Source: Calothrix brevissima NIES-22
GTDB taxonomy: Bacteria; Cyanobacteriota; Cyanobacteriia; Cyanobacteriales; Nostocaceae
Direction of reading: 5' to 3'
Assembly: GCF_002367995.1 (NCBI RefSeq)
Contig: NZ_AP018207.1
Coordinates: 2,034,333-2,098,332 of the forward strand
DNA length: 64,000 bases
This document shows positions 1 to 64,000 of this stretch, piece by piece. How positions within the stretch are numbered: position 1 is the first letter of the stretch; the number at the start of each line of letters is the position of its first letter. Made by a program: the position numbers and the translations under genes. The notes under the pieces were generated by a model that saw nothing but the letters and a program-made list of their open reading frames with translations, made no database searches and was not told where the DNA came from.

Positions 1-354
1 CGGAAATTTAGCTTGAGAGCGATTAGCCGCATCTATCTGTAGTTGGATTTTTTGCGGTAACCACTCATCATCATCATCTAAAAATGCAATCCACTCACCC
101 TCAGCCATTGCTACCCCTGCATTTCGCGCAGCAGCACCACCAATAGAATTAGGAAGTACAAGCACGCGCAACCGAGGATCGTCTATTTGCTGTAATGCTT
201 TTGCAGTTGCCGGATCGGGGCCATCTACTACTACTACCACCTCCAGCCGCCAAAATGTTTGTTGTAAAACACTTTTCACAGCGCGGGTAACAACAGATGG
301 GCGATTTTTTGTAGGAATGACAGCACTTACTAGCGGTTGAATTGGATGGTTCAT
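1..354 (-). CDS. Family 2 glycosyltransferase, N-terminal part (runs off window)
   Basis: Only the first 118 residues are inside the window. They show the start of a GT-A fold: the strand and loop VSAVIPTKNRP at residues 9-19, a VVVVVDGPDPAT strand, a GGAAARNAG turn, and the metal and nucleotide-sugar binding aspartates in FLDDDDEW at residues 91-98. The family moves a sugar from a nucleotide donor to a glycan or lipid acceptor on the cytoplasmic side of the membrane. The ATG at 354 is chosen because the conserved first strand begins a few residues later. It is the last visible gene of the minus-strand polysaccharide cluster, 261 bp after the flippase gene. Donor and acceptor cannot be predicted. 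Confidence 0.85.
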   Translation of the reverse strand, partial: MNHPIQPLVSAVIPTKNRPSVVTRAVKSVLQQTFWRLEVVVVVDGPDPATAKALQQIDDPRLRVLVLPNSIGGAAARNAGVAMAEGEWIAFLDDDDEWLPQKIQLQIDAANRSQAKFP

Positions 355-378
355 TTTCACCTCATGATTAATTAAGTC

Positions 379-410
379 AGAGACGCAATAACCCTTGTCT
401 GTACAATTGT
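379..410. repeat. Dispersed repeat, degenerate half-copy (agacgcgatgaacccttgtct type)
   Basis: The stretch agacgcaataacccttgtct followed by gtacaa is a diverged member of a repeat also found near 39022, 52257, 53915 and 62310. It lies in the 261-bp spacer before the cut-off transferase. The spacer also holds a GAGACGCTAACGCGAA-type fragment at about 505-520. I see no gene in 355-615. Confidence 0.6.
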
Positions 411-615
411 CAATGGTCATTGGCAAAAGGTTTATAGTTAATGTCTATTATTCTGTAAACTTGCACTTAATAATTTCTTCTTTTCTCTTGGCGTTCTTCT
501 CTTCGAGACGCTAACGCGAAGGCGTTCTTGGCGGTTCATTAATAACGCTGATCTAATTATTTAAGTGAGTGAACCACAAAAAAATCTCTCTTCCCTAGCC
601 CCTATTTCCTACTAT

Positions 616-2055
616 TTAACGGAAACTAAATTGCTTAACTTTACGCCCTAGCTTCTTAATTAAAGATAAGTATGTGGAAAATTGATTTGGTACTAACAGC
701 CTTACCAATAATAAATATAAAACAATATATATGATTGGTGAAATAAATTTTGATGTAGGAATAATAAAATTTATGCCAAGAGCGAATAATGACATAAATA
801 AAGCTTGAAAACAAGGTTGCAAATATTTAAAAAGCGACCAACCAAAAGTTCTACAAGCTGACCACCACCAAAAAATAGTCCAAGTAAAACCTAAGATTAA
901 AACAACTGCGATCGCTACTCCTAAAATTCCCCCTTTCCAAGCTCCAATTAAAAAACCGACAACAGCTAAAGGTGCTATCTGCAAATTAACTTTGGCATTA
1001 ATATCCGGTCTACCTTTCGCAGCCATCATACTAGAAAGAGAAGTATTAATTAACCGGAAATAGGCAAAAATTAATAACCAAGGAATGACGCTCGCTGAGG
1101 GAATAAATTTCTCGCCAAATACATAGATAATAAATGTTTTATCGACTATTAGATAAATAACAGCAAATAATAAAGCCGCAAAATAAGACATCTGCTCAAC
1201 AACTTTAACTAAAGCATCTTCTTGTTGGCGTTCGTCTTTCATTTGGGCAAAAACTGATATCCCCAGTTGGTTCATAACTTGAGACATAATTAAACTAAAA
1301 GCTGTAGTTACTTGATAAGCAAAATTATAATAGCCTAAGTTGGTAGTCCCTAATAATCTGCCGATGACAAAATTATCAGAATTAGAGTTAATATAAAATC
1401 CCAAACTAGAACCGACAGAACCTATACAGTAAGATAAAGCCTCCGAGCGAATTTTTGGATCGATTTTTAGATAAAAATTAAAATTTGCCTGATAAGCTGT
1501 AATCCAAAATATACTTAACCAAAAAATTGTATCGCCAATCGCAAAAGACCAGTAACTTAATCCCGCTAACGCACATCCGGCTGTAGTAAAGATGCGAATC
1601 ATGGAAGAAATTAAAGCTGCATTTGCTAATTCTTGATACTGCATTCTTCTGCGCATAATCCCAGCATAAACAGCTTGAACAGAAGAAAGAAAGAAATTAA
1701 AAGCAAAAAATGCCAATAATCCAATTAAATCTGGGATATCAAAAAAATTAGCAGCAATTGGTGATAAAGCGATCATTGTTGCTGCTCCCACCATCCCAAT
1801 ACAAATACTTAAAGAGTAGGTGGTATCAATATAACGTCGGTCTTCCAGTCCTTTATAAACTAAAAAATCGCCAGTAGTACCTTGTACAAAAAGATTAATA
1901 AAAGACCAGAAAATATAAGCGACGCTGATAACTCCAAAATCTGATGGTAATAACAGACGAGCTAATAATAAATTACTTAATAATGCAAATAAGCGGTTGA
2001 CAATTGCTCCATAAGTTGTCCAGAAACCATTTTTAATAATAGAATTACTATTCAT
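616..2055 (-). CDS. Wzx-like polysaccharide flippase (MOP superfamily)
   Basis: This 479-residue, strongly hydrophobic protein has about 12-14 predicted membrane segments. It begins with the amphipathic, Arg-containing segment NGFWTTYGAIVNRLFALLSN and then LLARLLLPSDFGVISVAYIF, the usual opening of polysaccharide exporters of the MOP superfamily (Polysacc_synt families). Such proteins flip lipid-linked oligosaccharide from the cytoplasmic to the periplasmic face for polymerisation. Length is normal for the family. The ATG at 2055 directly precedes the conserved N terminus. It sits between glycosyltransferase genes and downstream of a Wzc-like gene, which fits a Wzx/Wzy-dependent exopolysaccharide pathway; no Wzy polymerase is visible here. 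Membrane topology is inferred from hydrophobic stretches, not computed. Confidence 0.85.
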   Translation of the reverse strand: MNSNSIIKNGFWTTYGAIVNRLFALLSNLLLARLLLPSDFGVISVAYIFWSFINLFVQGTTGDFLVYKGLEDRRYIDTTYSLSICIGMVGAATMIALSPIAANFFDIPDLIGLLAFFAFNFFLSSVQAVYAGIMRRRMQYQELANAALISSMIRIFTTAGCALAGLSYWSFAIGDTIFWLSIFWITAYQANFNFYLKIDPKIRSEALSYCIGSVGSSLGFYINSNSDNFVIGRLLGTTNLGYYNFAYQVTTAFSLIMSQVMNQLGISVFAQMKDERQQEDALVKVVEQMSYFAALLFAVIYLIVDKTFIIYVFGEKFIPSASVIPWLLIFAYFRLINTSLSSMMAAKGRPDINAKVNLQIAPLAVVGFLIGAWKGGILGVAIAVVLILGFTWTIFWWWSACRTFGWSLFKYLQPCFQALFMSLFALGINFIIPTSKFISPIIYIVLYLLLVRLLVPNQFSTYLSLIKKLGRKVKQFSFR

Positions 2056-2091
2056 GATTGGTTAGCACACCTGAGAATTTATCGAAATAAG

Positions 2092-2115
2092 GCAGAGGGC
2101 AGAAGGCAGAAGGGA
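2092..2115. repeat. Short heptad-type tandem repeat (ggcagaa)
   Basis: About three imperfect copies of a GGCAGAA/GGCAGAG heptamer lie in the 96-bp spacer between the GT14-like gene and the flippase gene. This is the short tandem repeat type common in filamentous cyanobacteria. Confidence 0.6.
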
Positions 2116-2151
2116 AGAAATAAATATGATTTTTTGCTAATATTAAAGGAT

Positions 2152-3108
2152 TCATGATTGATAAGTATTAGCTATTAATTCTTGATTTGGCGAATTATGT
2201 CGATCGATTAAATCAAAAATATCTGAGTCTAATGCTAAATCAAATTTTCTCGCAAAGTGAGCTTGACTTTTTGCTAGAGATTCATAATCTTTTTGAGTGA
2301 GAAAATTCGGGCTACCATTTTGGGAGTTGGTAAAATCAAAGTAGCGTTTACAATCATTACAAAGGTTGAATAATTGGCTATTAACTAAGATGGTTTGAAT
2401 GAAGAATTCTACAGATATGCTAGTACGGCGACAATATTCGATAAAACTGGGATTGTTATTCGCGTAATTGTCAATATACTCGGCGCATTGTCGCGAAAGG
2501 GTGGCGAAAAATGAGCCACCGTAGCATTTAAATGCTTCATTGAAAGGAGTTTTGGCTTGAAAACCAATCCTGATATCGTAGGAACAATTAAAGCGAATCC
2601 AAGGTTGAATATAGTTGATAATTTTTAAAGGTTTGAGGATTTTTTGCAGGCGATCGCTTACCGTGGGTGAGAGTTGTTGATATTGATAAAAGTAGCGACT
2701 ATGCCCTTCATGTATACTCCATTGACTGTCGGCAGACAAGACATCAAAATATTCTAAGAAACCATCATAATTAGTCGTTGCTAAAAAAGTTTCGATTTCT
2801 GGAATTGGTTTAATTGGGTAATCTTGTCCGCTAATATTAATCAACCAATCAAAATCAATTTGATTTTTCAACAGCCAATGCAATGCATCCAGGTAACTCT
2901 GAACCATACTAAAGTCGGCTCGTCCACCTTTAGCGAAAAATAAATGAATATTGTGATTTTTTGGGAGGATTGATAAGTCTAACTCACAGAAAGTTGGATC
3001 GTGACTAATGACAATTTGGCATTCTGGGCTAGATGTTTGAATTAAGTTGATTAACCGATAAATTTGTTGGGGATTTTTATGGGTTTGAATTAAGTAACAA
3101 ACTCTCAT
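2152..3108 (-). CDS. Core-2/I-branching (GT14-like) glycosyltransferase
   Basis: The 318-residue product opens with MRVCYLIQTHKNPQQIYRLI and continues with VISHDP, a GGRADFSMVQSYLDAL segment and LINISGQDYPIKP. These are hallmarks of the Core-2/I-branching beta-1,6-N-acetylglucosaminyltransferase family: a metal-independent fold with the conserved S-G-x-D-x-P motif. Later GGSFFATLSRQCAEYI matches the conserved acceptor-side region. Bacterial members usually add branching sugars (GlcNAc or xylose) to surface polysaccharides. The open frame extends upstream to a TTG at 3132, but the ATG at 3108 puts the first strand at the N terminus as in relatives, so I chose it. It lies between a family 2 transferase and the flippase in the same strand run. 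Confidence 0.8.
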   Translation of the reverse strand: MRVCYLIQTHKNPQQIYRLINLIQTSSPECQIVISHDPTFCELDLSILPKNHNIHLFFAKGGRADFSMVQSYLDALHWLLKNQIDFDWLINISGQDYPIKPIPEIETFLATTNYDGFLEYFDVLSADSQWSIHEGHSRYFYQYQQLSPTVSDRLQKILKPLKIINYIQPWIRFNCSYDIRIGFQAKTPFNEAFKCYGGSFFATLSRQCAEYIDNYANNNPSFIEYCRRTSISVEFFIQTILVNSQLFNLCNDCKRYFDFTNSQNGSPNFLTQKDYESLAKSQAHFARKFDLALDSDIFDLIDRHNSPNQELIANTYQS

Positions 3109-3184
3109 CGCATTTTTCCGGGGAATTACCAAAAATTAGGGAGACGCGGCGAGTTTTCCGCGTCAAATCGTCTTTTACTAGGCT

Positions 3185-4132
3185 TTAATCAACCGAACCT
3201 AGTGCTTGTTGAAGTATGCGCTTTGTTAAGGGAGACAAGCGCACAGACACAAGGGTGAGTAGCGATCGCATATCGCGCCAAAAAATTGAGCGATCGCTTT
3301 CCCAAGCTTGATCAATAAAATCTTCTGCTTGTGTTAAGTCACCTGCTGTCAAAGCAATCCGCGCTAAGTAGCGATACATATAGGCATAAGCTGTAGGTAA
3401 CATTGGTTCGACTAGTTCAGGCGATCGCTCATAAGCTGACTGAATTACTTGTTCTTGCGATCGCTGCATTTGCGCCACATTGAAAGATAACCCCGATGGA
3501 CGTACTCGGTAGTAACACAAAATACGCGGTTCCCGATCAAACTCCCAGCGTTTTGTAGCCGCAATTCTCAACCAAAAATCAATATCTTCTGAACTGCGGA
3601 GGGTTTCATCAAAGTCTCCAACTTCATTTATCAGACAACGACGAAAAACAGCGTTCGATCCATGTCCGATAAAGTTCTTATATAACAATGCCAGCAATAC
3701 ATTTTTAACAACAGGCTTACCACTTAAAACCATAAATGTCTGTTGCCCATCATCCCGGATGGCACGAGATGCGCTGTATGTAACTCCTACCTTGGGAGAG
3801 TTTTCTAGTTTGGCGATATGAACCGCTAACTTATCCGGATGGTAAGTATCATCTCCATCCAGCAAGGCAATATATTCACCCCTCGCATAGCGAATCCCGT
3901 AATTACGAGCCGAAGAAAGTCCCCCGTTGGGTTTTTGTAGCAGTTGAAACCGAGAATCTCGGCGACAAAATGTTAATGCTACCGCAGCTGTTTGATCTGT
4001 AGAACCATCATCAACAATTAAAACTTCGTATTTGCTAAAAGATTGGCATTCTACAGAAGATAATGCGGCTTCTAAATAAGCACTCACATTATATGCAGGC
4101 ACTACAACACTAACTCTCGGAGTAGACACCAT
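3185..4132 (-). CDS. Family 2 glycosyltransferase
   Basis: This 315-residue protein has a complete GT-A family 2 domain in its first 220 residues: VSVVVPAYNVSAYLEAALSS, the nucleotide-binding VLIVDDGSTDQT, GGLSSARNYGIRYARGEY, the DXD-type LLDGDDTYHPDK and the catalytic-base region SSEDIDFWLR. The C-terminal 90 residues are helical without a clear domain. It probably adds a sugar to a lipid-linked repeat unit in the cytoplasm. Its ATG at 4132 lies 23 bp inside the end of the upstream WecG/TagA-like gene, so the two are likely translationally coupled. Donor and linkage cannot be predicted. Confidence 0.88.
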   Translation of the reverse strand: MVSTPRVSVVVPAYNVSAYLEAALSSVECQSFSKYEVLIVDDGSTDQTAAVALTFCRRDSRFQLLQKPNGGLSSARNYGIRYARGEYIALLDGDDTYHPDKLAVHIAKLENSPKVGVTYSASRAIRDDGQQTFMVLSGKPVVKNVLLALLYKNFIGHGSNAVFRRCLINEVGDFDETLRSSEDIDFWLRIAATKRWEFDREPRILCYYRVRPSGLSFNVAQMQRSQEQVIQSAYERSPELVEPMLPTAYAYMYRYLARIALTAGDLTQAEDFIDQAWESDRSIFWRDMRSLLTLVSVRLSPLTKRILQQALGSVD

Positions 4133-5222
4133 TTAATAACTCCTTAGCCATACTGTTACTTTGATTGCTGAGGACGATATTTTTCAGGATGAAATTGATA
4201 GTTTCTTGTTTAATCCATCCTTTATTGATCAAAATGTCACTCAAAGGAACACCAGTCTTTCTTTGTTCCGATAAAGCAATATCAATATCGTTGTTACTCA
4301 ATAAACCTGCTTCTACTAAAGAATCACTTAACTTCTTTGTTGGTGTTGTGTTTCCTTGCGCCAGCACTTTCACAAATCCATTAGACTTCCAGCTGTAGTA
4401 ATTGCTGGATTCTACCTGGGTGACTCCCTCGCGTAATTGATAGAGTTTTGCTAACGCAATATGGCAAGCAAAAGCCGGATTACCCAGTAAATAACGCGCT
4501 GCTAATCGTTTGGGTTCGCGAATCAGCCGATACAGCCATTCCAAATGGTTCTTAGCTAGAAAATCGGGACAATCAGAAACAACTCCTGCCAAGCGATCGA
4601 TAACTGCTCCGCCTAGCAAAATTGCATTTACATCTAATCTATCTCTATATCTAGCTACCCAATTTTCTTGTAATGGCATTCCCATACCCATCAGCAAAAT
4701 ATTTGGTTTTAGCTGATTAATACTGTTAATAATCCCTTCATTAATTTCCGGATCGTCAATAGAAAAATAGCCATCATGACCAGCTACTTTGATATTGGGA
4801 TATTTCTCAGCTAAATTATTAATTGCTTTATCTAAATATTGAGGTTTTGAACCTAATAAGAATATTGAAAGTTCTTGTTGATGACAAAATTTCAATAACT
4901 CCGGCATCAGCTTTGTATAGGACACGCGATATTCTAGCGGCAGGTCGAGTCCCATATAGCTTAAGGCTTTGAGAATACCAGAACCATCACAATGTACAAT
5001 TTCTGAACTTTGGATAAATTCATAAAACCACGGTAACTGCATCGATAAATTGAATGCATGAACGTTATAGTTAGCAACCGTAATTTTTTGTTTTAACTTG
5101 CAAGCATTGTGAATTGCATCAATAATTCCTGTAACAGTTATGGGGGTAATTCTTCTGCCCAATAGATATACCACTAAGCTTGGTAAATCTAATTTTACAT
5201 CGGTATTGTGGATTGTTTTCAT
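4110..5222 (-). CDS. WecG/TagA/CpsF-family glycosyltransferase with C-terminal MshEN-like domain
   Basis: Residues 1 to about 245 (of 370) match the WecG/TagA/CpsF (GT26) family: NYNVHAFNLS, VHCDGSGILKALSYMG with the conserved acidic residue, IFLLGSKPQYLDKA, PNILLMGMGMPLQENW and GGAVIDRLAG. Relatives add ManNAc-type or other sugars to undecaprenyl-linked intermediates. The C-terminal 70 residues carry a separate module of two half-repeats, LSDSLVEAGLLSNNDIDIAL then LSDILINKGWIKQETINFIL. These resemble the tandem LG-x-x-L-V-x-x-G-x-I motifs of MshEN/T2SSE_N domains, several of which bind cyclic di-GMP. The frame extends to a TTG at 5234, but the ATG at 5222 is preferred. The 3-prime end overlaps the next transferase gene by 23 bp. 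Ligand binding by the extra domain is inference. Confidence 0.82.
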   Translation of the reverse strand: MKTIHNTDVKLDLPSLVVYLLGRRITPITVTGIIDAIHNACKLKQKITVANYNVHAFNLSMQLPWFYEFIQSSEIVHCDGSGILKALSYMGLDLPLEYRVSYTKLMPELLKFCHQQELSIFLLGSKPQYLDKAINNLAEKYPNIKVAGHDGYFSIDDPEINEGIINSINQLKPNILLMGMGMPLQENWVARYRDRLDVNAILLGGAVIDRLAGVVSDCPDFLAKNHLEWLYRLIREPKRLAARYLLGNPAFACHIALAKLYQLREGVTQVESSNYYSWKSNGFVKVLAQGNTTPTKKLSDSLVEAGLLSNNDIDIALSEQRKTGVPLSDILINKGWIKQETINFILKNIVLSNQSNSMAKELLNGVYSES

Positions 5223-5519
5223 AGCAGTCACCAAGTGAAGAGGTAGATGAACGCAGACAAAAATATAGGATTCTTAACTTGATTTTTGATCGACAAATAG
5301 GATGGGCATTGCTTACCAGAAGAGGTTTGTAGCGAGCAATGTCTGCCCACAAAAAACTTCTAAACCTACCCTCTTTTTTTATAAGAAAGAGGGAACAGGT
5401 GATGTTTGGGAATTTAATAGTCTCTTCTTGATATGAATCAGCTAGATAAAAGCTGCTCTATGACAGTGGCTACCCTACAGTTATGAAGATTTTTTGATGA
5501 ATCAAAGCGGATTCCTATA
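5223..5519. other. Intergenic spacer in the polysaccharide cluster
   Basis: This 297-bp gap separates the Wzc-like gene from the WecG/TagA-like gene on the same strand. It contains an 8-bp inverted repeat CCCTCTTT/AAAGAGGG at 5369-5393 and a looser inverted pair around 5297-5350 (tgggcattgct/agcaatgtctgccc). No convincing promoter or small gene was found. Confidence 0.5.
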
Positions 5520-7559
5520 TTAAGAAGCAGTAAGCGTGGAATTCCTGGCTATATATGATGAATCTAGAGATTTCATCTCCATACCATTGAGAATAATTCC
5601 CATTGGTCTAACTTTTTGTTGATTTAGTTGAGTCAGCGCCTTTTGGAATAAATATCTTTGACTTACTCCCGGACGAACAACAAACAACACGCTAGAGATG
5701 ATAGAAGCCATCAAAGTGGTTTCAGTAGCTGAACAAATAGAGGCGCTATCTATCAGGATGTAGTCGTAATTGCCCTTCTCTTGTAAGGTTTGTAGAGAAT
5801 GTTCAAATTCTCTGCTGACAAGAAAATCAACTAATTGTCTCTCAGGGTGATATACCGTCATCAGATCGATATTCGGACGAATAGAAATCGGTCGATCTGA
5901 TGTGTGAGAGAAAGGTAACTCTGAGTTTTCTAATGTGGCGCTGAGTCCCGATCGAGAGCGATCGGTATCAACAATTAAGATGCGTAAACCTAAGGTAGTC
6001 AGTGCGATCGCTAAACCTAAGACAACAGTAGTTTTACCCTCTCCAGATGCGGGACTGCTCACCATAAACCGCCGATTTTCTAGGTTCATGGCGTTAATAG
6101 CTAAAGCCATCCTCTGGAATTCGAGATTTGTTTCTGTTTCTACAGCAGGGCGATTTTGTAAAACCTTGAACTGAGGAACAGCTCCCAAAATGGGAATTTC
6201 TGTGAGGTGTAAATCTTCTGCACTTAATAAAGGATTGCGACTTTCTAGGAACAACGCCAAAGCCGCACTACCAAAAATTCCCGCTAAAATTACACCAATG
6301 GCGATTTTTAGTTGACTGTTGCTAGAAGGTTGGACTTCAACATTAGGTTGATCTAAAACTTGGATACTCGGAAAAGCACTAAAAGAATTTAGTTTTGCTT
6401 CTTGCACTTTACCGACTAAACCGTTATATACCCCTTCAGCAATCTTATATTGATGTTGTAGTTCTAATAATTTTGCTTGATTTGGCGGAAAAGTTTGTAG
6501 TGTCTGATTTAACTCATCAATTTGTTTTTTTAGTTGAATTTCTTGATTTTGCAAGGCGCTGGTATTTGCTTCTGCTAATACCAAATTCTGAATTAATTCT
6601 CCATAGTTTTCACCAATTGAGGAATTCACGCCCTCTGTATTCGCTGCTGCTTGCGAGATATATTGTGTTAACTGTTTTGATAATTGCTGGCGCTGATTGA
6701 GCAAATTTTGTACCGTTGGGTGATTGGGGGTAAATTTTGCTTCAGCTTCTAACAGTGGTACCTCTAGCTCGACTAATTTCTGACGGATGAATTGAAAATC
6801 GCGATTTTCTGCTAGGCTGAGGGAACGAATAGCGCGATCGGAGCTTAAGCCAATGCGCTGGGAAAGCTCTTTAACATGAGCTTGCGATGACTTATACTGA
6901 GCAATGACTTGGGAACGAGTTGTAGTTAATTGTGCAATAGCTGCAACAGTTTCGCGAATTTGATTGTCACTACTGACTAATCCAGAACTTTGTTGAAATT
7001 CTGTGAGTCTTGTTTGGGCTTGGCGTAAATTTCTCAAGGATTGATTGAGTTCTGCACGCATAAATTCAGAACGCTGCATAGCGTCATTTTGCCGCAGCTG
7101 GTTCATCCGTTGTTGAAATACATTCAACAATCTTCTCGCCCTTCCTTGAGCTGTCTCCTCATCAGAACCATGTACGGTAATTGAGATAATAGTTGATTCA
7201 CTTTGAGGCGCAACAGTAAAAAGTTGTCGATAACTACTGATATTGGCAAACTCAGCTTTTTCTGGATCGGAATTCCAAAGTTGGCTCAAAGTCTGATCGC
7301 TCAAAAGGATTGATGAAAAGATATTCAGGGGATTAACCTGTTGAGAAAAAACTACGCCACCACTGTTGAGACTGCCGAGAGTTCCTAAATCTGCGGTTAA
7401 GCCGCTACTTGTAACTGGTAGAATTAACTGAGTCTTCGCAATCCAAATCTGAGGAACTCTCAAGATCAGGACAGAGGCGATCGCAAATAAAACTGTATTA
7501 AAACTTGCGAGAAAGATCCAATGTCTCAACAAGATTGCAATAACTCTATTCATAACCAT
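5520..7559 (-). CDS. Wzc-like polysaccharide co-polymerase / BY-kinase-type ATPase
   Basis: The 679-residue protein has the layout of a fused polysaccharide co-polymerase. A first membrane segment lies at about residues 8-32, a Wzz-type periplasmic region with long coiled coil fills about 150-390, a second membrane segment follows near 418-440 (IAIGVILAGIFGSAALALFL), and a cytoplasmic P-loop domain ends the protein. The ATPase shows Walker A in SPASGEGKTTV, Walker A-prime in ILIVDTDRSRSG and Walker B in YDYILIDSAS. Such proteins set chain length and couple polymerisation to export of exopolysaccharide. The C terminus (LDSSYIARNSTLTAS) has one tyrosine and no tyrosine cluster, so regulation by multi-site autophosphorylation, as in proteobacterial Wzc, is doubtful. 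It is the first gene of the minus-strand cluster. Confidence 0.87.
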   Translation of the reverse strand: MVMNRVIAILLRHWIFLASFNTVLFAIASVLILRVPQIWIAKTQLILPVTSSGLTADLGTLGSLNSGGVVFSQQVNPLNIFSSILLSDQTLSQLWNSDPEKAEFANISSYRQLFTVAPQSESTIISITVHGSDEETAQGRARRLLNVFQQRMNQLRQNDAMQRSEFMRAELNQSLRNLRQAQTRLTEFQQSSGLVSSDNQIRETVAAIAQLTTTRSQVIAQYKSSQAHVKELSQRIGLSSDRAIRSLSLAENRDFQFIRQKLVELEVPLLEAEAKFTPNHPTVQNLLNQRQQLSKQLTQYISQAAANTEGVNSSIGENYGELIQNLVLAEANTSALQNQEIQLKKQIDELNQTLQTFPPNQAKLLELQHQYKIAEGVYNGLVGKVQEAKLNSFSAFPSIQVLDQPNVEVQPSSNSQLKIAIGVILAGIFGSAALALFLESRNPLLSAEDLHLTEIPILGAVPQFKVLQNRPAVETETNLEFQRMALAINAMNLENRRFMVSSPASGEGKTTVVLGLAIALTTLGLRILIVDTDRSRSGLSATLENSELPFSHTSDRPISIRPNIDLMTVYHPERQLVDFLVSREFEHSLQTLQEKGNYDYILIDSASICSATETTLMASIISSVLFVVRPGVSQRYLFQKALTQLNQQKVRPMGIILNGMEMKSLDSSYIARNSTLTAS

Positions 7560-8448
7560 AACATTTTCAAGTAGCTTCTCCTTCTAGACCACAGCCGCAA
7601 TCAACAGTGGTTTCTCTCACTGTTCGGGATTAAAACATATTTATAAGGAACTATGGTAGATGACTTTACGATATCTTTAACTTCTCTCTGTGATTCTACC
7701 ATCAAGCATTTTTTACTAAAGTTAAACTGCTTGTCTGGTATAGCTTTCAACCGTCTCAGGACTTTACAGCAATTAAAAAATGTATCCCAGTTATCTTTTC
7801 ATAACCTCATCTTAACTTTAAAGATATCTTTTCTTAATCCCGGACATAGTTAAACTCAAGGTTTTTGATTCAAGATTTTTAGCGTCGGGAAATTTGTTTA
7901 TTAAGTTTAAGTAAAAAAAATCGTTGGGTCTTGCTTAATCTAGGGCACTTCGTGTTTTCTAATACTTGTAGTTGTATTTCTATGTGTTCTTGATTGGCAA
8001 AAGGTTCAGGTGTCAGTAGCCCCAGTTTATGGTAATTTCTGCCACTAGCGGTTACATACATGGGTTAAACGCGCCCAAATTACTGGTGTTGCAACATACT
8101 CATCACCCGTTCACTTGCATTCATAACCTAAATGTAAGTTGTTGATAATTGCGATCGCCAAGATATTCTTGGTGCTAAAAAATCTGGTGTGAATAGCACA
8201 ACACTTTTACAACCAGCAATACCATTGGCGACTTGCTATCAAAGCAAACCACCAAATACCAGCATCATTAACTCAATTAAGAATTGGGTTAATGGAAATC
8301 AGCGTGAGTAAAAATACTCTTCTGGGAGGATGTCAAATTTTTGCCAATCCTCCTTAATCGGACTACAAAAATTTACAAGCATTCCCATATTTAAAAGCTG
8401 TGAAACTAGTATTTGTATTCACTACTATGCCGCAGCTAAAGTCAAAAT
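7560..8448. other. Long divergent intergenic region
   Basis: This 889-bp AT-rich region separates the leftward Wzc-like gene from the rightward giant surface-protein gene, so it should hold promoters for both. Two short open frames (plus 7653-7853, minus 7879-8061) have no recognisable motif, no ribosome-binding site and no family resemblance, so I do not call them genes. I cannot assign a specific promoter. Confidence 0.5.
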
Positions 8449-11400
8449 ATGGGGTGTTTGCTAGGTGAGTTAATAACTATTCAAAATATGGAACTATATC
8501 ATTTCCTCCCACAATCTTTTAAGTTTTCCTTAAAGAAACTACTTCACCCCGCTCACAAATTTTCCGTCCCCCAGCCAAAGCAATATTTATATAGCCAGAA
8601 TCACCCTCAACGCGAGATTGTCTTTGTCGATTATGCGGTAGAGAGCTATGAAAGCCTGATTAACGGAGTGCGTTCTAACATCACAGATGTGTTTCGTCTC
8701 GATTCTCATCAGGATGGAGTATGGCAAATCAGTGAAAAGTTAAGCCAGCTAAATTCTGTATCTGCAATTCACATTGTGGCGCATGGACAGCCAGGAAAGT
8801 TACTACTTGGCGCAACTGAACTGAGTTTAGATAGTCTCCAACGCGATCGCGATCGCCTGCAAAGTTGGTCTAAAGCATTACTACCCCAAGCTGACATTCT
8901 CCTGTATGGCTGTAACTTAGCCTCTACACCATCAGGATTGCAGTTAGTGGAACAAATTAGCAAAATTACAGGTGCAAATGTCGCCGCAGCTACAACAACT
9001 GTAGGCAATAGCGCTCTAGGTGGTAAGTGGGAATTAGATGCAGTCATTGGCAAGATAAAATCTGCATTGGCATTCCCAGAAGAGGTAATGGCCGCCTATA
9101 GCGGTGTATTGGAAGCCTCAGCGTATTTAAAAGTCGATCCGCCTGCTACTGGCATTAACTCCAGCACCTTCAGCAGTGGTAGTTTTCAACTCACGAACAA
9201 CTCTACTAGCGGGCAGAAAATCCGCCGTATCTTCATTGATACCAGCGTCGGCTTTCTCCCAGACATCATCTTTGACCCCTATGGCACAGGCGGTGATACC
9301 ATTGCCAAAGCACTGACCCTTGATACTAACCCTGGTGTTGGTAATGTGACAACCAATTACCTCTTAGCTAAAGATGGTGGTTTTCAGGGTCTAGAACTGC
9401 TGTTTACAGACTTTGGCGCAGGGAAGACCTTAGGCTTTTCCATTGACATGGACCCAACCAGCACCAAGGGAACTACTGCACCAGGGCCGCAAGAGTCTGC
9501 CAGTGTTTCTGGTTTAGAAATGATTGGTTCAATCGTCACTGTAGAGTTTGACGACAACACCACCATTACTGGAGAACTCTACCGCATTCCCGACAGTGTG
9601 GATGGTTCGCAAGTTTTCCTCAAGCTCAATCAACCCACCACACCAACTATTGACATTTTAGGAGTTTCTGGATCTCAGGCGATCGTTGAATCTGCCAATC
9701 AAACAGTCCGGATTACAGGTACACCTGGCGCTCAAGTATCCTTGCTGAGTGTTGGGGGAGCCATGTTTACCAAAACCGATGGCACAGCCTTTGATATTGA
9801 CCCCTTTGAAGCTAATAGTGTCACTGGGGTAAACGAGGTTACAGTCACAATAGGTGCCTCTGGAACAGTTGATGTTCCCATCACCCTATCCACACTCAGC
9901 ACTCAGAACGGCTACAAAGGTTTCAACTACATCATGGCGGCTCAGAAATTAGCCGATGGCACTACCGGGCCAGTGTCAAATGTCAAAACCTTACAATTGA
10001 ATCTTCCCTCCACGCCAATAGAAGTCAAGATAGAAGCTGAAGCTTTTGTTTTAAACACCTTCAGAAAAGAAACCCTAACCGCAGCAGGGGCTTCAGGCGG
10101 GCAAGGAATCAGCTTTATCGGTGGTGCAACGTCTGAAACCGGTACCGCCTACTTTGACTTTACGGGTGCTGCTTCTTTATATGACATCTACATTTCCTAC
10201 TGGGATGAAAATGATGGCATTGGTAGCGTTAACCTCTCAGTTAATGGCACTCAATTAGGTACAGTTCAATTTAACCAAAGCCCTGGTGGCTCTTCCGCCA
10301 CTACTACTAATAAGCGGGAAGCTAAGATTGCTCAGGCTGTATCTTTACAGCAAGGTAGCCGCATCCAATTACAAGGGTTTGAACAATCAAACGAAGCAAC
10401 CCGCATCGACTTCATCCGCTTAGTTCCTGTTGCTGGTACGCCAACCAATACTGCACCTACCAGTACCAGTATTCCTGATGTCTCTGTTGTCAAAAATGCG
10501 CCGGATACAGTCATCAAATTATTTGATGTCTTCGCAGATGCACAAGATCCAGATACCGCACTGAAATATAGCATTGTTAATAATACCAATGGCGCATTAT
10601 TTGAAGTGGCTCCCAGCATCAACGCCACAACTGGGGAATTAACTCTCAACTATTCGCCTACAGCAACAGGTACCTCACAACTAACAGTACGTGCCACAGA
10701 CACAGGTGGTTTGTCCACAGATGTTAGCTTTGCAGTCAATGTGACTACACCTCCTCCTGTAAGTGAAATCAAGATTGAAGCTGAGAGTCTAGTTATTACC
10801 AAAGACTTTAGGATAGAGAACCTCTCTAGTGGTTCTGGAGGTAAAGGTCTTAGCTTGATCAATGGAGCAGCTAATGAAACAGGAACGGCATACTTTGACT
10901 TTGCGGGAGCAGCCGGCACATACGATATGTATGTTTCCTATTGGGATGAAACCGATGGAGCTGCTCGTTTAGAAGTCTCTGCTAATGGCTCGTTGCTGAA
11001 TACTCTCACCTTCAACCAAAGCCCTGGTGGTAGTACTGCATCTGCTGCCAATAAGGTAGAAAAACTAGTTGCTAAGGCTGTTGCTTTACAAGCTGGTACT
11101 CGCATTCAACTCAAAGGTTTTGAGGATGCTGGCGAAGCAGTACGTACAGACTACATTCGCTTAGTACCTACTTCTGGTACACCCACGAATACAGCACCTA
11201 GCACTACAGGTATTGCTAACGTATCTGTGACACAAAATGCGCCAGATACGATTATCAACTTGTTTGATGCTTTCAGCGATCTGCAAGACTCAGATACTGC
11301 ACTAAAATATGCTGTAGTGAATAATACTAATGCTGGGCTATTTGAGGTTGCGCCTAACATTAACCCAACAAATGGGCAATTAACCCTCAACTATTCGCCC

Positions 11401-14400
11401 ACTGCTACGGGTAGCTCACAACTAACAGTGCGCGCCACAGATACAGGCGGTTTGTTTACTGATACTAGCTTCACCGTTAATGTAATTATTCCTGGTAATA
11501 CAGCACCAACGACTTCGGGCATTGGTAATGTCACGGTTACCCAGAATGCACCGGATACTCTGATCAATTTGTGGAACGCATTCGCTGATGCTCAAGATGC
11601 TGATTCTGCTTTGATTTATACAGTGACTGCTAATACCAATGCCGGGTTGTTTGAAGTAGCTCCTAGCATTAATCCCACAACTGGGCAATTAACACTGAAC
11701 TATTCGCCTACTGCTACGGGTAGCTCTCAGATTACAGTCCAAGCCAAAGATACAGGCGGACTTTCTACCTCTACAAGTTTCACAGTTAATGTCACGCAAC
11801 CAAACGTGCCCATTCCACCGGGAGATGTTCTGGTTGAAGCAGAAAACATGGTTTTGAATGGCTATCGCATAGAAACCTCATCCGGAATTGGAGCCTACGG
11901 CGGTAAGTTAGTCAGCCTTGTTAATGGAGCAGCCAATGAAACGGGGACAGCCGATTTTGTTTATAGCGGGACTGCTGGGACTTATGACCTGAATTTGGCA
12001 TTCTGGGATGAGAGTGATGGCAATGCCAAGTTTGAAGTCTACGTTAACAATACCCTCAGGGGTACAGTTAACTCCGATCGCAATATCAATGGAGCTACAG
12101 CTACACTCAACAATAAGTGGGAAATCCGGGCTGTAGAAAACCTTGCTGTCAAACCAGGCGATCGCATTCAAATTAAAGGCTTTGAAGAGTCAGGAGATGC
12201 AGCACGGTTAGATTATGTCCGCTTGACTCAAGACAAGTCAATTCGGATTAATACTGGTACGGGTACAAATTCCCCCAATAATGCGGCCCTTTATACCGAT
12301 ACAACTGGACGCGTCTGGAATCGGGATGTCTTTTCTGTTGGGGGAACTGTCAGTGCAGTTGCTAGCACCACGGAAATCTTTAAGACCAATGATGATGCAC
12401 TTTATCAAAATGTGCGATCGGCTAAGGATTTGTCTTACCAAATTCCAGTTGCCGAAGGTGCTTACACCCTGAAGCTGCATTTTGTCGAACCGACCAAGAC
12501 AAACTATGCTCAACGGGTGTTTGATGTCAAGGTAGAAGGCGAACTGGTTCTCGATGACTTGGATATTTTTGAGGAATCCAAGAATGCTTTCTTCCCAGGA
12601 GAAAACTCTGCCTTGGTGAAGACAATCGATCAGCCTTTCTTTATCAGTGACGGTTTCTTAAATCTTGACCTGAATGCCAGTGTAGACAATGCCACGATCG
12701 CGGCAATTGAAGTAATTCCCTTAGAAGGGCCGGCAGTAATTATCAAGCAAACCAATGGTGACACCCAAGTCAATGAAGCGGCTGGTAATGATACTTATCA
12801 AATTGTTTTAAATACGAAGCCGACAGCCAATGTCACCATTAACATCAACTCAGGTAATCAAGTTAATACAAATCAAAGCGCAGTCACCTTTACTCCCAAT
12901 AACTGGGACACTCCTCAGACAGTGACAGTCACTGCGATTAATGACACAGCGCCAGAGGGGATTCATTACACTACCATTACTCACACAGTCAGCAGTGCCG
13001 ATAGTAATTACAACAATACTGCTGTGCGATCGGTGCCTGTAACGGTACTAGATGATGATGTGGTAGCAATCAGCTTTACTAAAAAGATTGTTGACATCAC
13101 CAATGTTAACGATCCTAGTATCACCGCAGACGATAATATCGCCAATGTCGCTAACCCAACAGTGGGTGCATGGGGGCCAGATGGCAGGCTTTATGTAGGC
13201 TTCTATGATGGGTCAATTCGAGCTTACACCTTTGATGACAATTACAATGTCACCGCTATTCAGGCAATCAATACCATCAAAGGGCTGTACAATGCGCAAA
13301 TTTTAGGTCTTGCCTTCAACCCTTATGATAAAGAACCTAAAATCTATGTCTCTCATAGCAAGCTCTTTGCTAATGGCGGCGGTACTTTTCCAGCAACAGA
13401 ACTCTCTCCTTACAGTGGCGAGGTGTCTGTCCTGTCAGGGGCTAACTTCTCCAATCGCCAATCGCTCATTAGTGGAATTGGCGTATCCAACCACGATCAT
13501 GGGGTCAATGGCTTAGAGTTTGATAACAAGGGCGACCTTTACATTGTCGTAGGTAGTAACACCAATGCGGGTATTACTGCCAGTGAAATTGGTGGTGTAC
13601 CAGAATCTCCCTTCACAGCAGCAATGCTGAAGGCAGAAATTACCAAGCCTAATTTCAATGGCAAGATTGAATACACCGTACCTGCTGGCAGCATCGTGCC
13701 CACCTCTTTCCCCAGTGGCTATACTCCACCTCCAGGAGAAACCATTGGTGCGGAAGACCATCAGTTAAATGGTGGCGTTGCCAATGTTGTACCTGGAGTT
13801 GATGTTTCCGTTTATGCTAGCGGTCTACGTAACTCCTTTGACTTGGTTTACACTACCAAAGGTAAACTTTATGCCACCGATAACGGTGCTAACGCTGGGT
13901 TTGGGGACTACTCAACCTCAGCAACCACACAGCAACCAATGGGAAGTGGCTCTGCCGATGAGTTAAACCTCATTACTCAAGGAGCCTACTACGGTAGCCC
14001 CAACCGTAACCGGGGACGCACTGACGATCGCCAAAACGTTTACTATAGAGCCTCCGATCCAAGTATTCCTGGAGTGTACACTGCTCCCATCTCCACAATG
14101 ACGGCTTCTACCAATGGCATTGTTGAGTACCGTGCAACCACCTTCAATGGACAATTAAGAGGCAATTTACTTGCCCAAGACTGGAACGGCCCGATCTACC
14201 GATTCCAAATGAACGCTGATGGTACCCAGGTATTACAAAAAGACACAATAACTGGGGTTTTAGATGGGCTAGATTTGCTGACTGGGCCTGGTGGAGCCTT
14301 GGGAAGTATTGATTTAAGCGATAATGCGATCGCTTTTGGCATTCCTAATGATGCAGCCGCAATCAACATGACAGTGTACGATGTCTTCCCCTGGCGCGCG

Positions 14401-14631
14401 CCAGCAACTGGTGGTCAATCTTTTGTCCTTGGTGGCGCTCACTTTGGCACTCTCGCAGACACCACAGTAACCGTAGGTGGAATGGCAGCACAACTATCTT
14501 ATGTCTCTGACAATAGAATTAAGGGAACTTTACCCACATTAACCCCAACAGGTGGAGATCTCTTGGATATTACAGTTAGCTCCGCCGGACAAACCTATAC
14601 ACTCACAGATGCATTTCTCCCCCTTGGTTGA
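8449..14631 (+). CDS. Giant multidomain surface protein: DUF4347, CBM6-like, Ig-like, malectin-like, sugar-dehydrogenase-like propeller, IPT
   Basis: The 2060-residue product is a mosaic. Residues about 60-220 are a DUF4347 domain (IVFVDYAVESYESLI, HIVAHGQPGKLLLG, ILLYGCNLAS), typical of the N termini of very large cyanobacterial exoproteins. Three CBM6-like carbohydrate-binding units (about 525-664, 771-907, 1125-1260; each with IEAE or VEAE and FDFxGA-type cores) alternate with three Ig/cadherin-like repeats starting NTAP. Then come a malectin-like domain (1264-1426), a Calx-beta-like segment, a six-bladed propeller resembling soluble PQQ sugar dehydrogenases (about 1540-1960; HDHGVNGLEFDNKGDLY) and a C-terminal IPT/TIG domain. 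There is no classical signal peptide, as is usual for DUF4347 proteins. A role in binding or remodelling surface glycan is inferred from the domains and from the adjacent polysaccharide genes. The start could also be ATG 8488; neither has a clear Shine-Dalgarno sequence. Confidence 0.85.
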   Translation: MGCLLGELITIQNMELYHFLPQSFKFSLKKLLHPAHKFSVPQPKQYLYSQNHPQREIVFVDYAVESYESLINGVRSNITDVFRLDSHQDGVWQISEKLSQLNSVSAIHIVAHGQPGKLLLGATELSLDSLQRDRDRLQSWSKALLPQADILLYGCNLASTPSGLQLVEQISKITGANVAAATTTVGNSALGGKWELDAVIGKIKSALAFPEEVMAAYSGVLEASAYLKVDPPATGINSSTFSSGSFQLTNNSTSGQKIRRIFIDTSVGFLPDIIFDPYGTGGDTIAKALTLDTNPGVGNVTTNYLLAKDGGFQGLELLFTDFGAGKTLGFSIDMDPTSTKGTTAPGPQESASVSGLEMIGSIVTVEFDDNTTITGELYRIPDSVDGSQVFLKLNQPTTPTIDILGVSGSQAIVESANQTVRITGTPGAQVSLLSVGGAMFTKTDGTAFDIDPFEANSVTGVNEVTVTIGASGTVDVPITLSTLSTQNGYKGFNYIMAAQKLADGTTGPVSNVKTLQLNLPSTPIEVKIEAEAFVLNTFRKETLTAAGASGGQGISFIGGATSETGTAYFDFTGAASLYDIYISYWDENDGIGSVNLSVNGTQLGTVQFNQSPGGSSATTTNKREAKIAQAVSLQQGSRIQLQGFEQSNEATRIDFIRLVPVAGTPTNTAPTSTSIPDVSVVKNAPDTVIKLFDVFADAQDPDTALKYSIVNNTNGALFEVAPSINATTGELTLNYSPTATGTSQLTVRATDTGGLSTDVSFAVNVTTPPPVSEIKIEAESLVITKDFRIENLSSGSGGKGLSLINGAANETGTAYFDFAGAAGTYDMYVSYWDETDGAARLEVSANGSLLNTLTFNQSPGGSTASAANKVEKLVAKAVALQAGTRIQLKGFEDAGEAVRTDYIRLVPTSGTPTNTAPSTTGIANVSVTQNAPDTIINLFDAFSDLQDSDTALKYAVVNNTNAGLFEVAPNINPTNGQLTLNYSPTATGSSQLTVRATDTGGLFTDTSFTVNVIIPGNTAPTTSGIGNVTVTQNAPDTLINLWNAFADAQDADSALIYTVTANTNAGLFEVAPSINPTTGQLTLNYSPTATGSSQITVQAKDTGGLSTSTSFTVNVTQPNVPIPPGDVLVEAENMVLNGYRIETSSGIGAYGGKLVSLVNGAANETGTADFVYSGTAGTYDLNLAFWDESDGNAKFEVYVNNTLRGTVNSDRNINGATATLNNKWEIRAVENLAVKPGDRIQIKGFEESGDAARLDYVRLTQDKSIRINTGTGTNSPNNAALYTDTTGRVWNRDVFSVGGTVSAVASTTEIFKTNDDALYQNVRSAKDLSYQIPVAEGAYTLKLHFVEPTKTNYAQRVFDVKVEGELVLDDLDIFEESKNAFFPGENSALVKTIDQPFFISDGFLNLDLNASVDNATIAAIEVIPLEGPAVIIKQTNGDTQVNEAAGNDTYQIVLNTKPTANVTININSGNQVNTNQSAVTFTPNNWDTPQTVTVTAINDTAPEGIHYTTITHTVSSADSNYNNTAVRSVPVTVLDDDVVAISFTKKIVDITNVNDPSITADDNIANVANPTVGAWGPDGRLYVGFYDGSIRAYTFDDNYNVTAIQAINTIKGLYNAQILGLAFNPYDKEPKIYVSHSKLFANGGGTFPATELSPYSGEVSVLSGANFSNRQSLISGIGVSNHDHGVNGLEFDNKGDLYIVVGSNTNAGITASEIGGVPESPFTAAMLKAEITKPNFNGKIEYTVPAGSIVPTSFPSGYTPPPGETIGAEDHQLNGGVANVVPGVDVSVYASGLRNSFDLVYTTKGKLYATDNGANAGFGDYSTSATTQQPMGSGSADELNLITQGAYYGSPNRNRGRTDDRQNVYYRASDPSIPGVYTAPISTMTASTNGIVEYRATTFNGQLRGNLLAQDWNGPIYRFQMNADGTQVLQKDTITGVLDGLDLLTGPGGALGSIDLSDNAIAFGIPNDAAAINMTVYDVFPWRAPATGGQSFVLGGAHFGTLADTTVTVGGMAAQLSYVSDNRIKGTLPTLTPTGGDLLDITVSSAGQTYTLTDAFLPLG
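10021..11800 (+). repeat. Internal repeat array in the surface-protein gene (CBM6-like and Ig-like units)
   Basis: Within the gene, CBM6-like units begin near 10021, 10768 and 11821, and Ig-like units begin near 10441, 11190 and 11496. Similarity is visible at DNA level, for example LTLNYSPTATG is encoded at three sites by nearly identical bases. This points to recent duplication or conversion of the modules and makes copy number likely to vary between strains. Confidence 0.75.
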
Positions 14632-15049
14632 AGCTAAAGCTGTAGGTTTTTAAGTGGATTAGGCATTGATAATGTTGGTTTATCTAGCACTTAGATATGC
14701 CTACCACTCTATATATAACAATCCTATTTGAGCGGCGAATAAAGGGGACAAGGAGGACAAGGAGGACAAGGAAGATAGATATTTTTAATGATTTAAATTC
14801 CACTTTTTAGGAATAGCTGTAAATTTTATAAGTTTGCTTTTTTGTATGAGAGAAAATTCAAGACCAATAAATACAAAATTTCCTGGTATTAAATGGTAAA
14901 GATTTCCATAATCGCTACTTTTTCAGCAATTATTTTTGATATATAGATAATTACTTCTAGCTGCTGAAAATTTATCTAACTAATAAAAGCAGTATAGGAA
15001 TCCCCAGGGTAATTAACAAATTTTTACTTACTATCTTTCCTAAAAGCCA
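14632..15049. other. Intergenic region with ggacaagga tandem repeat
   Basis: This 418-bp region lies between the surface-protein gene and the sugar transferase gene. At about 14744-14775 it contains some three copies of a GGACAAGGA nonamer. The same motif appears in reverse orientation (ccttgtcccc) in the spacers at 52290 and 53945. No gene or clear terminator was seen. Confidence 0.55.
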
Positions 15050-15700
15050 ATGCAGGTTCATCTTCCAGAAATTTATAATGTTCAACAAAGGGTACATCCT
15101 TCTGCTACCTCTAACTTGAAGCGATCGCTCGATATTGTTGGTGCTTTAATTGGCTTAACGATAACAGCAGTACTGACAATTCCCATAGCGATCGCTATTA
15201 AACTAGATAATCCCGGCCCGATTTTTTATAGTCAGCTACGTTGCGGTTTAAACGGTCAAACTTTCCGCATTTGGAAGTTCCGCACTATGCTAGTCAATGC
15301 AGAAAATATGAAGCATTTAGTGCAAAACCAAGCTAAAGGTAATATTTTTAAGAATCACAAAGATCCGCGAATTACTCGCATTGGTGCTTTTCTGCGCCGC
15401 ACTAGCTTAGATGAATTACCACAATTCTGGAATGTGTTAATGGGTGATATGAGCTTAGTTGGTACTCGTCCACCCACCCTTGATGAAGTCGAAAATTATC
15501 AGCCGCATCACTTTAAACGCTTGCTGGTTAAACCGGGAATGACAGGTGAATGGCAAGTTAATGGCCGTTCCAAAGTAGAGGATTTTGAAGATATAGTCAA
15601 AATGGATTTAGCTTATCAACTTAAATGGTCTAATATTTACGATCTACAGCTAATTATGAAAACAATTCTGGTAGTAGTTAATCGCAATGGAGCTTACTGA
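15050..15700 (+). CDS. Bacterial sugar transferase (undecaprenyl-phosphate sugar-phosphate transferase type)
   Basis: The 216-residue protein is a short member of the bacterial sugar transferase family (WbaP/PglC-like catalytic domain). A membrane segment [20 protein letters not shown] at about residues 27-50 is followed by [23 protein letters not shown], the conserved [20 protein letters not shown] and [11 protein letters not shown], then [14 protein letters not shown]. It should transfer a sugar-1-phosphate from a UDP-sugar to undecaprenyl phosphate, the first committed step in assembling lipid-linked repeat units. It lacks the extra N-terminal membrane helices of full-length WbaP and resembles the minimal type. 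The Pro of the common GPRP motif is replaced by T-R-P. It lies on the opposite strand from the polysaccharide cluster and could supply its initiating enzyme. Confidence 0.88.
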
Positions 15701-15945
15701 TCGCCATTCAAAATCTCTAGTTTCTCATTAAATATATAGGGTTTTTTGGGTTTGAGTGCTATTAAATAGATGATTTACGGTTGACAAATGAATGATAAAG
15801 TGTGTAAAAACACGCTTTATAGAAAACAATTGTAACATTTATAACTTGGATGAAGACCGTAGAACCCAGAAAAAGCCAAGAATTTTCGCTAGTCCTGGCA
15901 AAAGTCAGTCAAAAAAATTTCTGAGTCTGATTATCAGTAGTCGGA

Positions 15946-15980
15946 AAATCAAGGTTTAGCAATGCTAAACCTTGATTTTT
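15946..15980 (+). terminator. Perfect 16-bp hairpin, likely rho-independent terminator
   Basis: AAAATCAAGGTTTAGC (15946-15961) pairs perfectly with GCTAAACCTTGATTTT (15965-15980) around a 3-nt AAT loop, and the right arm ends in a T run. It lies 245 bp after the sugar transferase stop and about 90 bp before the crtP promoter box, so it probably insulates the carotenoid operon. Function is inferred from structure. Confidence 0.7.
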
Positions 15981-16070
15981 GGTAGGTTTAACAGGGTTAG
16001 GGCAGGACATTTAAAAGTTTTTTTAGAAAAGCGATCGCACAAAAACTGCTAAATGTAACAGATTGCAACG

Positions 16071-16076
16071 TATAAT
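16071..16076 (+). promoter_or_regulatory. Candidate -10 box of the crtP-crtB operon
   Basis: A consensus TATAAT lies 46 bp upstream of the crtP ATG. Seventeen bases further up I see GCTAAA, a poor -35 match, so the promoter may be of the extended or activator-dependent kind. A HIP1 octamer lies at about 16031. Confidence 0.45.
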
Positions 16077-16122
16077 GAGAACGGCAAAACGATTAAGAAA
16101 TATTGAAAAGCAGTAGGGTTAA

Positions 16123-18478
<2,356 letters not shown>

Positions 18479-18495
18479 AAATTAGTCAATAGTCA

Positions 18496-18558
18496 GTAGG
18501 GGCGGGTTTTACGAGATTTTTATGCTAATAAAAACATGTAGGTTAAACCCGCCCCTAC
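18496..18558. repeat. Dispersed palindrome, gtaggggcgggttt family
   Basis: GTAGGGGCGGGTTT (18496-18509) is perfectly inverted as AAACCCGCCCCTAC (18545-18558) around a 35-nt AT-rich loop. It lies just after crtB. A diverged copy is at 49997-50056, and arms of the same family frame the element at 28197-28462. It could act as a terminator-like structure for crtP-crtB. Confidence 0.75.
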
Positions 18559-18610
18559 AAAAATTCATCGGCGATCGGCAAAGTTCAATAGCCCCAACGC
18601 TTTTAAACAA

Positions 18611-18630
18611 TGACTAATGACTAATGACTA
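18611..18630. repeat. Heptamer repeat tgactaa
   Basis: Three copies of TGACTAA in a row precede the tRNA-Ser gene. Reverse-complement relatives (ttagtca) occur at 23331 and 44124. Confidence 0.7.
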
Positions 18631-18687
18631 AAAAAAGTATTTGACTTTCCTCACAGTATCCGCTACTATTAATATTCGTGACAGCTT

Positions 18688-18779
18688 GGAGAGGTGGCTG
18701 AGTGGTCGAAAGCGGCAGATTGCTAATCTGTTGTACGGCAGGCAACTCCGTACCGAGGGTTCGAATCCCTCCCTCTCCG
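18688..18779 (+). tRNA. tRNA-Ser (anticodon GCT)
   Basis: The 92-nt gene folds as a class II tRNA. Acceptor stem GGAGAGG pairs with CCTCTCC, followed by discriminator G. The anticodon stem-loop CAGATTGCTAATCTG has anticodon GCT, reading AGC/AGU serine codons. A long variable arm is followed by the T arm GAGGGTTCGAATCCCTC. CCA is not encoded. A strong hairpin follows at 18796. Confidence 0.97.
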
Positions 18780-18795
18780 TTTTTATAACTAATGG

Positions 18796-18832
18796 AAAAA
18801 AAGTGATGAAATTTTGATTTCATCACTTTTTT
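18796..18832. terminator. Bidirectional terminator after tRNA-Ser
   Basis: GTGATGAAAT (18803-18812) and ATTTCATCAC (18817-18826) form a 10-bp stem with a TTTG loop, flanked by A7 on the left and T6 on the right. It can therefore terminate the rightward tRNA-Ser transcript and the leftward small gene at 18868-19137. Confidence 0.8.
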
Positions 18833-18867
18833 ATTTTTAGCTAATACAACCGTTTTCATAAATTATG

Positions 18868-19137
18868 CTACCTGTCTTTCAAAAGCATTTTTAAGCGTTC
18901 TATCTCATCTCTTAATAGTTGGTTTTCAAGTTTTAATTTTGCTATTTCTGTCATTTGTTCTTGAACTTGTACAACCCGATCAAAAACTTTGTTATGGGTG
19001 GAAATTTCCATAACAGCATATCGATATCTCAAATCATAAGCAGGTTGATTGAAACCATAACGATGGAAAAGTTTATTTAACCAACTGATTTTAGTTTCTA
19101 GTTTTTTAGCATTAGTTTTTAGTCTAGAAACATTCAT
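18868..19137 (-). CDS. Small coiled-coil protein, unrecognised
   Basis: The 89-residue product is charged and helical. Its C-terminal half (VQVQEQMTEIAKLKLENQLLRDEIERLKML) has the Leu/Ile heptad spacing of a coiled coil. The N-terminal half is basic and contains RLKTNAKKLETKISWLNKLF. I do not recognise a family. The ATG at 19137 is chosen over an in-frame GTG at 19143, which lies within the hairpin-bearing end of the neighbouring transposon. The right end of the tnpB element stops at or next to this start codon, so transcription may now come from the element. A bidirectional terminator lies 36 bp after the stop. That it is a real gene rests only on length, coiled-coil pattern and terminator. 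Confidence 0.55.
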   Translation of the reverse strand: MNVSRLKTNAKKLETKISWLNKLFHRYGFNQPAYDLRYRYAVMEISTHNKVFDRVVQVQEQMTEIAKLKLENQLLRDEIERLKMLLKDR

Positions 19138-19330
19138 TGACACTCCCCTGCCTAAAGGCGAGGGGATTCTACATTCATAGACTCGCCGTTAGACAGCAGG
19201 TTTACACCAACTGCCCAAGAGGAGCCACTGCGTTGGACGGGTTCCCCGGCTTAAAGCAAGTGGCGTGGCAAATCTCCTGTAGCGTAAGTTCCCGTGTGCC
19301 CCACGGTACTGAGTCCCAGTCTCAGAATGT
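19138..19330 (-). ncRNA. Candidate TnpB guide RNA (omega/reRNA) region
   Basis: In characterised IS200/IS605 elements the TnpB guide RNA comes from the 3-prime end of tnpB through the right end, and its guide lies just beyond that end. Here the corresponding stretch spans the last codons of tnpB, a GC-rich structured segment and the right-end hairpin. The guide would then read into the first codons of the small coiled-coil gene. This is inferred from position and family knowledge; the boundaries are not determined. Confidence 0.4.
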
Positions 19331-20423
19331 TGATTGCTGCATTAATGTCTCTGTCTTCGGAGTAGCCGCAATGAGGGCAAACATGAGTCCTAGTAGACAG
19401 AGATTTTTTTGCTTTCTTGCCACAGTTAGAACAATTTTGACTTGTGTTATGGGGCGGAACTGCAACAGTCACCTTTCCATATTTATGACCAAAATACTCT
19501 AACCATTGCCTGAAAGTGTACCAGCCAGCATCAGATATGGATTTTGCCAGTTGCGGGTTTTTTACCAGCCCTTTGACATTTAAATCTTCATAAGCTACCA
19601 AATCGTTAGATTGGATAACGGAGTACGCCAGTCTCTTGCAGTACTCTTTTCGCTGCCTACTTACTTTTAAATGTTTACGGGCATACCTATTTCTAGCTTT
19701 GTGGTAATTGTTTGATTGCCTTGCGCGCGCTTTCTTCTTCTGCTGACTGAACTTTTTAGACTTCTTGCGGTTAGCACGGTTTAACTGCTTCTCTGATTTG
19801 CGGTAGAACTGGGGTGATGGTTCTACATTGCCTTTATTGTCGGCAATGAAGTATTTCAAACCCAAATCAAGTCCTACTATTTGATTAGTCGGTTGACTTT
19901 CAATTTTGACATCGATGTCAATTGCGAATTGGGCATAATACCCGTCTGCACGACGCACTAACCGCACACGCTTAATTTGCTTGATGTCATAATAATTAAG
20001 GTCGTAGGTTCCCTTTAATTTCAGGGTTCCAATACCTTTCTTGTCTGAAAAGGTTATAGCTTTTCGATTTGTTGAAAGCTTCCATCCAGATGATTTATAT
20101 TCAACCGAACGGCAGTTTTTCTTAAACCTTGGAAAACCCTTTTTACCTTTAATCTTCCGCTTGCAGTTATCGTAAAACCGAGCTATTGCACCCCAAGAAC
20201 GTTCAGCCGCAGATTGTCTAGCCATTGAGTTTAACTCATCGGCAAAGGGGAACTCAGCAGCTAATACCGCACAGTGTTTATTAAGGTCATATCTACCCAC
20301 ATCTTTGTTATCCATCCAATAGCGCAAGCACTTGTTTTGAATGAATTGTGATGTGCGGATAGCTTCATCTATCGCACGATATTGTGTGTCTTTCCCTTTG
20401 ACTTTAAACTCGTAAACAATCAT
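19251..20423 (-). CDS. tnpB: TnpB RNA-guided endonuclease of an IS200/IS605 element
   Basis: The 390-residue protein is a compact TnpB. The RuvC-like nuclease is split over IVGLDLGLKYFIADN (first Asp), VAYEDLNVKGL (Glu) and the C-terminal SEDRDINAAINIL (last Asp). A four-cysteine zinc ribbon CSNCGKKAKKS...CPHCG sits before the last motif. All three acidic residues and all four cysteines are present, so the nuclease looks intact. TnpB proteins cut DNA next to a transposon-associated motif under guidance of an element-encoded RNA and help keep the element at its site. The frame extends to an upstream start at 20444, but MIVYEFKVKGKD from ATG 20423 is the usual family start. Confidence 0.93.
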   Translation of the reverse strand: MIVYEFKVKGKDTQYRAIDEAIRTSQFIQNKCLRYWMDNKDVGRYDLNKHCAVLAAEFPFADELNSMARQSAAERSWGAIARFYDNCKRKIKGKKGFPRFKKNCRSVEYKSSGWKLSTNRKAITFSDKKGIGTLKLKGTYDLNYYDIKQIKRVRLVRRADGYYAQFAIDIDVKIESQPTNQIVGLDLGLKYFIADNKGNVEPSPQFYRKSEKQLNRANRKKSKKFSQQKKKARARQSNNYHKARNRYARKHLKVSRQRKEYCKRLAYSVIQSNDLVAYEDLNVKGLVKNPQLAKSISDAGWYTFRQWLEYFGHKYGKVTVAVPPHNTSQNCSNCGKKAKKSLSTRTHVCPHCGYSEDRDINAAINILRLGLSTVGHTGTYATGDLPRHLL

Positions 20424-20505
20424 GGGTATCGACCAATTAACCACATACTTATGTTAGTACAAAATACATAAAGCCGTCCTAAAAGGACGGGGTTTTAGAC
20501 CCAAA

Positions 20506-20787
20506 TCTTCGATAAATTAAATTTGTCTACCCATTCCCGATGGAGAGGATAAACTGCTCGTGCTCCTGTTTTAGTATCCTCGCCGTTCCTCAATGGGATA
20601 AGTGCATCTTTGAAACTAAATAAAAATATATCTTTAGGTATAAGTATTAATGTGGGCATAAATACGTTTATATCCTCAGGAGGATGATATTATTTATGCT
20701 TTGGAGTCTGTTTAAAGCTATCTAACCTGAAAATATAGTTAGAATCTTACTTTCAGACTCCTAAAGAATAGAGGAGTGAAAGTATTT
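20506..20787. other. Intergenic region upstream of the binding-protein gene
   Basis: This 282-bp stretch lies between the transposon left end and the next gene. A purine-rich GAGGAG Shine-Dalgarno sequence at 20771-20776 precedes the ATG at 20788 by 11 nt. No clear promoter was seen. Confidence 0.45.
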
Positions 20788-22116
20788 ATGCACAGAATTC
20801 GTACTGCTTTAGCCTTGAGTGTGGCTACCCTAGCAACCGGCGTATTTTTAGGGGCTTGTAGTGAAACTGCAACAAACCCTAATAACACAGGTAACACTGG
20901 AACTTCCGCCAGTCCAGCAGCTAACTCGACTACCCCAGCTAGCAGCGCTAAGGGATTGAAAATAGGCTCACTGTTACCTACAACTGGTGACTTAGCATCT
21001 ATCGGTCAGCAGATGGTGGGTTCAGTTCCTTTGCTGGTTGATACAGTTAATGCATGTGGTGGCGTTAATGGTGAACCTGTAACCTTAGTTCCAGTGGACG
21101 ATCAAACCGATCCGAAAGCTGGTGCTGCGGGTATGACTAAACTGGCGACTTTAGATAAGGTAGCTGGTGTAGTTGGTTCTTTTGCTAGCAGCGTTTCTAC
21201 TGCGGCTATCTCCGTAGCTACACCAAATAAAGTAATGCTGGTTTCTCCTGGTAGTACTAGCCCGGTATTTACAGAAAAGGCGAAAAAAGGTGACTTTCAA
21301 GGCTTTTGGGCGCGGACTGCTCCCCCAGATACCTACCAAGCACTAGCTTTAGCTCAACTTGCTAAGAAAAAAGGATTTAAGCGCGTTTCTACTGTAGTGA
21401 TTAATAATGACTACGGTGTTGGTTTTGAAAAAGCATTTGTAGAAACTTTTGAAAAATTAGGCGGAACGATAGTTAATAAAGATAAGCCAGTTCGCTATGA
21501 CCCGAAAGCGCAGACATTTGATACCGAAGCTGGTGCGGCTTTTGCGGGGAAACCGGATGCTGTATTAGCGGTACTTTATGCTGAGACTGGTAGTTTATTT
21601 CTCAAAGCGGCTTATCAGCAAGGCTTGACTAAAGGCGTGCAAATTCTGCTCACAGATGGGGTAAAATCACCTACCTTCCCGGAACAAGTCGGTAAAGGTA
21701 GTGACGGTAAATACATTTTATCTGGTGCGATCGGTACAGTACCCGGTTCTGATGGTAAAGCTTTGGAAAGTTTTAACAAGCTGTGGAAAGATAAAAAAGG
21801 TGGTACTCCTGGAGAATACGCACCTCAATCTTGGGACGCAGCAGCACTGTTGGTATTAGCTGCGCAAGCTGCTAAGGAAAATACAGGTGTAGGTATTGCT
21901 AGTAAAATCCGAGAAGTTTCTGCCGGGCCTGGTACAGAAGTTACCGATGTTTGTGAAGGGTTAAAATTACTTAAAGAAGGTAAGACAATTAACTACCAAG
22001 GAGCCAGTGGAAACGTAGATATTGACGCTAATGGTGATGTGGTTGGTGTCTACGATGTTTGGACTGTTGGTGATGATGGACAAATTAAGGTGATTGACAA
22101 GGTTAGCCCTAAATAG
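20788..22116 (+). CDS. Periplasmic branched-chain/neutral amino-acid-type ABC substrate-binding lipoprotein
   Basis: The 442-residue protein has a lipoprotein signal: basic start, hydrophobic core LALSVATLATGVFLGAC and a lipobox cysteine. A Ser/Thr/Asn/Pro-rich linker follows. From about residue 55 a type I periplasmic-binding fold of the Leu/Ile/Val-binding family appears: KIGSLLPTTGDLASIGQQM, PVDDQTDPKAGAAGMTKL, VGSFASSVSTAAISVATPN. Cyanobacterial relatives include NatB of the N-I neutral amino-acid transporter. No permease or ATPase gene is adjacent, which is normal for scattered Nat genes. The GAGGAG Shine-Dalgarno spacing supports ATG 20788 over GTG 20776. A strong terminator follows at 22204. 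The exact substrate is unknown. Confidence 0.85.
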   Translation: MHRIRTALALSVATLATGVFLGACSETATNPNNTGNTGTSASPAANSTTPASSAKGLKIGSLLPTTGDLASIGQQMVGSVPLLVDTVNACGGVNGEPVTLVPVDDQTDPKAGAAGMTKLATLDKVAGVVGSFASSVSTAAISVATPNKVMLVSPGSTSPVFTEKAKKGDFQGFWARTAPPDTYQALALAQLAKKKGFKRVSTVVINNDYGVGFEKAFVETFEKLGGTIVNKDKPVRYDPKAQTFDTEAGAAFAGKPDAVLAVLYAETGSLFLKAAYQQGLTKGVQILLTDGVKSPTFPEQVGKGSDGKYILSGAIGTVPGSDGKALESFNKLWKDKKGGTPGEYAPQSWDAAALLVLAAQAAKENTGVGIASKIREVSAGPGTEVTDVCEGLKLLKEGKTINYQGASGNVDIDANGDVVGVYDVWTVGDDGQIKVIDKVSPK

Positions 22117-22203
22117 GGACTAGGGGTTAGGGGCTAGTAATTAGGGCTTTAGCTCTGAATTTTATAGCATGAGAGTGCTGATTGAAGTATTTATCAAAAT
22201 TAA

Positions 22204-22231
22204 GAAACGCACCACTAGTGGTGCGTTTTCT
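22204..22231 (+). terminator. Rho-independent terminator of the binding-protein gene
   Basis: The perfect palindrome ACGCACCACTAGTGGTGCGT, flanked by A and T runs, lies 90 bp after the stop codon and ends in TTTTCTTTAT. Confidence 0.85.
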
Positions 22232-22302
22232 TTATATATTTAGTTTTTAGAGAGCTAATTAGGGGAAAAACCAACAACTAAGCATGAAAATCTTTTCCCT
22301 CA

Positions 22303-22346
22303 ACCCTAGCCCCTAGTCCCTAGCCTCTAGTCCCTAGCCTCTAGGA
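22303..22346. repeat. Heptad-type tandem repeat (cctagtc/cctagcc)
   Basis: About five imperfect copies of CCTAGCC/CCTAGTC lie at the 3-prime end of the neighbouring outer-membrane gene. Reverse-complement copies (gactaggggttaggggctag) lie at 22116-22137, so the two arrays can pair across the terminator. Confidence 0.65.
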
Positions 22347-22347
22347 T

Positions 22348-23193
22348 TTAGAAACCGCTAAAATTATAACCAACTCCTACCAATAAACCAATGTCGGTAT
22401 TTTCAAAAAAGCCAGCGTTGACACCAACAGTACCGGTAAATTGGGAAGTTAAAGGTACATCAATCCCACCGGATAATAAAAAGGCGGCTTCAGAATTATC
22501 GCCGGTTTTAATGGCTGCACCAACTCCTATGTAAGGCGCAATGGGTAAAGGTTCGCTAAATGGGTCGGCTACTTGTTGAAAGGTAAAATCATAGGTGAGG
22601 GGAACTAAAATTGTGGTGTTATCTCCTAATATGGCAGCTGGTCTAATTGAGATAGCGTTTGTTAGCCCAACTTTACTGATGACGGCGAAGTTACCATCAC
22701 CTAAGGCTGAGTCACTACCACTCAAGCCAATGTTACCTGCAATACCAAGATAGCTGCGACCACCACGAGTAGGTCTACCGGGATCGATATCTGCTTGCGC
22801 TACTGTTGTATTTGCTGGTTGAGAAGTTGATGCTGTAGGTGTAGATTCTGGGTTTTGGGGTGCAAATGCAGCTGCGCTAGTTTCTACTGTACCGGGAACG
22901 GGAGTAAATATCCGGCTAGCAGTTTTGATTGTTGCAATGTTAGGTAACTTTTCTTTAACTAGGAAAGTTGTAGGTTGATTAGGTAGTTGTTGGTTTGTCG
23001 CTTCTGTTGCAATTACTGGTTTGGCTGACTCAGTTGTGGAAGCTTCACTTAACTGCTGACTACCTAGATTACCTAGATTATCTATAGTATCTGCTGTTTG
23101 GGCGAAAGTAGGTAAGCCAGTAGTACCTAAAATAGCGATCGCAGTTAGATTGGATAACCAAAAGCTTGTTTTACGAACAAAAATATGATTCAC
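22348..23193 (-). CDS. Outer-membrane beta-barrel-like protein, unrecognised family
   Basis: The 281-residue protein starts with a signal peptide ending near GLPTFAQ, followed by a low-complexity Ser/Thr/Pro/Gln region (about residues 40-130). The C-terminal 140 residues have alternating, glycine-rich strands (YLGIAGNIGLSGSDSALG, IGVGAAIKTG, GVNAGFFENTDIGLLVGVGYNFSGF). The final residue is Phe after an aromatic-rich strand, the usual signature for insertion into the outer membrane. I read it as a small beta-barrel of the porin or surface-antigen type with a periplasmic linker. Start: two GTG codons at 23199 and 23193 follow AAGGAG; the second has proper spacing and is chosen. No neighbour suggests a substrate. 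Confidence 0.65.
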   Translation of the reverse strand: MNHIFVRKTSFWLSNLTAIAILGTTGLPTFAQTADTIDNLGNLGSQQLSEASTTESAKPVIATEATNQQLPNQPTTFLVKEKLPNIATIKTASRIFTPVPGTVETSAAAFAPQNPESTPTASTSQPANTTVAQADIDPGRPTRGGRSYLGIAGNIGLSGSDSALGDGNFAVISKVGLTNAISIRPAAILGDNTTILVPLTYDFTFQQVADPFSEPLPIAPYIGVGAAIKTGDNSEAAFLLSGGIDVPLTSQFTGTVGVNAGFFENTDIGLLVGVGYNFSGF

Positions 23194-23330
23194 ATTCACT
23201 CCTTACACAATATTGCCACACATAAAATGTCGGTTTGTTTCTGTTGTTTCAAGAAATCTTGACAACATGTAACTATTTAACACGAAAAGTTTAACTATTA
23301 CATCCTGTATTTGACGGAATTACTGAGATG

Positions 23331-23358
23331 GTCATTGGTCATTGGTCATTAGTCATTT
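23331..23358. repeat. Heptamer repeat (gtcattg/gtcatta)
   Basis: Four copies of TCATTGG/TCATTAG/TCATTTG lie in a row in the 276-bp spacer (23200-23475) between the outer-membrane gene and the serine-hydrolase gene. The spacer holds no gene. Confidence 0.75.
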
Positions 23359-23445
23359 GTTAGCGATCGCTTTTTTTCTCCCTTTTATACCACGGTGTCA
23401 ATCAACTTCTATTCCAAATGACCGAAAAAAGCTGAGAATATCAAT

Positions 23446-23476
23446 CTGTTGACTGTTGACTGTTGACTGTTGACTT
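23446..23476. repeat. Heptamer repeat (ttgactg)
   Basis: Four copies of TTGACTG end exactly at the stop codon of the serine-hydrolase gene on the other strand. Confidence 0.8.
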
Positions 23477-24432
23477 TAGCCTCTATTCTCTATTGCTAAA
23501 CTGCTGACGGCTTCGCTAATTAGTTTGGAGACATAAGGTAAAATCTCTCGGTTTTTGGCGTTGGCTTTACCTTCTGTAAACAAGACTAAAAGGTAGGGAT
23601 GGCGATCGCGGATTTCAATGTATGCTGCATCATGGCGTACCTGATTTGTCCATCCGGCTTTTGACCAAATTTGCGCGTCTTGGGGAATTCCACCGCCGAT
23701 AAAGCCTGTTACTTGGTCTTCTTCTACATCTGTTGGTAAATCTTCGCTCTTGAGACTGCGTTGAAGCAAAGCCATCATCGCTTGCGATCGCGCGCTGGAA
23801 ACGGCAACGCCCCCGACTATACTATGTAACAACCGTGCGATCGCATTTGTGGTCAGCATATTGCGATTTTCCAGCATTTCTCCATAAAATGCCCGTTCTC
23901 TGCCATAAGGGCCATCACCCCAGGTTTTTTGACAGACGTTAATTGTCTGCATTTCTTCCCAGCCTAAAGATTGATAATAGCGATTGATAAAATTGCGCTG
24001 AGATTTCCAAGTTTCAAAGGGGCCTGCCGATAATTCCGGGCCAGATGTTGTACCAGTTAATACATCAACTATTAAGCTAGTAGCATCGTTACTCGAATCA
24101 ACAATCATATCGCGCATGGCTCTTTCCAATTCTTTGGAAGGTTGCACCATGCCTTTTTCTAACCATTCGTGAACGGCTACTAAATAAAATAGTTTCACCA
24201 CGCTTGCTGGGTAAATTCGCTCGACTCCCCGGTAAGTAAAACCACGTACTGTATGGTTCCAAAAGGCATCGGGTGTTAATGCCCCACCAGTATTTACTAG
24301 TACAGGCGGATCGTAGACAATCCAAGTCAGAGCAATTTGATTTCGGGCTAATGTGGAAAATTCTGCCCAAGTCGCTTCTAATATACTTGACCCTAGATTT
24401 TCGAGTTGTTCGTCTTTACGGAAAAAAATCAT
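23476..24432 (-). CDS. Class A beta-lactamase-like serine hydrolase
   Basis: The 318-residue protein has the motifs of the class A beta-lactamase/penicillin-recognising fold. The SxxK nucleophile is in ERIYPASVVKLFYLVAVHEW, the second motif (SxN) is SSN in MIVDSSNDATSLIVD, and a KTG-like KAG appears in WSKAGWTNQVRHDAAY. There is no export signal at the N terminus (MIFFRKDEQLENLGSS), unlike secreted beta-lactamases, so location is uncertain. Whether it cleaves beta-lactams, acts on peptidoglycan peptides or is an esterase cannot be told. It is divergent from the NlpC/P60 peptidase gene with only 22 bp between start codons, which suggests a joint cell-wall role. Confidence 0.8.
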   Translation of the reverse strand: MIFFRKDEQLENLGSSILEATWAEFSTLARNQIALTWIVYDPPVLVNTGGALTPDAFWNHTVRGFTYRGVERIYPASVVKLFYLVAVHEWLEKGMVQPSKELERAMRDMIVDSSNDATSLIVDVLTGTTSGPELSAGPFETWKSQRNFINRYYQSLGWEEMQTINVCQKTWGDGPYGRERAFYGEMLENRNMLTTNAIARLLHSIVGGVAVSSARSQAMMALLQRSLKSEDLPTDVEEDQVTGFIGGGIPQDAQIWSKAGWTNQVRHDAAYIEIRDRHPYLLVLFTEGKANAKNREILPYVSKLISEAVSSLAIENRG

Positions 24433-24454
24433 TGTTAGCTAATAACCTTGCAGA

Positions 24455-25162
24455 ATGGTATCTAATTTAGAATCTTCAATCCAAAATCTCACATCGGCTG
24501 AGTACAATTGTCTGGCTGACCTCAATTTATATGATTCACCTGAATGTAGTCGCCTAGCAACTCAAGCTGCGGCTGGGCGACATCTGTGGGTAAGTGATAA
24601 TTTTCAGGATGCAGCTGTTGAAGTGTATTTGTGTGAAGATGATTACCCAGGGTGGGTATCTCTGAGTGATGTTGGTTTATTACAAACAGCTACTTTACCT
24701 TATCGGGCAACCAGATTGTCGGCAGCGGATATTAAAAAACTCTTACCGGGAGCGATCGCTTTTACTCACCTAGCAATGCAACAATCAAATTATTACCTTT
24801 GGGGCGGTACGGTGGGGCCGAATTACGATTGTTCGGGATTAATGCAAGCGGCTTTTGTGTCTGTGGGTATTTGGTTACCGCGAGATGCTTATCAACAGGA
24901 GGCTTTTACCCAAGCAATTGCAATGGCTGAATTAGAACCGGGGGATTTAATATTTTTTGGTACTCCCAAAAAAGCAACCCATGTGGGACTTTATTTAGGG
25001 GATGGTTGCTACATTCATAGTTCCGGGAAAGATAAGGGACGCAATGGCATAGGAATTGACAGACTAACGGAAACAGGAGATGAGGTTAGTCGGTCATATT
25101 ATCAACAACTGCGCGGTGCTGGCAGAGTTGTGAAGAGTTATGAACCACAGGGGCGCAAATAA
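24455..25162 (+). CDS. NlpC/P60 gamma-D-glutamyl-L-diamino acid endopeptidase with SH3b domain
   Basis: The 235-residue protein has an N-terminal bacterial SH3-like part (about 1-90) and a C-terminal NlpC/P60 cysteine peptidase. The catalytic Cys is in NYDCSGLMQAAFVSVG, the His in ATHVGLYLGDGCYIH, and the second His follows in YIHSS. It closely resembles the structurally characterised Anabaena/Nostoc endopeptidases that cut between gamma-D-Glu and diaminopimelate in free muropeptides during peptidoglycan recycling. There is no signal peptide, as in those enzymes, so it probably acts in the cytoplasm. The 3-bp gap to the following glycosyltransferase gene points to one transcript. Confidence 0.92.
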   Translation: MVSNLESSIQNLTSAEYNCLADLNLYDSPECSRLATQAAAGRHLWVSDNFQDAAVEVYLCEDDYPGWVSLSDVGLLQTATLPYRATRLSAADIKKLLPGAIAFTHLAMQQSNYYLWGGTVGPNYDCSGLMQAAFVSVGIWLPRDAYQQEAFTQAIAMAELEPGDLIFFGTPKKATHVGLYLGDGCYIHSSGKDKGRNGIGIDRLTETGDEVSRSYYQQLRGAGRVVKSYEPQGRK

Positions 25163-25165
25163 ATT

Positions 25166-26179
25166 ATGAGTAGTGGGTTGGTTTCTGCAAGAACTGGTGA
25201 GGAAAATGGGGCGATTTTGGGAATTGTCCCTGATGTTTCCGTGGTTGTGCCTGTCCGCGATGAAGTGGAAAGTTTGCCATTATTATTAGAAGCGATCGCA
25301 TCTTGTTTGAATGCCAATCAGTTGACTTATGAAATCATCTGTATCGATGATGGTTCTAGCGATGGTTCTGCACAATGGCTCAAGGAACAAGCTCAAATTC
25401 GCAATGATTTAAAAGCAGTAATTTTGCGCCGCAACTACGGACAAACTGCGGCGATGGCTGCGGGGTTTAATTATGCTTTGGGTAAAATTATCGTCACTTT
25501 AGATGCGGATTTGCAAAACGATCCGGCGGATATACCTATATTATTAGCCAAGTTAGCAGAAGGTTACGATTTGGTCAGTGGGTGGCGACACAAACGTCAA
25601 GATGCAGCATTATCTCGCTTACTTCCGTCAAAAATTGCCAATTGGTTAATTGGGATAATTACAGGCGTGAAATTACACGATTATGGTTGTTCTCTCAAAG
25701 CTTATCGGGCGGAAGTATTAGCTGATATGAACCTTTACGGCGAACTACATCGGTTTTTACCCGCTTTAGCTTACATTGAAGGGGCAAGAATTACCGAAAT
25801 CCCTGTACGCCATCATCCCCGGCGTTTTGGTCAAAGTAAATATGGCTTATCGCGGACTTTCCGGGTGATGATGGATTTGTTAACCATTTCTTTTATGAAA
25901 AAGTTCCTCACCAAACCCATGCATGTTTTTGGGCTTTTGGGTTTAATTTCAATGGTTTTAGGCACAATTATTGGGGTTTATTTAACTTTTCTTAAATTAG
26001 CTTGGGGACAAATGATTGGTAATCGCCCATTGCTAATTTTAGGAGTACTGTTATTAGTAACAGGGGTGCAATTATTTTGTTTTGGGCTGTTAGCTGAATT
26101 ATTGATGCGTACTTACCACGAATCTCAAGGTAGACCGATTTATCGAGTGCGAGAAGTGGTAGCAAAAAATATTAAGTAA
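25166..26179 (+). CDS. Family 2 glycosyltransferase, polyprenyl-phosphate sugar synthase type (GtrB/DPM1-like)
   Basis: The 337-residue protein has a GT-A domain (VSVVVPVRDEVESLPLLL, ICIDDGSSDGS, RRNYGQTAAMAAGF, DADLQNDPADIP, GCSLKAYRAEVL) with the extra PVRHHPRRFGQSKYG loop of dolichol- or undecaprenyl-phosphate mannose/glucose synthases. Two C-terminal membrane helices lie at about 255-280 and 292-320. Such enzymes load a hexose from a nucleotide sugar onto a polyprenyl phosphate for later transfer in the periplasm. It follows the NlpC/P60 gene by 3 bp. The sugar is not predictable. Confidence 0.9.
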   Translation: MSSGLVSARTGEENGAILGIVPDVSVVVPVRDEVESLPLLLEAIASCLNANQLTYEIICIDDGSSDGSAQWLKEQAQIRNDLKAVILRRNYGQTAAMAAGFNYALGKIIVTLDADLQNDPADIPILLAKLAEGYDLVSGWRHKRQDAALSRLLPSKIANWLIGIITGVKLHDYGCSLKAYRAEVLADMNLYGELHRFLPALAYIEGARITEIPVRHHPRRFGQSKYGLSRTFRVMMDLLTISFMKKFLTKPMHVFGLLGLISMVLGTIIGVYLTFLKLAWGQMIGNRPLLILGVLLLVTGVQLFCFGLLAELLMRTYHESQGRPIYRVREVVAKNIK

Positions 26180-26221
26180 CGTAACAATAAGAGGACAACT
26201 CACTATTTAACTGCATCTACC

Positions 26222-27454
26222 TTGAAAACCTTCGACAATTTTGATATTTATGTGCGCCAAAGCCTGTTAATTTTGTTTTTAGCAGGTTTATTATTTTGGT
26301 CTAGTATGTCTTCTTTGATGCCTACTTTGCCTTTATATATTGCGAATGTAGGTGCAAGTAAGCAACAAATTGGCCTTGTTATGGGTAGTTTTGCCATTGG
26401 CTTGTTACTCTTTCGCCCCATGTTAGGAAACTTAGCCGATCGCGGTGGTCGAAAAATTCCTTTAATTATTGGTGTCATTGTCGCCGCGATCGCACCCTTT
26501 GGTTATTTATTCTTTCCATCAATTCCCATTTTGGGTGTAGTTCGCGCTGTACATGGCGTAGCTGTAGCAGCTTTTACTACAGGTTACAGCGCCTTAGTGG
26601 CAGATTTAGCACCACCCGCCAAACGTGGTGAAATTGTCAGTTACATGACTTTGGCGACTCCCATCGGTTTAGCAATTGGCCCGGCTTTGGGCGGTTATTT
26701 ACAAGCAACAGCAGGGAATGGGACGTTATTTCTCTTAGCATCTGAATTGGCTTTTGTGGCGCTATTGGGTATTGGCTTCATCATCAATCCGCCAATTACA
26801 AAATACCCATCAACAGAGAATCAAAAAACCAATTTTTGGCAACTGATCGTTAGTCCCAGGGTGAGAATTCCCGCATTAGTGATGTTATTAGTTGGGTTAT
26901 CCCTGGGGACTGTACATACCTTTATCGCTTTATTTATTCAAGAAACAGGCGTTAATTTTAACGCGGGGTTATTTTTCAGCATCGCCGCCCTTGCTAGCTT
27001 TAGCGTGAGGATTTTTTCGGGGCGAGGAAGCGATCGCTTGGGGCGTGGTTTATTTATTACAGCTGGCGTCATTGGTTACTTTTTAGCCACTTTGCTACTA
27101 TGGCAAGCTAATAGTCAGATTACTTTCATTCTCGCCGCCATAGCCGAAGGTGCTGGAGGGGGAACCATCATTTCGATGGTGGTGACACTGATGACAGATC
27201 GTTCCTTACCCCAAGAACGGGGGCGAATTTTTGCGATCTGTGTCGCCGGATTAGATTTAGGAATTGCGATCGCCGCGCCGATTTTGGGTTATGTAGCCGA
27301 ACAAGTCGGTTATCGGCAAATGTTTGCTTACTGCACCGCTTTAAGCTTTCTCGCCTTGTTGATTTTCCTCACCCAATCCAATCAAAATCTGCGCGATTCC
27401 CTCCGCTTTGCCTTAGGCAGAGGCAAAGACCATTATTATTTGAATAAATCCTGA
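26222..27454 (+). CDS. Major facilitator superfamily exporter
   Basis: The 410-residue hydrophobic protein has about 12 membrane segments and the MFS motif between helices 2 and 3 (GNLADRGGRKIPLIIG, a form of GxLaDrxGrr). A second, weaker copy (SGRGSDRLGRGLF) lies in the C-terminal half, giving the usual two-fold symmetry. It resembles drug or metabolite efflux pumps of the DHA1 type. The frame begins with TTG at 26222, with no good Shine-Dalgarno sequence; a GTG at 26252 is an alternative start. It is probably in the same transcript as the preceding glycosyltransferase. The substrate is unknown. Confidence 0.82.
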   Translation: MKTFDNFDIYVRQSLLILFLAGLLFWSSMSSLMPTLPLYIANVGASKQQIGLVMGSFAIGLLLFRPMLGNLADRGGRKIPLIIGVIVAAIAPFGYLFFPSIPILGVVRAVHGVAVAAFTTGYSALVADLAPPAKRGEIVSYMTLATPIGLAIGPALGGYLQATAGNGTLFLLASELAFVALLGIGFIINPPITKYPSTENQKTNFWQLIVSPRVRIPALVMLLVGLSLGTVHTFIALFIQETGVNFNAGLFFSIAALASFSVRIFSGRGSDRLGRGLFITAGVIGYFLATLLLWQANSQITFILAAIAEGAGGGTIISMVVTLMTDRSLPQERGRIFAICVAGLDLGIAIAAPILGYVAEQVGYRQMFAYCTALSFLALLIFLTQSNQNLRDSLRFALGRGKDHYYLNKS

Positions 27455-27463
27455 TATATAGAA

Positions 27464-27497
27464 AGAGGCGCAATTAATGAATAACTACGCCTCTCTA
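27464..27497 (+). terminator. Possible weak terminator after the MFS gene
   Basis: AGAGGCG and CGCCTCT pair over a 17-nt loop and are followed by CTAATTT. The stem is short and the T run poor, so this is tentative. Confidence 0.35.
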
Positions 27498-27508
27498 ATT
27501 TATGTAAC

Positions 27509-27581
27509 GGGCGAGGAGGGATTCGAACCCCCGACACCGTGGTCCGTAGCCACGTGCTCTAGTCCACTGAGCTACACGCCC
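27509..27581 (-). tRNA. tRNA-Arg (anticodon ACG)
   Basis: On the minus strand a 73-nt cloverleaf starts GGGCGTGTAGCTCAGTGG, has anticodon stem-loop GTGGCTACGGACCAC (anticodon ACG, read as ICG after deamination) and T arm GGGGGTTCGAATCCCTC. The acceptor stem is closed by GGGCGTG against CTCGCCC. CCA is not encoded. Confidence 0.97.
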
Positions 27582-27619
27582 TCGCACAGGAACTTATATT
27601 AGCACCTTCTCTCAAAATT

Positions 27620-28135
27620 ATGCAAGACAATTTTTCAGCTAATTTTGCCAATCTCTCCCATCTCGATTCCCAAGGACAGGCGCAAATGGTGGATGTGTCG
27701 CAAAAAACACCAACCATTCGCCAAGCTGTAGCGGCGGCGCAAGTACGCATGTTACCCACAACGTTAGCCGCCATCCAAGCCGGAAATACGCCAAAAGGTG
27801 ATGTTTTAGGTACTGCGAGAATCGCCGGGATTATGGCGGCGAAACAGACAGCGAATTTAATTCCCCTGTGTCATCCGCTACCCTTGCAGAAAGTTGAAGT
27901 GCAGATAATAGCCGATGAACAGCTTCCCGGCTATCAAATTCAAGCAACTGTGAAAACCAAAGCCGAAACCGGGGTAGAAATGGAAGCCTTAACGGCGGTT
28001 TCCGTTGCGGCTTTGACTTTGTACGATATGGCGAAAGCTTTAGAAAAATCGATGCAAATTGAATCAATTCGCTTAATTAGCAAAACTGGAGGGAAATCTG
28101 GAGATTATTTCCCACAAGCAGGGACTTCCAACTAA
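27620..28135 (+). CDS. moaC: Cyclic pyranopterin monophosphate synthase
   Basis: The 171-residue protein carries the MoaC signatures [64 protein letters not shown] and the C-terminal KTGGKSG. With MoaA it converts GTP to cyclic pyranopterin monophosphate, the first intermediate of molybdenum cofactor, needed in cyanobacteria for nitrate reductase. Length is normal. It is flanked by the oppositely oriented tRNA-Arg and a repeat block, with no other moa genes here. Confidence 0.95.
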
Positions 28136-28196
28136 ATTGGAATAGATATATCAATAACAATGTTGGGGACTTCCAATTAAAAAAATACCCACGGGG

Positions 28197-28462
28197 GTAG
28201 GGGCACGGCACCGATAAAATATCGGTAATACCGAAAGTTTGTAGATGCCTATTGGTGTCAACTTAAGCTAAAAGCTATAGAGGACGGGCGTTGTACAAAA
28301 ACCTCGCCCTCATCCCCTAACCCCTTCTCCCAATGGGAGAAGGGGAATTTAATTTCTGACTCCCCTCTCCCTGGGGAGAGGGGCTGGGGGTGAGGGCAAA
28401 AACCTTACCACCAAGCGGGTTTTACGTTAAGTTGACACAGGTGGTAGATGCCGTGCCCCTAC
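28197..28462. repeat. Nested composite inverted-repeat element
   Basis: Three pairs of inverted arms are nested. The outer pair is GTAGGGGCACGGCA (28197-28210) with TGCCGTGCCCCTAC (28449-28462). The middle pair is GTGTCAACTTAA (28255-28266) with TTAAGTTGACAC (28427-28438). The inner pair is GCCCTCATCCCC (28306-28317) with GGGGGTGAGGGC (28386-28397). Inside the inner pair lie two hairpins, at 28321-28345 (CCCCTTCTCCC, 3-nt loop) and 28362-28383. It fills most of the spacer between moaC and the GAF-protein gene. The pattern suggests successive insertions of small non-coding palindromic elements. Confidence 0.8.
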
Positions 28463-28551
28463 AAGTTGGATAATTTATTTTTTAGAGTTCCCTTGACACC
28501 AAGCAAAAAATTCTCAGAATAAACTGATTACTGTAAATTGAGAGCAAAGCC

Positions 28552-29751
28552 ATGTCCTCTCTAACTCACAATGCTTTTGAAGCAGGACGGGTATACAAAT
28601 CTACTGGTGCAATTCCTGTAAATCTATTGCGATCGCCAATTTATCACGCCTGGGAGCGATCGCATCTCCAAGGGTCTAACCCCTACGCCCTACAAGCGGA
28701 AAAACTCTCAATCATCGATACAGAACGGTTATTAGCGCAAAATATTGCTTTAATCGACGCAGCTCGTCCCTATTTTAGAATTTTATCTCAAGCCGCAGGA
28801 TCTGAGCGTCATGCAGTTATGTTAGGCGATCGCAACGCCATTGTCTTAGATGTGGTAGGCGATGAGCAGACTGTACGCGGGCCAGAACCTTTCCCTCTCC
28901 CCGGTTCCCTGCTTTCGGAAAGCGTGGCGGGAGCCAATGGGATTGGTACACCCCTAGCAGCCGCAGATTATATAGAAATCGTCGCCGCCGAACATTTTAT
29001 CGAGGGGTTTCATTCCTTTACCTGTCAAGGAATTCCTCTGAAAAACGACAAACAAGAAATTATTGGCGTATTTAGTATCTCTCTACGGCGTGCAGATGCT
29101 GGACAACGCCTCAAAGAAATCTTGAAATGCGCTAGTCATGGTATTGAAGCTGAATTTGTTGTTTCTAAATTAGAACAAGATGTACGCCGGATTTTGACAT
29201 CTCATCCTGAAGATTACCAACCCATAGAAGAACTGCGTCAAGATATTATCCAAGCGCATCAAGCAGCACGCTTAAAAATGGAAATTGGCTCGCGGATGGT
29301 AGCAAACAATCGCTTAGATTATGCCATGCAAATTCTGCGACAAGCTGATAACTCGATTCAAATTTTTCGCCGTCGGGCGGAAGTTTGGCAGAGTTTAGCA
29401 TCATTAGAACTAGGTGTAATTCAATCTGTATGCCTCACAGATAGCATTCGCGATTTGGTAGATTTACTATCAACTGAAATCTCGATTCGCAAACTAGAAG
29501 TTATCACATATTGGCAAGAAGAACCAATTCACGTTTTAGCAGATTCGCGTAGCCTATTGCGCCAGCTTTTTCGCTATTTTTTACAAATATTTGAGATTGC
29601 AGGTAAAGGCGGTAAAGTCAAAGTAGTAGTGGATATGCTAGATTCTGAATTTGTGCAAGTCAGTTTTATCCCCAATGACAGATTAAATCTTGACCAATTA
29701 GAATCAGGCAAGTACACTTTTTCTCTACCACTAGCTAATCATAAGTTATGA
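28552..29751 (+). CDS. GAF-domain sensor protein with degenerate histidine-kinase-like C terminus
   Basis: The 399-residue protein opens with an AcoR-type N-terminal region (SPIYHAWERSHLQGSNP), as in activators of the sigma-54 kind. A GAF-like sensor region follows (about 70-200: GPEPFPLPGSLLSESVAGAN, GIGTPLAAADYIEIVAAEHF, IIGVFSISLRR). Residues about 240-390 have the spacing of a dimerisation helix pair and an HATPase fold (VLADSRSLLRQLFRYFLQIF), but I see no phospho-accepting His, no N-box Asn and no glycine-rich G boxes. It therefore looks like a pseudokinase or adaptor. Its stop overlaps the start of the receiver gene by 4 bp (ATGA), so the two proteins probably work together. The signal is unknown. 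Confidence 0.7.
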   Translation: MSSLTHNAFEAGRVYKSTGAIPVNLLRSPIYHAWERSHLQGSNPYALQAEKLSIIDTERLLAQNIALIDAARPYFRILSQAAGSERHAVMLGDRNAIVLDVVGDEQTVRGPEPFPLPGSLLSESVAGANGIGTPLAAADYIEIVAAEHFIEGFHSFTCQGIPLKNDKQEIIGVFSISLRRADAGQRLKEILKCASHGIEAEFVVSKLEQDVRRILTSHPEDYQPIEELRQDIIQAHQAARLKMEIGSRMVANNRLDYAMQILRQADNSIQIFRRRAEVWQSLASLELGVIQSVCLTDSIRDLVDLLSTEISIRKLEVITYWQEEPIHVLADSRSLLRQLFRYFLQIFEIAGKGGKVKVVVDMLDSEFVQVSFIPNDRLNLDQLESGKYTFSLPLANHKL

Positions 29752-30149
29752 GCAGAAACATTTCAGTGCAGCGTAAGGTGCTGATTGCAGACGATGACGA
29801 TGACAGTCGAAAGATGCTGGCTTTTTTACTGGAAGATGAAGGCTGGGAAGTCAAAGAAGCACGGGATGGTAAAGAAGCTTTAGCAACAATAATTAACGAT
29901 TGCCCTGATTTATTAATTTTAGATAACCGAATGCCAGAATTAACCGGAGCCGAAGTTTATCAACAACTGCAAGCGCAAGGTATTAATTTGGCAGTGGTTT
30001 TAGCTACAGCCTATGGACATATAGAGGAATTAGCTTCATCCTTAGGTATTGTTTATTTTGTTAATAAACCCTATGATCTGACAGAGTTATTAACAACTAT
30101 AGAATCTGCTTACGAAAATTTTTCTACCAGTAATATTTCTCCGATTTAA
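29748..30149 (+). CDS. Single-domain (CheY-like) response regulator
   Basis: The 133-residue protein is a receiver domain without output. It has the acidic pocket IADDDDDSRKM, the phospho-accepting Asp in LLILDNRMPELTG, the Thr in VVLATAYG and the Lys in YFVNKPYD. All key residues are present, so it should be phosphorylatable. It overlaps the upstream kinase-like GAF gene by ATGA and is its likely partner. Because that protein lacks catalytic residues, the phosphate donor may be another kinase. Confidence 0.9.
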   Translation: MSRNISVQRKVLIADDDDDSRKMLAFLLEDEGWEVKEARDGKEALATIINDCPDLLILDNRMPELTGAEVYQQLQAQGINLAVVLATAYGHIEELASSLGIVYFVNKPYDLTELLTTIESAYENFSTSNISPI

Positions 30150-30299
30150 AATTATTTATGCCGCAAAAATTAATACCAATTTCAATACAGTATATTTCAG
30201 GTAAATGAGGTATGCGCTTCGGGGTATGACAGTACCAACGCCCCTACAATCAACAATTATCTGTACCTTACCAACTTGTAATCCCTGTATTATGGGCAG

Positions 30300-30345
30300 C
30301 ACATCAATATATCTTAGAGGGCATGGCACTTCCATGTCCTATCTA
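30300..30345 (+). repeat. Dispersed repeat, cacatcaat...gagggcatggca type
   Basis: CACATCAATATATCTTAGAG followed by GGCATGGCACTTCCATG matches, as reverse complement, the sequence near 56752-56793. An orphan arm of the GTAGGGGC family (cgcccctac) lies just upstream at 30239. Both sit in the 212-bp spacer between two convergent genes; no gene was seen there. Confidence 0.6.
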
Positions 30346-30361
30346 CTTGAGACAGTTTTGA

Positions 30362-33340
30362 TTAATTAGGGCAAGCTTTTTTTCCTTGTTCTGCGGCTGG
30401 GTAATCGGGTTTGAGTTTGAGGGCTTCATCAAAAGCCGCGATCGCTCTTTGGGATTGTCCGAATTTACACAAACTTAATCCCAAATAATACCAAGCTTCA
30501 GCTTTTTCGTTCTGAGTTAATTGGGGACGTTCTAACAGCGAATAAAATTGAGCGATCGCCTGATCGTCTCGCTTTAAGTTCTGTAAAGCAATGCCTTTAC
30601 CGCGCAAAGCAATAAAGTAGTTGGGATTGTATTTTAAGGCTTGCTCGTAAGCTTGGAGAGCGGTTTCATATTCCTGCTTCTGCAATAATACCCTAGCTTG
30701 ATAGGTAAACCCAATTGCTAATTCTTTGGCATTGGCATCTTTACGTTCTGTTTGCCAAACCTGTTTTAATAACTCTATGGCTTGGTTAATCGTGGTTAGA
30801 GCTGTATCTGGTTGTTTGATTGCCAGTAATGCTTCAGTTTTATTGATCCAAAATACGGGATCTTTAGGGTTATAGGTAATCGCTCTATCAAAAGCGGCGA
30901 TCGCTTCATTAGGTTGTTTTAAATTATACAGTGCTTCTCCTCGGCAATTCCAGGCATAAACTGCTTCTGGGTTAATGATAGTTGCCGTAGTACAGGATTC
31001 TAGCATCTGGTTGTAATCTTTAAGTCCAGCTAGGGCATAGCCGCGATTAGTCCAAGATTGGTAGTAGTTGCTATCGAGTTTTAACAGCTTGTTATACTTA
31101 TCAATTGCTTCTTGATGCTTTCCTTGCTGCAATAAAGCATTACCTTGCTTAAAAATAGTTTCTACTTGTAACCATCTAAAGACACTGAAACCTAAAACCA
31201 TGACGCTAGAACCACAAACCATTAAAGCCGCTATGGCTAGCAACACCAAAAACCGTTTAGTACCTTTGGTTTCTGGTGCAGTCACTGTATTGTTGACAGT
31301 CCAAGTATGGGTAGCAGGAACGGAATTATATATAGTTGTTTGTGCCAAAGAAGCACGAATAGTTTTCTCTAATTCCACCCTTACCCAATTACGACTAAAA
31401 ACTGCTTGGTAAATGCGGTTCCCCAATTTCAACTTGTCTTTTTCTAAAATTACCAATCCGATCCTTAACAGTTCTGCTTGTTCTCGACTGCGATCGTCAT
31501 TTGCTACTTCTCCTTGTTGCCAAATTTGCTGATACAGCTCCAACAGCAATAATGAGTCACAATTGGGATTGCGGACTAGACTTTCATGTATACTTTGCAA
31601 ATGTTCAGCTGCAATTTGTGTTTCCCAGTTATTAATCAGGCTATTTTCTACTAGCTGTTGCACTGTGACAGCTTCTGCACCTGCTGGAATCAAAATTTCT
31701 GATTCTGCTAACAACTGACACAGCTTTTGGGTAAGAATCGGCTGTCCATCTGTCCATGACAATATTTCCGAAATTACTCTGTCTGGAGAAGCAGCTTTTA
31801 CGTCTAATTTATATAATTTAATATTGTTGGCGCTAAATAATCTTAATCTGACTGATTCCTGCTCGATCCAATGGCGATTAAAAACTGCCTGGTAAATCCG
31901 ATTAGCAATCTTTAGTTCATCTTGTTGTTGCACTATTAATCCTAAATGCAACAATTGTGCTTGTTCGCAACTTCCATTGGTTGGGACTGCACCCTCTTGC
32001 CAAATTCGCTGATACAATTCCAACATTAACAAGGGATCGCATTGCTGATTGTGAATTATACTGTCGCGTATCCCCTGCAAATGCTCGGCTGCAACTTGAG
32101 TTTCCCAATTCTGAATCAGGCGGTTTTCTACTAGTTGTTTTACTGTTTTATCTACCTCATTGGCAGCTATTTCTAATCCTGAATTTGCTAATAACTGATA
32201 AAGTTTTTGGGTAAGAATCGGTTGCTCATTTGTCCAAGCCAGTACTGCTGCCCGCAAAACTTCTGAGTTGCTATTTTGTCCATTCGACTCATTATTTTTA
32301 GGACTAAATAATTTTAACTTGACTAATTCCTGCTCAATCCATTGACTATTAAAAACTGCTTGGTAAATGCGGTTAGCAACTTTTAATTGCTCTTGTTTTT
32401 GCACTACCAATTTTAACCGCAACAGTTCTGTATGTTCTGCACTGCTATTAATTGGTACTTCCTTCTCTTGCCAAATTTGTTGATAAGCCTGCAACAGTAA
32501 TAAGGGATTGCATTGTTGATTCTGAATGATGCTATTGACTATCCCTTGTAAATGATCGGCTGCAACTTGAGTTTCCCAATTATTAATCAGGCTATTTTGT
32601 ACCAAGTTTTGCACTATTGCAGCTTCTGTACCTGTGGGAATCTCTAATTCTGATTCTGCCAGTAACCGACACAACTTTTGGGTCAGAATCGGTTGTCCGT
32701 CTGTCCAAGCTAAAACCTCTGCTAGTAAAACTTCAGGATTACTAGCTTTTTCATCTAACTTAAATAACTTGATAGTACTACGGCTAAACAGTCTTACCCT
32801 TGCTGATTCTTGCTCTGCTGAATTAGCAGCATAAGCGGAATGCTCAACCTGGTTCGAGACTTTTAAATTGTTTTGCTGTGGTAGTACCATTTCTAAGTTT
32901 AATTGTTGAATCTGTACTGGAATTTTTGAAGTTGGAGATGCTCCCTCCTGAGTGAAATTTTGCTGCAATTCGGATTCTAAAGCAAGATGCTCCAAAAAAA
33001 ATTTAATTGTAGTTGGTTTTAACCAACCTTTAAGTACCGCTAATTCGCCAAATCGCAGTTTTTTATGGGTTTGTTCAACCAAGATATTGCTGATTTGTTG
33101 TTCATTCAACAGCCCAGCTGCTTGTAAATATGTACCCAAGGGCTGCTTTGCTCTGTGCTCAAGTAAAGTTGGCCACTGCTGTGAGAAAAAATCAGCAGTT
33201 TCTTGTTTCAGCCATCCATGTAAGGCGAGAATTTCACCAAGTCGCAATCCGGTAATTTGGGATTGCTCTTGTAAAGCCATCTCTACCTGTTCAGATGAAA
33301 TGAGGTCAGCCTGTTGTAAAACTTTACCAAGCGGCTTCAT
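30362..33340 (-). CDS. MshEN-like / triplicated AAA-lid-like / TPR membrane protein
   Basis: The 992-residue protein has four parts. Residues 1-125 hold four MshEN/T2SSE_N half-repeats (PLGKVLQQADLISSEQVEMA, RLGEILALHGWLKQET, PLGTYLQAAGLLNEQQ, RFGELAVLKGWLKPTT), a fold that in some proteins binds cyclic di-GMP. Residues about 180-670 contain three copies of a roughly 160-residue module (WTDGQPILTQKLC, NWETQ, RIYQAVF), known as the helical and winged-helix end of the AAA-like domain in cyanobacterial WD40 proteins, here without the P-loop ATPase. A membrane helix (FLVLLAIAALMVCGSSVMVL) follows near 700-722, then about six TPR repeats to the C terminus (NYYQSWTNRGYALAGLKDYN, NPEAVYAWNCRGEALYNLKQ). 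It looks like a membrane-anchored scaffold; the function is unknown. Confidence 0.75.
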   Translation of the reverse strand: MKPLGKVLQQADLISSEQVEMALQEQSQITGLRLGEILALHGWLKQETADFFSQQWPTLLEHRAKQPLGTYLQAAGLLNEQQISNILVEQTHKKLRFGELAVLKGWLKPTTIKFFLEHLALESELQQNFTQEGASPTSKIPVQIQQLNLEMVLPQQNNLKVSNQVEHSAYAANSAEQESARVRLFSRSTIKLFKLDEKASNPEVLLAEVLAWTDGQPILTQKLCRLLAESELEIPTGTEAAIVQNLVQNSLINNWETQVAADHLQGIVNSIIQNQQCNPLLLLQAYQQIWQEKEVPINSSAEHTELLRLKLVVQKQEQLKVANRIYQAVFNSQWIEQELVKLKLFSPKNNESNGQNSNSEVLRAAVLAWTNEQPILTQKLYQLLANSGLEIAANEVDKTVKQLVENRLIQNWETQVAAEHLQGIRDSIIHNQQCDPLLMLELYQRIWQEGAVPTNGSCEQAQLLHLGLIVQQQDELKIANRIYQAVFNRHWIEQESVRLRLFSANNIKLYKLDVKAASPDRVISEILSWTDGQPILTQKLCQLLAESEILIPAGAEAVTVQQLVENSLINNWETQIAAEHLQSIHESLVRNPNCDSLLLLELYQQIWQQGEVANDDRSREQAELLRIGLVILEKDKLKLGNRIYQAVFSRNWVRVELEKTIRASLAQTTIYNSVPATHTWTVNNTVTAPETKGTKRFLVLLAIAALMVCGSSVMVLGFSVFRWLQVETIFKQGNALLQQGKHQEAIDKYNKLLKLDSNYYQSWTNRGYALAGLKDYNQMLESCTTATIINPEAVYAWNCRGEALYNLKQPNEAIAAFDRAITYNPKDPVFWINKTEALLAIKQPDTALTTINQAIELLKQVWQTERKDANAKELAIGFTYQARVLLQKQEYETALQAYEQALKYNPNYFIALRGKGIALQNLKRDDQAIAQFYSLLERPQLTQNEKAEAWYYLGLSLCKFGQSQRAIAAFDEALKLKPDYPAAEQGKKACPN

Positions 33341-33952
33341 AATCCCCGGGGATATTTAGTTATGAAAATCAGAAAATAGAATTATATTTTATTTTGATAT
33401 CAAAAGCTTATATTACCATTAATAGCGAATTTTGGCTATTATTATGGCAGAATTTCGCTTAATTCTTCATATAACTATCTTTGCCTAGACAATAAGCTGG
33501 ACAACAATGTCTTATCTAGTTCTGCATCTCTAGTACCGCAAAGCAGAAATCAAAAGGTTAATACATCGAGGCTTGTGACTGTTGGAAATGGTAGCTTTAT
33601 TGACGCAGTGTTGTACTATTTAAGCTGTACTTATACTGCTATCTGCTTGGCTCACCATCTAGCAATCCTCAATCATTTGTGAAATTTACCAACTCTCTGT
33701 TTTTTTCTCTGACAAGAAAGAAAGAAAGAGTCAAGAGCAGGTTTTAATTTTCCGTGAATTGGTATCAGTAGTTGAATATTTTTTTAACTGTTATGTCAGT
33801 CCTGTAATTATAATTTTGGGCCGATCTGAATTGAAAACTCGGGTGTTAGTTAGGAGTAATCTTTTTCTTTGGGATCGGCCGACTATACGCAACATTTGCT
33901 CAACTAATCTCCCTGGGTATTTTCTTTGGCAGAAATTACCTAGAGCAGCGAG
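33341..33952. other. Intergenic region
   Basis: These 612 AT-rich bases lie between the MshEN/TPR gene and the chemoreceptor gene, both leftward. An inverted repeat GGCCGATC/GATCGGCC with a loop of about 45 nt lies at about 33821-33879, close to the end of the chemoreceptor gene. No gene is supported. Confidence 0.45.
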
Positions 33953-36922
33953 TTAATTAACTTTGAAAGTCTCCACAGTAGCTTGTAATTCCTGGGAAAT
34001 TTCAACAGTTTGTTTCAGAGATTGAGAAGCTTGATGAGAGTAAGTACTCGTGAGGTTAGAGACTTGATAAATATCTTGCATGAGTTTGCTGACTGATTGC
34101 GATGTCTTCACTTGAGATTCTGTGGCTAAAGAAATCGACTGCACCAAATCATCAATTTGTTGGGATACATAGATAATCTGATTCAGGGAAGTTTTGGCAT
34201 TTTCAACAATGCTAGTTCCTTCTACTACCTGATTAGTTCCTAGTTCCATTGCTGTCACTACTTCATTGGTTTCCCGTTGAATCTTATCGACAACTTGGGT
34301 AATTTCTTGAGTCGCTTCCGAACATCTAGCTGCTAGTGCTGCTACTTCTTCAGCAATCATGGCAAAACCTTCGCCTTCAACACCAGATCTTGTAGCTTCT
34401 AACCCAGCATTAATTGCTAAAAAGTTAGTTTGCATAGCTATTTGATTGATTAAAGCAACTACTTGGGAAATTTGTTGTGAGGATTCACCAAGACGCTTAA
34501 CTTTTTTAGCTGTGTCGCCAATTGTGGTGCGGAGTTTGAAAATATTTTGTACTGCTCGATCTATGGCTTGACCATTTTCTTGCGCCGCACCAGAGGCTGT
34601 GTGAGCAAATACAGCAGCCTGTTTAGCGTTATCTGCCACAGTGGCAATGGAATCTCTCATTTGATCTATACTCACCAAACTCAGGCTGATATCGTCTGCT
34701 TGTTTGATGACGGTATCGGCGAGTTGGTGAATTGCAACTTCGTTTTCGCCAATCGCTGTATTTACCTGAATTGCTGAAGTTTTGACTTTGGTAACAATGG
34801 CTCTAAGACTTTCCACAATGGAGTTGAAAAAGTCAGCAACAGTACCTAGTTCTCCCATTGTGACTTCAGAACGTACTGTGAGATCGCCTTGGGATGCACC
34901 TTCAATATCTTTGAGCAGAGTGAGTATTTGCTGTTGTACTGCTTCGTTGTATTGACGTTGCTCAATTGCTGCAGTTTCAGCGTGATAACGGGCGGTGTCT
35001 ATTTGCTCTAGAAGGCTAGATTGCTCTAGCGCATAACCTACGGGAATTGCTACCTGTCTCAATAATTCAATTTCTAATTCTTGCCATTTACGGGAAGCAG
35101 AACATTGATGGGCGATGAGCAAGCCATATAATTTGTTGTCGAGTAGAATTGGTGCTACTAAATTGGCTTTGACAGCAAATTCTTCTAATTGATTGATATG
35201 ACAATCTGTTAAGCCAGCAGCGTAGATGTTTTCTGTGACTTGCACCCGGCCGTTTTGGTATTTCTCTACATAATTATTAATGAAACAAGGGTCGATGATT
35301 TCTTGCCCTAATGTACTTGGCCAATCACTATCAACTGATTCAGCAATAATTTTACCTGCCCAATTTTCGTCAAAATAGTAGACAATCACGCGATCTGCTT
35401 GGATTGCTTCTCTGGTACTGGTAACTGCTACATCTAAGATATGTGCTGTGTTCAGCGAACCACGGAAACGTGCTGTAATTTCATTGACTAACTGGGATAA
35501 TTGGGCTTGATTTTCCAGGCGGATAGCTTGTGCTGTCATGGCGTCTGCCATGCGATTAAAAGTATTAGCTAGTTGTCCTACTTCATCGTTGCTATAGATT
35601 TCGCAACGAGCATAGCGATCGCCACGAGCAAATTTGTGGGCTGTTTGCTCTAGTTGCTGAATCGGTTTAACTACTCCCCGCTTTAAAATCAATGTCCAGA
35701 AGATTACGAGTACTAATGCTAAATTAACTGCAATTACTTCTACCCAAAAGCTATTTGCTAGTAATTGATTGATTGCTGTTTCTGGAGTTCCTCGCACTAA
35801 AATAGCAGCAGGTTTTTCATCAAACACATTGGTAGCTTGCTCGTCTGTTTCTATGATTTTATTGGGTACAGATTGGGCAGCCATTGCATAGGTTTGATTA
35901 CCTAATTTTATCTTGGCTGTCACGGGGCTACCTTTGGCGTTGGCTGCTGCTGCTAATAATGCCAAATCTTTTTGGGGTAATTTAACATTACTTTGGGCTT
36001 GATTAATATTTGGCAGTTCGCCTTGATCTAAAGATGTTGCTAGGGCAAATTCACCGTTTGGCTGGCGTAAATACACCGCACTATAACCACCAGATGTTGC
36101 TTTTAATGTATCTTTGACAATTTGGTCTTTACCATTGACAATTTCACCAGCAATTAAGGCTCCGACAACAGCGTTGGTTTGGGGATTTTTTACAGGTGTG
36201 ACTGTATAGCGAATCAAAGCATTTTGATTGTTCAATCCAGCAGCTAATACTGGTAATTCTTTACTTAAATCCGCTACATTAATAATGCGGCTGGCTTTAA
36301 TTGTTTGCGGATTTGCTAAGACATCACTAACTAAATTATCCGGATTAAATATTTCCCCATTACGGTTGGTGTTGGCGTTGGCAATAATCTGAAAATTATC
36401 GCCAACTAGGGTGACATATTCGATTTTATTAATTTTACTGGTGCTGTCGAGAATTTGCTTGACTTCTGTTTGTAAGTCCTGATTTAAAGCTTGTCCTGAT
36501 GAATGCAAAATCGCGGCTTTTACTAAGGTGGGATTTTCAGATTGACTAAGCAATCCTAAAGCCATTTGATTGATTTTACTATTGTAATTAATATCTGCGA
36601 TCGCTAGTTCTGATTTGGAGCGATCGAAGGATATATTTTGTAATCCAGTAGAGATTAAACTTCTTCCGACTACACTAATACCAACAATCCCAATTAATTG
36701 CGATGCTGTCAGGGCAATTAGTTGCTTGTGATTAATAGAAAGATTAGCAAATCGCTGGGATAAAGATTGGATTAATGTTTGATAATTAGCCTTCTTGGTT
36801 TGAATTTTCGCAAATAAACCAGAATTGGAATTGTTCTTAAATTCAACAATTTGTGGTTTAAAGGAAGATAGCTGAGATTTTGCTACCAATCCAGTTTTCG
36901 CGGGATGTAATCCATTGTTCAT
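33953..36922 (-). CDS. Methyl-accepting chemotaxis protein with Cache, HAMP and bilin-lineage GAF domain (PixJ-like)
   Basis: The 989-residue receptor has a membrane helix near 65-90, a periplasmic double-Cache-like region to about 390, a second helix (VEVIAVNLALVLVIFWTLIL), a HAMP domain, a GAF domain (about 480-650), a second HAMP-like stretch and a C-terminal MCP signalling domain with the tip VVALINQIAMQTNFLAINAG. The GAF domain resembles cyanobacteriochromes: IYAAGLTDCHINQLEEF has Cys574-His575 at the usual bilin-attachment site, and IDPCF (Cys546) lies near the DXCF position. If it carries phycocyanobilin, the protein would be a phototaxis receptor of the PixJ/PtxD kind. No CheA, CheW or CheY genes are adjacent. 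Bilin binding is inference. Confidence 0.85.
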   Translation of the reverse strand: MNNGLHPAKTGLVAKSQLSSFKPQIVEFKNNSNSGLFAKIQTKKANYQTLIQSLSQRFANLSINHKQLIALTASQLIGIVGISVVGRSLISTGLQNISFDRSKSELAIADINYNSKINQMALGLLSQSENPTLVKAAILHSSGQALNQDLQTEVKQILDSTSKINKIEYVTLVGDNFQIIANANTNRNGEIFNPDNLVSDVLANPQTIKASRIINVADLSKELPVLAAGLNNQNALIRYTVTPVKNPQTNAVVGALIAGEIVNGKDQIVKDTLKATSGGYSAVYLRQPNGEFALATSLDQGELPNINQAQSNVKLPQKDLALLAAAANAKGSPVTAKIKLGNQTYAMAAQSVPNKIIETDEQATNVFDEKPAAILVRGTPETAINQLLANSFWVEVIAVNLALVLVIFWTLILKRGVVKPIQQLEQTAHKFARGDRYARCEIYSNDEVGQLANTFNRMADAMTAQAIRLENQAQLSQLVNEITARFRGSLNTAHILDVAVTSTREAIQADRVIVYYFDENWAGKIIAESVDSDWPSTLGQEIIDPCFINNYVEKYQNGRVQVTENIYAAGLTDCHINQLEEFAVKANLVAPILLDNKLYGLLIAHQCSASRKWQELEIELLRQVAIPVGYALEQSSLLEQIDTARYHAETAAIEQRQYNEAVQQQILTLLKDIEGASQGDLTVRSEVTMGELGTVADFFNSIVESLRAIVTKVKTSAIQVNTAIGENEVAIHQLADTVIKQADDISLSLVSIDQMRDSIATVADNAKQAAVFAHTASGAAQENGQAIDRAVQNIFKLRTTIGDTAKKVKRLGESSQQISQVVALINQIAMQTNFLAINAGLEATRSGVEGEGFAMIAEEVAALAARCSEATQEITQVVDKIQRETNEVVTAMELGTNQVVEGTSIVENAKTSLNQIIYVSQQIDDLVQSISLATESQVKTSQSVSKLMQDIYQVSNLTSTYSHQASQSLKQTVEISQELQATVETFKVN

Positions 36923-38015
36923 AAATCAGTTTTTACCTGTCAGTCAGTTAGTCTACCCCAATAAATAATTTCAAATTACTCAACTACTTGCTTGGGAAAA
37001 TAGAAGAGTTAACTGCCAGCCTGTTTGTCAAAAAGGAACTTTAACTTAAAAATAGAGTATTATTTATGACTGAAACTTTGTGCAAACTAAACATTTGATG
37101 CTGTAGTTTTCACGGTTTCTCATTTAATTAATGTATAAATAGCCACAATAGATAATTGTGCTATTTAGCTCTTATTAATATGATAATACTACTATGGGTA
37201 AATGTACATAAATTAATAGCGAAATTGCGCTTCTTAAAGTAAGTTTTGCTCACAGAAAATTTATAAAGCTTACTTATAAAATGCTTTATAATATTAGATT
37301 TACCATATTTAAGATAACTCTGCAAAACTTGCCTGGAATTTCTCGATACCAGAAGCAACAAAATAAAAAGTCTAGGTGCTGTAGTTAGTATTAATCCTGA
37401 CTTTTTAATTCACAACATTTCCACAGGCGCTACACCTGAAATATCAGGGTGAGAATATGTGGAAAAATTACCACTGATATCAGGTTCATGTCAAGTTCTT
37501 AACTGCTTAATTCTGGGATAATACGACTACTTGTAAAAGAAGTGTGTGATTTTGCTATTTTAGTTACCTACAAAGTATAAGTAATGTTTCATTGAGACTT
37601 TGAATTTTGTTAGAGATTTTAAAAGATTTTTGTAACAAAATTAAAATTTACAGTTTAATAACTATTTTTGTCAAGTCAAACAAATTAAATATAAAACTGA
37701 GCGATCGCTGGGATGCAAAATACTAAATATGCTGGTTATTTTTGCACAAATACGTCAGCAAGCTAGTACCTTGCTGCTTTGCAGTGTTGTCGCCAAGCGC
37801 CACACCACAGATGAGAATACAGTACTGTACTCTCGGCGGTAACTTTTCAATCGTTAAATGGGATTGCTATATAAGTCTTTTGACTTTTGACTTTTGACTT
37901 TTAAAATAGCGGTACTAGCCATTTTTCTAGGATCAATTCTCCCCATTTTTCCGATGTCAGCGATCGCGAAAACAGGTGAGGATATGAACATCGAAAAAAT
38001 GGATGGTAAAAATAG
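36923..38015. other. Long AT-rich intergenic region
   Basis: This gap of almost 1.1 kb lies between the divergent chemoreceptor and pseudoprotease genes. It holds a TTTGACT heptamer array at 37880-37903 and a 15-bp inverted repeat at 37943-38002. Minus-strand frames at 37161-37361 and 37901-38092 lack support. I see no RNA gene with confidence. Confidence 0.5.
37943..38002 (+). promoter_or_regulatory. Inverted repeat just upstream of the pseudoprotease start
   Basis: CCATTTTTCCGATGT (37943-37957) and ACATCGAAAAAATGG (37988-38002) pair over 15 positions with one mismatch and a 30-nt loop containing a HIP1-like GCGATCGC. The right arm ends 13 nt before the ATG at 38016, so an RNA hairpin here would sit over the ribosome-binding region. 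A regulatory role is inference. Confidence 0.4.
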
Positions 38016-39005
38016 ATGTCTTCATTACAAGAATTGTCCAACAGTATAGCTGATACCGTAGAGCAAGCCGGATTTGCTGTAGTTGCAGTCAATGCGGGTA
38101 CAAGAATATCCCCTAGTGGTATTCACTGGCGTCAAGGTATTATTGTCACCTCAGATGAGTCACTGCCACGTTATGATGAAATCACCGTAACTCTAGCAGA
38201 TGGTCGCTCTGTAGCCGCTACGCACCTGGGTCATGACTCTAGTACTGATGTGGCTGTATTTCAGATGGAAACTGTAGAAACACCTGTAGCTAAAATTGGT
38301 GATGCCACTAGCTTGAAAGTAGGTCATTTGGTATTAGGAATTGCGAGAAGTTATGAAGGTGATTTGCGGGCGGCTTTAGGTACTGTTAGTGTAGTTAGCG
38401 GTGCTTGGCAGAGTATGGCTGGTGGTAATATCGACCAATTTATCCGCCCAGATATGACTCTTTACCCTGGTTTTGCTGGGGGGCCATTGGTAGATGCCGC
38501 AGGTTATGTAGTAGGTATGAATACATCAGGTAAGCGGGGTACAGCTTTAACTATACCTGCGGCTACAGTGAATCGTGTAGTTGAGCAGTTACTGGCTAGA
38601 GGTCATATTGCCAGAGGTTATTTGGGTTTGGGAATGCAACCTGTACGCTTACCAAATAATCTAATCGCCGCTTTAAATTTAACTGTACCTACTGGTGTAA
38701 TTGTTGTCAATGTTGAATCTGGGGGCCCGGCTGACAATGCAGGTGTACTGTTAGGTGATGTGTTAGTGAAATTCGATGGTATGACTGTCAGCGATACCGG
38801 TGATGTGATGGCGTTGCTGAATAGTAGCGATCGCGTCGGTAAAACTGTCCCAGTGCAATTAGTCCGGGGTGGGGTGTTGATAGAAATAGCGATCGCCATT
38901 GGCGAACGACCATTTGAGCAATCTGCACGTTCTGAAGACAGGGAAAAAGCTGATAGCGATCGCCATCACAGACATGGGAGACATGGTAGGAGAGGTAGGC
39001 GGTAG
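38016..39005 (+). CDS. HtrA/trypsin-like pseudoprotease with PDZ domain and His/Arg-rich tail
   Basis: The 329-residue protein keeps the HtrA layout: trypsin-like domain (about 15-185), PDZ domain (about 195-290) and a C-terminal tail rich in His and Arg. Compared with the active neighbour, the catalytic residues are gone. The TNAHV motif is TSDES here, with Glu48 at the His position, and the serine motif PGNSGGPL is PGFAGGPL, with Ala154 for Ser. Asp78 (TDVAV) remains. It should not cleave peptides but may bind substrate or its neighbour. There is no signal peptide, so a cytoplasmic location is likely. It is the first gene of a plus-strand run with the HtrA-like protease and a LuxR-type regulator. 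Confidence 0.82.
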   Translation: MSSLQELSNSIADTVEQAGFAVVAVNAGTRISPSGIHWRQGIIVTSDESLPRYDEITVTLADGRSVAATHLGHDSSTDVAVFQMETVETPVAKIGDATSLKVGHLVLGIARSYEGDLRAALGTVSVVSGAWQSMAGGNIDQFIRPDMTLYPGFAGGPLVDAAGYVVGMNTSGKRGTALTIPAATVNRVVEQLLARGHIARGYLGLGMQPVRLPNNLIAALNLTVPTGVIVVNVESGGPADNAGVLLGDVLVKFDGMTVSDTGDVMALLNSSDRVGKTVPVQLVRGGVLIEIAIAIGERPFEQSARSEDREKADSDRHHRHGRHGRRGRR

Positions 39006-39021
39006 TTGATGGTTATTTATT

Positions 39022-39055
39022 AGAGACGCGATGAACCCTTGTCTGTACAAGTGTC
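39022..39055. repeat. Dispersed repeat (agacgcgatgaacccttgtct type)
   Basis: GAGACGCGATGAACCCTTGT then CTGTACAA lies in the 90-bp gap between the pseudoprotease and protease genes. On the minus strand this repeat reads MYRQGFIAS, an artefactual peptide seen again at 62310-62338. Confidence 0.75.
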
Positions 39056-39095
39056 ATTTGTCTGTGCAATAGCTTGAGGTGTTTTTTAGGTGAAT

Positions 39096-39938
39096 ATGAA
39101 TAGCGCGATCGTTACCCAGTTTAGTGATGAGTTAGCAAGTCTTGCTGCTAAGTTACGCCATAGTACGGTGAAGGTTTACAGCAATTCCCCAGGTGTGGGT
39201 TCTGGTGTAATTTGGCAAAGTGATGGCTTAATTGTTACTAACGCCCATGTGGCAATTACTAACAAAGCAAAAGTAGAATTGGCGGATGGACGAGTATTTG
39301 AGGCTGTACGCACCCATTTCGATCCGCAGCAAGATTTAGCCGCCTTGAAAATTTCTACCTCTGATTTACAGGTTGCAACTATTGGTGATTCGGATGCATT
39401 GAGAGTGGGTGAGTTAGTTGTGGCGGTGGGTAATCCTTTTGCGGATAGTGGTGCAGTTACCGCAGGAACAATTCAGGCGCGTCATCCACAAGCGGTGATG
39501 GCTGATATTCGGCTGTATCCCGGTAATTCTGGAGGGCCGCTAGCTGACTGTTTCGGTCGAGTTGTGGGAATTAACACAATGGTTGTCAACGGTTTAGCGG
39601 TGGCAATTCCCAGTTTAACTGTTAACCGCTTTTTACTGGCTGGGAGTCGTCCCAAGTTGGGGGTGACACTGCAACCCGTACTAATAGGACAACGCCAGTT
39701 TGGGTTATTGGTTTTGTCTGTGGTGGGGGAAAGCGTCGCCGCGATCGCAGGGGTGCAAGTTGGTGATGTGTTAATTGGAGTTGGCGGAAATTTATTGACT
39801 CAAACCAGCGACTTAGCCCACTATCTACAACAAAGCCAGAATCAAACATCATTACCTTTACAACTCTGGCGAAGCGGTCAGCAATATTTAGTTTATGTTG
39901 ACTTACAAGCCGGGAAAACTGCTGTGGAGGTCACATGA
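39096..39938 (+). CDS. HtrA-like (trypsin/PDZ) serine protease, cytoplasmic
   Basis: The 280-residue protein carries a complete trypsin-type triad: His51 in VTNAHVA, Asp80 in QQDLAALKI and Ser145 in YPGNSGGPLADCFG. A PDZ-like domain fills the last 90 residues (PKLGVTLQPV, GVQVGDVLIGVGGN). It is shorter than DegP/HhoA-type proteases and has no signal or membrane segment, so it probably acts inside the cell. The ATG at 39096 fits the AGGTG motif better than the in-frame GTG at 39090. It follows the pseudoprotease by about 90 bp and overlaps the LuxR-type regulator by 4 bp. The pairing suggests that the inactive partner presents substrates or limits activity; that is inference. Confidence 0.87.
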   Translation: MNSAIVTQFSDELASLAAKLRHSTVKVYSNSPGVGSGVIWQSDGLIVTNAHVAITNKAKVELADGRVFEAVRTHFDPQQDLAALKISTSDLQVATIGDSDALRVGELVVAVGNPFADSGAVTAGTIQARHPQAVMADIRLYPGNSGGPLADCFGRVVGINTMVVNGLAVAIPSLTVNRFLLAGSRPKLGVTLQPVLIGQRQFGLLVLSVVGESVAAIAGVQVGDVLIGVGGNLLTQTSDLAHYLQQSQNQTSLPLQLWRSGQQYLVYVDLQAGKTAVEVT

Positions 39939-40570
39939 TCCGGGTGGTAGTGGTTGCTACTTCTCCTGTAGTGCGGGCGGGTTTAGCAGCTGTGGTTGGG
40001 AGTGCAAATTCTCAGCTGATGGTGGTGGGGAGTGCAGCTGACTTGGATAGTTTAACCAGGGAAATTGGGGAATTACAGCCTGATGTCGTTTTGCTGGATT
40101 TAGGTAGTAATCCCCAACCATCTATTTGGGAAAAATTGTTGCTGATTCAAGAGGAGGAAGATTCTGTAGAATTCTTGATAATTGCCGATGAATCAGAAAG
40201 TTTTGACTTAGAAGCTGCAATTAGTTCTGGTATTCGGGGAATATTGCCCGGTGAGAGTACAGAATCAGAAATTATCGCTGGGTTGATCGCGATCGCCCAA
40301 GGGCTAATAGTGCTACATCCAGATTTTTTAGATTTACTCTCCTTCCGGGAAAAAGTGGCAACTACTCCAGTAATTACTCTGACACCCAGAGAAATTGAAG
40401 TATTAGCAATGCTGGGTTCTGGCTTAGGTAATAAAGCGATCGCTAAACAGTTACAAATATCAGAACATACGGTGAAGTTTCATATCTCATCGATTTTTCA
40501 AAAGCTGGCTGTCTCTAGCCGGACTGAGGCTGTAACTGTTGGTGTCAGGCTAGGTTTGATTATGCTTTAA
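39935..40570 (+). CDS. NarL/LuxR-type regulator with atypical receiver domain
   Basis: The 211-residue protein has a receiver-like N-terminal domain (about 1-120) and a LuxR-type helix-turn-helix (LTPREIEVLAMLGSGLGNKA, LQISEHTVKFHISSIFQKL). In the receiver the acidic pair is replaced (VVVVATSPVVRAG), the Thr/Ser is Ala (IIADESES) and the Lys is missing (GILPGES); only the Asp in VVLLDLG remains. Normal aspartyl phosphorylation is therefore unlikely, and control could come through protein contact or proteolysis. Its start overlaps the protease stop by ATGA, so the protease and regulator are made together. Confidence 0.85.
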   Translation: MIRVVVVATSPVVRAGLAAVVGSANSQLMVVGSAADLDSLTREIGELQPDVVLLDLGSNPQPSIWEKLLLIQEEEDSVEFLIIADESESFDLEAAISSGIRGILPGESTESEIIAGLIAIAQGLIVLHPDFLDLLSFREKVATTPVITLTPREIEVLAMLGSGLGNKAIAKQLQISEHTVKFHISSIFQKLAVSSRTEAVTVGVRLGLIML

Positions 40571-40585
40571 GATTTTGGCATCTAG

Positions 40586-41653
40586 CTAAGGTTGAATTTC
40601 TGGTTCTGATTCTCTGATAGCTACAGTGATGGGATTCGCCTTCTTGACTGTAGCCGCTTCTAAAATCGGTTGCTGCTGTGTAGTTGTGTCGCTGACTGTC
40701 ACAGTTTTGTTGGCGGCTAAGTTATCGCGCTGATTTATCAGATAGATACTAATTAAGGTGAGAAAAACTCCCATCCATTGTAAGGGACTGAGGACTTCAG
40801 AAAGGAAGAGATTACCAAATAGCAGGGCAAAAACTGGTGTGAGAAAGGTAAGAGAACTAAGACTAGTAAGATTACCGCTAGAAGCAAAGTAGAAAAATAA
40901 ACCGTAAGCGATCGCACTACCAAAAATTGTGGCATAACCCAACGCTACCCAATCAGATGGGACAAGATTCTGCCATTGTTGGGATTCTACAACTGATGAC
41001 ATTCCCCATAATGGCAAGCCACCGATAATCATGTGCCATCCCGTAGCGACTACCGGATCGGCGTGGCGACAAACAAATCTAATTAATACTGTTCCTACAG
41101 CCATTGATAAAGCTGCTAACAGCATTAACCATTCACCACTAGCAAATAACTCTTGCCAATTACCAATGCTAATCTCTACACCCGAACCGAAAAGATGAAA
41201 AATCCACTCATCGGGTAATCCAATTAAACTAATGCCAGAAACTCCTAATGCTAGTCCTAGCCATCCCCAAAAACCAATTGTTTCTTGAAATAGCCACAAG
41301 GACATCAAAGCTACAGCCAAGGGTTGAGAATCAATCATCACAGATCCCAACCCGGCGCTAGTTCTGACTAATCCTTCTGCTAAAAAGCCTTGAAACAGAG
41401 TTCCATCCACTACAGCAAATAAAGCAATCCACAGCCATGCATCCCATCCTTTTGGTTGGGGTCTACCCATGATTGCGGCGGCGATTAAAATTAAAACCCC
41501 AGCTGGTAACAAACGCACTCCAGCCATAAATAGTGGCGTCGTGTGGGGTATCACTCCTTTCATGGCTACCATTGCCGTACCCCACAAGAAAAACGGGGCG
41601 ATGAGTAGTAGGGAAGCGATGGGGAGACGGGATGCACTGATTTTCAGCTGCAT
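40586..41653 (-). CDS. EamA-family (DMT) transporter
   Basis: The 355-residue protein contains two EamA repeats, each of about five membrane helices (LLLIAPFFLWGTAMVAMKG, GVRLLPAGVLILIAAAIMG; second repeat from LAALSMAVGTVLIRFVCR). It belongs to the drug/metabolite transporter superfamily of inner-membrane exporters of amino acids or other small metabolites. The C-terminal 45 residues are polar and unique. Its 3-prime end lies 15 bp from the stop of the LuxR-type gene, so the two are convergent. The substrate is unknown. Confidence 0.88.
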   Translation of the reverse strand: MQLKISASRLPIASLLLIAPFFLWGTAMVAMKGVIPHTTPLFMAGVRLLPAGVLILIAAAIMGRPQPKGWDAWLWIALFAVVDGTLFQGFLAEGLVRTSAGLGSVMIDSQPLAVALMSLWLFQETIGFWGWLGLALGVSGISLIGLPDEWIFHLFGSGVEISIGNWQELFASGEWLMLLAALSMAVGTVLIRFVCRHADPVVATGWHMIIGGLPLWGMSSVVESQQWQNLVPSDWVALGYATIFGSAIAYGLFFYFASSGNLTSLSSLTFLTPVFALLFGNLFLSEVLSPLQWMGVFLTLISIYLINQRDNLAANKTVTVSDTTTQQQPILEAATVKKANPITVAIRESEPEIQP

Positions 41654-41769
41654 GGGTTTGCTGATACCTTAGGTGATTAGGTGCAAAAATTGCTTTACCT
41701 AATTTTACCTAAATATGTCTTTTTGTGAAGGAAATAATACTTAAGGTGATTAAATATACGATTATTTGA

Positions 41770-41806
41770 GTAGTCAGTTGTCAGTTGTCAGTTTTTAGTT
41801 GTTAGT
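41770..41806. repeat. Heptamer repeat (cagttgt)
   Basis: Three to four imperfect copies of TCAGTTG/TTAGTTG lie at the 3-prime end of the OmpR-type regulator gene. Confidence 0.65.
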
Positions 41807-41811
41807 TTTCC

Positions 41812-42525
41812 CTATTCCGCAGTCTCCGGTGGCTCAAATTTGTAACCGTAGCCGCGAACGGTTTTAATGTATTCTGGCACAGTGGTATCTGCTTCCAACT
41901 TTTTGCGTAGCTGACCGATATGCACATCAACAACTCGTCCATCTCCTACATAATCACAACCCCAAATTTTTTGAATTAGCTGGGTACGACTCCAAGCTTG
42001 ACCGGGATGGCTGGCTAAAAAATGGAGAATATTAAATTCTAACGCCGTTAATGGCAGAGGTTTATCGTTCAGCATGACTTCTCTTCCTTCGGGATTAATT
42101 GCTAGCTGGTGAAAGACGAGGCGCTGTGCTGGTGAGGGGTTGACTGTGCGGACGCGGCGCAACAAGGCTTGGACGCGAACTTCTACTTCCGCAAGGCTAA
42201 AGGGTTTACTCATAAAGTCATCTGCACCTGCGGACATGATCTTGATTTTGTCGGCTTCGTCAGTTCGACTACTGAGGATCAGAACTAATACATTAGTGCG
42301 TCGCTGCATTTCTTGGCAGAGGTTATAGCCTGTGGTATCTGGCAAATTCCAATCTAATATCACCAAATCTGGGTTCATTTGCTCAAATACAGTCAGCGCT
42401 GTCTTGCCATCTGCTGCCGACTCTATGTGATACTTGCGGCTTAAAAAGCGATATATCAAATTACGGACGCCGTAGTCGTCATCTACAATCAGAATTTTGG
42501 CATTAGTAGCAGGAACCATCACCAT
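41812..42525 (-). CDS. OmpR/PhoB-family response regulator
   Basis: The 237-residue protein has a full receiver (ILIVDDDYGVR, LVILDWNLPDTTGYN with the phospho-Asp, LSSRTDEADK, FMSKPFS) and a winged-helix DNA-binding domain (LTALEFNILHFLASHPGQAW, DGRVVDVHIGQLRKKLEAD, YIKTVRGYGYKFE). It should bind promoter DNA as a phosphorylation-controlled dimer. No histidine kinase gene is near, so it is an orphan. The in-frame ATG codons at 42525 and 42519 are both possible starts. It is followed by a heptamer array. Which cyanobacterial regulator it corresponds to is not clear to me. Confidence 0.92.
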   Translation of the reverse strand: MVMVPATNAKILIVDDDYGVRNLIYRFLSRKYHIESAADGKTALTVFEQMNPDLVILDWNLPDTTGYNLCQEMQRRTNVLVLILSSRTDEADKIKIMSAGADDFMSKPFSLAEVEVRVQALLRRVRTVNPSPAQRLVFHQLAINPEGREVMLNDKPLPLTALEFNILHFLASHPGQAWSRTQLIQKIWGCDYVGDGRVVDVHIGQLRKKLEADTTVPEYIKTVRGYGYKFEPPETAE

Positions 42526-43668
42526 AAGTTTCTAGCCCATTGTTTATATGTCGATTCGCTATGCGATCGCTAATCCACAAGAAGCTACATTGACAGCTTC
42601 CATATATGCTTGCAGAATTTTTATTTCCAAATAATATTTTCCAATATGCTTCCATCCCTCGACTGCTAATATATCAAACTAAATGATTAATCCTAATTTA
42701 CTGCTGCTTGCCAGAAATAGCCACTATAATGAATTGGCTGTCTTTTCTTGCTGCGAAAGTTTATCTCAACTTTAGCTTTTATACTTTTTGACAACCGATG
42801 ATTTTCCTGACAATTTAGCACTTTTATACTTTTAGCATAATTATACCAGGAAACACTTTTCCTGCTGCATAATTCTATACAATCTATTGCGGAAATTATC
42901 TGGTGATTTAGGGCTACCTATCAAGGGAAATTTTTGTGAAGAACAAGTATTAGTTTTATTACAAATTTTTATTTAGAGAAATTCATATTTTTATTTTTCG
43001 CTTCAGTCTAGGGATGAAAAATCCTGAGATATAGTTTTTATCTGTCATTTTAAATCTGATTATGCTAGAAATAACCTATGATTCGGGTATTTATGCCAAA
43101 ATATATCTGAAGATAGATGTTTTAAGAATTTTGTAAAAATCTGAGAATAGTCAGATTGTATCAGCCAACACACCCTGCATTACTGGAAGCAATAGATAGC
43201 TGAACCTAAATTATTAGGATCTTTATTCGCCGTTATCAGCTAGTGTTTTTTTAGACTCTCTTATCTAAAAATTATCTTAAAAAAAAGAATCTTAGAAAAC
43301 TTAACAGCGAAAGCCTTGAAAATTGATAAATATGAGAAAATTTGGACATATGTAATATGGGAATATTGTCAAAAAAGGATTTTAAATTGCCTGTAAACAA
43401 TACTTTAATAATGTGGCTCAAATATATATTGATTCAATACTGAATAAGATAAAATTATGATTGTGTATTTACTTAGTCTTTAAGTTTTAGAGATAAGATG
43501 ACAATAATTTTATAATTTTAAATGATTAATATTTTGGTATTTCCCCAGAAAAAATAACCGTAATTAGTCTATCTAAAGAGATAGTTTGCTCATATTCATC
43601 CTAAAGAAAGAGCAAATAAAACTCTGTGATTCGATACATTGCTGATAATGTAATCAGCAAGAGAAATT
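42526..43668. other. Long AT-rich intergenic region
   Basis: This is a 1.14-kb region between the divergent OmpR-type regulator and rhodanese genes, richer in A+T than its surroundings and poor in HIP1 sites. I find no open frame with coding character, no tRNA and no strong hairpin. It may hold long leaders or an undetected small RNA. Confidence 0.5.
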
Positions 43669-44121
43669 ATGTCTAATCTAGTAGATAATATCATTCCTCA
43701 ACAGCCACCCATCGAGCCACAATCTGATGTTCATGTACTCAAAGCTCGTTTAGAATGGGGTGAACCAGCGTTTACAATCCTTGATGTGCGCGATCGCCAA
43801 ACCTTTAATGAAGGTCACATTTTGGGCGCAATGCCAATGGCTAGTGATGAATTGGTAAGCCGCGCAACATCATCTATAGATAAAAGCCGTGATATCTATA
43901 TTTACGGTGCTAGCGATGAAGAAAGCGCTCAATCTGTACAATCTCTTCGCGCTGCTGGATTTGAGCATGTATCTCTACTCAAAGGTGGTCTGGCGGCTTG
44001 GAAAGCTATTGGCGGCCCAACAGAAGGTTCTATTGAAGCTTTAACTCCTCCCGGCGCTGGAGACTATAATGTTGTATCTCGGATACAAGAACACGCAGAA
44101 ACTCAGAAAAAAGATGTCTAG
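43669..44121 (+). CDS. Rhodanese-like domain protein lacking the catalytic cysteine
   Basis: The 150-residue protein is a single rhodanese domain: ILDVRDRQTFNEGHILGAMP, then the strand IYIYGASDEESAQSVQSLRA where the active-site loop should start with Cys, and GFEHVSLLKGGLAAWKAIGG. The position after the IYIY strand is Gly-Ala instead of Cys, so sulfur transfer is unlikely. Non-catalytic rhodanese domains usually serve in signalling or binding. A 30-residue tail (ALTPPGAGDYNVVSRIQEHA) follows. It has a long upstream region and is convergent with the RNase D-like gene. Confidence 0.85.
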   Translation: MSNLVDNIIPQQPPIEPQSDVHVLKARLEWGEPAFTILDVRDRQTFNEGHILGAMPMASDELVSRATSSIDKSRDIYIYGASDEESAQSVQSLRAAGFEHVSLLKGGLAAWKAIGGPTEGSIEALTPPGAGDYNVVSRIQEHAETQKKDV

Positions 44122-44123
44122 TA

Positions 44124-44182
44124 TTAGTCATTAGTCATTGGTCATTAGTCATTGGTAGGACAAATGACTAATGACTAATTTT
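44124..44182. repeat. Heptamer array forming a large hairpin (gtcatta / taatgac)
   Basis: Five copies of AGTCATT/GGTCATT are followed at once by inverted ATGACTAATGACTAAT. The stretch can fold into a long hairpin between the convergent rhodanese and RNase D-like genes and may end both transcripts. Confidence 0.75.
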
Positions 44183-44190
44183 AGCTGTAC

Positions 44191-44820
44191 TTAATGTTCA
44201 AATATATCTTTAAACTGCATCAAGTCTAAAGATACGATTGTTGGCAGAGCTTGAAAACATTCTTGAGCAATCTGCCAACGCTCTTCTCGTTTGAGCATGG
44301 CAATAAGTTTTTGCTGTACGCTGAGTAAATAGCGAACATCATTAGCCGCATAACTAAGTTGTTCTGTGGATAAATTATCGGCATTACCCCAATCAGAACT
44401 TTGAGCGCTTTTATCTAGCTCGACTTTTTCTAATTCTTGCACAACATCCTTCAATCCGTGACGATTGGTGTAAGTGCGAGCTAACTTACTAGCTATTTTG
44501 GTACAAAAAATCGGCTTGACGCTAATTTCTAGGTTGTGCTGCAAGGTAGCAACGTCAAAGCGTGCAAAGTGAAATACTTTCAGGACATTAGCTGCTTCCA
44601 ACAGTTTTTTTAAGTTTGGTGCTGTGGTTTGTCCTTTAGCGATCCGAATTGCAGTTACTTGACCTTCTGGGTTACATAGTTGGACAAGACAAAGGCGATC
44701 GCGCTGTGGTAACAACCCCATTGTTTCTGTATCAACTGCGATCGCCTCTGATTTTAAATATTGGGTCAGTGCAGCGTCACTAAGGTCGCGATCGCTTACC
44801 TGAAAATCTTGTAATGTCAT
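44191..44820 (-). CDS. RNase D-like 3-5 exonuclease (DEDDy)
   Basis: The 209-residue protein is a DEDD-type exonuclease core without the HRDC domains of full RNase D. Motif I is AVDTETMGL, motif II is VFHFARFDVATLQ and motif III is YAANDVRYLL, the Tyr placing it in the DEDDy group. It binds two metal ions and should trim RNA 3-prime ends, probably in tRNA or small RNA maturation. HRDC-less forms are common in cyanobacteria. It is convergent with the rhodanese gene. Confidence 0.9.
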   Translation of the reverse strand: MTLQDFQVSDRDLSDAALTQYLKSEAIAVDTETMGLLPQRDRLCLVQLCNPEGQVTAIRIAKGQTTAPNLKKLLEAANVLKVFHFARFDVATLQHNLEISVKPIFCTKIASKLARTYTNRHGLKDVVQELEKVELDKSAQSSDWGNADNLSTEQLSYAANDVRYLLSVQQKLIAMLKREERWQIAQECFQALPTIVSLDLMQFKDIFEH

Positions 44821-44946
44821 GAATCACTCAAGAATAAATGCAGTGTCTAATAGAAGCAGGTTTCACTAGACACTACATTATTATTGTGCAAAAAAATCAG
44901 AAATTCTAGTAGTACCTCTCATTCGTTGTCAGAAGTTGCTGGTGGT

Positions 44947-44981
44947 TAGATCCCCGACTTCTTGAAGAAGTCGGGGATCTA
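44947..44981. repeat. Perfect 17-bp palindrome (gatccccgacttctt family)
   Basis: TAGATCCCCGACTTCTT (44947-44963) and its exact complement (44965-44981) surround a single G. It lies between the CAP-domain gene and the RNase D-like gene, both leftward. Related palindromes are widespread in filamentous cyanobacteria, to my knowledge. It could work as a terminator but has no T run. Confidence 0.8.
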
Positions 44982-45011
44982 GCAACACATCAAAATTGAT
45001 GAGGCAAACTA

Positions 45012-45560
45012 CTAGTTTGTGCGTAAGAAAATTTGTGTGAGATAGACTTCACCTTGTTGATTAGCAGCCACACCTATACCTGTGAGATTATACTTACCCT
45101 GGATGTTTTTGAGATGACCAGGACTATTTAACCAACCAACAATAGCTTGTGATGCGGGGTCGCTATATCCTTGGTTAAAAGCCACATTTTCTCCAGCACT
45201 ACTATAAATAATGGGGAGGACTGTGACTCGCTGTTTAAATCCTTGATGGCTAAAGGGAACTTTCCCACTAGCCATATTTTGACTATGAATTCTTGCCTGC
45301 CGAGTGATACTTGCATTGAGGCTCAACTTTGGCAAACCAACTGAAACACGATATCGATTAACTTTATCAAATACTGATTTTTCTAAAGCCGTTGTGTTAA
45401 AAGCTGTAGTTGGTGCAGCAGTTTGATTTGCAGCAATCGATACAGTTTGATTTTGAGTAGGTTTGTTTGTGGAACTGTGACCTGGAATAGGAGAAGTTGT
45501 TAATCCACTAGCAAGGACAAGCGTACTTAAAGCTATGCCAAAAGCAGTTTGTCGAAACAT
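45012..45560 (-). CDS. Secreted CAP-domain (SCP/YkwD-like) protein
   Basis: The 182-residue protein has an N-terminal signal peptide (FGIALSTLVLASGLTTSPIP) and a linker, then a CAP domain from about residue 60: VFDKVNRYRVSVGLPKLSLN, ARIHSQNMASGKVPFSHQ, SSAGENVAFNQGYSDP, GWLNSPGHLKNIQG, YNLTGIGVA. The His, Glu and second His of the CAP cavity are present. Bacterial YkwD-type proteins are extracellular, some calcium-dependent; the biochemical role is mostly unknown. It has its own 560-bp upstream region. Confidence 0.9.
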   Translation of the reverse strand: MFRQTAFGIALSTLVLASGLTTSPIPGHSSTNKPTQNQTVSIAANQTAAPTTAFNTTALEKSVFDKVNRYRVSVGLPKLSLNASITRQARIHSQNMASGKVPFSHQGFKQRVTVLPIIYSSAGENVAFNQGYSDPASQAIVGWLNSPGHLKNIQGKYNLTGIGVAANQQGEVYLTQIFLRTN

Positions 45561-46124
45561 GGAAATTACTGATGCCTAGAGTGGTAAGACCTCTACTCTA
45601 TCGTATTATTCCTAGCAGAAATACTAGGATAATATGAAGGATTGATGAACTTTAAAAAGTTTGCAATTACTTTACAGTAAATATAATAAAACACCTCCAA
45701 AATTAAACAATTCAAAATCGCTAATCATGCTTAAACTGTTTAGCTTTAGTTCTATATGAAAATGATGTGAATCTTTAAAAAAGATAATGTAGTATCCTCT
45801 AGACAAATGTCACGCTAACTACATTTTGCATTAATTAATTCAATGTATATATTCGCGAATTTATACGGATTTATGCTGTATTAGATTATTTGCTTGACAG
45901 AAATTGTCGTAATAAATTTGCAGAGAAATGTTATTTTTATATTATTTTAATAATTTTAAATTCAGTATTTATTGGTAGTTAATTAATAGTAAAAAAGGCA
46001 ACACGGATATTTTTTGCCCTATATTAAAGTGAAATGATATTAGCGATCGCGTCCCAAATAGCTAAAAATAGTCAGTAAGAGGGCACAGGAAACTTTTATC
46101 CTATGCCCCATGCCCTATGCCCAA
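45561..46124. other. AT-rich intergenic region
   Basis: These 564 bp lie between the leftward trpB and CAP-domain genes. They are very AT-rich with one HIP1 octamer. A TTGACA occurs at about 45893 without a well-spaced -10 box. A direct repeat ctatgcccc/ccatgccctatgccc lies at 46101-46122. No gene was seen. Confidence 0.45.
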
Positions 46125-47360
46125 CTAAGCTAAGAACTTAGCGACAGTTTGGACATCTTTATCGCCGCGTCCGGAGCAGTTAATCACAATTCGCGGGCTA
46201 CCAGTGAGTTGCGGACAGAGAGTTTCCAGGTAGGCGATCGCGTGGGATGTTTCCAAAGCTGGGATAATGCCTTCTAAGCGCGATAATTTTTGGAAGGCGG
46301 CTAAAGCTTCGGCATCTGTCACGCTGTAATATTCAGCACGTTGTGTATCTTTCAAATAGCTGTGTTCTGGCCCCACACCGGGATAATCTAACCCCGCGCT
46401 AATTGAGTGAGCTTCAATTACTTGTCCATCCCCATCTTGCAACAAATAGCTCATGGCTCCGTGCAATACACCAACTTGCCCTTTTGTCAAGGTGGCGGCA
46501 TGTTTATTAGTGTCCACACCTTCTCCGGCTGCTTCAATACCAATTAAGCGCACCAAAGACTCGTTAACAAACTCATAAAATAATCCCATTGCATTGGAAC
46601 CGCCACCAACACAAGCCATGAGAATATCTGGCAAACCGCCCCATTTTTCTTGAGCTTGGGCGCGAGTTTCTTGACCAATCACGGCATGGAAATCACGTAC
46701 CATCATGGGGTAGGGATGGGGGCCTGCAACTGAACCCAAGATATAGTGAGTGGTTTCTACATTTGTCACCCAATCGCGAATCGCTTCAGAAGTCGCATCT
46801 TTTAAGGTTCCGGTTCCCGCAGCGACAGGACGCACTTCTGCGCCCATTAATTTCATGCGGAATACATTTAAGGCTTGACGTTCCATATCGTGAACGCCCA
46901 TATAAATGATGCATTCCAAGCCAAAACGAGCGCAAACTGTGGCTGTAGCTACACCATGTTGTCCGGCACCAGTTTCGGCAATAATTCTTTTTTTGCCCAT
47001 GCGTTTTGCTAGCAGCACTTGACCTAAGGCATTATTAATTTTATGTGCGCCGGTGTGGTTTAAGTCTTCCCGCTTTAAATAAATTTGCGGCCCCGTACCA
47101 TCTGGACGCGCATAATGAGCAGTTAGGCGTTCTGCAAAATACAAAGGTGTGGCACGCCCTACATAGTCTCGCAGCAGTTGTTGTAGTTCGTTAAGAAACT
47201 CAGGATCGTTACGATATTGCTGATAAGCTGCTTCTAATTCAGCCAGCGCAGGCATCAGTGTTTCCGGGACGTACTTACCGCCAAAGCGTCCAAAGCGTCC
47301 TTGTGTATCGGGAACAGAAGCAGTAGATGGAAAACTTGGAGAAATGGGTGTGGTAGTCAC
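46125..47360 (-). CDS. trpB: Tryptophan synthase beta subunit
   Basis: The 411-residue protein is a full TrpB. It has [19 protein letters not shown], the PLP lysine in [35 protein letters not shown], the phosphate-binding [15 protein letters not shown] and the C-terminal [11 protein letters not shown]. It joins indole with serine to form tryptophan with the alpha subunit. No trpA is adjacent; trp genes are often scattered in cyanobacteria. The divergent SUI1 gene starts 155 bp away. The short, variable N-terminal extension (about 20 residues) makes the exact start slightly uncertain. Confidence 0.97.
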
Positions 47361-47514
47361 GGACTGATCTCTACGATGGGACGAACTTTATTATAGAAAA
47401 GTCTGGGCTGTATAGGATAAGAAAGAAGTGCGATCGCTCGCTGCTAGTCTTACTACTCCCCAGTGTATTTTGAATTTATTGATTCTTAACTTTTGATTAA
47501 AATTTCTAACTTCT

Positions 47515-47856
47515 ATGCCTTCTGCCAACTCTTCTGATAAAAGCTTCGTCTATCGCGAATTTGGGGGTGATAACTCACCTGCTTTAGAAAGACCGATTGC
47601 GGAATTACCACCCCAACAGCAAAATCTGAAAGTGCAAGCAACCCGCAAGGGACGTAAAGGTAAAACTGTCACCGTAATTAGTGGTTTTCAGTCCAAACCC
47701 GAAACCTTGAATGATTTGGTCAAACAATTAAAAACTCAGTGCGGTACAGGCGGTACTGTTAAGGACAATGAAATTGAAATTCAAGGCGATCATAAACAGA
47801 AAATTGTGGAGATTTTAACAAAGCTAGGTTATAAAGCAAAAATCAGTGGTGGCTAA
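47515..47856 (+). CDS. SUI1/YciH-type translation initiation factor
   Basis: The 113-residue protein is a SUI1 (eIF1-like) domain with a short polar N-terminal part: ATRKGRKGKTVTVISGF, then LVKQLKTQCGTGGTVKDNEI and HKQKIVEILTKLGYKAKISG. Bacterial YciH homologues influence start-site fidelity on the small ribosomal subunit, though their role in cyanobacteria is not settled. It is divergent from trpB. Confidence 0.92.
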   Translation: MPSANSSDKSFVYREFGGDNSPALERPIAELPPQQQNLKVQATRKGRKGKTVTVISGFQSKPETLNDLVKQLKTQCGTGGTVKDNEIEIQGDHKQKIVEILTKLGYKAKISGG

Positions 47857-48077
47857 TCAGGAAATTTTCTGGAAATCAGTAGTTAGCGGTTGAAGATGAC
47901 TATAAATGCAGCAGAAAGGAAATGAGAAAAAAATTTACCATCTCTTTCTCGAAAACATTATATAGTTCGCTTAAATCAAGCTTAATTACTTGAGAGTCAG
48001 ACTGAGCTAAACGGCTGATTTTATCTTTAAGAGGTTCAATGTAAATCGGCTCGCTATTAAAATTACAGGAGGTTTAT

Positions 48078-48236
48078 ATGGATTTAGTGCGAATTCTGGC
48101 AGCAGTGTTTCTGCCACCTTTAGGGGTATTCTTGCAAGTAGGGATTGGTAAAGACTTTTGGATAAATATTATCTTGACATTTTTCGGCTATCTGCCGGGA
48201 ATTATTCATGCTGTATGGGTAATTGCTAGGAAATAA
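48078..48236 (+). CDS. Pmp3/YqaE (UPF0057) small membrane protein
   Basis: A 52-residue frame starts at ATG 48078 after a perfect AGGAGG Shine-Dalgarno sequence (48067-48072, 5-nt spacing). The product has two hydrophobic helices, LVRILAAVFLPPLGVFLQVG and FWINIILTFFGYLPGIIHAV, with the PPLGVFLQVG and LGYLPGIIHA-like signatures of the Pmp3/YqaE family. Family members are stress-related inner-membrane proteolipids that affect membrane potential in yeast and plants. It stands alone between the SUI1 and Rieske genes. Confidence 0.93.
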   Translation: MDLVRILAAVFLPPLGVFLQVGIGKDFWINIILTFFGYLPGIIHAVWVIARK

Positions 48237-48469
48237 TTCTGCACGCAGTCAGGTGTAAGTGCGATCGCTATCAGTTGTTGAATTAGCGATCGCCAATTAC
48301 TTAATTTCAATTATAATCTTTAAATAAAAAATAAAAATTATTACAATTTATTAAGCAATTCTAGATATTTCCAGCATTAACATTTATGTCAATTTCCGAT
48401 AGCCAGTAGTTTTATCCTGGCACTATTTAACACAATATATTTAACCCTATTTAAAATTATCTTTCACTA

Positions 48470-49042
48470 ATGATGAAAGAATTTTTCCTTGGTAAGAGCA
48501 CAAGTTCAGCAGGAAAAAGAACGCGACGGAATTTTTTAAACTATATATTCGGTAGTAGTTTGGCCACAATAGCCATAGGTTATTTATTGCCAAAACCTAG
48601 CCAGAGTCGAGAATTAGATTTAGAAACCCTTTGCTCTCTATACCCGCAAAATTCTCGTTGTCTCAATTATTTGCCCGGAGTTAAAGCACAAGATACTAAC
48701 GGCAAGGTAATTCAGGCTGATACACTGTTAGCAAAAGCAACCCCGGGAATTCCCTTTCCTGTTAAAGGGTTGCCAAATGATAGCGTCGATTATCTCATTA
48801 TTAAAGATGGGCCACAAATTGCCGAGTATGCTATCAGTCCAATTTGCACTCATTTAGGATGTACAGTTGAATGGCATCCTGAGAGAAATCACTTTATTTG
48901 TCCTTGTCACGGCTCTCAATACGATTCTGTAGGTCGAGTAGTTCAAGGCCCAGCAAAGCATCCTCTACCGCTCATCACAGTAGTAGTCAAGCAGAATCAA
49001 GTTCGTTTAGTTGCGACCAAACCTGCAATTGATCCGCGTTAA
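48470..49042 (+). CDS. Rieske 2Fe-2S protein, PetC-like, with Tat-type N terminus
   Basis: The 190-residue protein has both cluster-binding boxes, CTHLGC and CPCHGSQYD, so a 2Fe-2S cluster with two His and two Cys ligands is expected, and the disulfide cysteines are present. The N terminus [20 protein letters not shown] resembles a twin-arginine signal anchor. Between the membrane segment and the Rieske domain lies an unusual stretch with two more cysteines ([19 protein letters not shown]). Main PetC proteins of the cytochrome b6f complex lack this stretch. It may be an alternative Rieske isoform or part of another redox complex. There are no petA or petB neighbours. Start at ATG 48470 or 48473. 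Confidence 0.85.
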
Positions 49043-49171
49043 TTTTCTTCATTGTTTGTGACCAAATGCTAGCAAGTGAGGGCACAGTCATAACTATGCC
49101 CCCACAATGTTGCTAATTTATGGGAAAATACATCCCCTGAGATTTTCAGCTAACCCTTTGCTCATCAACAT

Positions 49172-49681
49172 CTACCGTGATGGCTGATTTGGGACTGTAG
49201 ATTTGCTGACTGCTGGTTTTGCCCGTTCCTGCTGATATAATTTGACAACTTTCTGTACATAGGTAGCAGTGAAGCCACTATTACAGCCTGTGTATTGACC
49301 AGTCATCCACCAACAAGCTACGCCATTTACCGCCCCTATTTCATTATTGTTACGGGCGCGCAATTGCTGGTTTAACTCGCGGCGCGCAATACAGGAAACA
49401 ATTTGGCGGGCTATTTCTGGGCTATTTTCAAATTGTGTTGGTGTAATCTCTTTTTTCAAACAAGTTCTAGCCCACCCCTTGAGGGTTTCTGGTTTAACTT
49501 GCCATTGACTATAAAGTCCATCGTTTTGGGTGCCAGTTTGGGGTGCGGCTTGACGCAGCGCCTCTACCATTGCTGCAACTTGAGTGTTAGTAGCCTGCTG
49601 TTGTGCTTGCACTAACATTGGCGACAGTCCTACGCTGACAACCACTCCGCTAAGTATGAATCTTATGAAGTTATTTTTCAT
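49172..49681 (-). CDS. Secreted cysteine-containing protein, unrecognised
   Basis: The 169-residue protein has a clear signal peptide (FIRFILSGVVVSVGLSPMLVQAQ) and then a helical, soluble domain with paired cysteines (WARTCLKKE, IVSCIARRE, GVACWWMTGQYTGCNSGF). The cysteines probably form disulfides in the periplasm. I do not recognise the family. It has its own stop and start, sensible codon use and lies next to the IS relic, whose left end begins about 10 bp upstream of its start codon. Its promoter must therefore lie in or beyond the relic. Confidence 0.7.
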   Translation of the reverse strand: MKNNFIRFILSGVVVSVGLSPMLVQAQQQATNTQVAAMVEALRQAAPQTGTQNDGLYSQWQVKPETLKGWARTCLKKEITPTQFENSPEIARQIVSCIARRELNQQLRARNNNEIGAVNGVACWWMTGQYTGCNSGFTATYVQKVVKLYQQERAKPAVSKSTVPNQPSR

Positions 49682-49739
49682 CAGAAAAATGGGTAGAAAC
49701 CCCGTCCTTATAGAACGGCTTTATAGTTTTCACTACTGC

Positions 49740-49985
49740 CTTGGGGTTGCTTGAATCGGTGTGCTTTTGTAATGCACTTTCAATGGGACAATTACCACTT
49801 CAAATCTTGCAACCCTGTACACATAGTGTTTTGCACTTTGTTGTGCCTCCCAAAAGGGGTGATGTTAGCTTCGCCAAGGTTTTAAGAGCTTGTTCGGCTG
49901 AAAGCACTGTTCCAGTGACCTTAGAACTGTTTAACCCTCAGCGACAGAGCAAAGAACTAGCTTCGCATTCTTTGGTGTCGTGACT
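49740..49985 (+). ncRNA. Candidate structured RNA (HEARO / IscB omega-like) inside the IS relic
   Basis: Several hairpins are visible: GTGC/GCAC near 49760-49776, CCTCCC/GGGG at about 49845-49860, CACTG TTC CAGTG near 49903-49916 nested within AAGGT/ACCTT, and AAAGAA/TTCTTT at about 49950-49975. The position directly inside a left IS200/IS605 end is where IscB-type elements encode their guide-scaffold RNA, described earlier as HEARO RNA in cyanobacteria. Assignment is by position and structure only; an Rfam search is needed. Confidence 0.35.
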
Positions 49986-49996
49986 CAAAAAACGTA

Positions 49997-50056
49997 GTAG
50001 GGGCGAGTTTACCAATATTCAACTATTAATGATGATCTCGGTCAACCTGCCCCTAC
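49997..50056. repeat. Dispersed palindrome, gtaggggcgagttt family, nested in the relic
   Basis: GTAGGGGCGAGTTT (49997-50010) and AACCTGCCCCTAC (50044-50056) are imperfect inverted arms. They are a diverged copy of the palindrome at 18496-18558 and lie inside the IS relic, so this repeat inserted after the transposon. Confidence 0.7.
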
Positions 50057-50125
50057 TTAGGCTGGTCAGGATGGCTTGTCGATTACTCTTTCAAGCCTCA
50101 TGCCTTTAGGCTGAGGTTCCTGACG

Positions 50126-50532
50126 ACTTTGGACTTGATTTTTAAAGGCCAAGCACCAGCATACTACGTATTTATACTTCTTAATAATTGTTTAATTGGC
50201 AGTAAATCTCAGCTTTCAGCAGAAATAAAGCAGTAGATGACAATTTTTGACTATTTAGTCACTTGTATTAATTTTGTCTATCAGTACTTATATAAGTCTT
50301 TGTTTTCTCTTATTTGTCGAAAAGTCAAAAAACCCAGCATTGCTATGCTTTTAAGGTTATCTCACCTTGAATGTTAAAAATTAGTCTGGATAAAAGTAGC
50401 AAATATGTTTTTACTGGTAAATTGTTAGGCAAAATGCCCGTAAACTAACGGGAATGCCGGATTGTGCCGCACAATCCACGCCAGAAGTATTTTCATTCTG
50501 GCTTAACAATTAACTTTTAATTGCGAAAAACG
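50126..50532. other. Intergenic region upstream of the channel-like gene
   Basis: About 400 bp hold the flank of the IS relic and an AT-rich stretch. GGGAATGCCGGATTGTGCCG lies near 50450, next to a short inverted pair (gattgtgcc/ggcacaatc overlap) at 50461-50473. There is no gene and no clear promoter. Confidence 0.45.
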
Positions 50533-52188
50533 ATGAACGCAAATTGGCTGGAAATAAACCAGGTAATAGAAAGTGGTTTGTCGATGAGGGTGCAGCAATT
50601 TTTAGCACAATCACCAACTCTACCACCAACGGAACAACCAGCTGTTAGCCAGGGAATTACTGATTTACAAGGTCTGGTCAACCCGATAATTCAGTTTATG
50701 CCCAAAGTGCTGGCGGCTGTATTAATTTTGTTAATTGGTTGGTTGCTGGCGGCGATAGTAGCCACAGCAACGCGAAAAGTCTTGAATCGCACGAACATAG
50801 ATAACCGTATCGCCTCTGGTGTAACAGGTCGAGAAGATGTTCCCCAAGTGGAACAATTAATCTCTGGCTTAGTTTTTTGGAGTATTATTCTGTTGACGGT
50901 GGTAGCTGTCTTACAAGTTCTCGGACTGGAAGTAGCTTCACGACCTTTGAATAATTCCCTGGATCAACTGGTAGGCTATTTACCCAAGTTAGTGGGTACA
51001 GCGATTCTTTTCGGTATCGCTTGGGTAGTGGCTACGCTGGTTAAGGTGTTGACATTGCGCGGACTTCAAGTACTCAGATTAGATGAACGCTTGAATGAGG
51101 AAGCAGAAGATGGCACATCTGGCTTTGCGCAGTTGTCGGCTACGGAAACCATTGCTAATGCGCTGTACTGGTTTATCTTTTTACTATTTCTCGTTCCCGT
51201 TCTCGATACTTTAGGGCTAAGGGAAGCGTTACAACCAGTAAAAGCGCTGATTACCGAAATTCTGTCAATTCTGCCGAATATTTTAGCAGCCACCTTAATT
51301 GCATCTGTGGGCTGGTTTTTGGCGAATATCGTGCGGCGCGTCATTAGCAATTTGTTAAGCGCCACAGGAATTGACCATTTAGGTAGTCGATTTGGGATCT
51401 CGCCAACAGTAGGAGTTCAACCTCTATCGAATATTGTCGGCACAATTGTCTACATTTTAATTTTGATTCCTGTCGCGATCGCATCTCTCAATGCTTTAAA
51501 AATTGAGGCGATATCTGTTCCCGCGATCGCTATGTTACAGCAGATCCTCAATGCTTTACCTGCGATATTTTCCGCGATCGCAATTCTAATTCTCGGTTAT
51601 TTCTTGGGGCGGTTTGTTGGTGATTTAGTCACGAGTATCCTGACTAGCTTTGGTTTTAACAATATATTTGCCGTACTGGGTTTACCATCGCCAAGACCAA
51701 CAGCCGTTTACACTGAAACTGGCGCACCCGTATCTACACCAACCCGTACTCCATCAGAAATTGTGGGGATTGTGGTTTTAGTCGGGATTATGCTGTTTGC
51801 CACAGTCGCAGCAGTAAATATTTTAAATATTGCTGCCCTCACAGCATTAGTCTCGGGAATTCTGATTATATTTGGGCGGATTCTCTCAGGATTAGTAGTA
51901 TTTGGCATTGGTTTATTTTTAGCCAATCTAGCATTTAGCATTATTGCTAGTTCCGAGAGTTCCCAAGCGAGGATTTTAGGTCAAGTAGCGCGGATTTCCA
52001 TTATTACCTTAGTATCCGCAATGGCACTGCGACAAATTGGGATAGCGAGCGATATTGTAAATTTAGCATTTGGCTTATTGCTAGGTGCGATCGCTGTAGC
52101 TATTGCCTTAGCTTTTGGACTTGGCGGACGGGATGTTGCCCGCGAACAAGTGAGAGAATGGTTAGATTCTTTTAAAAGCAAGGGCTAG
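50533..52188 (+). CDS. TM-helix-repeat membrane protein (mechanosensitive-channel-related)
   Basis: The 551-residue protein contains at least four copies of the conserved TM-helix repeat of channel-related proteins. Each has a Leu/Ile-rich helix followed by GWLLAxIV-like or GYFLGRFV-like turns (VLAAVLILLIGWLLAAIVAT, ILAATLIASVGWFLANIVRR, IFSAIAILILGYFLGRFVGD). It ends in IAVAIALAFGLGGRDVAREQ. I see no MscS-type beta domain, so gating by tension is uncertain; CmpX-like homologues are implicated in cell-envelope stress. The ATG at 50533 is preferred to the TTG at 50521. It stands alone, with a repeat array after the stop. Confidence 0.85.
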   Translation: MNANWLEINQVIESGLSMRVQQFLAQSPTLPPTEQPAVSQGITDLQGLVNPIIQFMPKVLAAVLILLIGWLLAAIVATATRKVLNRTNIDNRIASGVTGREDVPQVEQLISGLVFWSIILLTVVAVLQVLGLEVASRPLNNSLDQLVGYLPKLVGTAILFGIAWVVATLVKVLTLRGLQVLRLDERLNEEAEDGTSGFAQLSATETIANALYWFIFLLFLVPVLDTLGLREALQPVKALITEILSILPNILAATLIASVGWFLANIVRRVISNLLSATGIDHLGSRFGISPTVGVQPLSNIVGTIVYILILIPVAIASLNALKIEAISVPAIAMLQQILNALPAIFSAIAILILGYFLGRFVGDLVTSILTSFGFNNIFAVLGLPSPRPTAVYTETGAPVSTPTRTPSEIVGIVVLVGIMLFATVAAVNILNIAALTALVSGILIIFGRILSGLVVFGIGLFLANLAFSIIASSESSQARILGQVARISIITLVSAMALRQIGIASDIVNLAFGLLLGAIAVAIALAFGLGGRDVAREQVREWLDSFKSKG

Positions 52189-52194
52189 GTAAAT

Positions 52195-52333
52195 TGGGCA
52201 TGGGGCATTGGGCATTGGGCATGGGGCATGGGGCATTGGGCATTGGGCATTGGGCACAGACGCGATGAACCCTTGTCTCTACAATATTCCTTGTCCTCCT
52301 TGTCCCCCTTGTCCTCCTTCCCTTGTCCCCCTG
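52195..52333. repeat. Heptamer array (gggcatt) plus dispersed repeat plus ccttgtcc array
   Basis: About eight copies of GGGCATT/GGGGCAT (52197-52256) are followed by the dispersed repeat CAGACGCGATGAACCCTTGT (52257-52276). Pyrimidine repeats CCTTGTCCTCCTTGTCCCCC run to the end of the convergent AI-2E gene. The same three-part order recurs at 53879-54040. Confidence 0.8.
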
Positions 52334-53482
52334 TTAATCTTCGTGCTGAACTGCATCATCAACTGGCTGTTCGCGATCGCTCTCTGAATTCTCTCCATCC
52401 CAAGGATCGTCTGATTTGCCAGAACTAGAGACTATGACTAATTCCGCTTCTTGTTCATGACTCGGCCCCCATTCATCTAAAACATCTTTAACTAAAACTT
52501 CTTGTAACCAAATTTTGGCAACGACTGTTAAAGGTAGAGCTAAAAATAATCCTAAAAAACCAAAGAAAGTCACAAAAAATAATTGCGAAATTAATGTCAC
52601 GGCTGGCAATAATGAAACTTGATGCGCCATGACAACTGGTGTAATAAAATTACTTTCCGCCTGTTGAATCACAAAGTAAAGAATCAAGACAGCAACGGCT
52701 TTCCAAGGTGCGTCTAAAAGTGCGATCGCCATTGCAGGAACTATACTCAATGTCGGGCCAAGGTTGGGTATTAAGTTTAAAAATCCGGCTAATACACCCA
52801 AAGCTAATGCAGCCTTAACGCCTAAAGCTGATAAACCAATGAAACTCATTAGCCCAACTACAGCCATCGCAATCAAAGCGCCGACTACCCATCCTTCTAA
52901 GGAAGTTTCACACTGATCTAAAATCCCGTCTACTCGCCGCCGATAAAATGAGGGGAAAAGGCGGACAAATAAGCGGCGATAAGCACCAGGATTGGCTAAT
53001 AACATCCCTGTTAAAACCAGCACCAACAAGATTTTCAGGATGGCTTCTAAGGAACCAGAGACAAAGGCAAAAGAATTTCCGACTAACTTATTAATAAATG
53101 GTTGTGCTTGTTGAATCAGACTATCTAAATCGGGAATATAAGGTACGAGCTGATCGGGAACTTGGGTTTTCAGTTCGTTAAACCAACCATTAAAGCGTTC
53201 TAAACCTTGGGGAACTCGGTATGTGAGTTCGTGAAACTGAGTGACAAACGGCGGGACAATCACCCGGAAAAAGCCAACAATCAAGGCAAAGAATATTATC
53301 ACCGAGAGTATAACGGCGAAGCCTCGCTTCATTCCCCAACTTTGGAAGCATCGCGCTAGGCGATTTAAACTAGTAGCTAATACAACTGCGGCAAACATCA
53401 GTAATAAAACTTCTTTTATTTGCCACAAGATATATAAGGAAAGAACTATGGCGATTAAGCCAATCCATTGACCTAAGTTCAC
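52334..53482 (-). CDS. AI-2E family (TerC/PerM-like) transporter
   Basis: The 382-residue membrane protein matches the AI-2E/PerM family: about eight helices, an extramembrane segment after helix 3 (FVTQFHELTYRVPQGLERFN), the motif LGVLAGFLNLIPNLGPTLSI and QQAESNFITPVVMAHQVSLL. The C-terminal 50 residues are acidic and probably cytoplasmic. Members export small molecules or ions; AI-2 transport applies to only some of them. It starts with GTG at 53482 behind GGGAG at 8-nt spacing. A small membrane-protein gene lies upstream on the same strand. Confidence 0.88.
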   Translation of the reverse strand: MNLGQWIGLIAIVLSLYILWQIKEVLLLMFAAVVLATSLNRLARCFQSWGMKRGFAVILSVIIFFALIVGFFRVIVPPFVTQFHELTYRVPQGLERFNGWFNELKTQVPDQLVPYIPDLDSLIQQAQPFINKLVGNSFAFVSGSLEAILKILLVLVLTGMLLANPGAYRRLFVRLFPSFYRRRVDGILDQCETSLEGWVVGALIAMAVVGLMSFIGLSALGVKAALALGVLAGFLNLIPNLGPTLSIVPAMAIALLDAPWKAVAVLILYFVIQQAESNFITPVVMAHQVSLLPAVTLISQLFFVTFFGFLGLFLALPLTVVAKIWLQEVLVKDVLDEWGPSHEQEAELVIVSSSGKSDDPWDGENSESDREQPVDDAVQHED

Positions 53483-53574
53483 AGGCTGACTCCCGACAGT
53501 TGGCTAGCTACATTATTCCTGATAATGCAGCTAGGTTAGCTGATTTTACCAACTGCGGTCTATAGGACGAAGGT

Positions 53575-53766
53575 TTAATTTTGTTTTTGTGTCTGAAATC
53601 GCCAAAATAATGCGATCGCCATAATCACAGTCGGGGACAAAACCATCAATAAAGCTACCGCATCTGTCCCCGGAACCCGCAAACTCGGTGCTGCATATTT
53701 AATCAAAAACGACAGCACAGTCGAGAGTACAAATACTTTTAGCAACAATCCTAGTTTATTTTCCAT
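53575..53766 (-). CDS. Small two-helix membrane protein, unrecognised
   Basis: The 63-residue product has two hydrophobic helices (LGLLLKVFVLSTVLSFLIKY and AVALLMVLSPTVIMAIALFW) joined by a short polar loop. The ATG at 53766 gives a natural start; an upstream in-frame start would add 14 unlikely residues. It lies 92 bp upstream of the AI-2E gene on the same strand and could be co-transcribed. I do not know the family. Confidence 0.65.
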   Translation of the reverse strand: MENKLGLLLKVFVLSTVLSFLIKYAAPSLRVPGTDAVALLMVLSPTVIMAIALFWRFQTQKQN

Positions 53767-53878
53767 ACAAGTTCGGCAATACGCATTTTTCTGTCGGGTA
53801 TACCCCAATTGGGTTTACGCCCTCTAGTTTCTAGAATAGTCCTAACTGCAACAAAACTTTGCAATTAACGTTACGTTG

Positions 53879-54040
53879 TTGGGCATTGGGCATTGGGCAT
53901 TGGGCATTGGGCATAGACGCGATTCATCGCGTCTCTACAATTGTTCCCCCTTGTCTTCCTTGTCCCCCTTGTCTTCCTTGTCCCCCTTGTCTCCCTTGTC
54001 TCCCTTGTCCCCCTTCCCTTCCCTTCCCTTCCCTACCCCC
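53879..54040. repeat. Heptamer array, palindrome and pyrimidine tract upstream of ftsH
   Basis: Five copies of GGGCATT (53879-53914) lead into the palindrome AGACGCGATTCATCGCGTCT (53915-53934). A C/T-only tract of CCTTGTC/CCCTTGT units then runs to about 54040, ending 40 bp before the ftsH start. Any ftsH promoter or leader must lie within or before this array. Confidence 0.8.
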
Positions 54041-54078
54041 GCCGCTTTACAAAAAAATTTATTTGAGGGTACATCAAA

Positions 54079-56016
54079 ATGCCTGTAGAAACTAATAATA
54101 AAAATCAAATGAAGCCTTCGAGATGGCGGCAGTTTGGTGGCAGCTTCTTGATATTAGTAACTTTCTTATTGCTGCTTAACTTAATTGTGCCCAGTTTCTT
54201 TGGGCCGAAATTGCCTCAGGTTCCTTATAGTGACTTTATTAGCCAAGTGCAAGCTGGTAAAGTTGAACGGGCAATAATTGGTGGCGATCGCATTCAATAT
54301 ATGATCAAAACCCAAACCCCCGATGGTCAACCAGCAGAACAGGTATTAAGTACTACACCTGTAGCTATCGACTTGGATTTACCAAAGATTCTCCGGGAGA
54401 ATAACGTTGAGTTTGCTGCACCACCTCCAGATCAAAATGGTTGGTTAGGAACTTTAATTAGCTGGGTAGCGCCACCGTTAATTTTCTTTGGTATTTGGGC
54501 GTTTTTGATGAATCGTCAAGGCGGCGGGCCGGCTGCGTTAACGGTAGGTAAAAGTAAGGCGCGGATTTCATCTGATGGCAGCACAGGTGTAAAATTTACG
54601 GATGTGGCTGGTGTCGATGAAGCCAAGGTGGAATTAGAAGAAATTGTTGATTTCTTGAAAAATGCCGATAAATACACCCGCTTAGGCGCGAAAATTCCTA
54701 AAGGTGCATTGTTAGTAGGGCCTCCAGGGACAGGTAAGACATTATTAGCAAAAGCGATCGCGGGTGAAGCTGGCGTTCCTTTCTTCAGTATCTCTGGTTC
54801 GGAATTCATCGAATTATTCGTTGGTGTCGGTGCGGCGCGGGTGCGCGATTTATTTGAGCAAGCAAAAAAACAAGCACCCTGTATCGTCTTTATCGATGAA
54901 TTAGACGCCTTGGGTAAATCTCGCGCTGGTGCTGGCGGTTTTGTGGGCGGTAACGACGAACGCGAGCAAACCCTCAACCAGTTACTCACAGAAATGGATG
55001 GTTTTGATGCCAATACAGGTGTCATTATTATCGCCGCTACCAACCGTCCTGAAGTCCTCGACCCTGCATTACGTCGTCCTGGACGCTTTGACCGCCAAAT
55101 TGTCGTGGATCGCCCTGATAAAATTGGTCGAGAAGCGATTCTCAAGGTTCACGCCAGAAACGTTAAGTTAGCTGATGATGTTGATTTAGCTACTATCGCT
55201 ATCCGTACACCAGGGTTTGCCGGGGCAGATTTAGCTAACTTAGTTAACGAAGCCGCACTGCTAGCAGCCCGTCAAAATCGCCAAGCTGTAGTGATGGCAG
55301 ATTTTAACGAAGCGATTGAGCGCTTAGTGGCTGGTTTAGAAAAACGTTCTCGCGTGTTAAATGAAACCGAGAAAAAGACCGTAGCTTATCATGAAGTTGG
55401 TCACGCGATCGTTGGGGCGTTAATGCCTGGGGCTGGTAAAGTAGAAAAAATCTCCGTTGTTCCCCGTGGTGTTGGTGCTTTGGGTTATACAATCCAAATG
55501 CCAGAAGAAGACCGCTTTTTGATGGTAGAAGACGAAATTCGCGGTAGAATTGCCACTTTATTAGGCGGACGTTCGGCTGAGGAAGTTGTGTTTGGTAAAG
55601 TGTCTACTGGCGCGTCTGACGATATTCAAAAAGCGACAGATTTAGCAGAACGGGCAATTACCATCTATGGTATGAGCGATAAATTGGGGCCTGTAGCATT
55701 TGAGAAAATTCAACAGCAATTTATCGAAGGCTATGGAAATCCTCGCCGTTCGATTAGTCCCCAAGTTGCAGAAGAAATTGACAGAGAAGTAAAGCAAAGT
55801 GTAGATAATGCTCACCACATCGCGTTAAGTATTCTGCAACATAACCGGACATTGCTAGAAGATACTGCCCAAGAACTGTTGCAACAAGAAATTTTAGAAG
55901 GTGCATCATTGCGGGAACGTCTCAAGCAAGCTGTCGCACCAGAAGAATTAAATGAATGGTTGCGGACAGGTAAAATCTCGGAAGATAGACCTTTGTTGCA
56001 GACACTTTTAGTGTAA
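54079..56016 (+). CDS. ftsH: ATP-dependent zinc metalloprotease FtsH
   Basis: The 645-residue protein has the FtsH order: a membrane helix near 23-42, an extramembrane domain, a second helix near 118-135, the AAA+ ATPase and the M41 peptidase. Walker A is [20 protein letters not shown], Walker B is [13 protein letters not shown], the second region of homology is [20 protein letters not shown], and the zinc site is HEVGHAIVG. It degrades damaged membrane proteins; cyanobacterial paralogues act in photosystem II repair or general quality control. Which paralogue it is cannot be decided by eye. A GAGGG Shine-Dalgarno sequence precedes ATG 54079, and a HIP1-containing terminator follows. Confidence 0.96.
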
Positions 56017-56033
56017 GAATTTGAGATTGAATT

Positions 56034-56072
56034 AAAAAAGCGATCGCTCTTTTCGGGGGCGATCGCTTTTTT
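56034..56072 (+). terminator. Terminator built from HIP1 octamers
   Basis: AAAAAAGCGATCGC (56034-56047) and GCGATCGCTTTTTT (56059-56072) form a 14-bp stem with an 11-nt loop, followed by GTTTTTA. It lies 17 bp after the ftsH stop. Both arms contain the HIP1 octamer. Confidence 0.88.
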
Positions 56073-56123
56073 GTTTTTAATAAAATTGAAAGATTGAGCA
56101 ATTTACATAAAAGCTGCTCATAA

Positions 56124-56390
56124 TTAAGGAAAATACCTATAAATATCTTTTCTTTGTAATACTCGCACAAACACAACTAGATTATCAGAAATTTTTAACC
56201 CTATTCTGTAATCTCCAACTCTAATCCGATAATAATCACCATCAGTTTTTAGTTTTTTAATATTACTTACTTCTCCTAGATATACTGCATTTTCAACTTC
56301 TTCAATTACTGTTTGTATTCTTTGCAGTAAAGTTTCATCTTTAATTTTGCTCAAATCTTTGGCAAAGCTTTTGCGAAACTCAACAATCAT
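56124..56390 (-). CDS. RelE/ParE-family toxin
   Basis: The 88-residue protein has the RelE/ParE fold pattern: MIVEFRKSFAKDLSKIKDET, a central NIKKLKTDGDYYRIRVGDYRIG with the conserved basic residues, and the terminal VVFVRVLQRKDIYRYFP. RelE types cut mRNA in the ribosome, ParE types poison gyrase; sequence alone does not separate them. Its ATG overlaps the antitoxin stop by 4 bp (ATGA), so it is made after the antitoxin. It is convergent with ftsH, about 50 bp past the terminator. Confidence 0.9.
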   Translation of the reverse strand: MIVEFRKSFAKDLSKIKDETLLQRIQTVIEEVENAVYLGEVSNIKKLKTDGDYYRIRVGDYRIGLKISDNLVVFVRVLQRKDIYRYFP

Positions 56391-56596
56391 CCTTTATTTC
56401 CCAAAATCTTAAAAATTTCCTCTCTGCTAACTAATTCTGTATCTTCACCTTCTTTAATAGCTTTTTCGAGAGCTATATCTTCGATGATTTCTGCTAACAA
56501 ATCAGAAAATACTTCTTTCTGTTCTTGAATTACTTCGATCAGTGCGCTTTTAAATAGTTGTTTAATTTTCTCTTCGTCAAGGTTAAGTTCTGTCAT
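56387..56596 (-). CDS. Antitoxin of the RelE/ParE-type module
   Basis: The 69-residue acidic protein (MTELNLDEEKIKQLFKSALI; ends REEIFKILGNKG) is helical and precedes the toxin with a 4-bp overlap, as expected for a type II antitoxin. It would bind the toxin and repress the shared promoter. It does not show a clear MazE/Phd DNA-binding motif; similar short acidic partners of RelE/ParE toxins are common in cyanobacteria. Confidence 0.8.
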   Translation of the reverse strand: MTELNLDEEKIKQLFKSALIEVIQEQKEVFSDLLAEIIEDIALEKAIKEGEDTELVSREEIFKILGNKG

Positions 56597-56751
56597 ATTA
56601 TTCCTTTAATCAGGTTTGCAATGATATTAACATGCCTATAAGACATAAGTTGATATGAGTATATATATTTGATTGCATTCTCCCACCCATTGTCTATTGC
56701 AATACAAAAGCGATCGCAATTCGATAAAATAACAGTAATCCAAAATGGTAG

Positions 56752-56793
56752 GGGCACTGGCACTGCCATGCCCTCTAGAATAGATTGATGTGT
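56752..56793 (-). repeat. Dispersed repeat, copy of the element at 30300
   Basis: Read on the minus strand, cacatcaatctattctagag followed by ggcatggca matches 30300-30340. The adjoining ggtaggggcactggcactgcc (56744 onward) belongs to the GTAGGGGC palindrome family. It lies in the 365-bp gap upstream of the antitoxin gene. Confidence 0.6.
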
Positions 56794-56833
56794 CGCAAAC
56801 ACTATTTAAATTCGTATTATCTTGCATACCCGA

Positions 56834-56933
56834 AATATCGCCCGCAGGCTGTAAGCCACTGGCTCACGCTACGAAGCCTGCGAAGGCAGGCTTTGTTATA
56901 TTAGCCGCACCCTTATAGGGTGACGGCGATATT
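56834..56933. repeat. 100-bp MITE-like palindromic element
   Basis: Terminal inverted repeats AATATCGCC (56834-56842) and GGCGATATT (56925-56933) enclose two perfect internal hairpins, AAGCCTGC-GAAG-GCAGGCTT (56874-56893) and CACCC-TTATA-GGGTG (56908-56922). It lies between the antitoxin and SWIM genes. Mobility is inferred from the structure. Confidence 0.65.
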
Positions 56934-56961
56934 GTGGGATAAGCGTGAATCTTTCCTTAAC

Positions 56962-57801
56962 TCACATAATATTCTGATTTTTCGTCTTCACTCTTTGATA
57001 TAACTCTTCCATCGTTTCAATAAACGAATTATCCTTGCGCCAAAAAGCCGGAAAATCTCCCTGCTTCTTCACTAAAATTGCTGACACTCCGCTTTGACTA
57101 CCTACTTCAATTGTTTGGGGTAATCGCTTCGTTCCTAACCAAAATTCCCTGACACTTGGCTGTTGTGCAATAGCTTGCTTTTCTAATTTCGTATATAACG
57201 AAGTTGATAATTCTAAGGGAATCTCTTTTGTATTCAGTTCTTCTGATAGCGCTTTACCTAAATTTGATTCGGCTAACTTTGCTTGCAGTTCTTGTTTTGA
57301 TAACCCCCGTAATTCAAATAGAAGAAAGGGATTATTATCTAACTGCGACGCAACTAAATAATAAACTCCGGCGATATGCTTGCAGGGATTAGCATAATCT
57401 GGACAGGAACATTTGGTTTTAAAATCTTTGTTGCTGTGGGGTAATAAATGCAATCCCAAGTCAGCAAAAGCATTTTCTATATTTTCTGGTACTTCATTAA
57501 TTAGTAACCGCGAAACAATACTTGCTTTTGAGGAAAGCTGTTTAATTACTTCATTCCAGCGATTTTTGGCAATGGGTGTAATTTCAATTGATATGTTGTA
57601 TGTTGGTTCTTTGTAAACTCCAAAGTAAGGATTAATTGAGCCTTTAACTCTAGCAGTAATTTGATTTTTCTCAACTTCAAAGTTTAAAACTTTACCGCCA
57701 CGTGCATAGGAACGGCCGCGTTGCAATCGTCCTTCATCGGTGAATTGCTCTAATGCTTGAATAAAGCGATCGCCCCACCAAGTTCTGCTAAATTTAGACA
57801 T
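56962..57801 (-). CDS. SWIM zinc-finger protein
   Basis: The 279-residue protein begins SKFSRTWWGDRFIQALEQFT and has a SWIM zinc finger in KTKCSCPDYANPCKHIAGVY (CxC-x6-CxH). The arrangement of an N-terminal WWGxxFI motif plus SWIM is typical of proteins paired with SNF2 helicases in cyanobacteria and actinobacteria. The ATG at 57801 lies 5 bp after the stop codon of the SNF2 gene, so they form an operon. SWIM domains bind DNA or proteins; the joint function is probably DNA repair or chromatin-like remodelling, but it is not established. Confidence 0.9.
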   Translation of the reverse strand: MSKFSRTWWGDRFIQALEQFTDEGRLQRGRSYARGGKVLNFEVEKNQITARVKGSINPYFGVYKEPTYNISIEITPIAKNRWNEVIKQLSSKASIVSRLLINEVPENIENAFADLGLHLLPHSNKDFKTKCSCPDYANPCKHIAGVYYLVASQLDNNPFLLFELRGLSKQELQAKLAESNLGKALSEELNTKEIPLELSTSLYTKLEKQAIAQQPSVREFWLGTKRLPQTIEVGSQSGVSAILVKKQGDFPAFWRKDNSFIETMEELYQRVKTKNQNIM

Positions 57802-57806
57802 GAGAT

Positions 57807-60800
57807 TTACTCCAAAATTGCGCTTTTATTTAAGGCGATGAGTTGCTTAAAAGCTTCGTTATCTAATTCTGTTAGCCAAGATTCATCACTACCAACCACA
57901 GCAGCCGAGAGTTTTTTCTTATCTTCAATCATTTGATTAATTTTCTCTTCTAATGTGCCAATGGCGACAAATTTATGCACGAAGACGTTCTTTTTTTGAC
58001 CTATACGAAAAGCTCTGTCTGTGGCTTGGTTCTCAACGGCGGGATTCCACCATCTATCAAAGTGAAAAACATGATTGGCTTTAGTTAAAGTAATCCCTAC
58101 ACCGCCAGCTTTGAGGGAAAGAATAAATACAGATGGTTCGGTGTCGGGTTCTTGAAATTCGCTAATCATTTGTTCCCGACGTTTGCGGTTTGTACCACCA
58201 TGTAAATAGTAAGTATTGCAGTGTAAGTTGTGTTTGAGATGTTTTTCTAAATTTTCGCAAACTTCAGTAAACTGGCTAAATATTAATAAACTTTCGCCTT
58301 CGGAAATGGCTTCTTCTACCATTTCTGCTAATCGACTGAGTTTATGCGATCGCTCTGGGGAAAATTCGCTGTTATCCTGTAAGAATTGGGCGGGATGATT
58401 GCAAATCTGTTTCAATTTCATCAAGGTAGAAAGTATCAAGCCTTTGCGTTGAATTCCTTCAGCCTTTTGTAATTGTTCCTCCACATCTTTCACCACCACT
58501 TCGTAAAGGGATGCTTGTTCTTTAGTTAAGTTGGTGTAGAGGATTTGTTCAACTTTATCGGGTAAATCGTTGATGATCGATTGGTCAGTTTTTACCCGAC
58601 GTAAAATTAAAGGCTCGACTAATTTCTTTAAAGTAACAGATTTGACGCGATCGTTATCTTTTTGAATGGGAATCTCAAAAGATTTGCGAAACTGCGCTTC
58701 TTTACCTAAGTAACCAGGATTGAGAAAATTAAAAATTGACCATAAATCTAGCAAGCGGTTTTCTACAGGTGTTCCCGTTAAAGCTAGGCGATGTTTGGCG
58801 GAGAGTTTGAGAATTGCTTTAGTTTGCGCTGCTTTGGGATTTTTGATATTTTGCGCTTCATCTAAAACCAAACGTTGCCATTCTACACTGTTGAGTAGCT
58901 TCTCATCTTTGCGCGCTAGGGTAAAGGAAGTAATGACGACATCATGCTGAACACAAGCGGCTTTAAATTTGGCGGTATCTTGCGTGCGATCGCCTCCATG
59001 ATGCACCATACTTTTTAAATGTGGTGCAAACTTGGCAATTTCCTTCTGCCAATTTCCCACAACCGAAGTAGGCGCAATCAATAATGTCGGCGCTAAATCA
59101 CCCCCTTGTCTCTCCTTTTCCTGTACCAATCTAGCTATCACCTGGACGGATTTACCTAAACCCATATCGTCTGCGAGACAGCCATTTAATCCTAATCTTT
59201 CTAAATATTCCAACCAAGAAACACCACGCTTTTGATACTCGCGTAAATTTCCTTGCAAATTTAAATCTTCAGAAATTGGTTCTAGCTGAGTTTTATCTTG
59301 CAGCTTCGCCATCATTTCTGATAACACATCATCATGTTCAATTTCCCATTCTTCCCCAGCTTCCGCATTCCGTTGGAGAAATTCTAGCAAATTCATCTCT
59401 GGCTTTTCATCAGCGTGAGTTTGCCAAAATTCCAACAATTGCTGCATTTTATCTCGGTCTAATTCCATCCATTGACCGCGAAAATGCACTAAAGGAGCCT
59501 TAGCATTAATTAATTGTTCCCATTCTTGGGGTGTGACAACTTGCTCGCCAATTGCCAATTCATATTCATACTGTACCAGGGAATTTAAACCAAAATAACT
59601 TTTAGTTTCACCTTTGGTTGGTGCTAACTTTTTACCTGAAGCTTTGAGACGAATTTTTGCACGCCGACGACCTGCGGGTGTATACCAAGCAGGTACAATG
59701 ACTTTAAAACCAGCGTCTTCTAAAACCCAAGCACTTTCTTGGAGAAAAGCAAACGCCTCTTCTAAAGTGAATTGCATTCCTGTAGGCTGTTCAGTTTCTA
59801 ATCCCTGCCATAATTTAGGATACATCCGCGCTGCATAACCTAAATTTAGTAGCAAATGGGTTTCAAAATCTTGACCAAATTGTTTTTTAACCCCCGCTTT
59901 AGCCGTTTTATTCATATTCCAGTAATCGAACAAATCCAACTTTAAAGAAGGGTCTTGTTTACTGGCTACTAAAAATTGCATTTGCCAATTATCTATTGCA
60001 TCCGCAGTTGGAGAATGCAATTGGAAGCAAAGATGAAAAACAGCATCAGCTTGGGTGCGAGTAATTTTAGTTTTCCATGTTAGCCATTGCTGATATTCTT
60101 CTAAAGTATTCTTACTAGTTAATGGGTTATGACGTTGGGGATAAAAGCAATAAGCAACGAGAGAATCGGCAATTTGTTTATCAAAAGCGGCTGTAGATTG
60201 GGTATGGGTGACTATATTTGTCAGGATAGACTCAGAAAAGTGACGTAATAATGTTTCTTTATCGAAAAATTCAATTTTATCGCTAGATGTATCTGCACCT
60301 GCCACACAAATCAGTGGCATATAATCAATATACTTTTGAATGTTTTCTTCGTAAGCTACAGAGATAATTTCCCAACTGGCGTAAATTTCAAATTGTTGTG
60401 CAGTTGATTTACTTTTCTTACTAGTTTTTGCAGCTTCTAGCTGACGATATTTTAATGATGGGATATATTGGTCTTTGAGGATGACTTGCTTAAAACTTTG
60501 GGTGTAGTGATACCAAAACAGCAAATCCGAACCGAGTTGCACTTCATCGGCATTGTGTAGCGCTAAGAAATGTATATCATTGAGAAGTTTGATAACATTA
60601 TTTACTTTTTCTGTTTTGTTATATGTGATTGTTTCATAACAATCCACCTGCCAATATTGAAAACCTTCATATTCTTCCGGGATTTCCACTTCCAGATACT
60701 TGATTAATTCTGGTGAGGGTAAAGGTTGATTATTGGCTGTTGGCAGAGCAAAATATTTAGGTGTGAGGCGTTGACTTAATTGATTTGCTGATTCTTTCAA

Positions 60801-60980
60801 CCCTAAAGCCTGAGTTAAAAAGGCGATTAATTCAGCTTTTGGTAAATGTCCGGGATGAATATTTTGCTGATTAGTGCGGCTTTTTTTGACTATTGGGGTT
60901 TCTATCCACAAATAAAAAGACCCTGGTTGAGTAAAGTCTGATGCCGCATTTGGTATCCAGGTGCCATGAAGAACTTTCAT
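57807..60980 (-). CDS. SNF2-family DEAD/DEAH-box helicase
   Basis: The 1057-residue protein has an N-terminal bacterial SNF2-associated region (about 1-560) and a C-terminal Swi2/Snf2 motor. Motif I is LADDMGLGKSVQVIARL, Ia TLLIAPTSVVGNWQKE, II LVLDEAQNIKNP, III LALTGTPVENRLLDL, V FILSLKAGGVGITLT and VI ATDRAFRIGQKKNVFVHKF. It should be a DNA-dependent ATPase that translocates along double-stranded DNA. It is the first gene of a two-gene operon with the SWIM protein. Bacterial relatives such as RapA and HepA act on RNA polymerase or in repair; the target here is unknown. Confidence 0.93.
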   Translation of the reverse strand: MKVLHGTWIPNAASDFTQPGSFYLWIETPIVKKSRTNQQNIHPGHLPKAELIAFLTQALGLKESANQLSQRLTPKYFALPTANNQPLPSPELIKYLEVEIPEEYEGFQYWQVDCYETITYNKTEKVNNVIKLLNDIHFLALHNADEVQLGSDLLFWYHYTQSFKQVILKDQYIPSLKYRQLEAAKTSKKSKSTAQQFEIYASWEIISVAYEENIQKYIDYMPLICVAGADTSSDKIEFFDKETLLRHFSESILTNIVTHTQSTAAFDKQIADSLVAYCFYPQRHNPLTSKNTLEEYQQWLTWKTKITRTQADAVFHLCFQLHSPTADAIDNWQMQFLVASKQDPSLKLDLFDYWNMNKTAKAGVKKQFGQDFETHLLLNLGYAARMYPKLWQGLETEQPTGMQFTLEEAFAFLQESAWVLEDAGFKVIVPAWYTPAGRRRAKIRLKASGKKLAPTKGETKSYFGLNSLVQYEYELAIGEQVVTPQEWEQLINAKAPLVHFRGQWMELDRDKMQQLLEFWQTHADEKPEMNLLEFLQRNAEAGEEWEIEHDDVLSEMMAKLQDKTQLEPISEDLNLQGNLREYQKRGVSWLEYLERLGLNGCLADDMGLGKSVQVIARLVQEKERQGGDLAPTLLIAPTSVVGNWQKEIAKFAPHLKSMVHHGGDRTQDTAKFKAACVQHDVVITSFTLARKDEKLLNSVEWQRLVLDEAQNIKNPKAAQTKAILKLSAKHRLALTGTPVENRLLDLWSIFNFLNPGYLGKEAQFRKSFEIPIQKDNDRVKSVTLKKLVEPLILRRVKTDQSIINDLPDKVEQILYTNLTKEQASLYEVVVKDVEEQLQKAEGIQRKGLILSTLMKLKQICNHPAQFLQDNSEFSPERSHKLSRLAEMVEEAISEGESLLIFSQFTEVCENLEKHLKHNLHCNTYYLHGGTNRKRREQMISEFQEPDTEPSVFILSLKAGGVGITLTKANHVFHFDRWWNPAVENQATDRAFRIGQKKNVFVHKFVAIGTLEEKINQMIEDKKKLSAAVVGSDESWLTELDNEAFKQLIALNKSAILE

Positions 60981-61108
60981 TTTTGTGATGCTCTGGATTG
61001 TAGTAATTCTAGCTTGTTAAAATTACTCTACCAAAGTACGGTGTAGCTTTATAACTTTGTGGCTGGGAAAAGGCGATCGCACGATGTAAACTGACTTGGG
61101 GAAGGCTG

Positions 61109-61350
61109 TTCAACACAAGTTTGACGCCGTTCAACACAAGTTTGACGCCGTTCAATACAAGTTTGACGCCGTTCAATACAAGTTTGACGCCGTTCAACAC
61201 AAGTTTGACGCCGTTCAACACAAGTTTGACGCCGTTCAATACAAGTTTGACGCCTTTCAACACAAGTTTGACGCCGTTCAACACAAGTTTGACGCCGTTC
61301 AATACAAGTTTGACGCCTTTCAACACAAGGTTGACGCCTTTCAATATGAA
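61109..61350. repeat. 21-bp minisatellite, 11 units
   Basis: Eleven tandem units of TTCAACACAAGTTTGACGCC plus G or T run from 61109 to 61339 without spacers, then a decayed twelfth unit. Variants are C or T at unit position 6 and G or T at position 21. Units 5-7 and 8-10 have the same order of variants, suggesting a 63-bp secondary duplication. Because 21 is a multiple of 3, the array is open in several frames on both strands; I regard these frames as non-coding. It fills the gap between the SNF2 gene start and the end of the 61384 gene. Confidence 0.92.
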
Positions 61351-61383
61351 CTTTAACGTAACGCAAAAGTCCCCACCCGATAG

Positions 61384-62283
61384 CTATAATGCGCCTTGCT
61401 TCAATTCCTGCTGTAAATCAGCCATAAATTTCAGGAAAAAATCTTTAAACACGCACTCTCTTTCAGAACTCCCAGTACTAAAAGTAAAAGATAAATCCTG
61501 AATTTCCGCCGCAGCTTTAGCAATCATCAATAATAGTACGGTTTTTCCGGGAGTAGTAGGCGATCGCAACATCCCGTCAAAAGTTGATGCTTTAATGGCT
61601 ATTCTGGGTACTTGTGGTGTAGGCGCGTGATCGGTAAATGTGCGTTCAATTGGCTGATCGAGGTTTTCTTTTAATTTTTTCAAAGATAACGCTGAAGCTT
61701 GAACTACTTCCCCAATATTATGCCCCACATCAAGAATATGCACACCTTGAGGTAAATTACCTTGACAGTAATTCATAATTTTTGCTTGTGCTTTTTTCCC
61801 GCGAATATACTTCCAAGGTAATAGAGCTTCCGGTAAGCTTTGAACTGTATCTTTTGCCTCACGAGTAATTTCTAAAGGTACATCTTGATCAAAAAAGCGG
61901 CGATTGACTATTTGCACCATTGCATGTGCTAAAACTTCATCTTCTGCATCTGTTCTTAATAGTTCAGCAATTTTTTGCACATCTTCTTGGCTATAGCTTA
62001 AGGCTACTTTTTCTTCTAAATATGCTCGTCTAGGATAATAACTGGAATTATCTTTTGATTCAAAAGGACAAAACCACAAGTCACGCTGTTTATCATGAAA
62101 CTTGGTTGAGGAGAAATACAACTTTACCCACCAAGGTAAAGATTTTGTCGGGTAGCTATGTAACCTATCCACAGTCCCAGATTTCTCAATTAGTCTGATT
62201 TGTACAGGATCGGAAACAAAGATTACATCTATTAAAAAGGGAATTCTGATCCGCAATGGTTTGAGCTTCAATTGATTAAACAT
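61384..62283 (-). CDS. Unrecognised protein next to the alpha-dioxygenase gene, weakly P450-like N terminus
   Basis: The 299-residue product begins MFNQLKLKPLRIRIPFLIDV. The segment FVSDPVQIRLIEKSGTVDRL recalls the start of cytochrome P450 proteins, but I find no P450 haem motif (FxxGxxxCxG); FSTGSSERECVF has the wrong spacing. Other segments: RLHSYPTKSLPWWVKLYFSS, DVGHNIGEVVQASALSLKKL and TFDGMLRSPTTPGKTVLLLM. The open frame continues to 62337, but its first 18 residues include MYRQGFIAS, encoded by a dispersed repeat, so the ATG at 62283 is the better start. It is divergent from the haem peroxidase gene and may act with it in oxylipin metabolism; that is speculative. Confidence 0.55.
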   Translation of the reverse strand: MFNQLKLKPLRIRIPFLIDVIFVSDPVQIRLIEKSGTVDRLHSYPTKSLPWWVKLYFSSTKFHDKQRDLWFCPFESKDNSSYYPRRAYLEEKVALSYSQEDVQKIAELLRTDAEDEVLAHAMVQIVNRRFFDQDVPLEITREAKDTVQSLPEALLPWKYIRGKKAQAKIMNYCQGNLPQGVHILDVGHNIGEVVQASALSLKKLKENLDQPIERTFTDHAPTPQVPRIAIKASTFDGMLRSPTTPGKTVLLLMIAKAAAEIQDLSFTFSTGSSERECVFKDFFLKFMADLQQELKQGAL

Positions 62284-62309
62284 CTTTATAGCTCCATGAT
62301 TTGGGTAAA

Positions 62310-62338
62310 GAGATGCGATGAACCCTTGTCTGTACAAG
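62310..62338. repeat. Dispersed repeat (agacgcgatgaacccttgtct type)
   Basis: GAGATGCGATGAACCCTTGT then CTGTACAAG lies just upstream of the 61384-62283 gene and gives that frame a false N-terminal MYRQGFIAS extension. Confidence 0.75.
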
Positions 62339-62550
62339 AGGCAGGGTTTTGAGGGTATTTGCGTTTATTTCCAGCGATTTACTTAAGGCTGCAAAATTTC
62401 TCTATTCTTTATTGTCAATAATTCTGCATCCTTGCATATTACCCCGAAGGGTAATATTCATTTTGGACAAAAGTTAGTAATGTTGCGTTGGCAGTCAATG
62501 GTCAGTAGTCAACCGTCAGGCACTTACAAAAAATAAATTACCCAAATTCC

Positions 62551-62606
62551 GTAGTGCGAGCATCTTGCTCGCTGGTGTTCAAAAGCGAGCAAGATGCTCG
62601 CACTAC
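62551..62606. repeat. Perfect 23-bp palindrome (gtagtgcgagcatcttgctcgc family)
   Basis: GTAGTGCGAGCATCTTGCTC and three further bases (62551-62573) pair exactly with 62584-62606 around a 10-nt loop. It sits in the 670-bp divergent region (62284-62954), which also has short TCAACAG heptamers at 62640-62655 and no gene. Confidence 0.85.
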
Positions 62607-62954
62607 AAATTGATTGGGTATTTAAAAAATTGGATGTCCCTCAACAGTCAACAGTCAACAACCAAACTATGTTGCACAATCGCCAGTTGTCTTTAATTAT
62701 GCCGACTAACTTAAATGAATATAACTATATTGGCAAATATGAATTGAGCTAAAACACTTTTCCTTTATGAACCCGATCGGTGAATAAGGAAAGCAGAATT
62801 ATTGTTATTTACCTTATTTTCTTAATAAATATTAACGCTAAGTAGATTACTAAAAAATAGTTATGTCTTCAGGAATTGAGAAAATTTGAGTGTAAGTAAT
62901 AATAACGAAAAACCAGAATTTATAGTCTAAAAATAAACTCAAGGAATTTGTCAA

Positions 62955-64000
62955 ATGTTTGGAATTCCCTGGCATCGTCTACCAACACTATTAGCATTGT
63001 TAAAATTATCTGGGTTTCGCAAAGAACTGAGACAGAAAAATCTCCACGATACTTCTCAATTACCAGATACAGATAAGCTTCCCGATCCCCAACCTAGTGC
63101 TGATGGTCGTCATTTGCTAGCGCGGACAGATGACGGTAGTTTTAACGACTTAAAGCAGCCACAAATGGGGATGGTTAATACTCGCTTAGGGCGGAATGTG
63201 CCCTTGACAGAGGCGAAAGTAGATCGGCAAAATCTCCTTAACCCCAATCCGCGCGAGATTAGCCAACGGTTGTTGGGGCGAGATGAATTTATTCCCGCCG
63301 AATCTTTAAATATTTTGGCAGCTGCTTGGATTCAGTTTCAAAACCATGACTGGTTTTCTCATGGTAATAACCAACCAGATAAAAAAATTGTCATTCCCTT
63401 AGCAGAAAACGATCCCTGGCCGCAAGAACATCGACCGATGGCGATTAAGGAAACTTTAGTCGATGAAACTCGCCCGCAAAAAGAGACATCAGAACCGCCA
63501 ACATTTATTAATAAAGTGACGCATTGGTGGGATGGTTCGCAAATTTATGGTAGTCATCCGGAGCAGGTCGATCAATTGCGATCGCATATTGATGGCAAAT
63601 TGATTATAGGTGATGATGGTCTATTACCCGTTGATGCCAATGGTATCGATCGCACAGGTTTTAATGATAACTGGTGGATTGGCTTAAGTTTAATGCATAC
63701 TCTGTTTGTCAGAGAACATAATACAATTTGCGATCGCCTCAAACAACAATACCCAGATTGGACAGATGACGACCTTTTTGACCATGCGCGATTAATTAAC
63801 GCTGCATTAATGGCGAAAATCCATACCGTTGAATGGACTCCTGGTATTCTCGCCCATCCAGCTTTGCAAATCGCCATGAATGCTAATTGGTGGGGGTTAC
63901 TCGGTCAAAATTTCAAACGGATTTTTGGACGGATTAGTGATAACGAGACAATTAGCGGCATTATTGGTTCGCCTACCGATCACCATACAGCCCCTTACTA
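62955..64000 (+). CDS. Alpha-dioxygenase-type haem peroxidase, N-terminal part (runs off window)
   Basis: The frame is open to the window edge (about 348 residues). It matches plant and cyanobacterial fatty-acid alpha-dioxygenases of the animal haem peroxidase superfamily: AAAWIQFQNHDWFSHG with the distal His region, INKVTHWWDGSQIYGSHPEQ, WWIGLSLMHTLFVREHNTIC and ARLINAALMAKIHTVEWTPG. These enzymes add oxygen at C2 of fatty acids, giving 2-hydroperoxides that break down to aldehydes one carbon shorter. The proximal His and catalytic Tyr lie beyond the window. AAGGA precedes ATG 62955 by 9 nt. The N terminus is short and has no signal peptide. Confidence 0.9.
   Translation, partial: MFGIPWHRLPTLLALLKLSGFRKELRQKNLHDTSQLPDTDKLPDPQPSADGRHLLARTDDGSFNDLKQPQMGMVNTRLGRNVPLTEAKVDRQNLLNPNPREISQRLLGRDEFIPAESLNILAAAWIQFQNHDWFSHGNNQPDKKIVIPLAENDPWPQEHRPMAIKETLVDETRPQKETSEPPTFINKVTHWWDGSQIYGSHPEQVDQLRSHIDGKLIIGDDGLLPVDANGIDRTGFNDNWWIGLSLMHTLFVREHNTICDRLKQQYPDWTDDDLFDHARLINAALMAKIHTVEWTPGILAHPALQIAMNANWWGLLGQNFKRIFGRISDNETISGIIGSPTDHHTAPY

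Follow-up and report, generated by a model that had tools for sequence, protein, structure and literature searches.

The locus considered here, three genes within a 64,000-nucleotide stretch of Calothrix brevissima NIES-22 DNA (the whole stretch analyzed, hereafter the window), raises the question of what two HtrA-fold proteins, one of them lacking a catalytic triad, do in an operon with a LuxR-type regulator whose receiver domain is itself impaired. A reading made from the sequence alone had placed the genes in one plus-strand run and proposed a cytoplasmic proteolytic switch. All three open reading frames were found as a single run:

38016..39005, plus strand: gene 1, HtrA-fold pseudoprotease with a PDZ domain, 329 aa (open reading frame, Pfam, AlphaFold2, Foldseek)
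39090..39938, plus strand: gene 2, HtrA-fold protease with a PDZ domain (GTG start; the ATG at 39096 is an alternative)
39935..40570, plus strand: gene 3, LuxR/NarL-type regulator with a pseudo-receiver, 211 aa (open reading frame, Pfam)

Pfam assigns Trypsin_2 and PDZ domains to both gene 1 and gene 2. The gene 1 product has the HtrA/Deg (S1C) arrangement of a chymotrypsin-like protease domain followed by a PDZ domain, but not the His-Asp-Ser triad of that family: it reads E-D-A, with Glu48 at the His position and Ala154 at the Ser position, both substitutions as first described, and Asp78 retained. Its single-chain AlphaFold2 model, built on an alignment of 95 sequences, reached a pLDDT of 90.2 (25 close sequences gave a pLDDT of 52, and that model was discarded), and the top Foldseek matches of the model were MucD, DegQ and Deg1. 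The triad reported for gene 2 as H51, D80 and S145 holds when residues are counted from the ATG at 39096, and becomes 53/82/147 from the GTG at 39090. Gene 3 overlaps gene 2 by ATGA and carries a GerE-type HTH domain (E 1.3e-21), together with a sub-threshold receiver match (27.6 bits against a cut-off of 30.2). In agreement with the sequence-only reading, the acidic pair, Thr and Lys are all missing from this receiver; the phospho-acceptor Asp is kept. Across the gene 3 family the phospho-acceptor column holds Asp in 55/96 and Glu in 30/96 homologs, the acidic pair is complete in none of the 96 (one acid in 12), the Thr column has Thr in 21 and Ser in five, and Lys occurs in 0/96, while in these columns two canonical paralogs have DD, T and K. 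With a receiver-like domain devoid of key catalytic residues, gene 3 classes as a pseudo-receiver regulator, and the family-wide absence of the acidic pair and Lys supports the earlier proposal that it is phosphorylation-independent, normal phosphorylation being predicted to be unusable.

The same reading had noted the absence of signal peptides. Neither gene 1 nor gene 2 has an upstream start in the window, and when the first 45 residues were scanned for hydropathy by a crude measure, 1.8 was exceeded in 2/100 gene 1 and 0/81 gene 2 proteins, compared with 2.0-2.5 for three canonical HtrA proteins of the window's genome. By these two measures, the start check and the crude scan, no export signal or membrane anchor was seen in genes 1 and 2, and none of the three products looks exported.

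Judged by its recurrence across genomes, the three-gene set is a conserved module of cyanobacteria. We compared 98 loci, a set that includes close relatives, so that locus counts are non-independent because the genomes are related. Loci dropped from the set were L026, L027, L040 and L043 (duplicates, taken to be one and the same contig as L047, L048, L056 and L062, respectively), L191 and L204 (gene 1 identical to that of L034 and L044), L252 and L253 (canonical NarL paralogs near the 1e-40 limit), L250 (a contig edge with a gene 3 fragment), and L045 and L046 (HtrA matches that are ordinary, at 27% identity, or short, at 37 residues). L142, the gene 3 of a split genome, without gene 1, was retained in the gene 3 counts; L228 and L213 are contig ends, and L302 and L303, seen after counting, lie outside the 98. 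The identity of gene order in many assemblies led us to reject a contig or annotation artefact.

The expected co-conservation of all three genes with the same catalytic losses was borne out in part: gene 3 adjoins gene 1 at 95/98 loci (two of the others are contig ends, and in one genome gene 3 lies elsewhere), but gene 2 is missing at 19/98 and the gene 1 triad is intact at 26/98. Separation of the genes, named beforehand as evidence against the proposal, does occur in that one genome, yet both gene 1 and gene 3 are kept there. Gene 1 was found in 19 of 58 relatives and gene 3 in the same 19, and among 386 genomes across the phylum both genes occur in the same nine. Of 144 relatives of genome G226, 25 carry gene 1 and 23 of these also gene 3; in the remaining two, gene 3 is cut by a contig end (G464) or fused to gene 1 (G455). 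In G023, gene 1 and gene 3 are decaying together.

Homologs in which gene 1 keeps His and Ser had likewise been listed as counter-evidence, and they exist: the 26 loci with an intact triad keep His, Asp and Ser. Since the triad is broken at the other 72, inactivation looks derived and repeated, with at least seven changes of state by parsimony on the tree, at least three of them forced by starred branches. These 72 dead triads could be taken to mean that gene 1 is a protease pseudogene merely carried along, but this is scarcely credible. The dN/dS ratio is 0.037-0.159 in 12 dead-triad pairs (0.037-0.199 over 16 ortholog pairs), low values on which we rejected a decaying pseudogene; moreover, the PDZ loop is near-invariant and true decay, in G023, looks different.

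By its distribution, gene 2 is instead an optional, dispensable part of the module. Its His-Asp-Ser triad is complete in 79/79 distinct homologs, activity being judged from residues. One of the 19 loci missing it (L228) is a contig end; 3 of the 19 module-bearing genomes lack it, and its presence or absence changed at least 13 times on the tree of 98 (96 rows labelled). Remnants persist in the gap between gene 1 and gene 3 in L055, L063, L200 and L210, and by eye in L025. These observations bear on the idea that gene 2 cleaves gene 3, with gene 1 serving gene 2 as decoy, scaffold or inhibitor. The universally complete triad and the overlap of gene 2 with gene 3 speak for such a switch, as does the precedent of MamE/MamO, where an inactive HtrA partner can activate an active one (PMC4794232). 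Twelve loci, however, have neither gene 2 nor an intact gene 1 triad and still keep gene 1 and gene 3 (in L039 gene 3 lies elsewhere), and whole-genome searches of five genomes without gene 2 returned best matches of only 34-43% identity (1e-25 to 3e-29), some of them gene 1 itself. We consider cleavage by gene 2 improbable as the general explanation, and, on the evidence of the 12 loci, we rejected the view that the conserved core is a simple proteolytic switch. Thus, of the interpretation originally offered, the three-gene unit, a likely binding role for the inactive partner and a phosphorylation-independent regulator stand, but a switch proteolytic in essence is unsupported because the active gene 2 is the part that is lost.

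Two features, one of gene 1 and one of gene 3, suggest a possible interaction between them:

38616..38897, plus strand: gene 1 PDZ domain (residues 201-294), carboxylate-binding loop GYLGLGMQ (PDZ_2, E 1.5e-16)
40559..40567, plus strand: C-terminal tail of gene 3, Ile-Met-Leu-COOH, candidate PDZ ligand (homolog comparison)

In the family comparison, gene 1 has frequently lost its catalytic residues while retaining the PDZ carboxylate-binding loop, in which Gly201, Gly204 and Gln208 are each present in 98/98 homologs. A hydrophobic-x-hydrophobic C-terminus, the type of ligand described for class II PDZ domains (PMC2891790), ends 95/96 gene 3 homologs and 2/16 NarL/LuxR paralogs, the latter drawn from few genomes. 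In L303 the protease domain of gene 1 is fused to the gene 3 HTH domain, which replaces the PDZ domain. The conserved tail may have a role in the HTH fold instead of PDZ binding, and the fusion, seen in a single genome, may be a plain deletion. The PDZ domain of gene 2 could also be a receptor for the tail.

Alignment of upstream regions revealed a conserved element in front of gene 1:

37913..37986, plus strand: conserved DNA element, candidate operator/promoter (upstream alignment, sequence model R1)
37915..37931, plus strand: direct-repeat site 1, CTAGCCATTTTTCTAGG (1.34-2.0 bits per column, 76 aligned loci)
37939..37956, plus strand: direct-repeat site 2, CTCCCCATTTTTCCGATG (0.76-2.0 bits per column)

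The element consists of CTAGCCATTTTTCTAGG, 7 nt, CTCCCCATTTTTCCGATG, approximately 19 nt and a second conserved block, and the 24 columns preceding site 1 carry at most 0.37 bits, the adjoining column excepted. Its core shows no more than 16/42 mismatches at 87/98 loci, the best of 2000 shuffled upstream regions having 17. Model R1 scores the window element at 63.3 bits (E 1.3e-16 in the whole genome). Scans of the 58 genomes, run with stricter filters under which weak matches can be lost, yielded one strong site, before gene 1, in every one of the 19 genomes that carry the module (E 3e-18 to 2.4e-12), the next-best match there reaching 0.0027. Among the 39 module-less genomes, no match in 38 improved on 9.2e-5; the exception, with a strong score, was G023, the genome with a decayed copy of the module. 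Eight further matches in the window's genome, all within E 1 and the best at 0.048, were judged to be chance because G027, without gene 1 or gene 3, shows twelve. Model R1 gave no match to the element in four cyanobacterial-set loci (L229, L239, L249, L251), in the five loci given from outside the cyanobacteria, or upstream of the relocated gene 3 (L142). No consensus RNA fold was obtained for the element, and Rfam returned no match up to E 10 on positions 37500-38200. The spacing of site 2, some 19 bases before a -10-like second block, hints that gene 3 could be an activator. Assignment of the element to gene 3 is, however, by co-occurrence only, and another factor could bind it.

The co-inheritance of gene 1 and gene 3, together with one conserved promoter, suggests a switch that would operate by binding and not by cutting, although binding alone need not hold everywhere, because the gene 1 triad is intact at 26 loci. 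The reading we favor, with confidence falling just short of even, is that of a self-contained, autoregulated cytoplasmic module in which gene 1 docks through its PDZ domain on gene 3, the regulator of its own operon. Gene 3 would bind the two repeats and control mainly this operon; the gene 1 PDZ domain would dock on the hydrophobic gene 3 tail and alter gene 3 activity; and unfolded proteins or free hydrophobic C-termini would compete for the PDZ domain, freeing gene 3, so that operon output would track their load. Such feedback by titration would resemble the DnaK-HspR case. Where gene 2 is retained, it would remove substrates or one or other partner.

It is also conceivable, if rather unlikely, that gene 3 works without feedback binding, sensing a ligand, redox state or its own level and simply setting how much of a cytoplasmic HtrA-fold chaperone/protease pair is made, with gene 1 as a holdase output. 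The single strong site per module-bearing genome suits such a dedicated regulator, as do the position of gene 3 at the end of the operon, with a 4-base overlap with gene 2 in 67/78 loci having both, and the existence of constitutive pseudo-receivers (PMC12632262). It leaves unexplained the PDZ-ligand-like tail and the L303 fusion, as well as the frequent catalytic loss in gene 1 despite its tie to gene 3.

Several known systems come close to the module in part. HtrA/Deg proteins (S1C: DegS, DegP, DegQ, AlgW, HhoA/HhoB/HtrA) share fold, PDZ domain and domain order with genes 1 and 2. DegS, which reads misfolded OMPs, feeds a stress response (PMC11642142), and so does AlgW, which binds C-termini through its PDZ domain. 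Unlike these, the module has no export signal or anchor that we could see, gene 1 mostly lacks the triad, and the partner is a DNA-binding regulator in the same operon rather than a membrane anti-sigma factor. MamE and MamO are located at the magnetosome. They likewise combine active and inactive HtrA paralogs (here judged from residues), but without a transcription regulator, and their curated models score far below cut-off on the module proteins. Inactivation there arose independently in several taxa, and MamO has metal binding and a TauE domain (PMC4794232). Inactive Deg peptidases, with neo-functionalization suggested, were noted in a tree in 2016 for Nostoc punctiforme ATCC 29133 and Anabaena variabilis ATCC 29413 (PMC4877387); these may belong to the gene 1 family, and LuxR, response regulator and transcription factor each occur 0 times in the text of that paper.

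HspR is a MerR-type repressor whose gene is last in its operon, and DnaK is an ATP-driven chaperone. The module shares their layout, a regulator within the operon and a conserved site before its first gene, but not their families, gene 3 being GerE/NarL and gene 1 trypsin/PDZ. In Streptomyces, HspR is an autoregulatory repressor of the dnaK operon, in which it is encoded, with DnaK as corepressor (PMC2687793). Gene 3 is comparable to NblR, BldM/WhiI, JadR1 and other pseudo-receiver regulators: across its family the acidic pair and Lys of receivers are missing. A 2025 review calls pseudo-receiver switching a mystery (PMC12632262), and a word search of it finds 'protease' 0 times.

In line with the initial remark that no described system of this kind was known, we found no description of the module in openly licensed papers among the titles and abstracts listed as matches. 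The conserved upstream element and the PDZ-ligand-like tail of 95/96 regulators are new here. One small operon makes testable both how pseudo-receiver regulators switch and what HtrA-fold pseudoproteases do in the cytoplasm, and the upstream element is a ready-made reporter. Within one clade, gene 1 forms a natural series from an intact triad to various dead ones, while its partner stays the same and the promoter element mostly does too, so that the change from protease to binding protein can be traced.

The patchy distribution (19/58 relatives, 9/386 in the phylum) would also fit a conflict or defence module with cytoplasmic trypsin-like effectors or decoys, and inactive trypsins are reported as effectors in NTP-dependent systems of multicellular prokaryotes (PMC7159879). 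This we regard as very improbable: above Pfam cut-offs the three genes contain only trypsin-, PDZ-, receiver- and HTH-type families, PADLOC matches are at domain level only, and the proteins evolve slowly. Flanks are unconserved and share no common genes, the largest flank family occurring in 11/100 loci. As to the partners of EAD/trypsin conflict systems, the Pfam search of the three genes showed no EAD, Trypco, MoxR-vWA or STAND domain.

Beyond the cyanobacteria, where phyla were surveyed through plasmids and named chromosomes were scanned once for close relatives, related pairs occur on plasmids of Paraburkholderia, Bradyrhizobium, Deinococcus and Rubrobacter. It is possible, and we propose it tentatively, that the cyanobacterial modules, with the related pairs of Pseudomonadota, Deinococcota and Actinomycetota, represent a widespread and undescribed class of one-operon stress sensors, in which a cytoplasmic HtrA-fold protein, repeatedly turned pseudoprotease and serving as dedicated receptor and control subunit, would be PDZ-docked on the tail of a pseudo-receiver LuxR regulator acting at a single dedicated promoter per genome.

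The three genes of the window belong to a module, firmly supported by the surveys below, in which genes 1 and 3 are inherited together. Open reading frames and domains bore out the positions and identities proposed by the sequence-only reading:

38016-39005, forward strand: gene 1, 329 aa, trypsin fold and PDZ domain (Pfam)
39090-39938, forward strand: gene 2, 282 aa counted from GTG, catalytic triad intact
39935-40570, forward strand: gene 3, 211 aa, GerE HTH and receiver (Pfam)

The triad positions of gene 1 are Glu48-Asp78-Ala154 in place of His-Asp-Ser, confirming the reported Glu and Ala, and no upstream start adding a signal peptide to gene 1 or 2 was found in the window, in line with the reported absence of such peptides. 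The receiver of gene 3, slightly below the Pfam cut-off, lacks the acidic pair, Thr and Lys, as had been noted, but retains the phospho-acceptor Asp. In a scan of named genomes, the loci nearest to this module of the 9.26 Mb Calothrix brevissima NIES-22 genome were those of Tolypothrix and Nostoc. The gene 1 tail (38919-39002) is rich in His, Arg and Gly, as in 4 of 24 other gene 1 homologues compared. A large HAMP-GAF-MCP signalling protein lies upstream on the opposite strand (33953-36922), its family being an upstream neighbor in 7 of 100 loci; downstream, past an EamA transporter, an OmpR-type response regulator (41812-42525, minus strand) is an ordinary neighbor.

Gene 1 was detected in 19 of 58 genomes of relatives and gene 3 in the identical 19, neighboring and on the same strand every time, with gene 2 in 16 of the 19. 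Both genes occurred in the same 9 genomes of a phylum-wide draw of 386, and gene 1, used as the query, in 49 of an order-level draw of 388, all 49 loci being inspected. Among 144 relatives of a distant member (G226), thresholds of 1e-40 for gene 3 and 1e-60 for gene 1 returned 25 genomes each, 23 of them on both lists; all 25 gene 1 matches reached 1.7e-87 or better. The genomes listed for gene 3 only hold a canonical NarL paralogue (G498) and a contig-edge fragment (G461), and those listed for gene 1 only a gene 3 truncated by the contig end (G464) and a gene 1-gene 3 fusion (G455). The order gene 1-(gene 2)-gene 3 holds across 98 distinct gene 1 loci. The expectation that the genes are neighbors stands for genes 1 and 3 at 95 of them; two loci (L213, L228) stop at contig ends, and in Anabaena azotica FACHB-119 (L039) both genes are kept on separate contigs. 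Genes 2 and 3 overlap by 4 bases in 67 of the 78 loci having both. No common flanking genes were found at 100 loci, the biggest flank family occurring in 11.

The triad of gene 1 is His-Asp-Ser in 26 of the 98 loci, "intact" meaning here the presence of the three residues and nothing more, and altered in 72. The co-conservation envisaged from the window extends to the co-occurrence of genes 1 and 3 (19/58, 9/386) but not to identical catalytic losses. Glu-Asp-Ala accounts for 47 altered sequences; in the remainder His is replaced by Glu, Arg, Ser, Gln or Asp and/or Ser by Gly, Glu, Asp, Pro, Val or Ile. The catalytic Asp is conserved in 98/98. On a gene 1 tree built by a quick method with the catalytic columns left out, midpoint-rooted and with several long branches, intact triads occupy deeper branches. 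The intact/dead label must change no fewer than 7 times, and starred branches force 3 of these changes; gain and loss are indistinguishable in this count; because HtrA relatives have the triad, we infer loss rather than gain, and the dead triad looks like a derived, repeated state. Glu-Asp-Ser sequences in L061, L203 and L206 suggest that His may be lost before Ser. Values of dN/dS are low and similar for dead (0.037-0.159, 12 pairs) and intact (0.057-0.199, 4 pairs) gene 1.

Gene 2 is present in 79 of 98 loci, with its triad intact in 79/79, as described for the window; 13 of the 79 are short (<240 aa), and in 10 the PDZ-loop positions are empty. Its presence changes at least 13 times on the gene 1 tree (96 rows labelled). 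Gene 2 remnants were detected by tblastn between genes 1 and 3 in L055, L063, L200 and L210, and by eye in L025, the window's nearest relative. In five whole genomes without gene 2 at the locus (L029, L039, G010, G028, G044), the best gene 2 matches (1e-25 to 3e-29) were at the ordinary HtrA level. Twelve loci have neither gene 2 nor an intact gene 1 triad.

Loci lacking both gene 2 and an intact gene 1 triad:
L025, L029, L039, L055, L062, L063, L200, L212, L214, L224, L242, L251

Since gene 2 is dispensable and absent from 19 of 98 loci, the core of the module, as judged from sequence, is genes 1 and 3.

A conserved element firmly precedes gene 1 by about 100 bases, consisting of CTAGCCATTTTTCTAGG, 7 bases, CTCCCCATTTTTCCGATG, about 19 bases and a second conserved block. 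Across 76 loci its 5' edge is sharp, the first bases of site 1 carrying 1.8-2.0 bits, the adjacent 5' base 0.86 and the 24 before that at most 0.37. In 87 of the 98 loci the 42-base core is matched with 16 mismatches or fewer; the best of 2000 shuffles had 17. R1, a sequence model of the element, was scored on 9 of the 11 remaining loci and matched 7 (L224, L230, L231, L232, L237, L238, L240) at E 2e-4 or better. It found no element in L229 and L251, nor in L239 and L249 (15 and 16 core mismatches), and because it missed all four the element is doubtful there. In the 58 whole genomes, R1 identified a single strong site upstream of gene 1 in 19/19 genomes with both genes (E 3e-18 to 2.4e-12); in 38 of 39 without the module the best match was no better than 9.2e-5. 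The exception, G023, has a decayed locus (L296, about 6121-7202) retaining the promoter element, gene 1 in several pieces and a C-terminal gene 3 remnant; gene 2 was not found in place. R1 did not find the element in five non-cyanobacterial loci (L254-L258) or upstream of a relocated gene 3 (L142), and no RNA fold was found in it. The HTH is the best-conserved part of gene 3. The natural reading is that the element constitutes the predicted operator and promoter of the gene 1 operon, which gene 3 likely binds.

The gene 3 C-terminus reads hydrophobic-x-hydrophobic-COOH in 95 of 96 sequences, with Leu last in 93 and Ile at -2 in 92. The sole exception is L194 (4841-5527, G781), where a stop codon splits gene 3; the gene 1 triad positions there are Glu-Asp-Gly. 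Among NarL/LuxR paralogues from the fetched loci (22 rows, 6 family members set aside, the remainder classed by eye), 2 of 16 share this tail type. The PDZ carboxylate loop of gene 1, GYLGxGMQ, is nearly invariant. Tail and loop fit the pattern expected if gene 1 docks on the gene 3 tail, although the tail could serve the HTH instead of the PDZ. Binding of gene 1 to gene 3 is plausible on these grounds, and titration feedback, in which free C-termini or unfolded proteins would compete for the PDZ and release gene 3, is proposed to operate through such docking. The G455 fusion (L303:3903-4733) is a single 277-aa frame joining a gene 1 protease domain, triad residues intact and PDZ absent, to the gene 3 HTH; this single case is possibly a deletion.

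We know of no described system with this make-up, and no description of the gene 1-gene 3 module appeared among the matches listed in literature searches. All parts derive from known families, so novelty lies at the system level; HtrA proteases, response regulators, HspR-DnaK and MamE/MamO are near neighbors, each differing on a tested feature. An AlphaFold2 model of gene 1 (95 sequences; pLDDT 90.2, pTM 0.82) has an N-terminal helix at 2-19, and the closest solved structures among the best 50 listed include MucD, DegQ, Deg1, AlgW and DegS (24-32% identity). A 2016 review notes that N. punctiforme and A. variabilis have Deg peptidases that are inactive, a term search of that review returning zero occurrences of regulator terms (PMC4877387), and MamO is a known HtrA pseudoprotease (PMC4794232). 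In a 2025 pseudo-receiver review, a search for "protease" likewise returned zero occurrences (PMC12632262).

The scan of named genomes, which reached close relatives (22 loci, 20 cyanobacterial), revealed no pair outside the cyanobacteria. Of nine plasmid regions chosen from the best protein matches, with triads read by eye, four carry, downstream of an S1C gene, a LuxR regulator whose receiver is degenerate or truncated.

S1C-LuxR pairs on plasmids outside the cyanobacteria:
Paraburkholderia sprentiae: S1C and LuxR regulator, triad intact
Deinococcus sp. KNUC1210: S1C and LuxR regulator, triad intact
Bradyrhizobium sp. Ash2021: S1C and LuxR regulator, Glu/Gln, dead triad
Rubrobacter indicoceani (L258:1554-4238): S1C with Pro/Gly, dead, LuxR pseudo-receiver, then an intact-triad HtrA

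The pair is broken in the Paraburkholderia phymatum region and missing from H2, H13, H19, H27 and two further inspected records. The four plasmid regulators end in IMV, LSV, INL and ITL. The Rubrobacter indicoceani trio has a different order, and belongs to a different phylum, from the cyanobacterial module.
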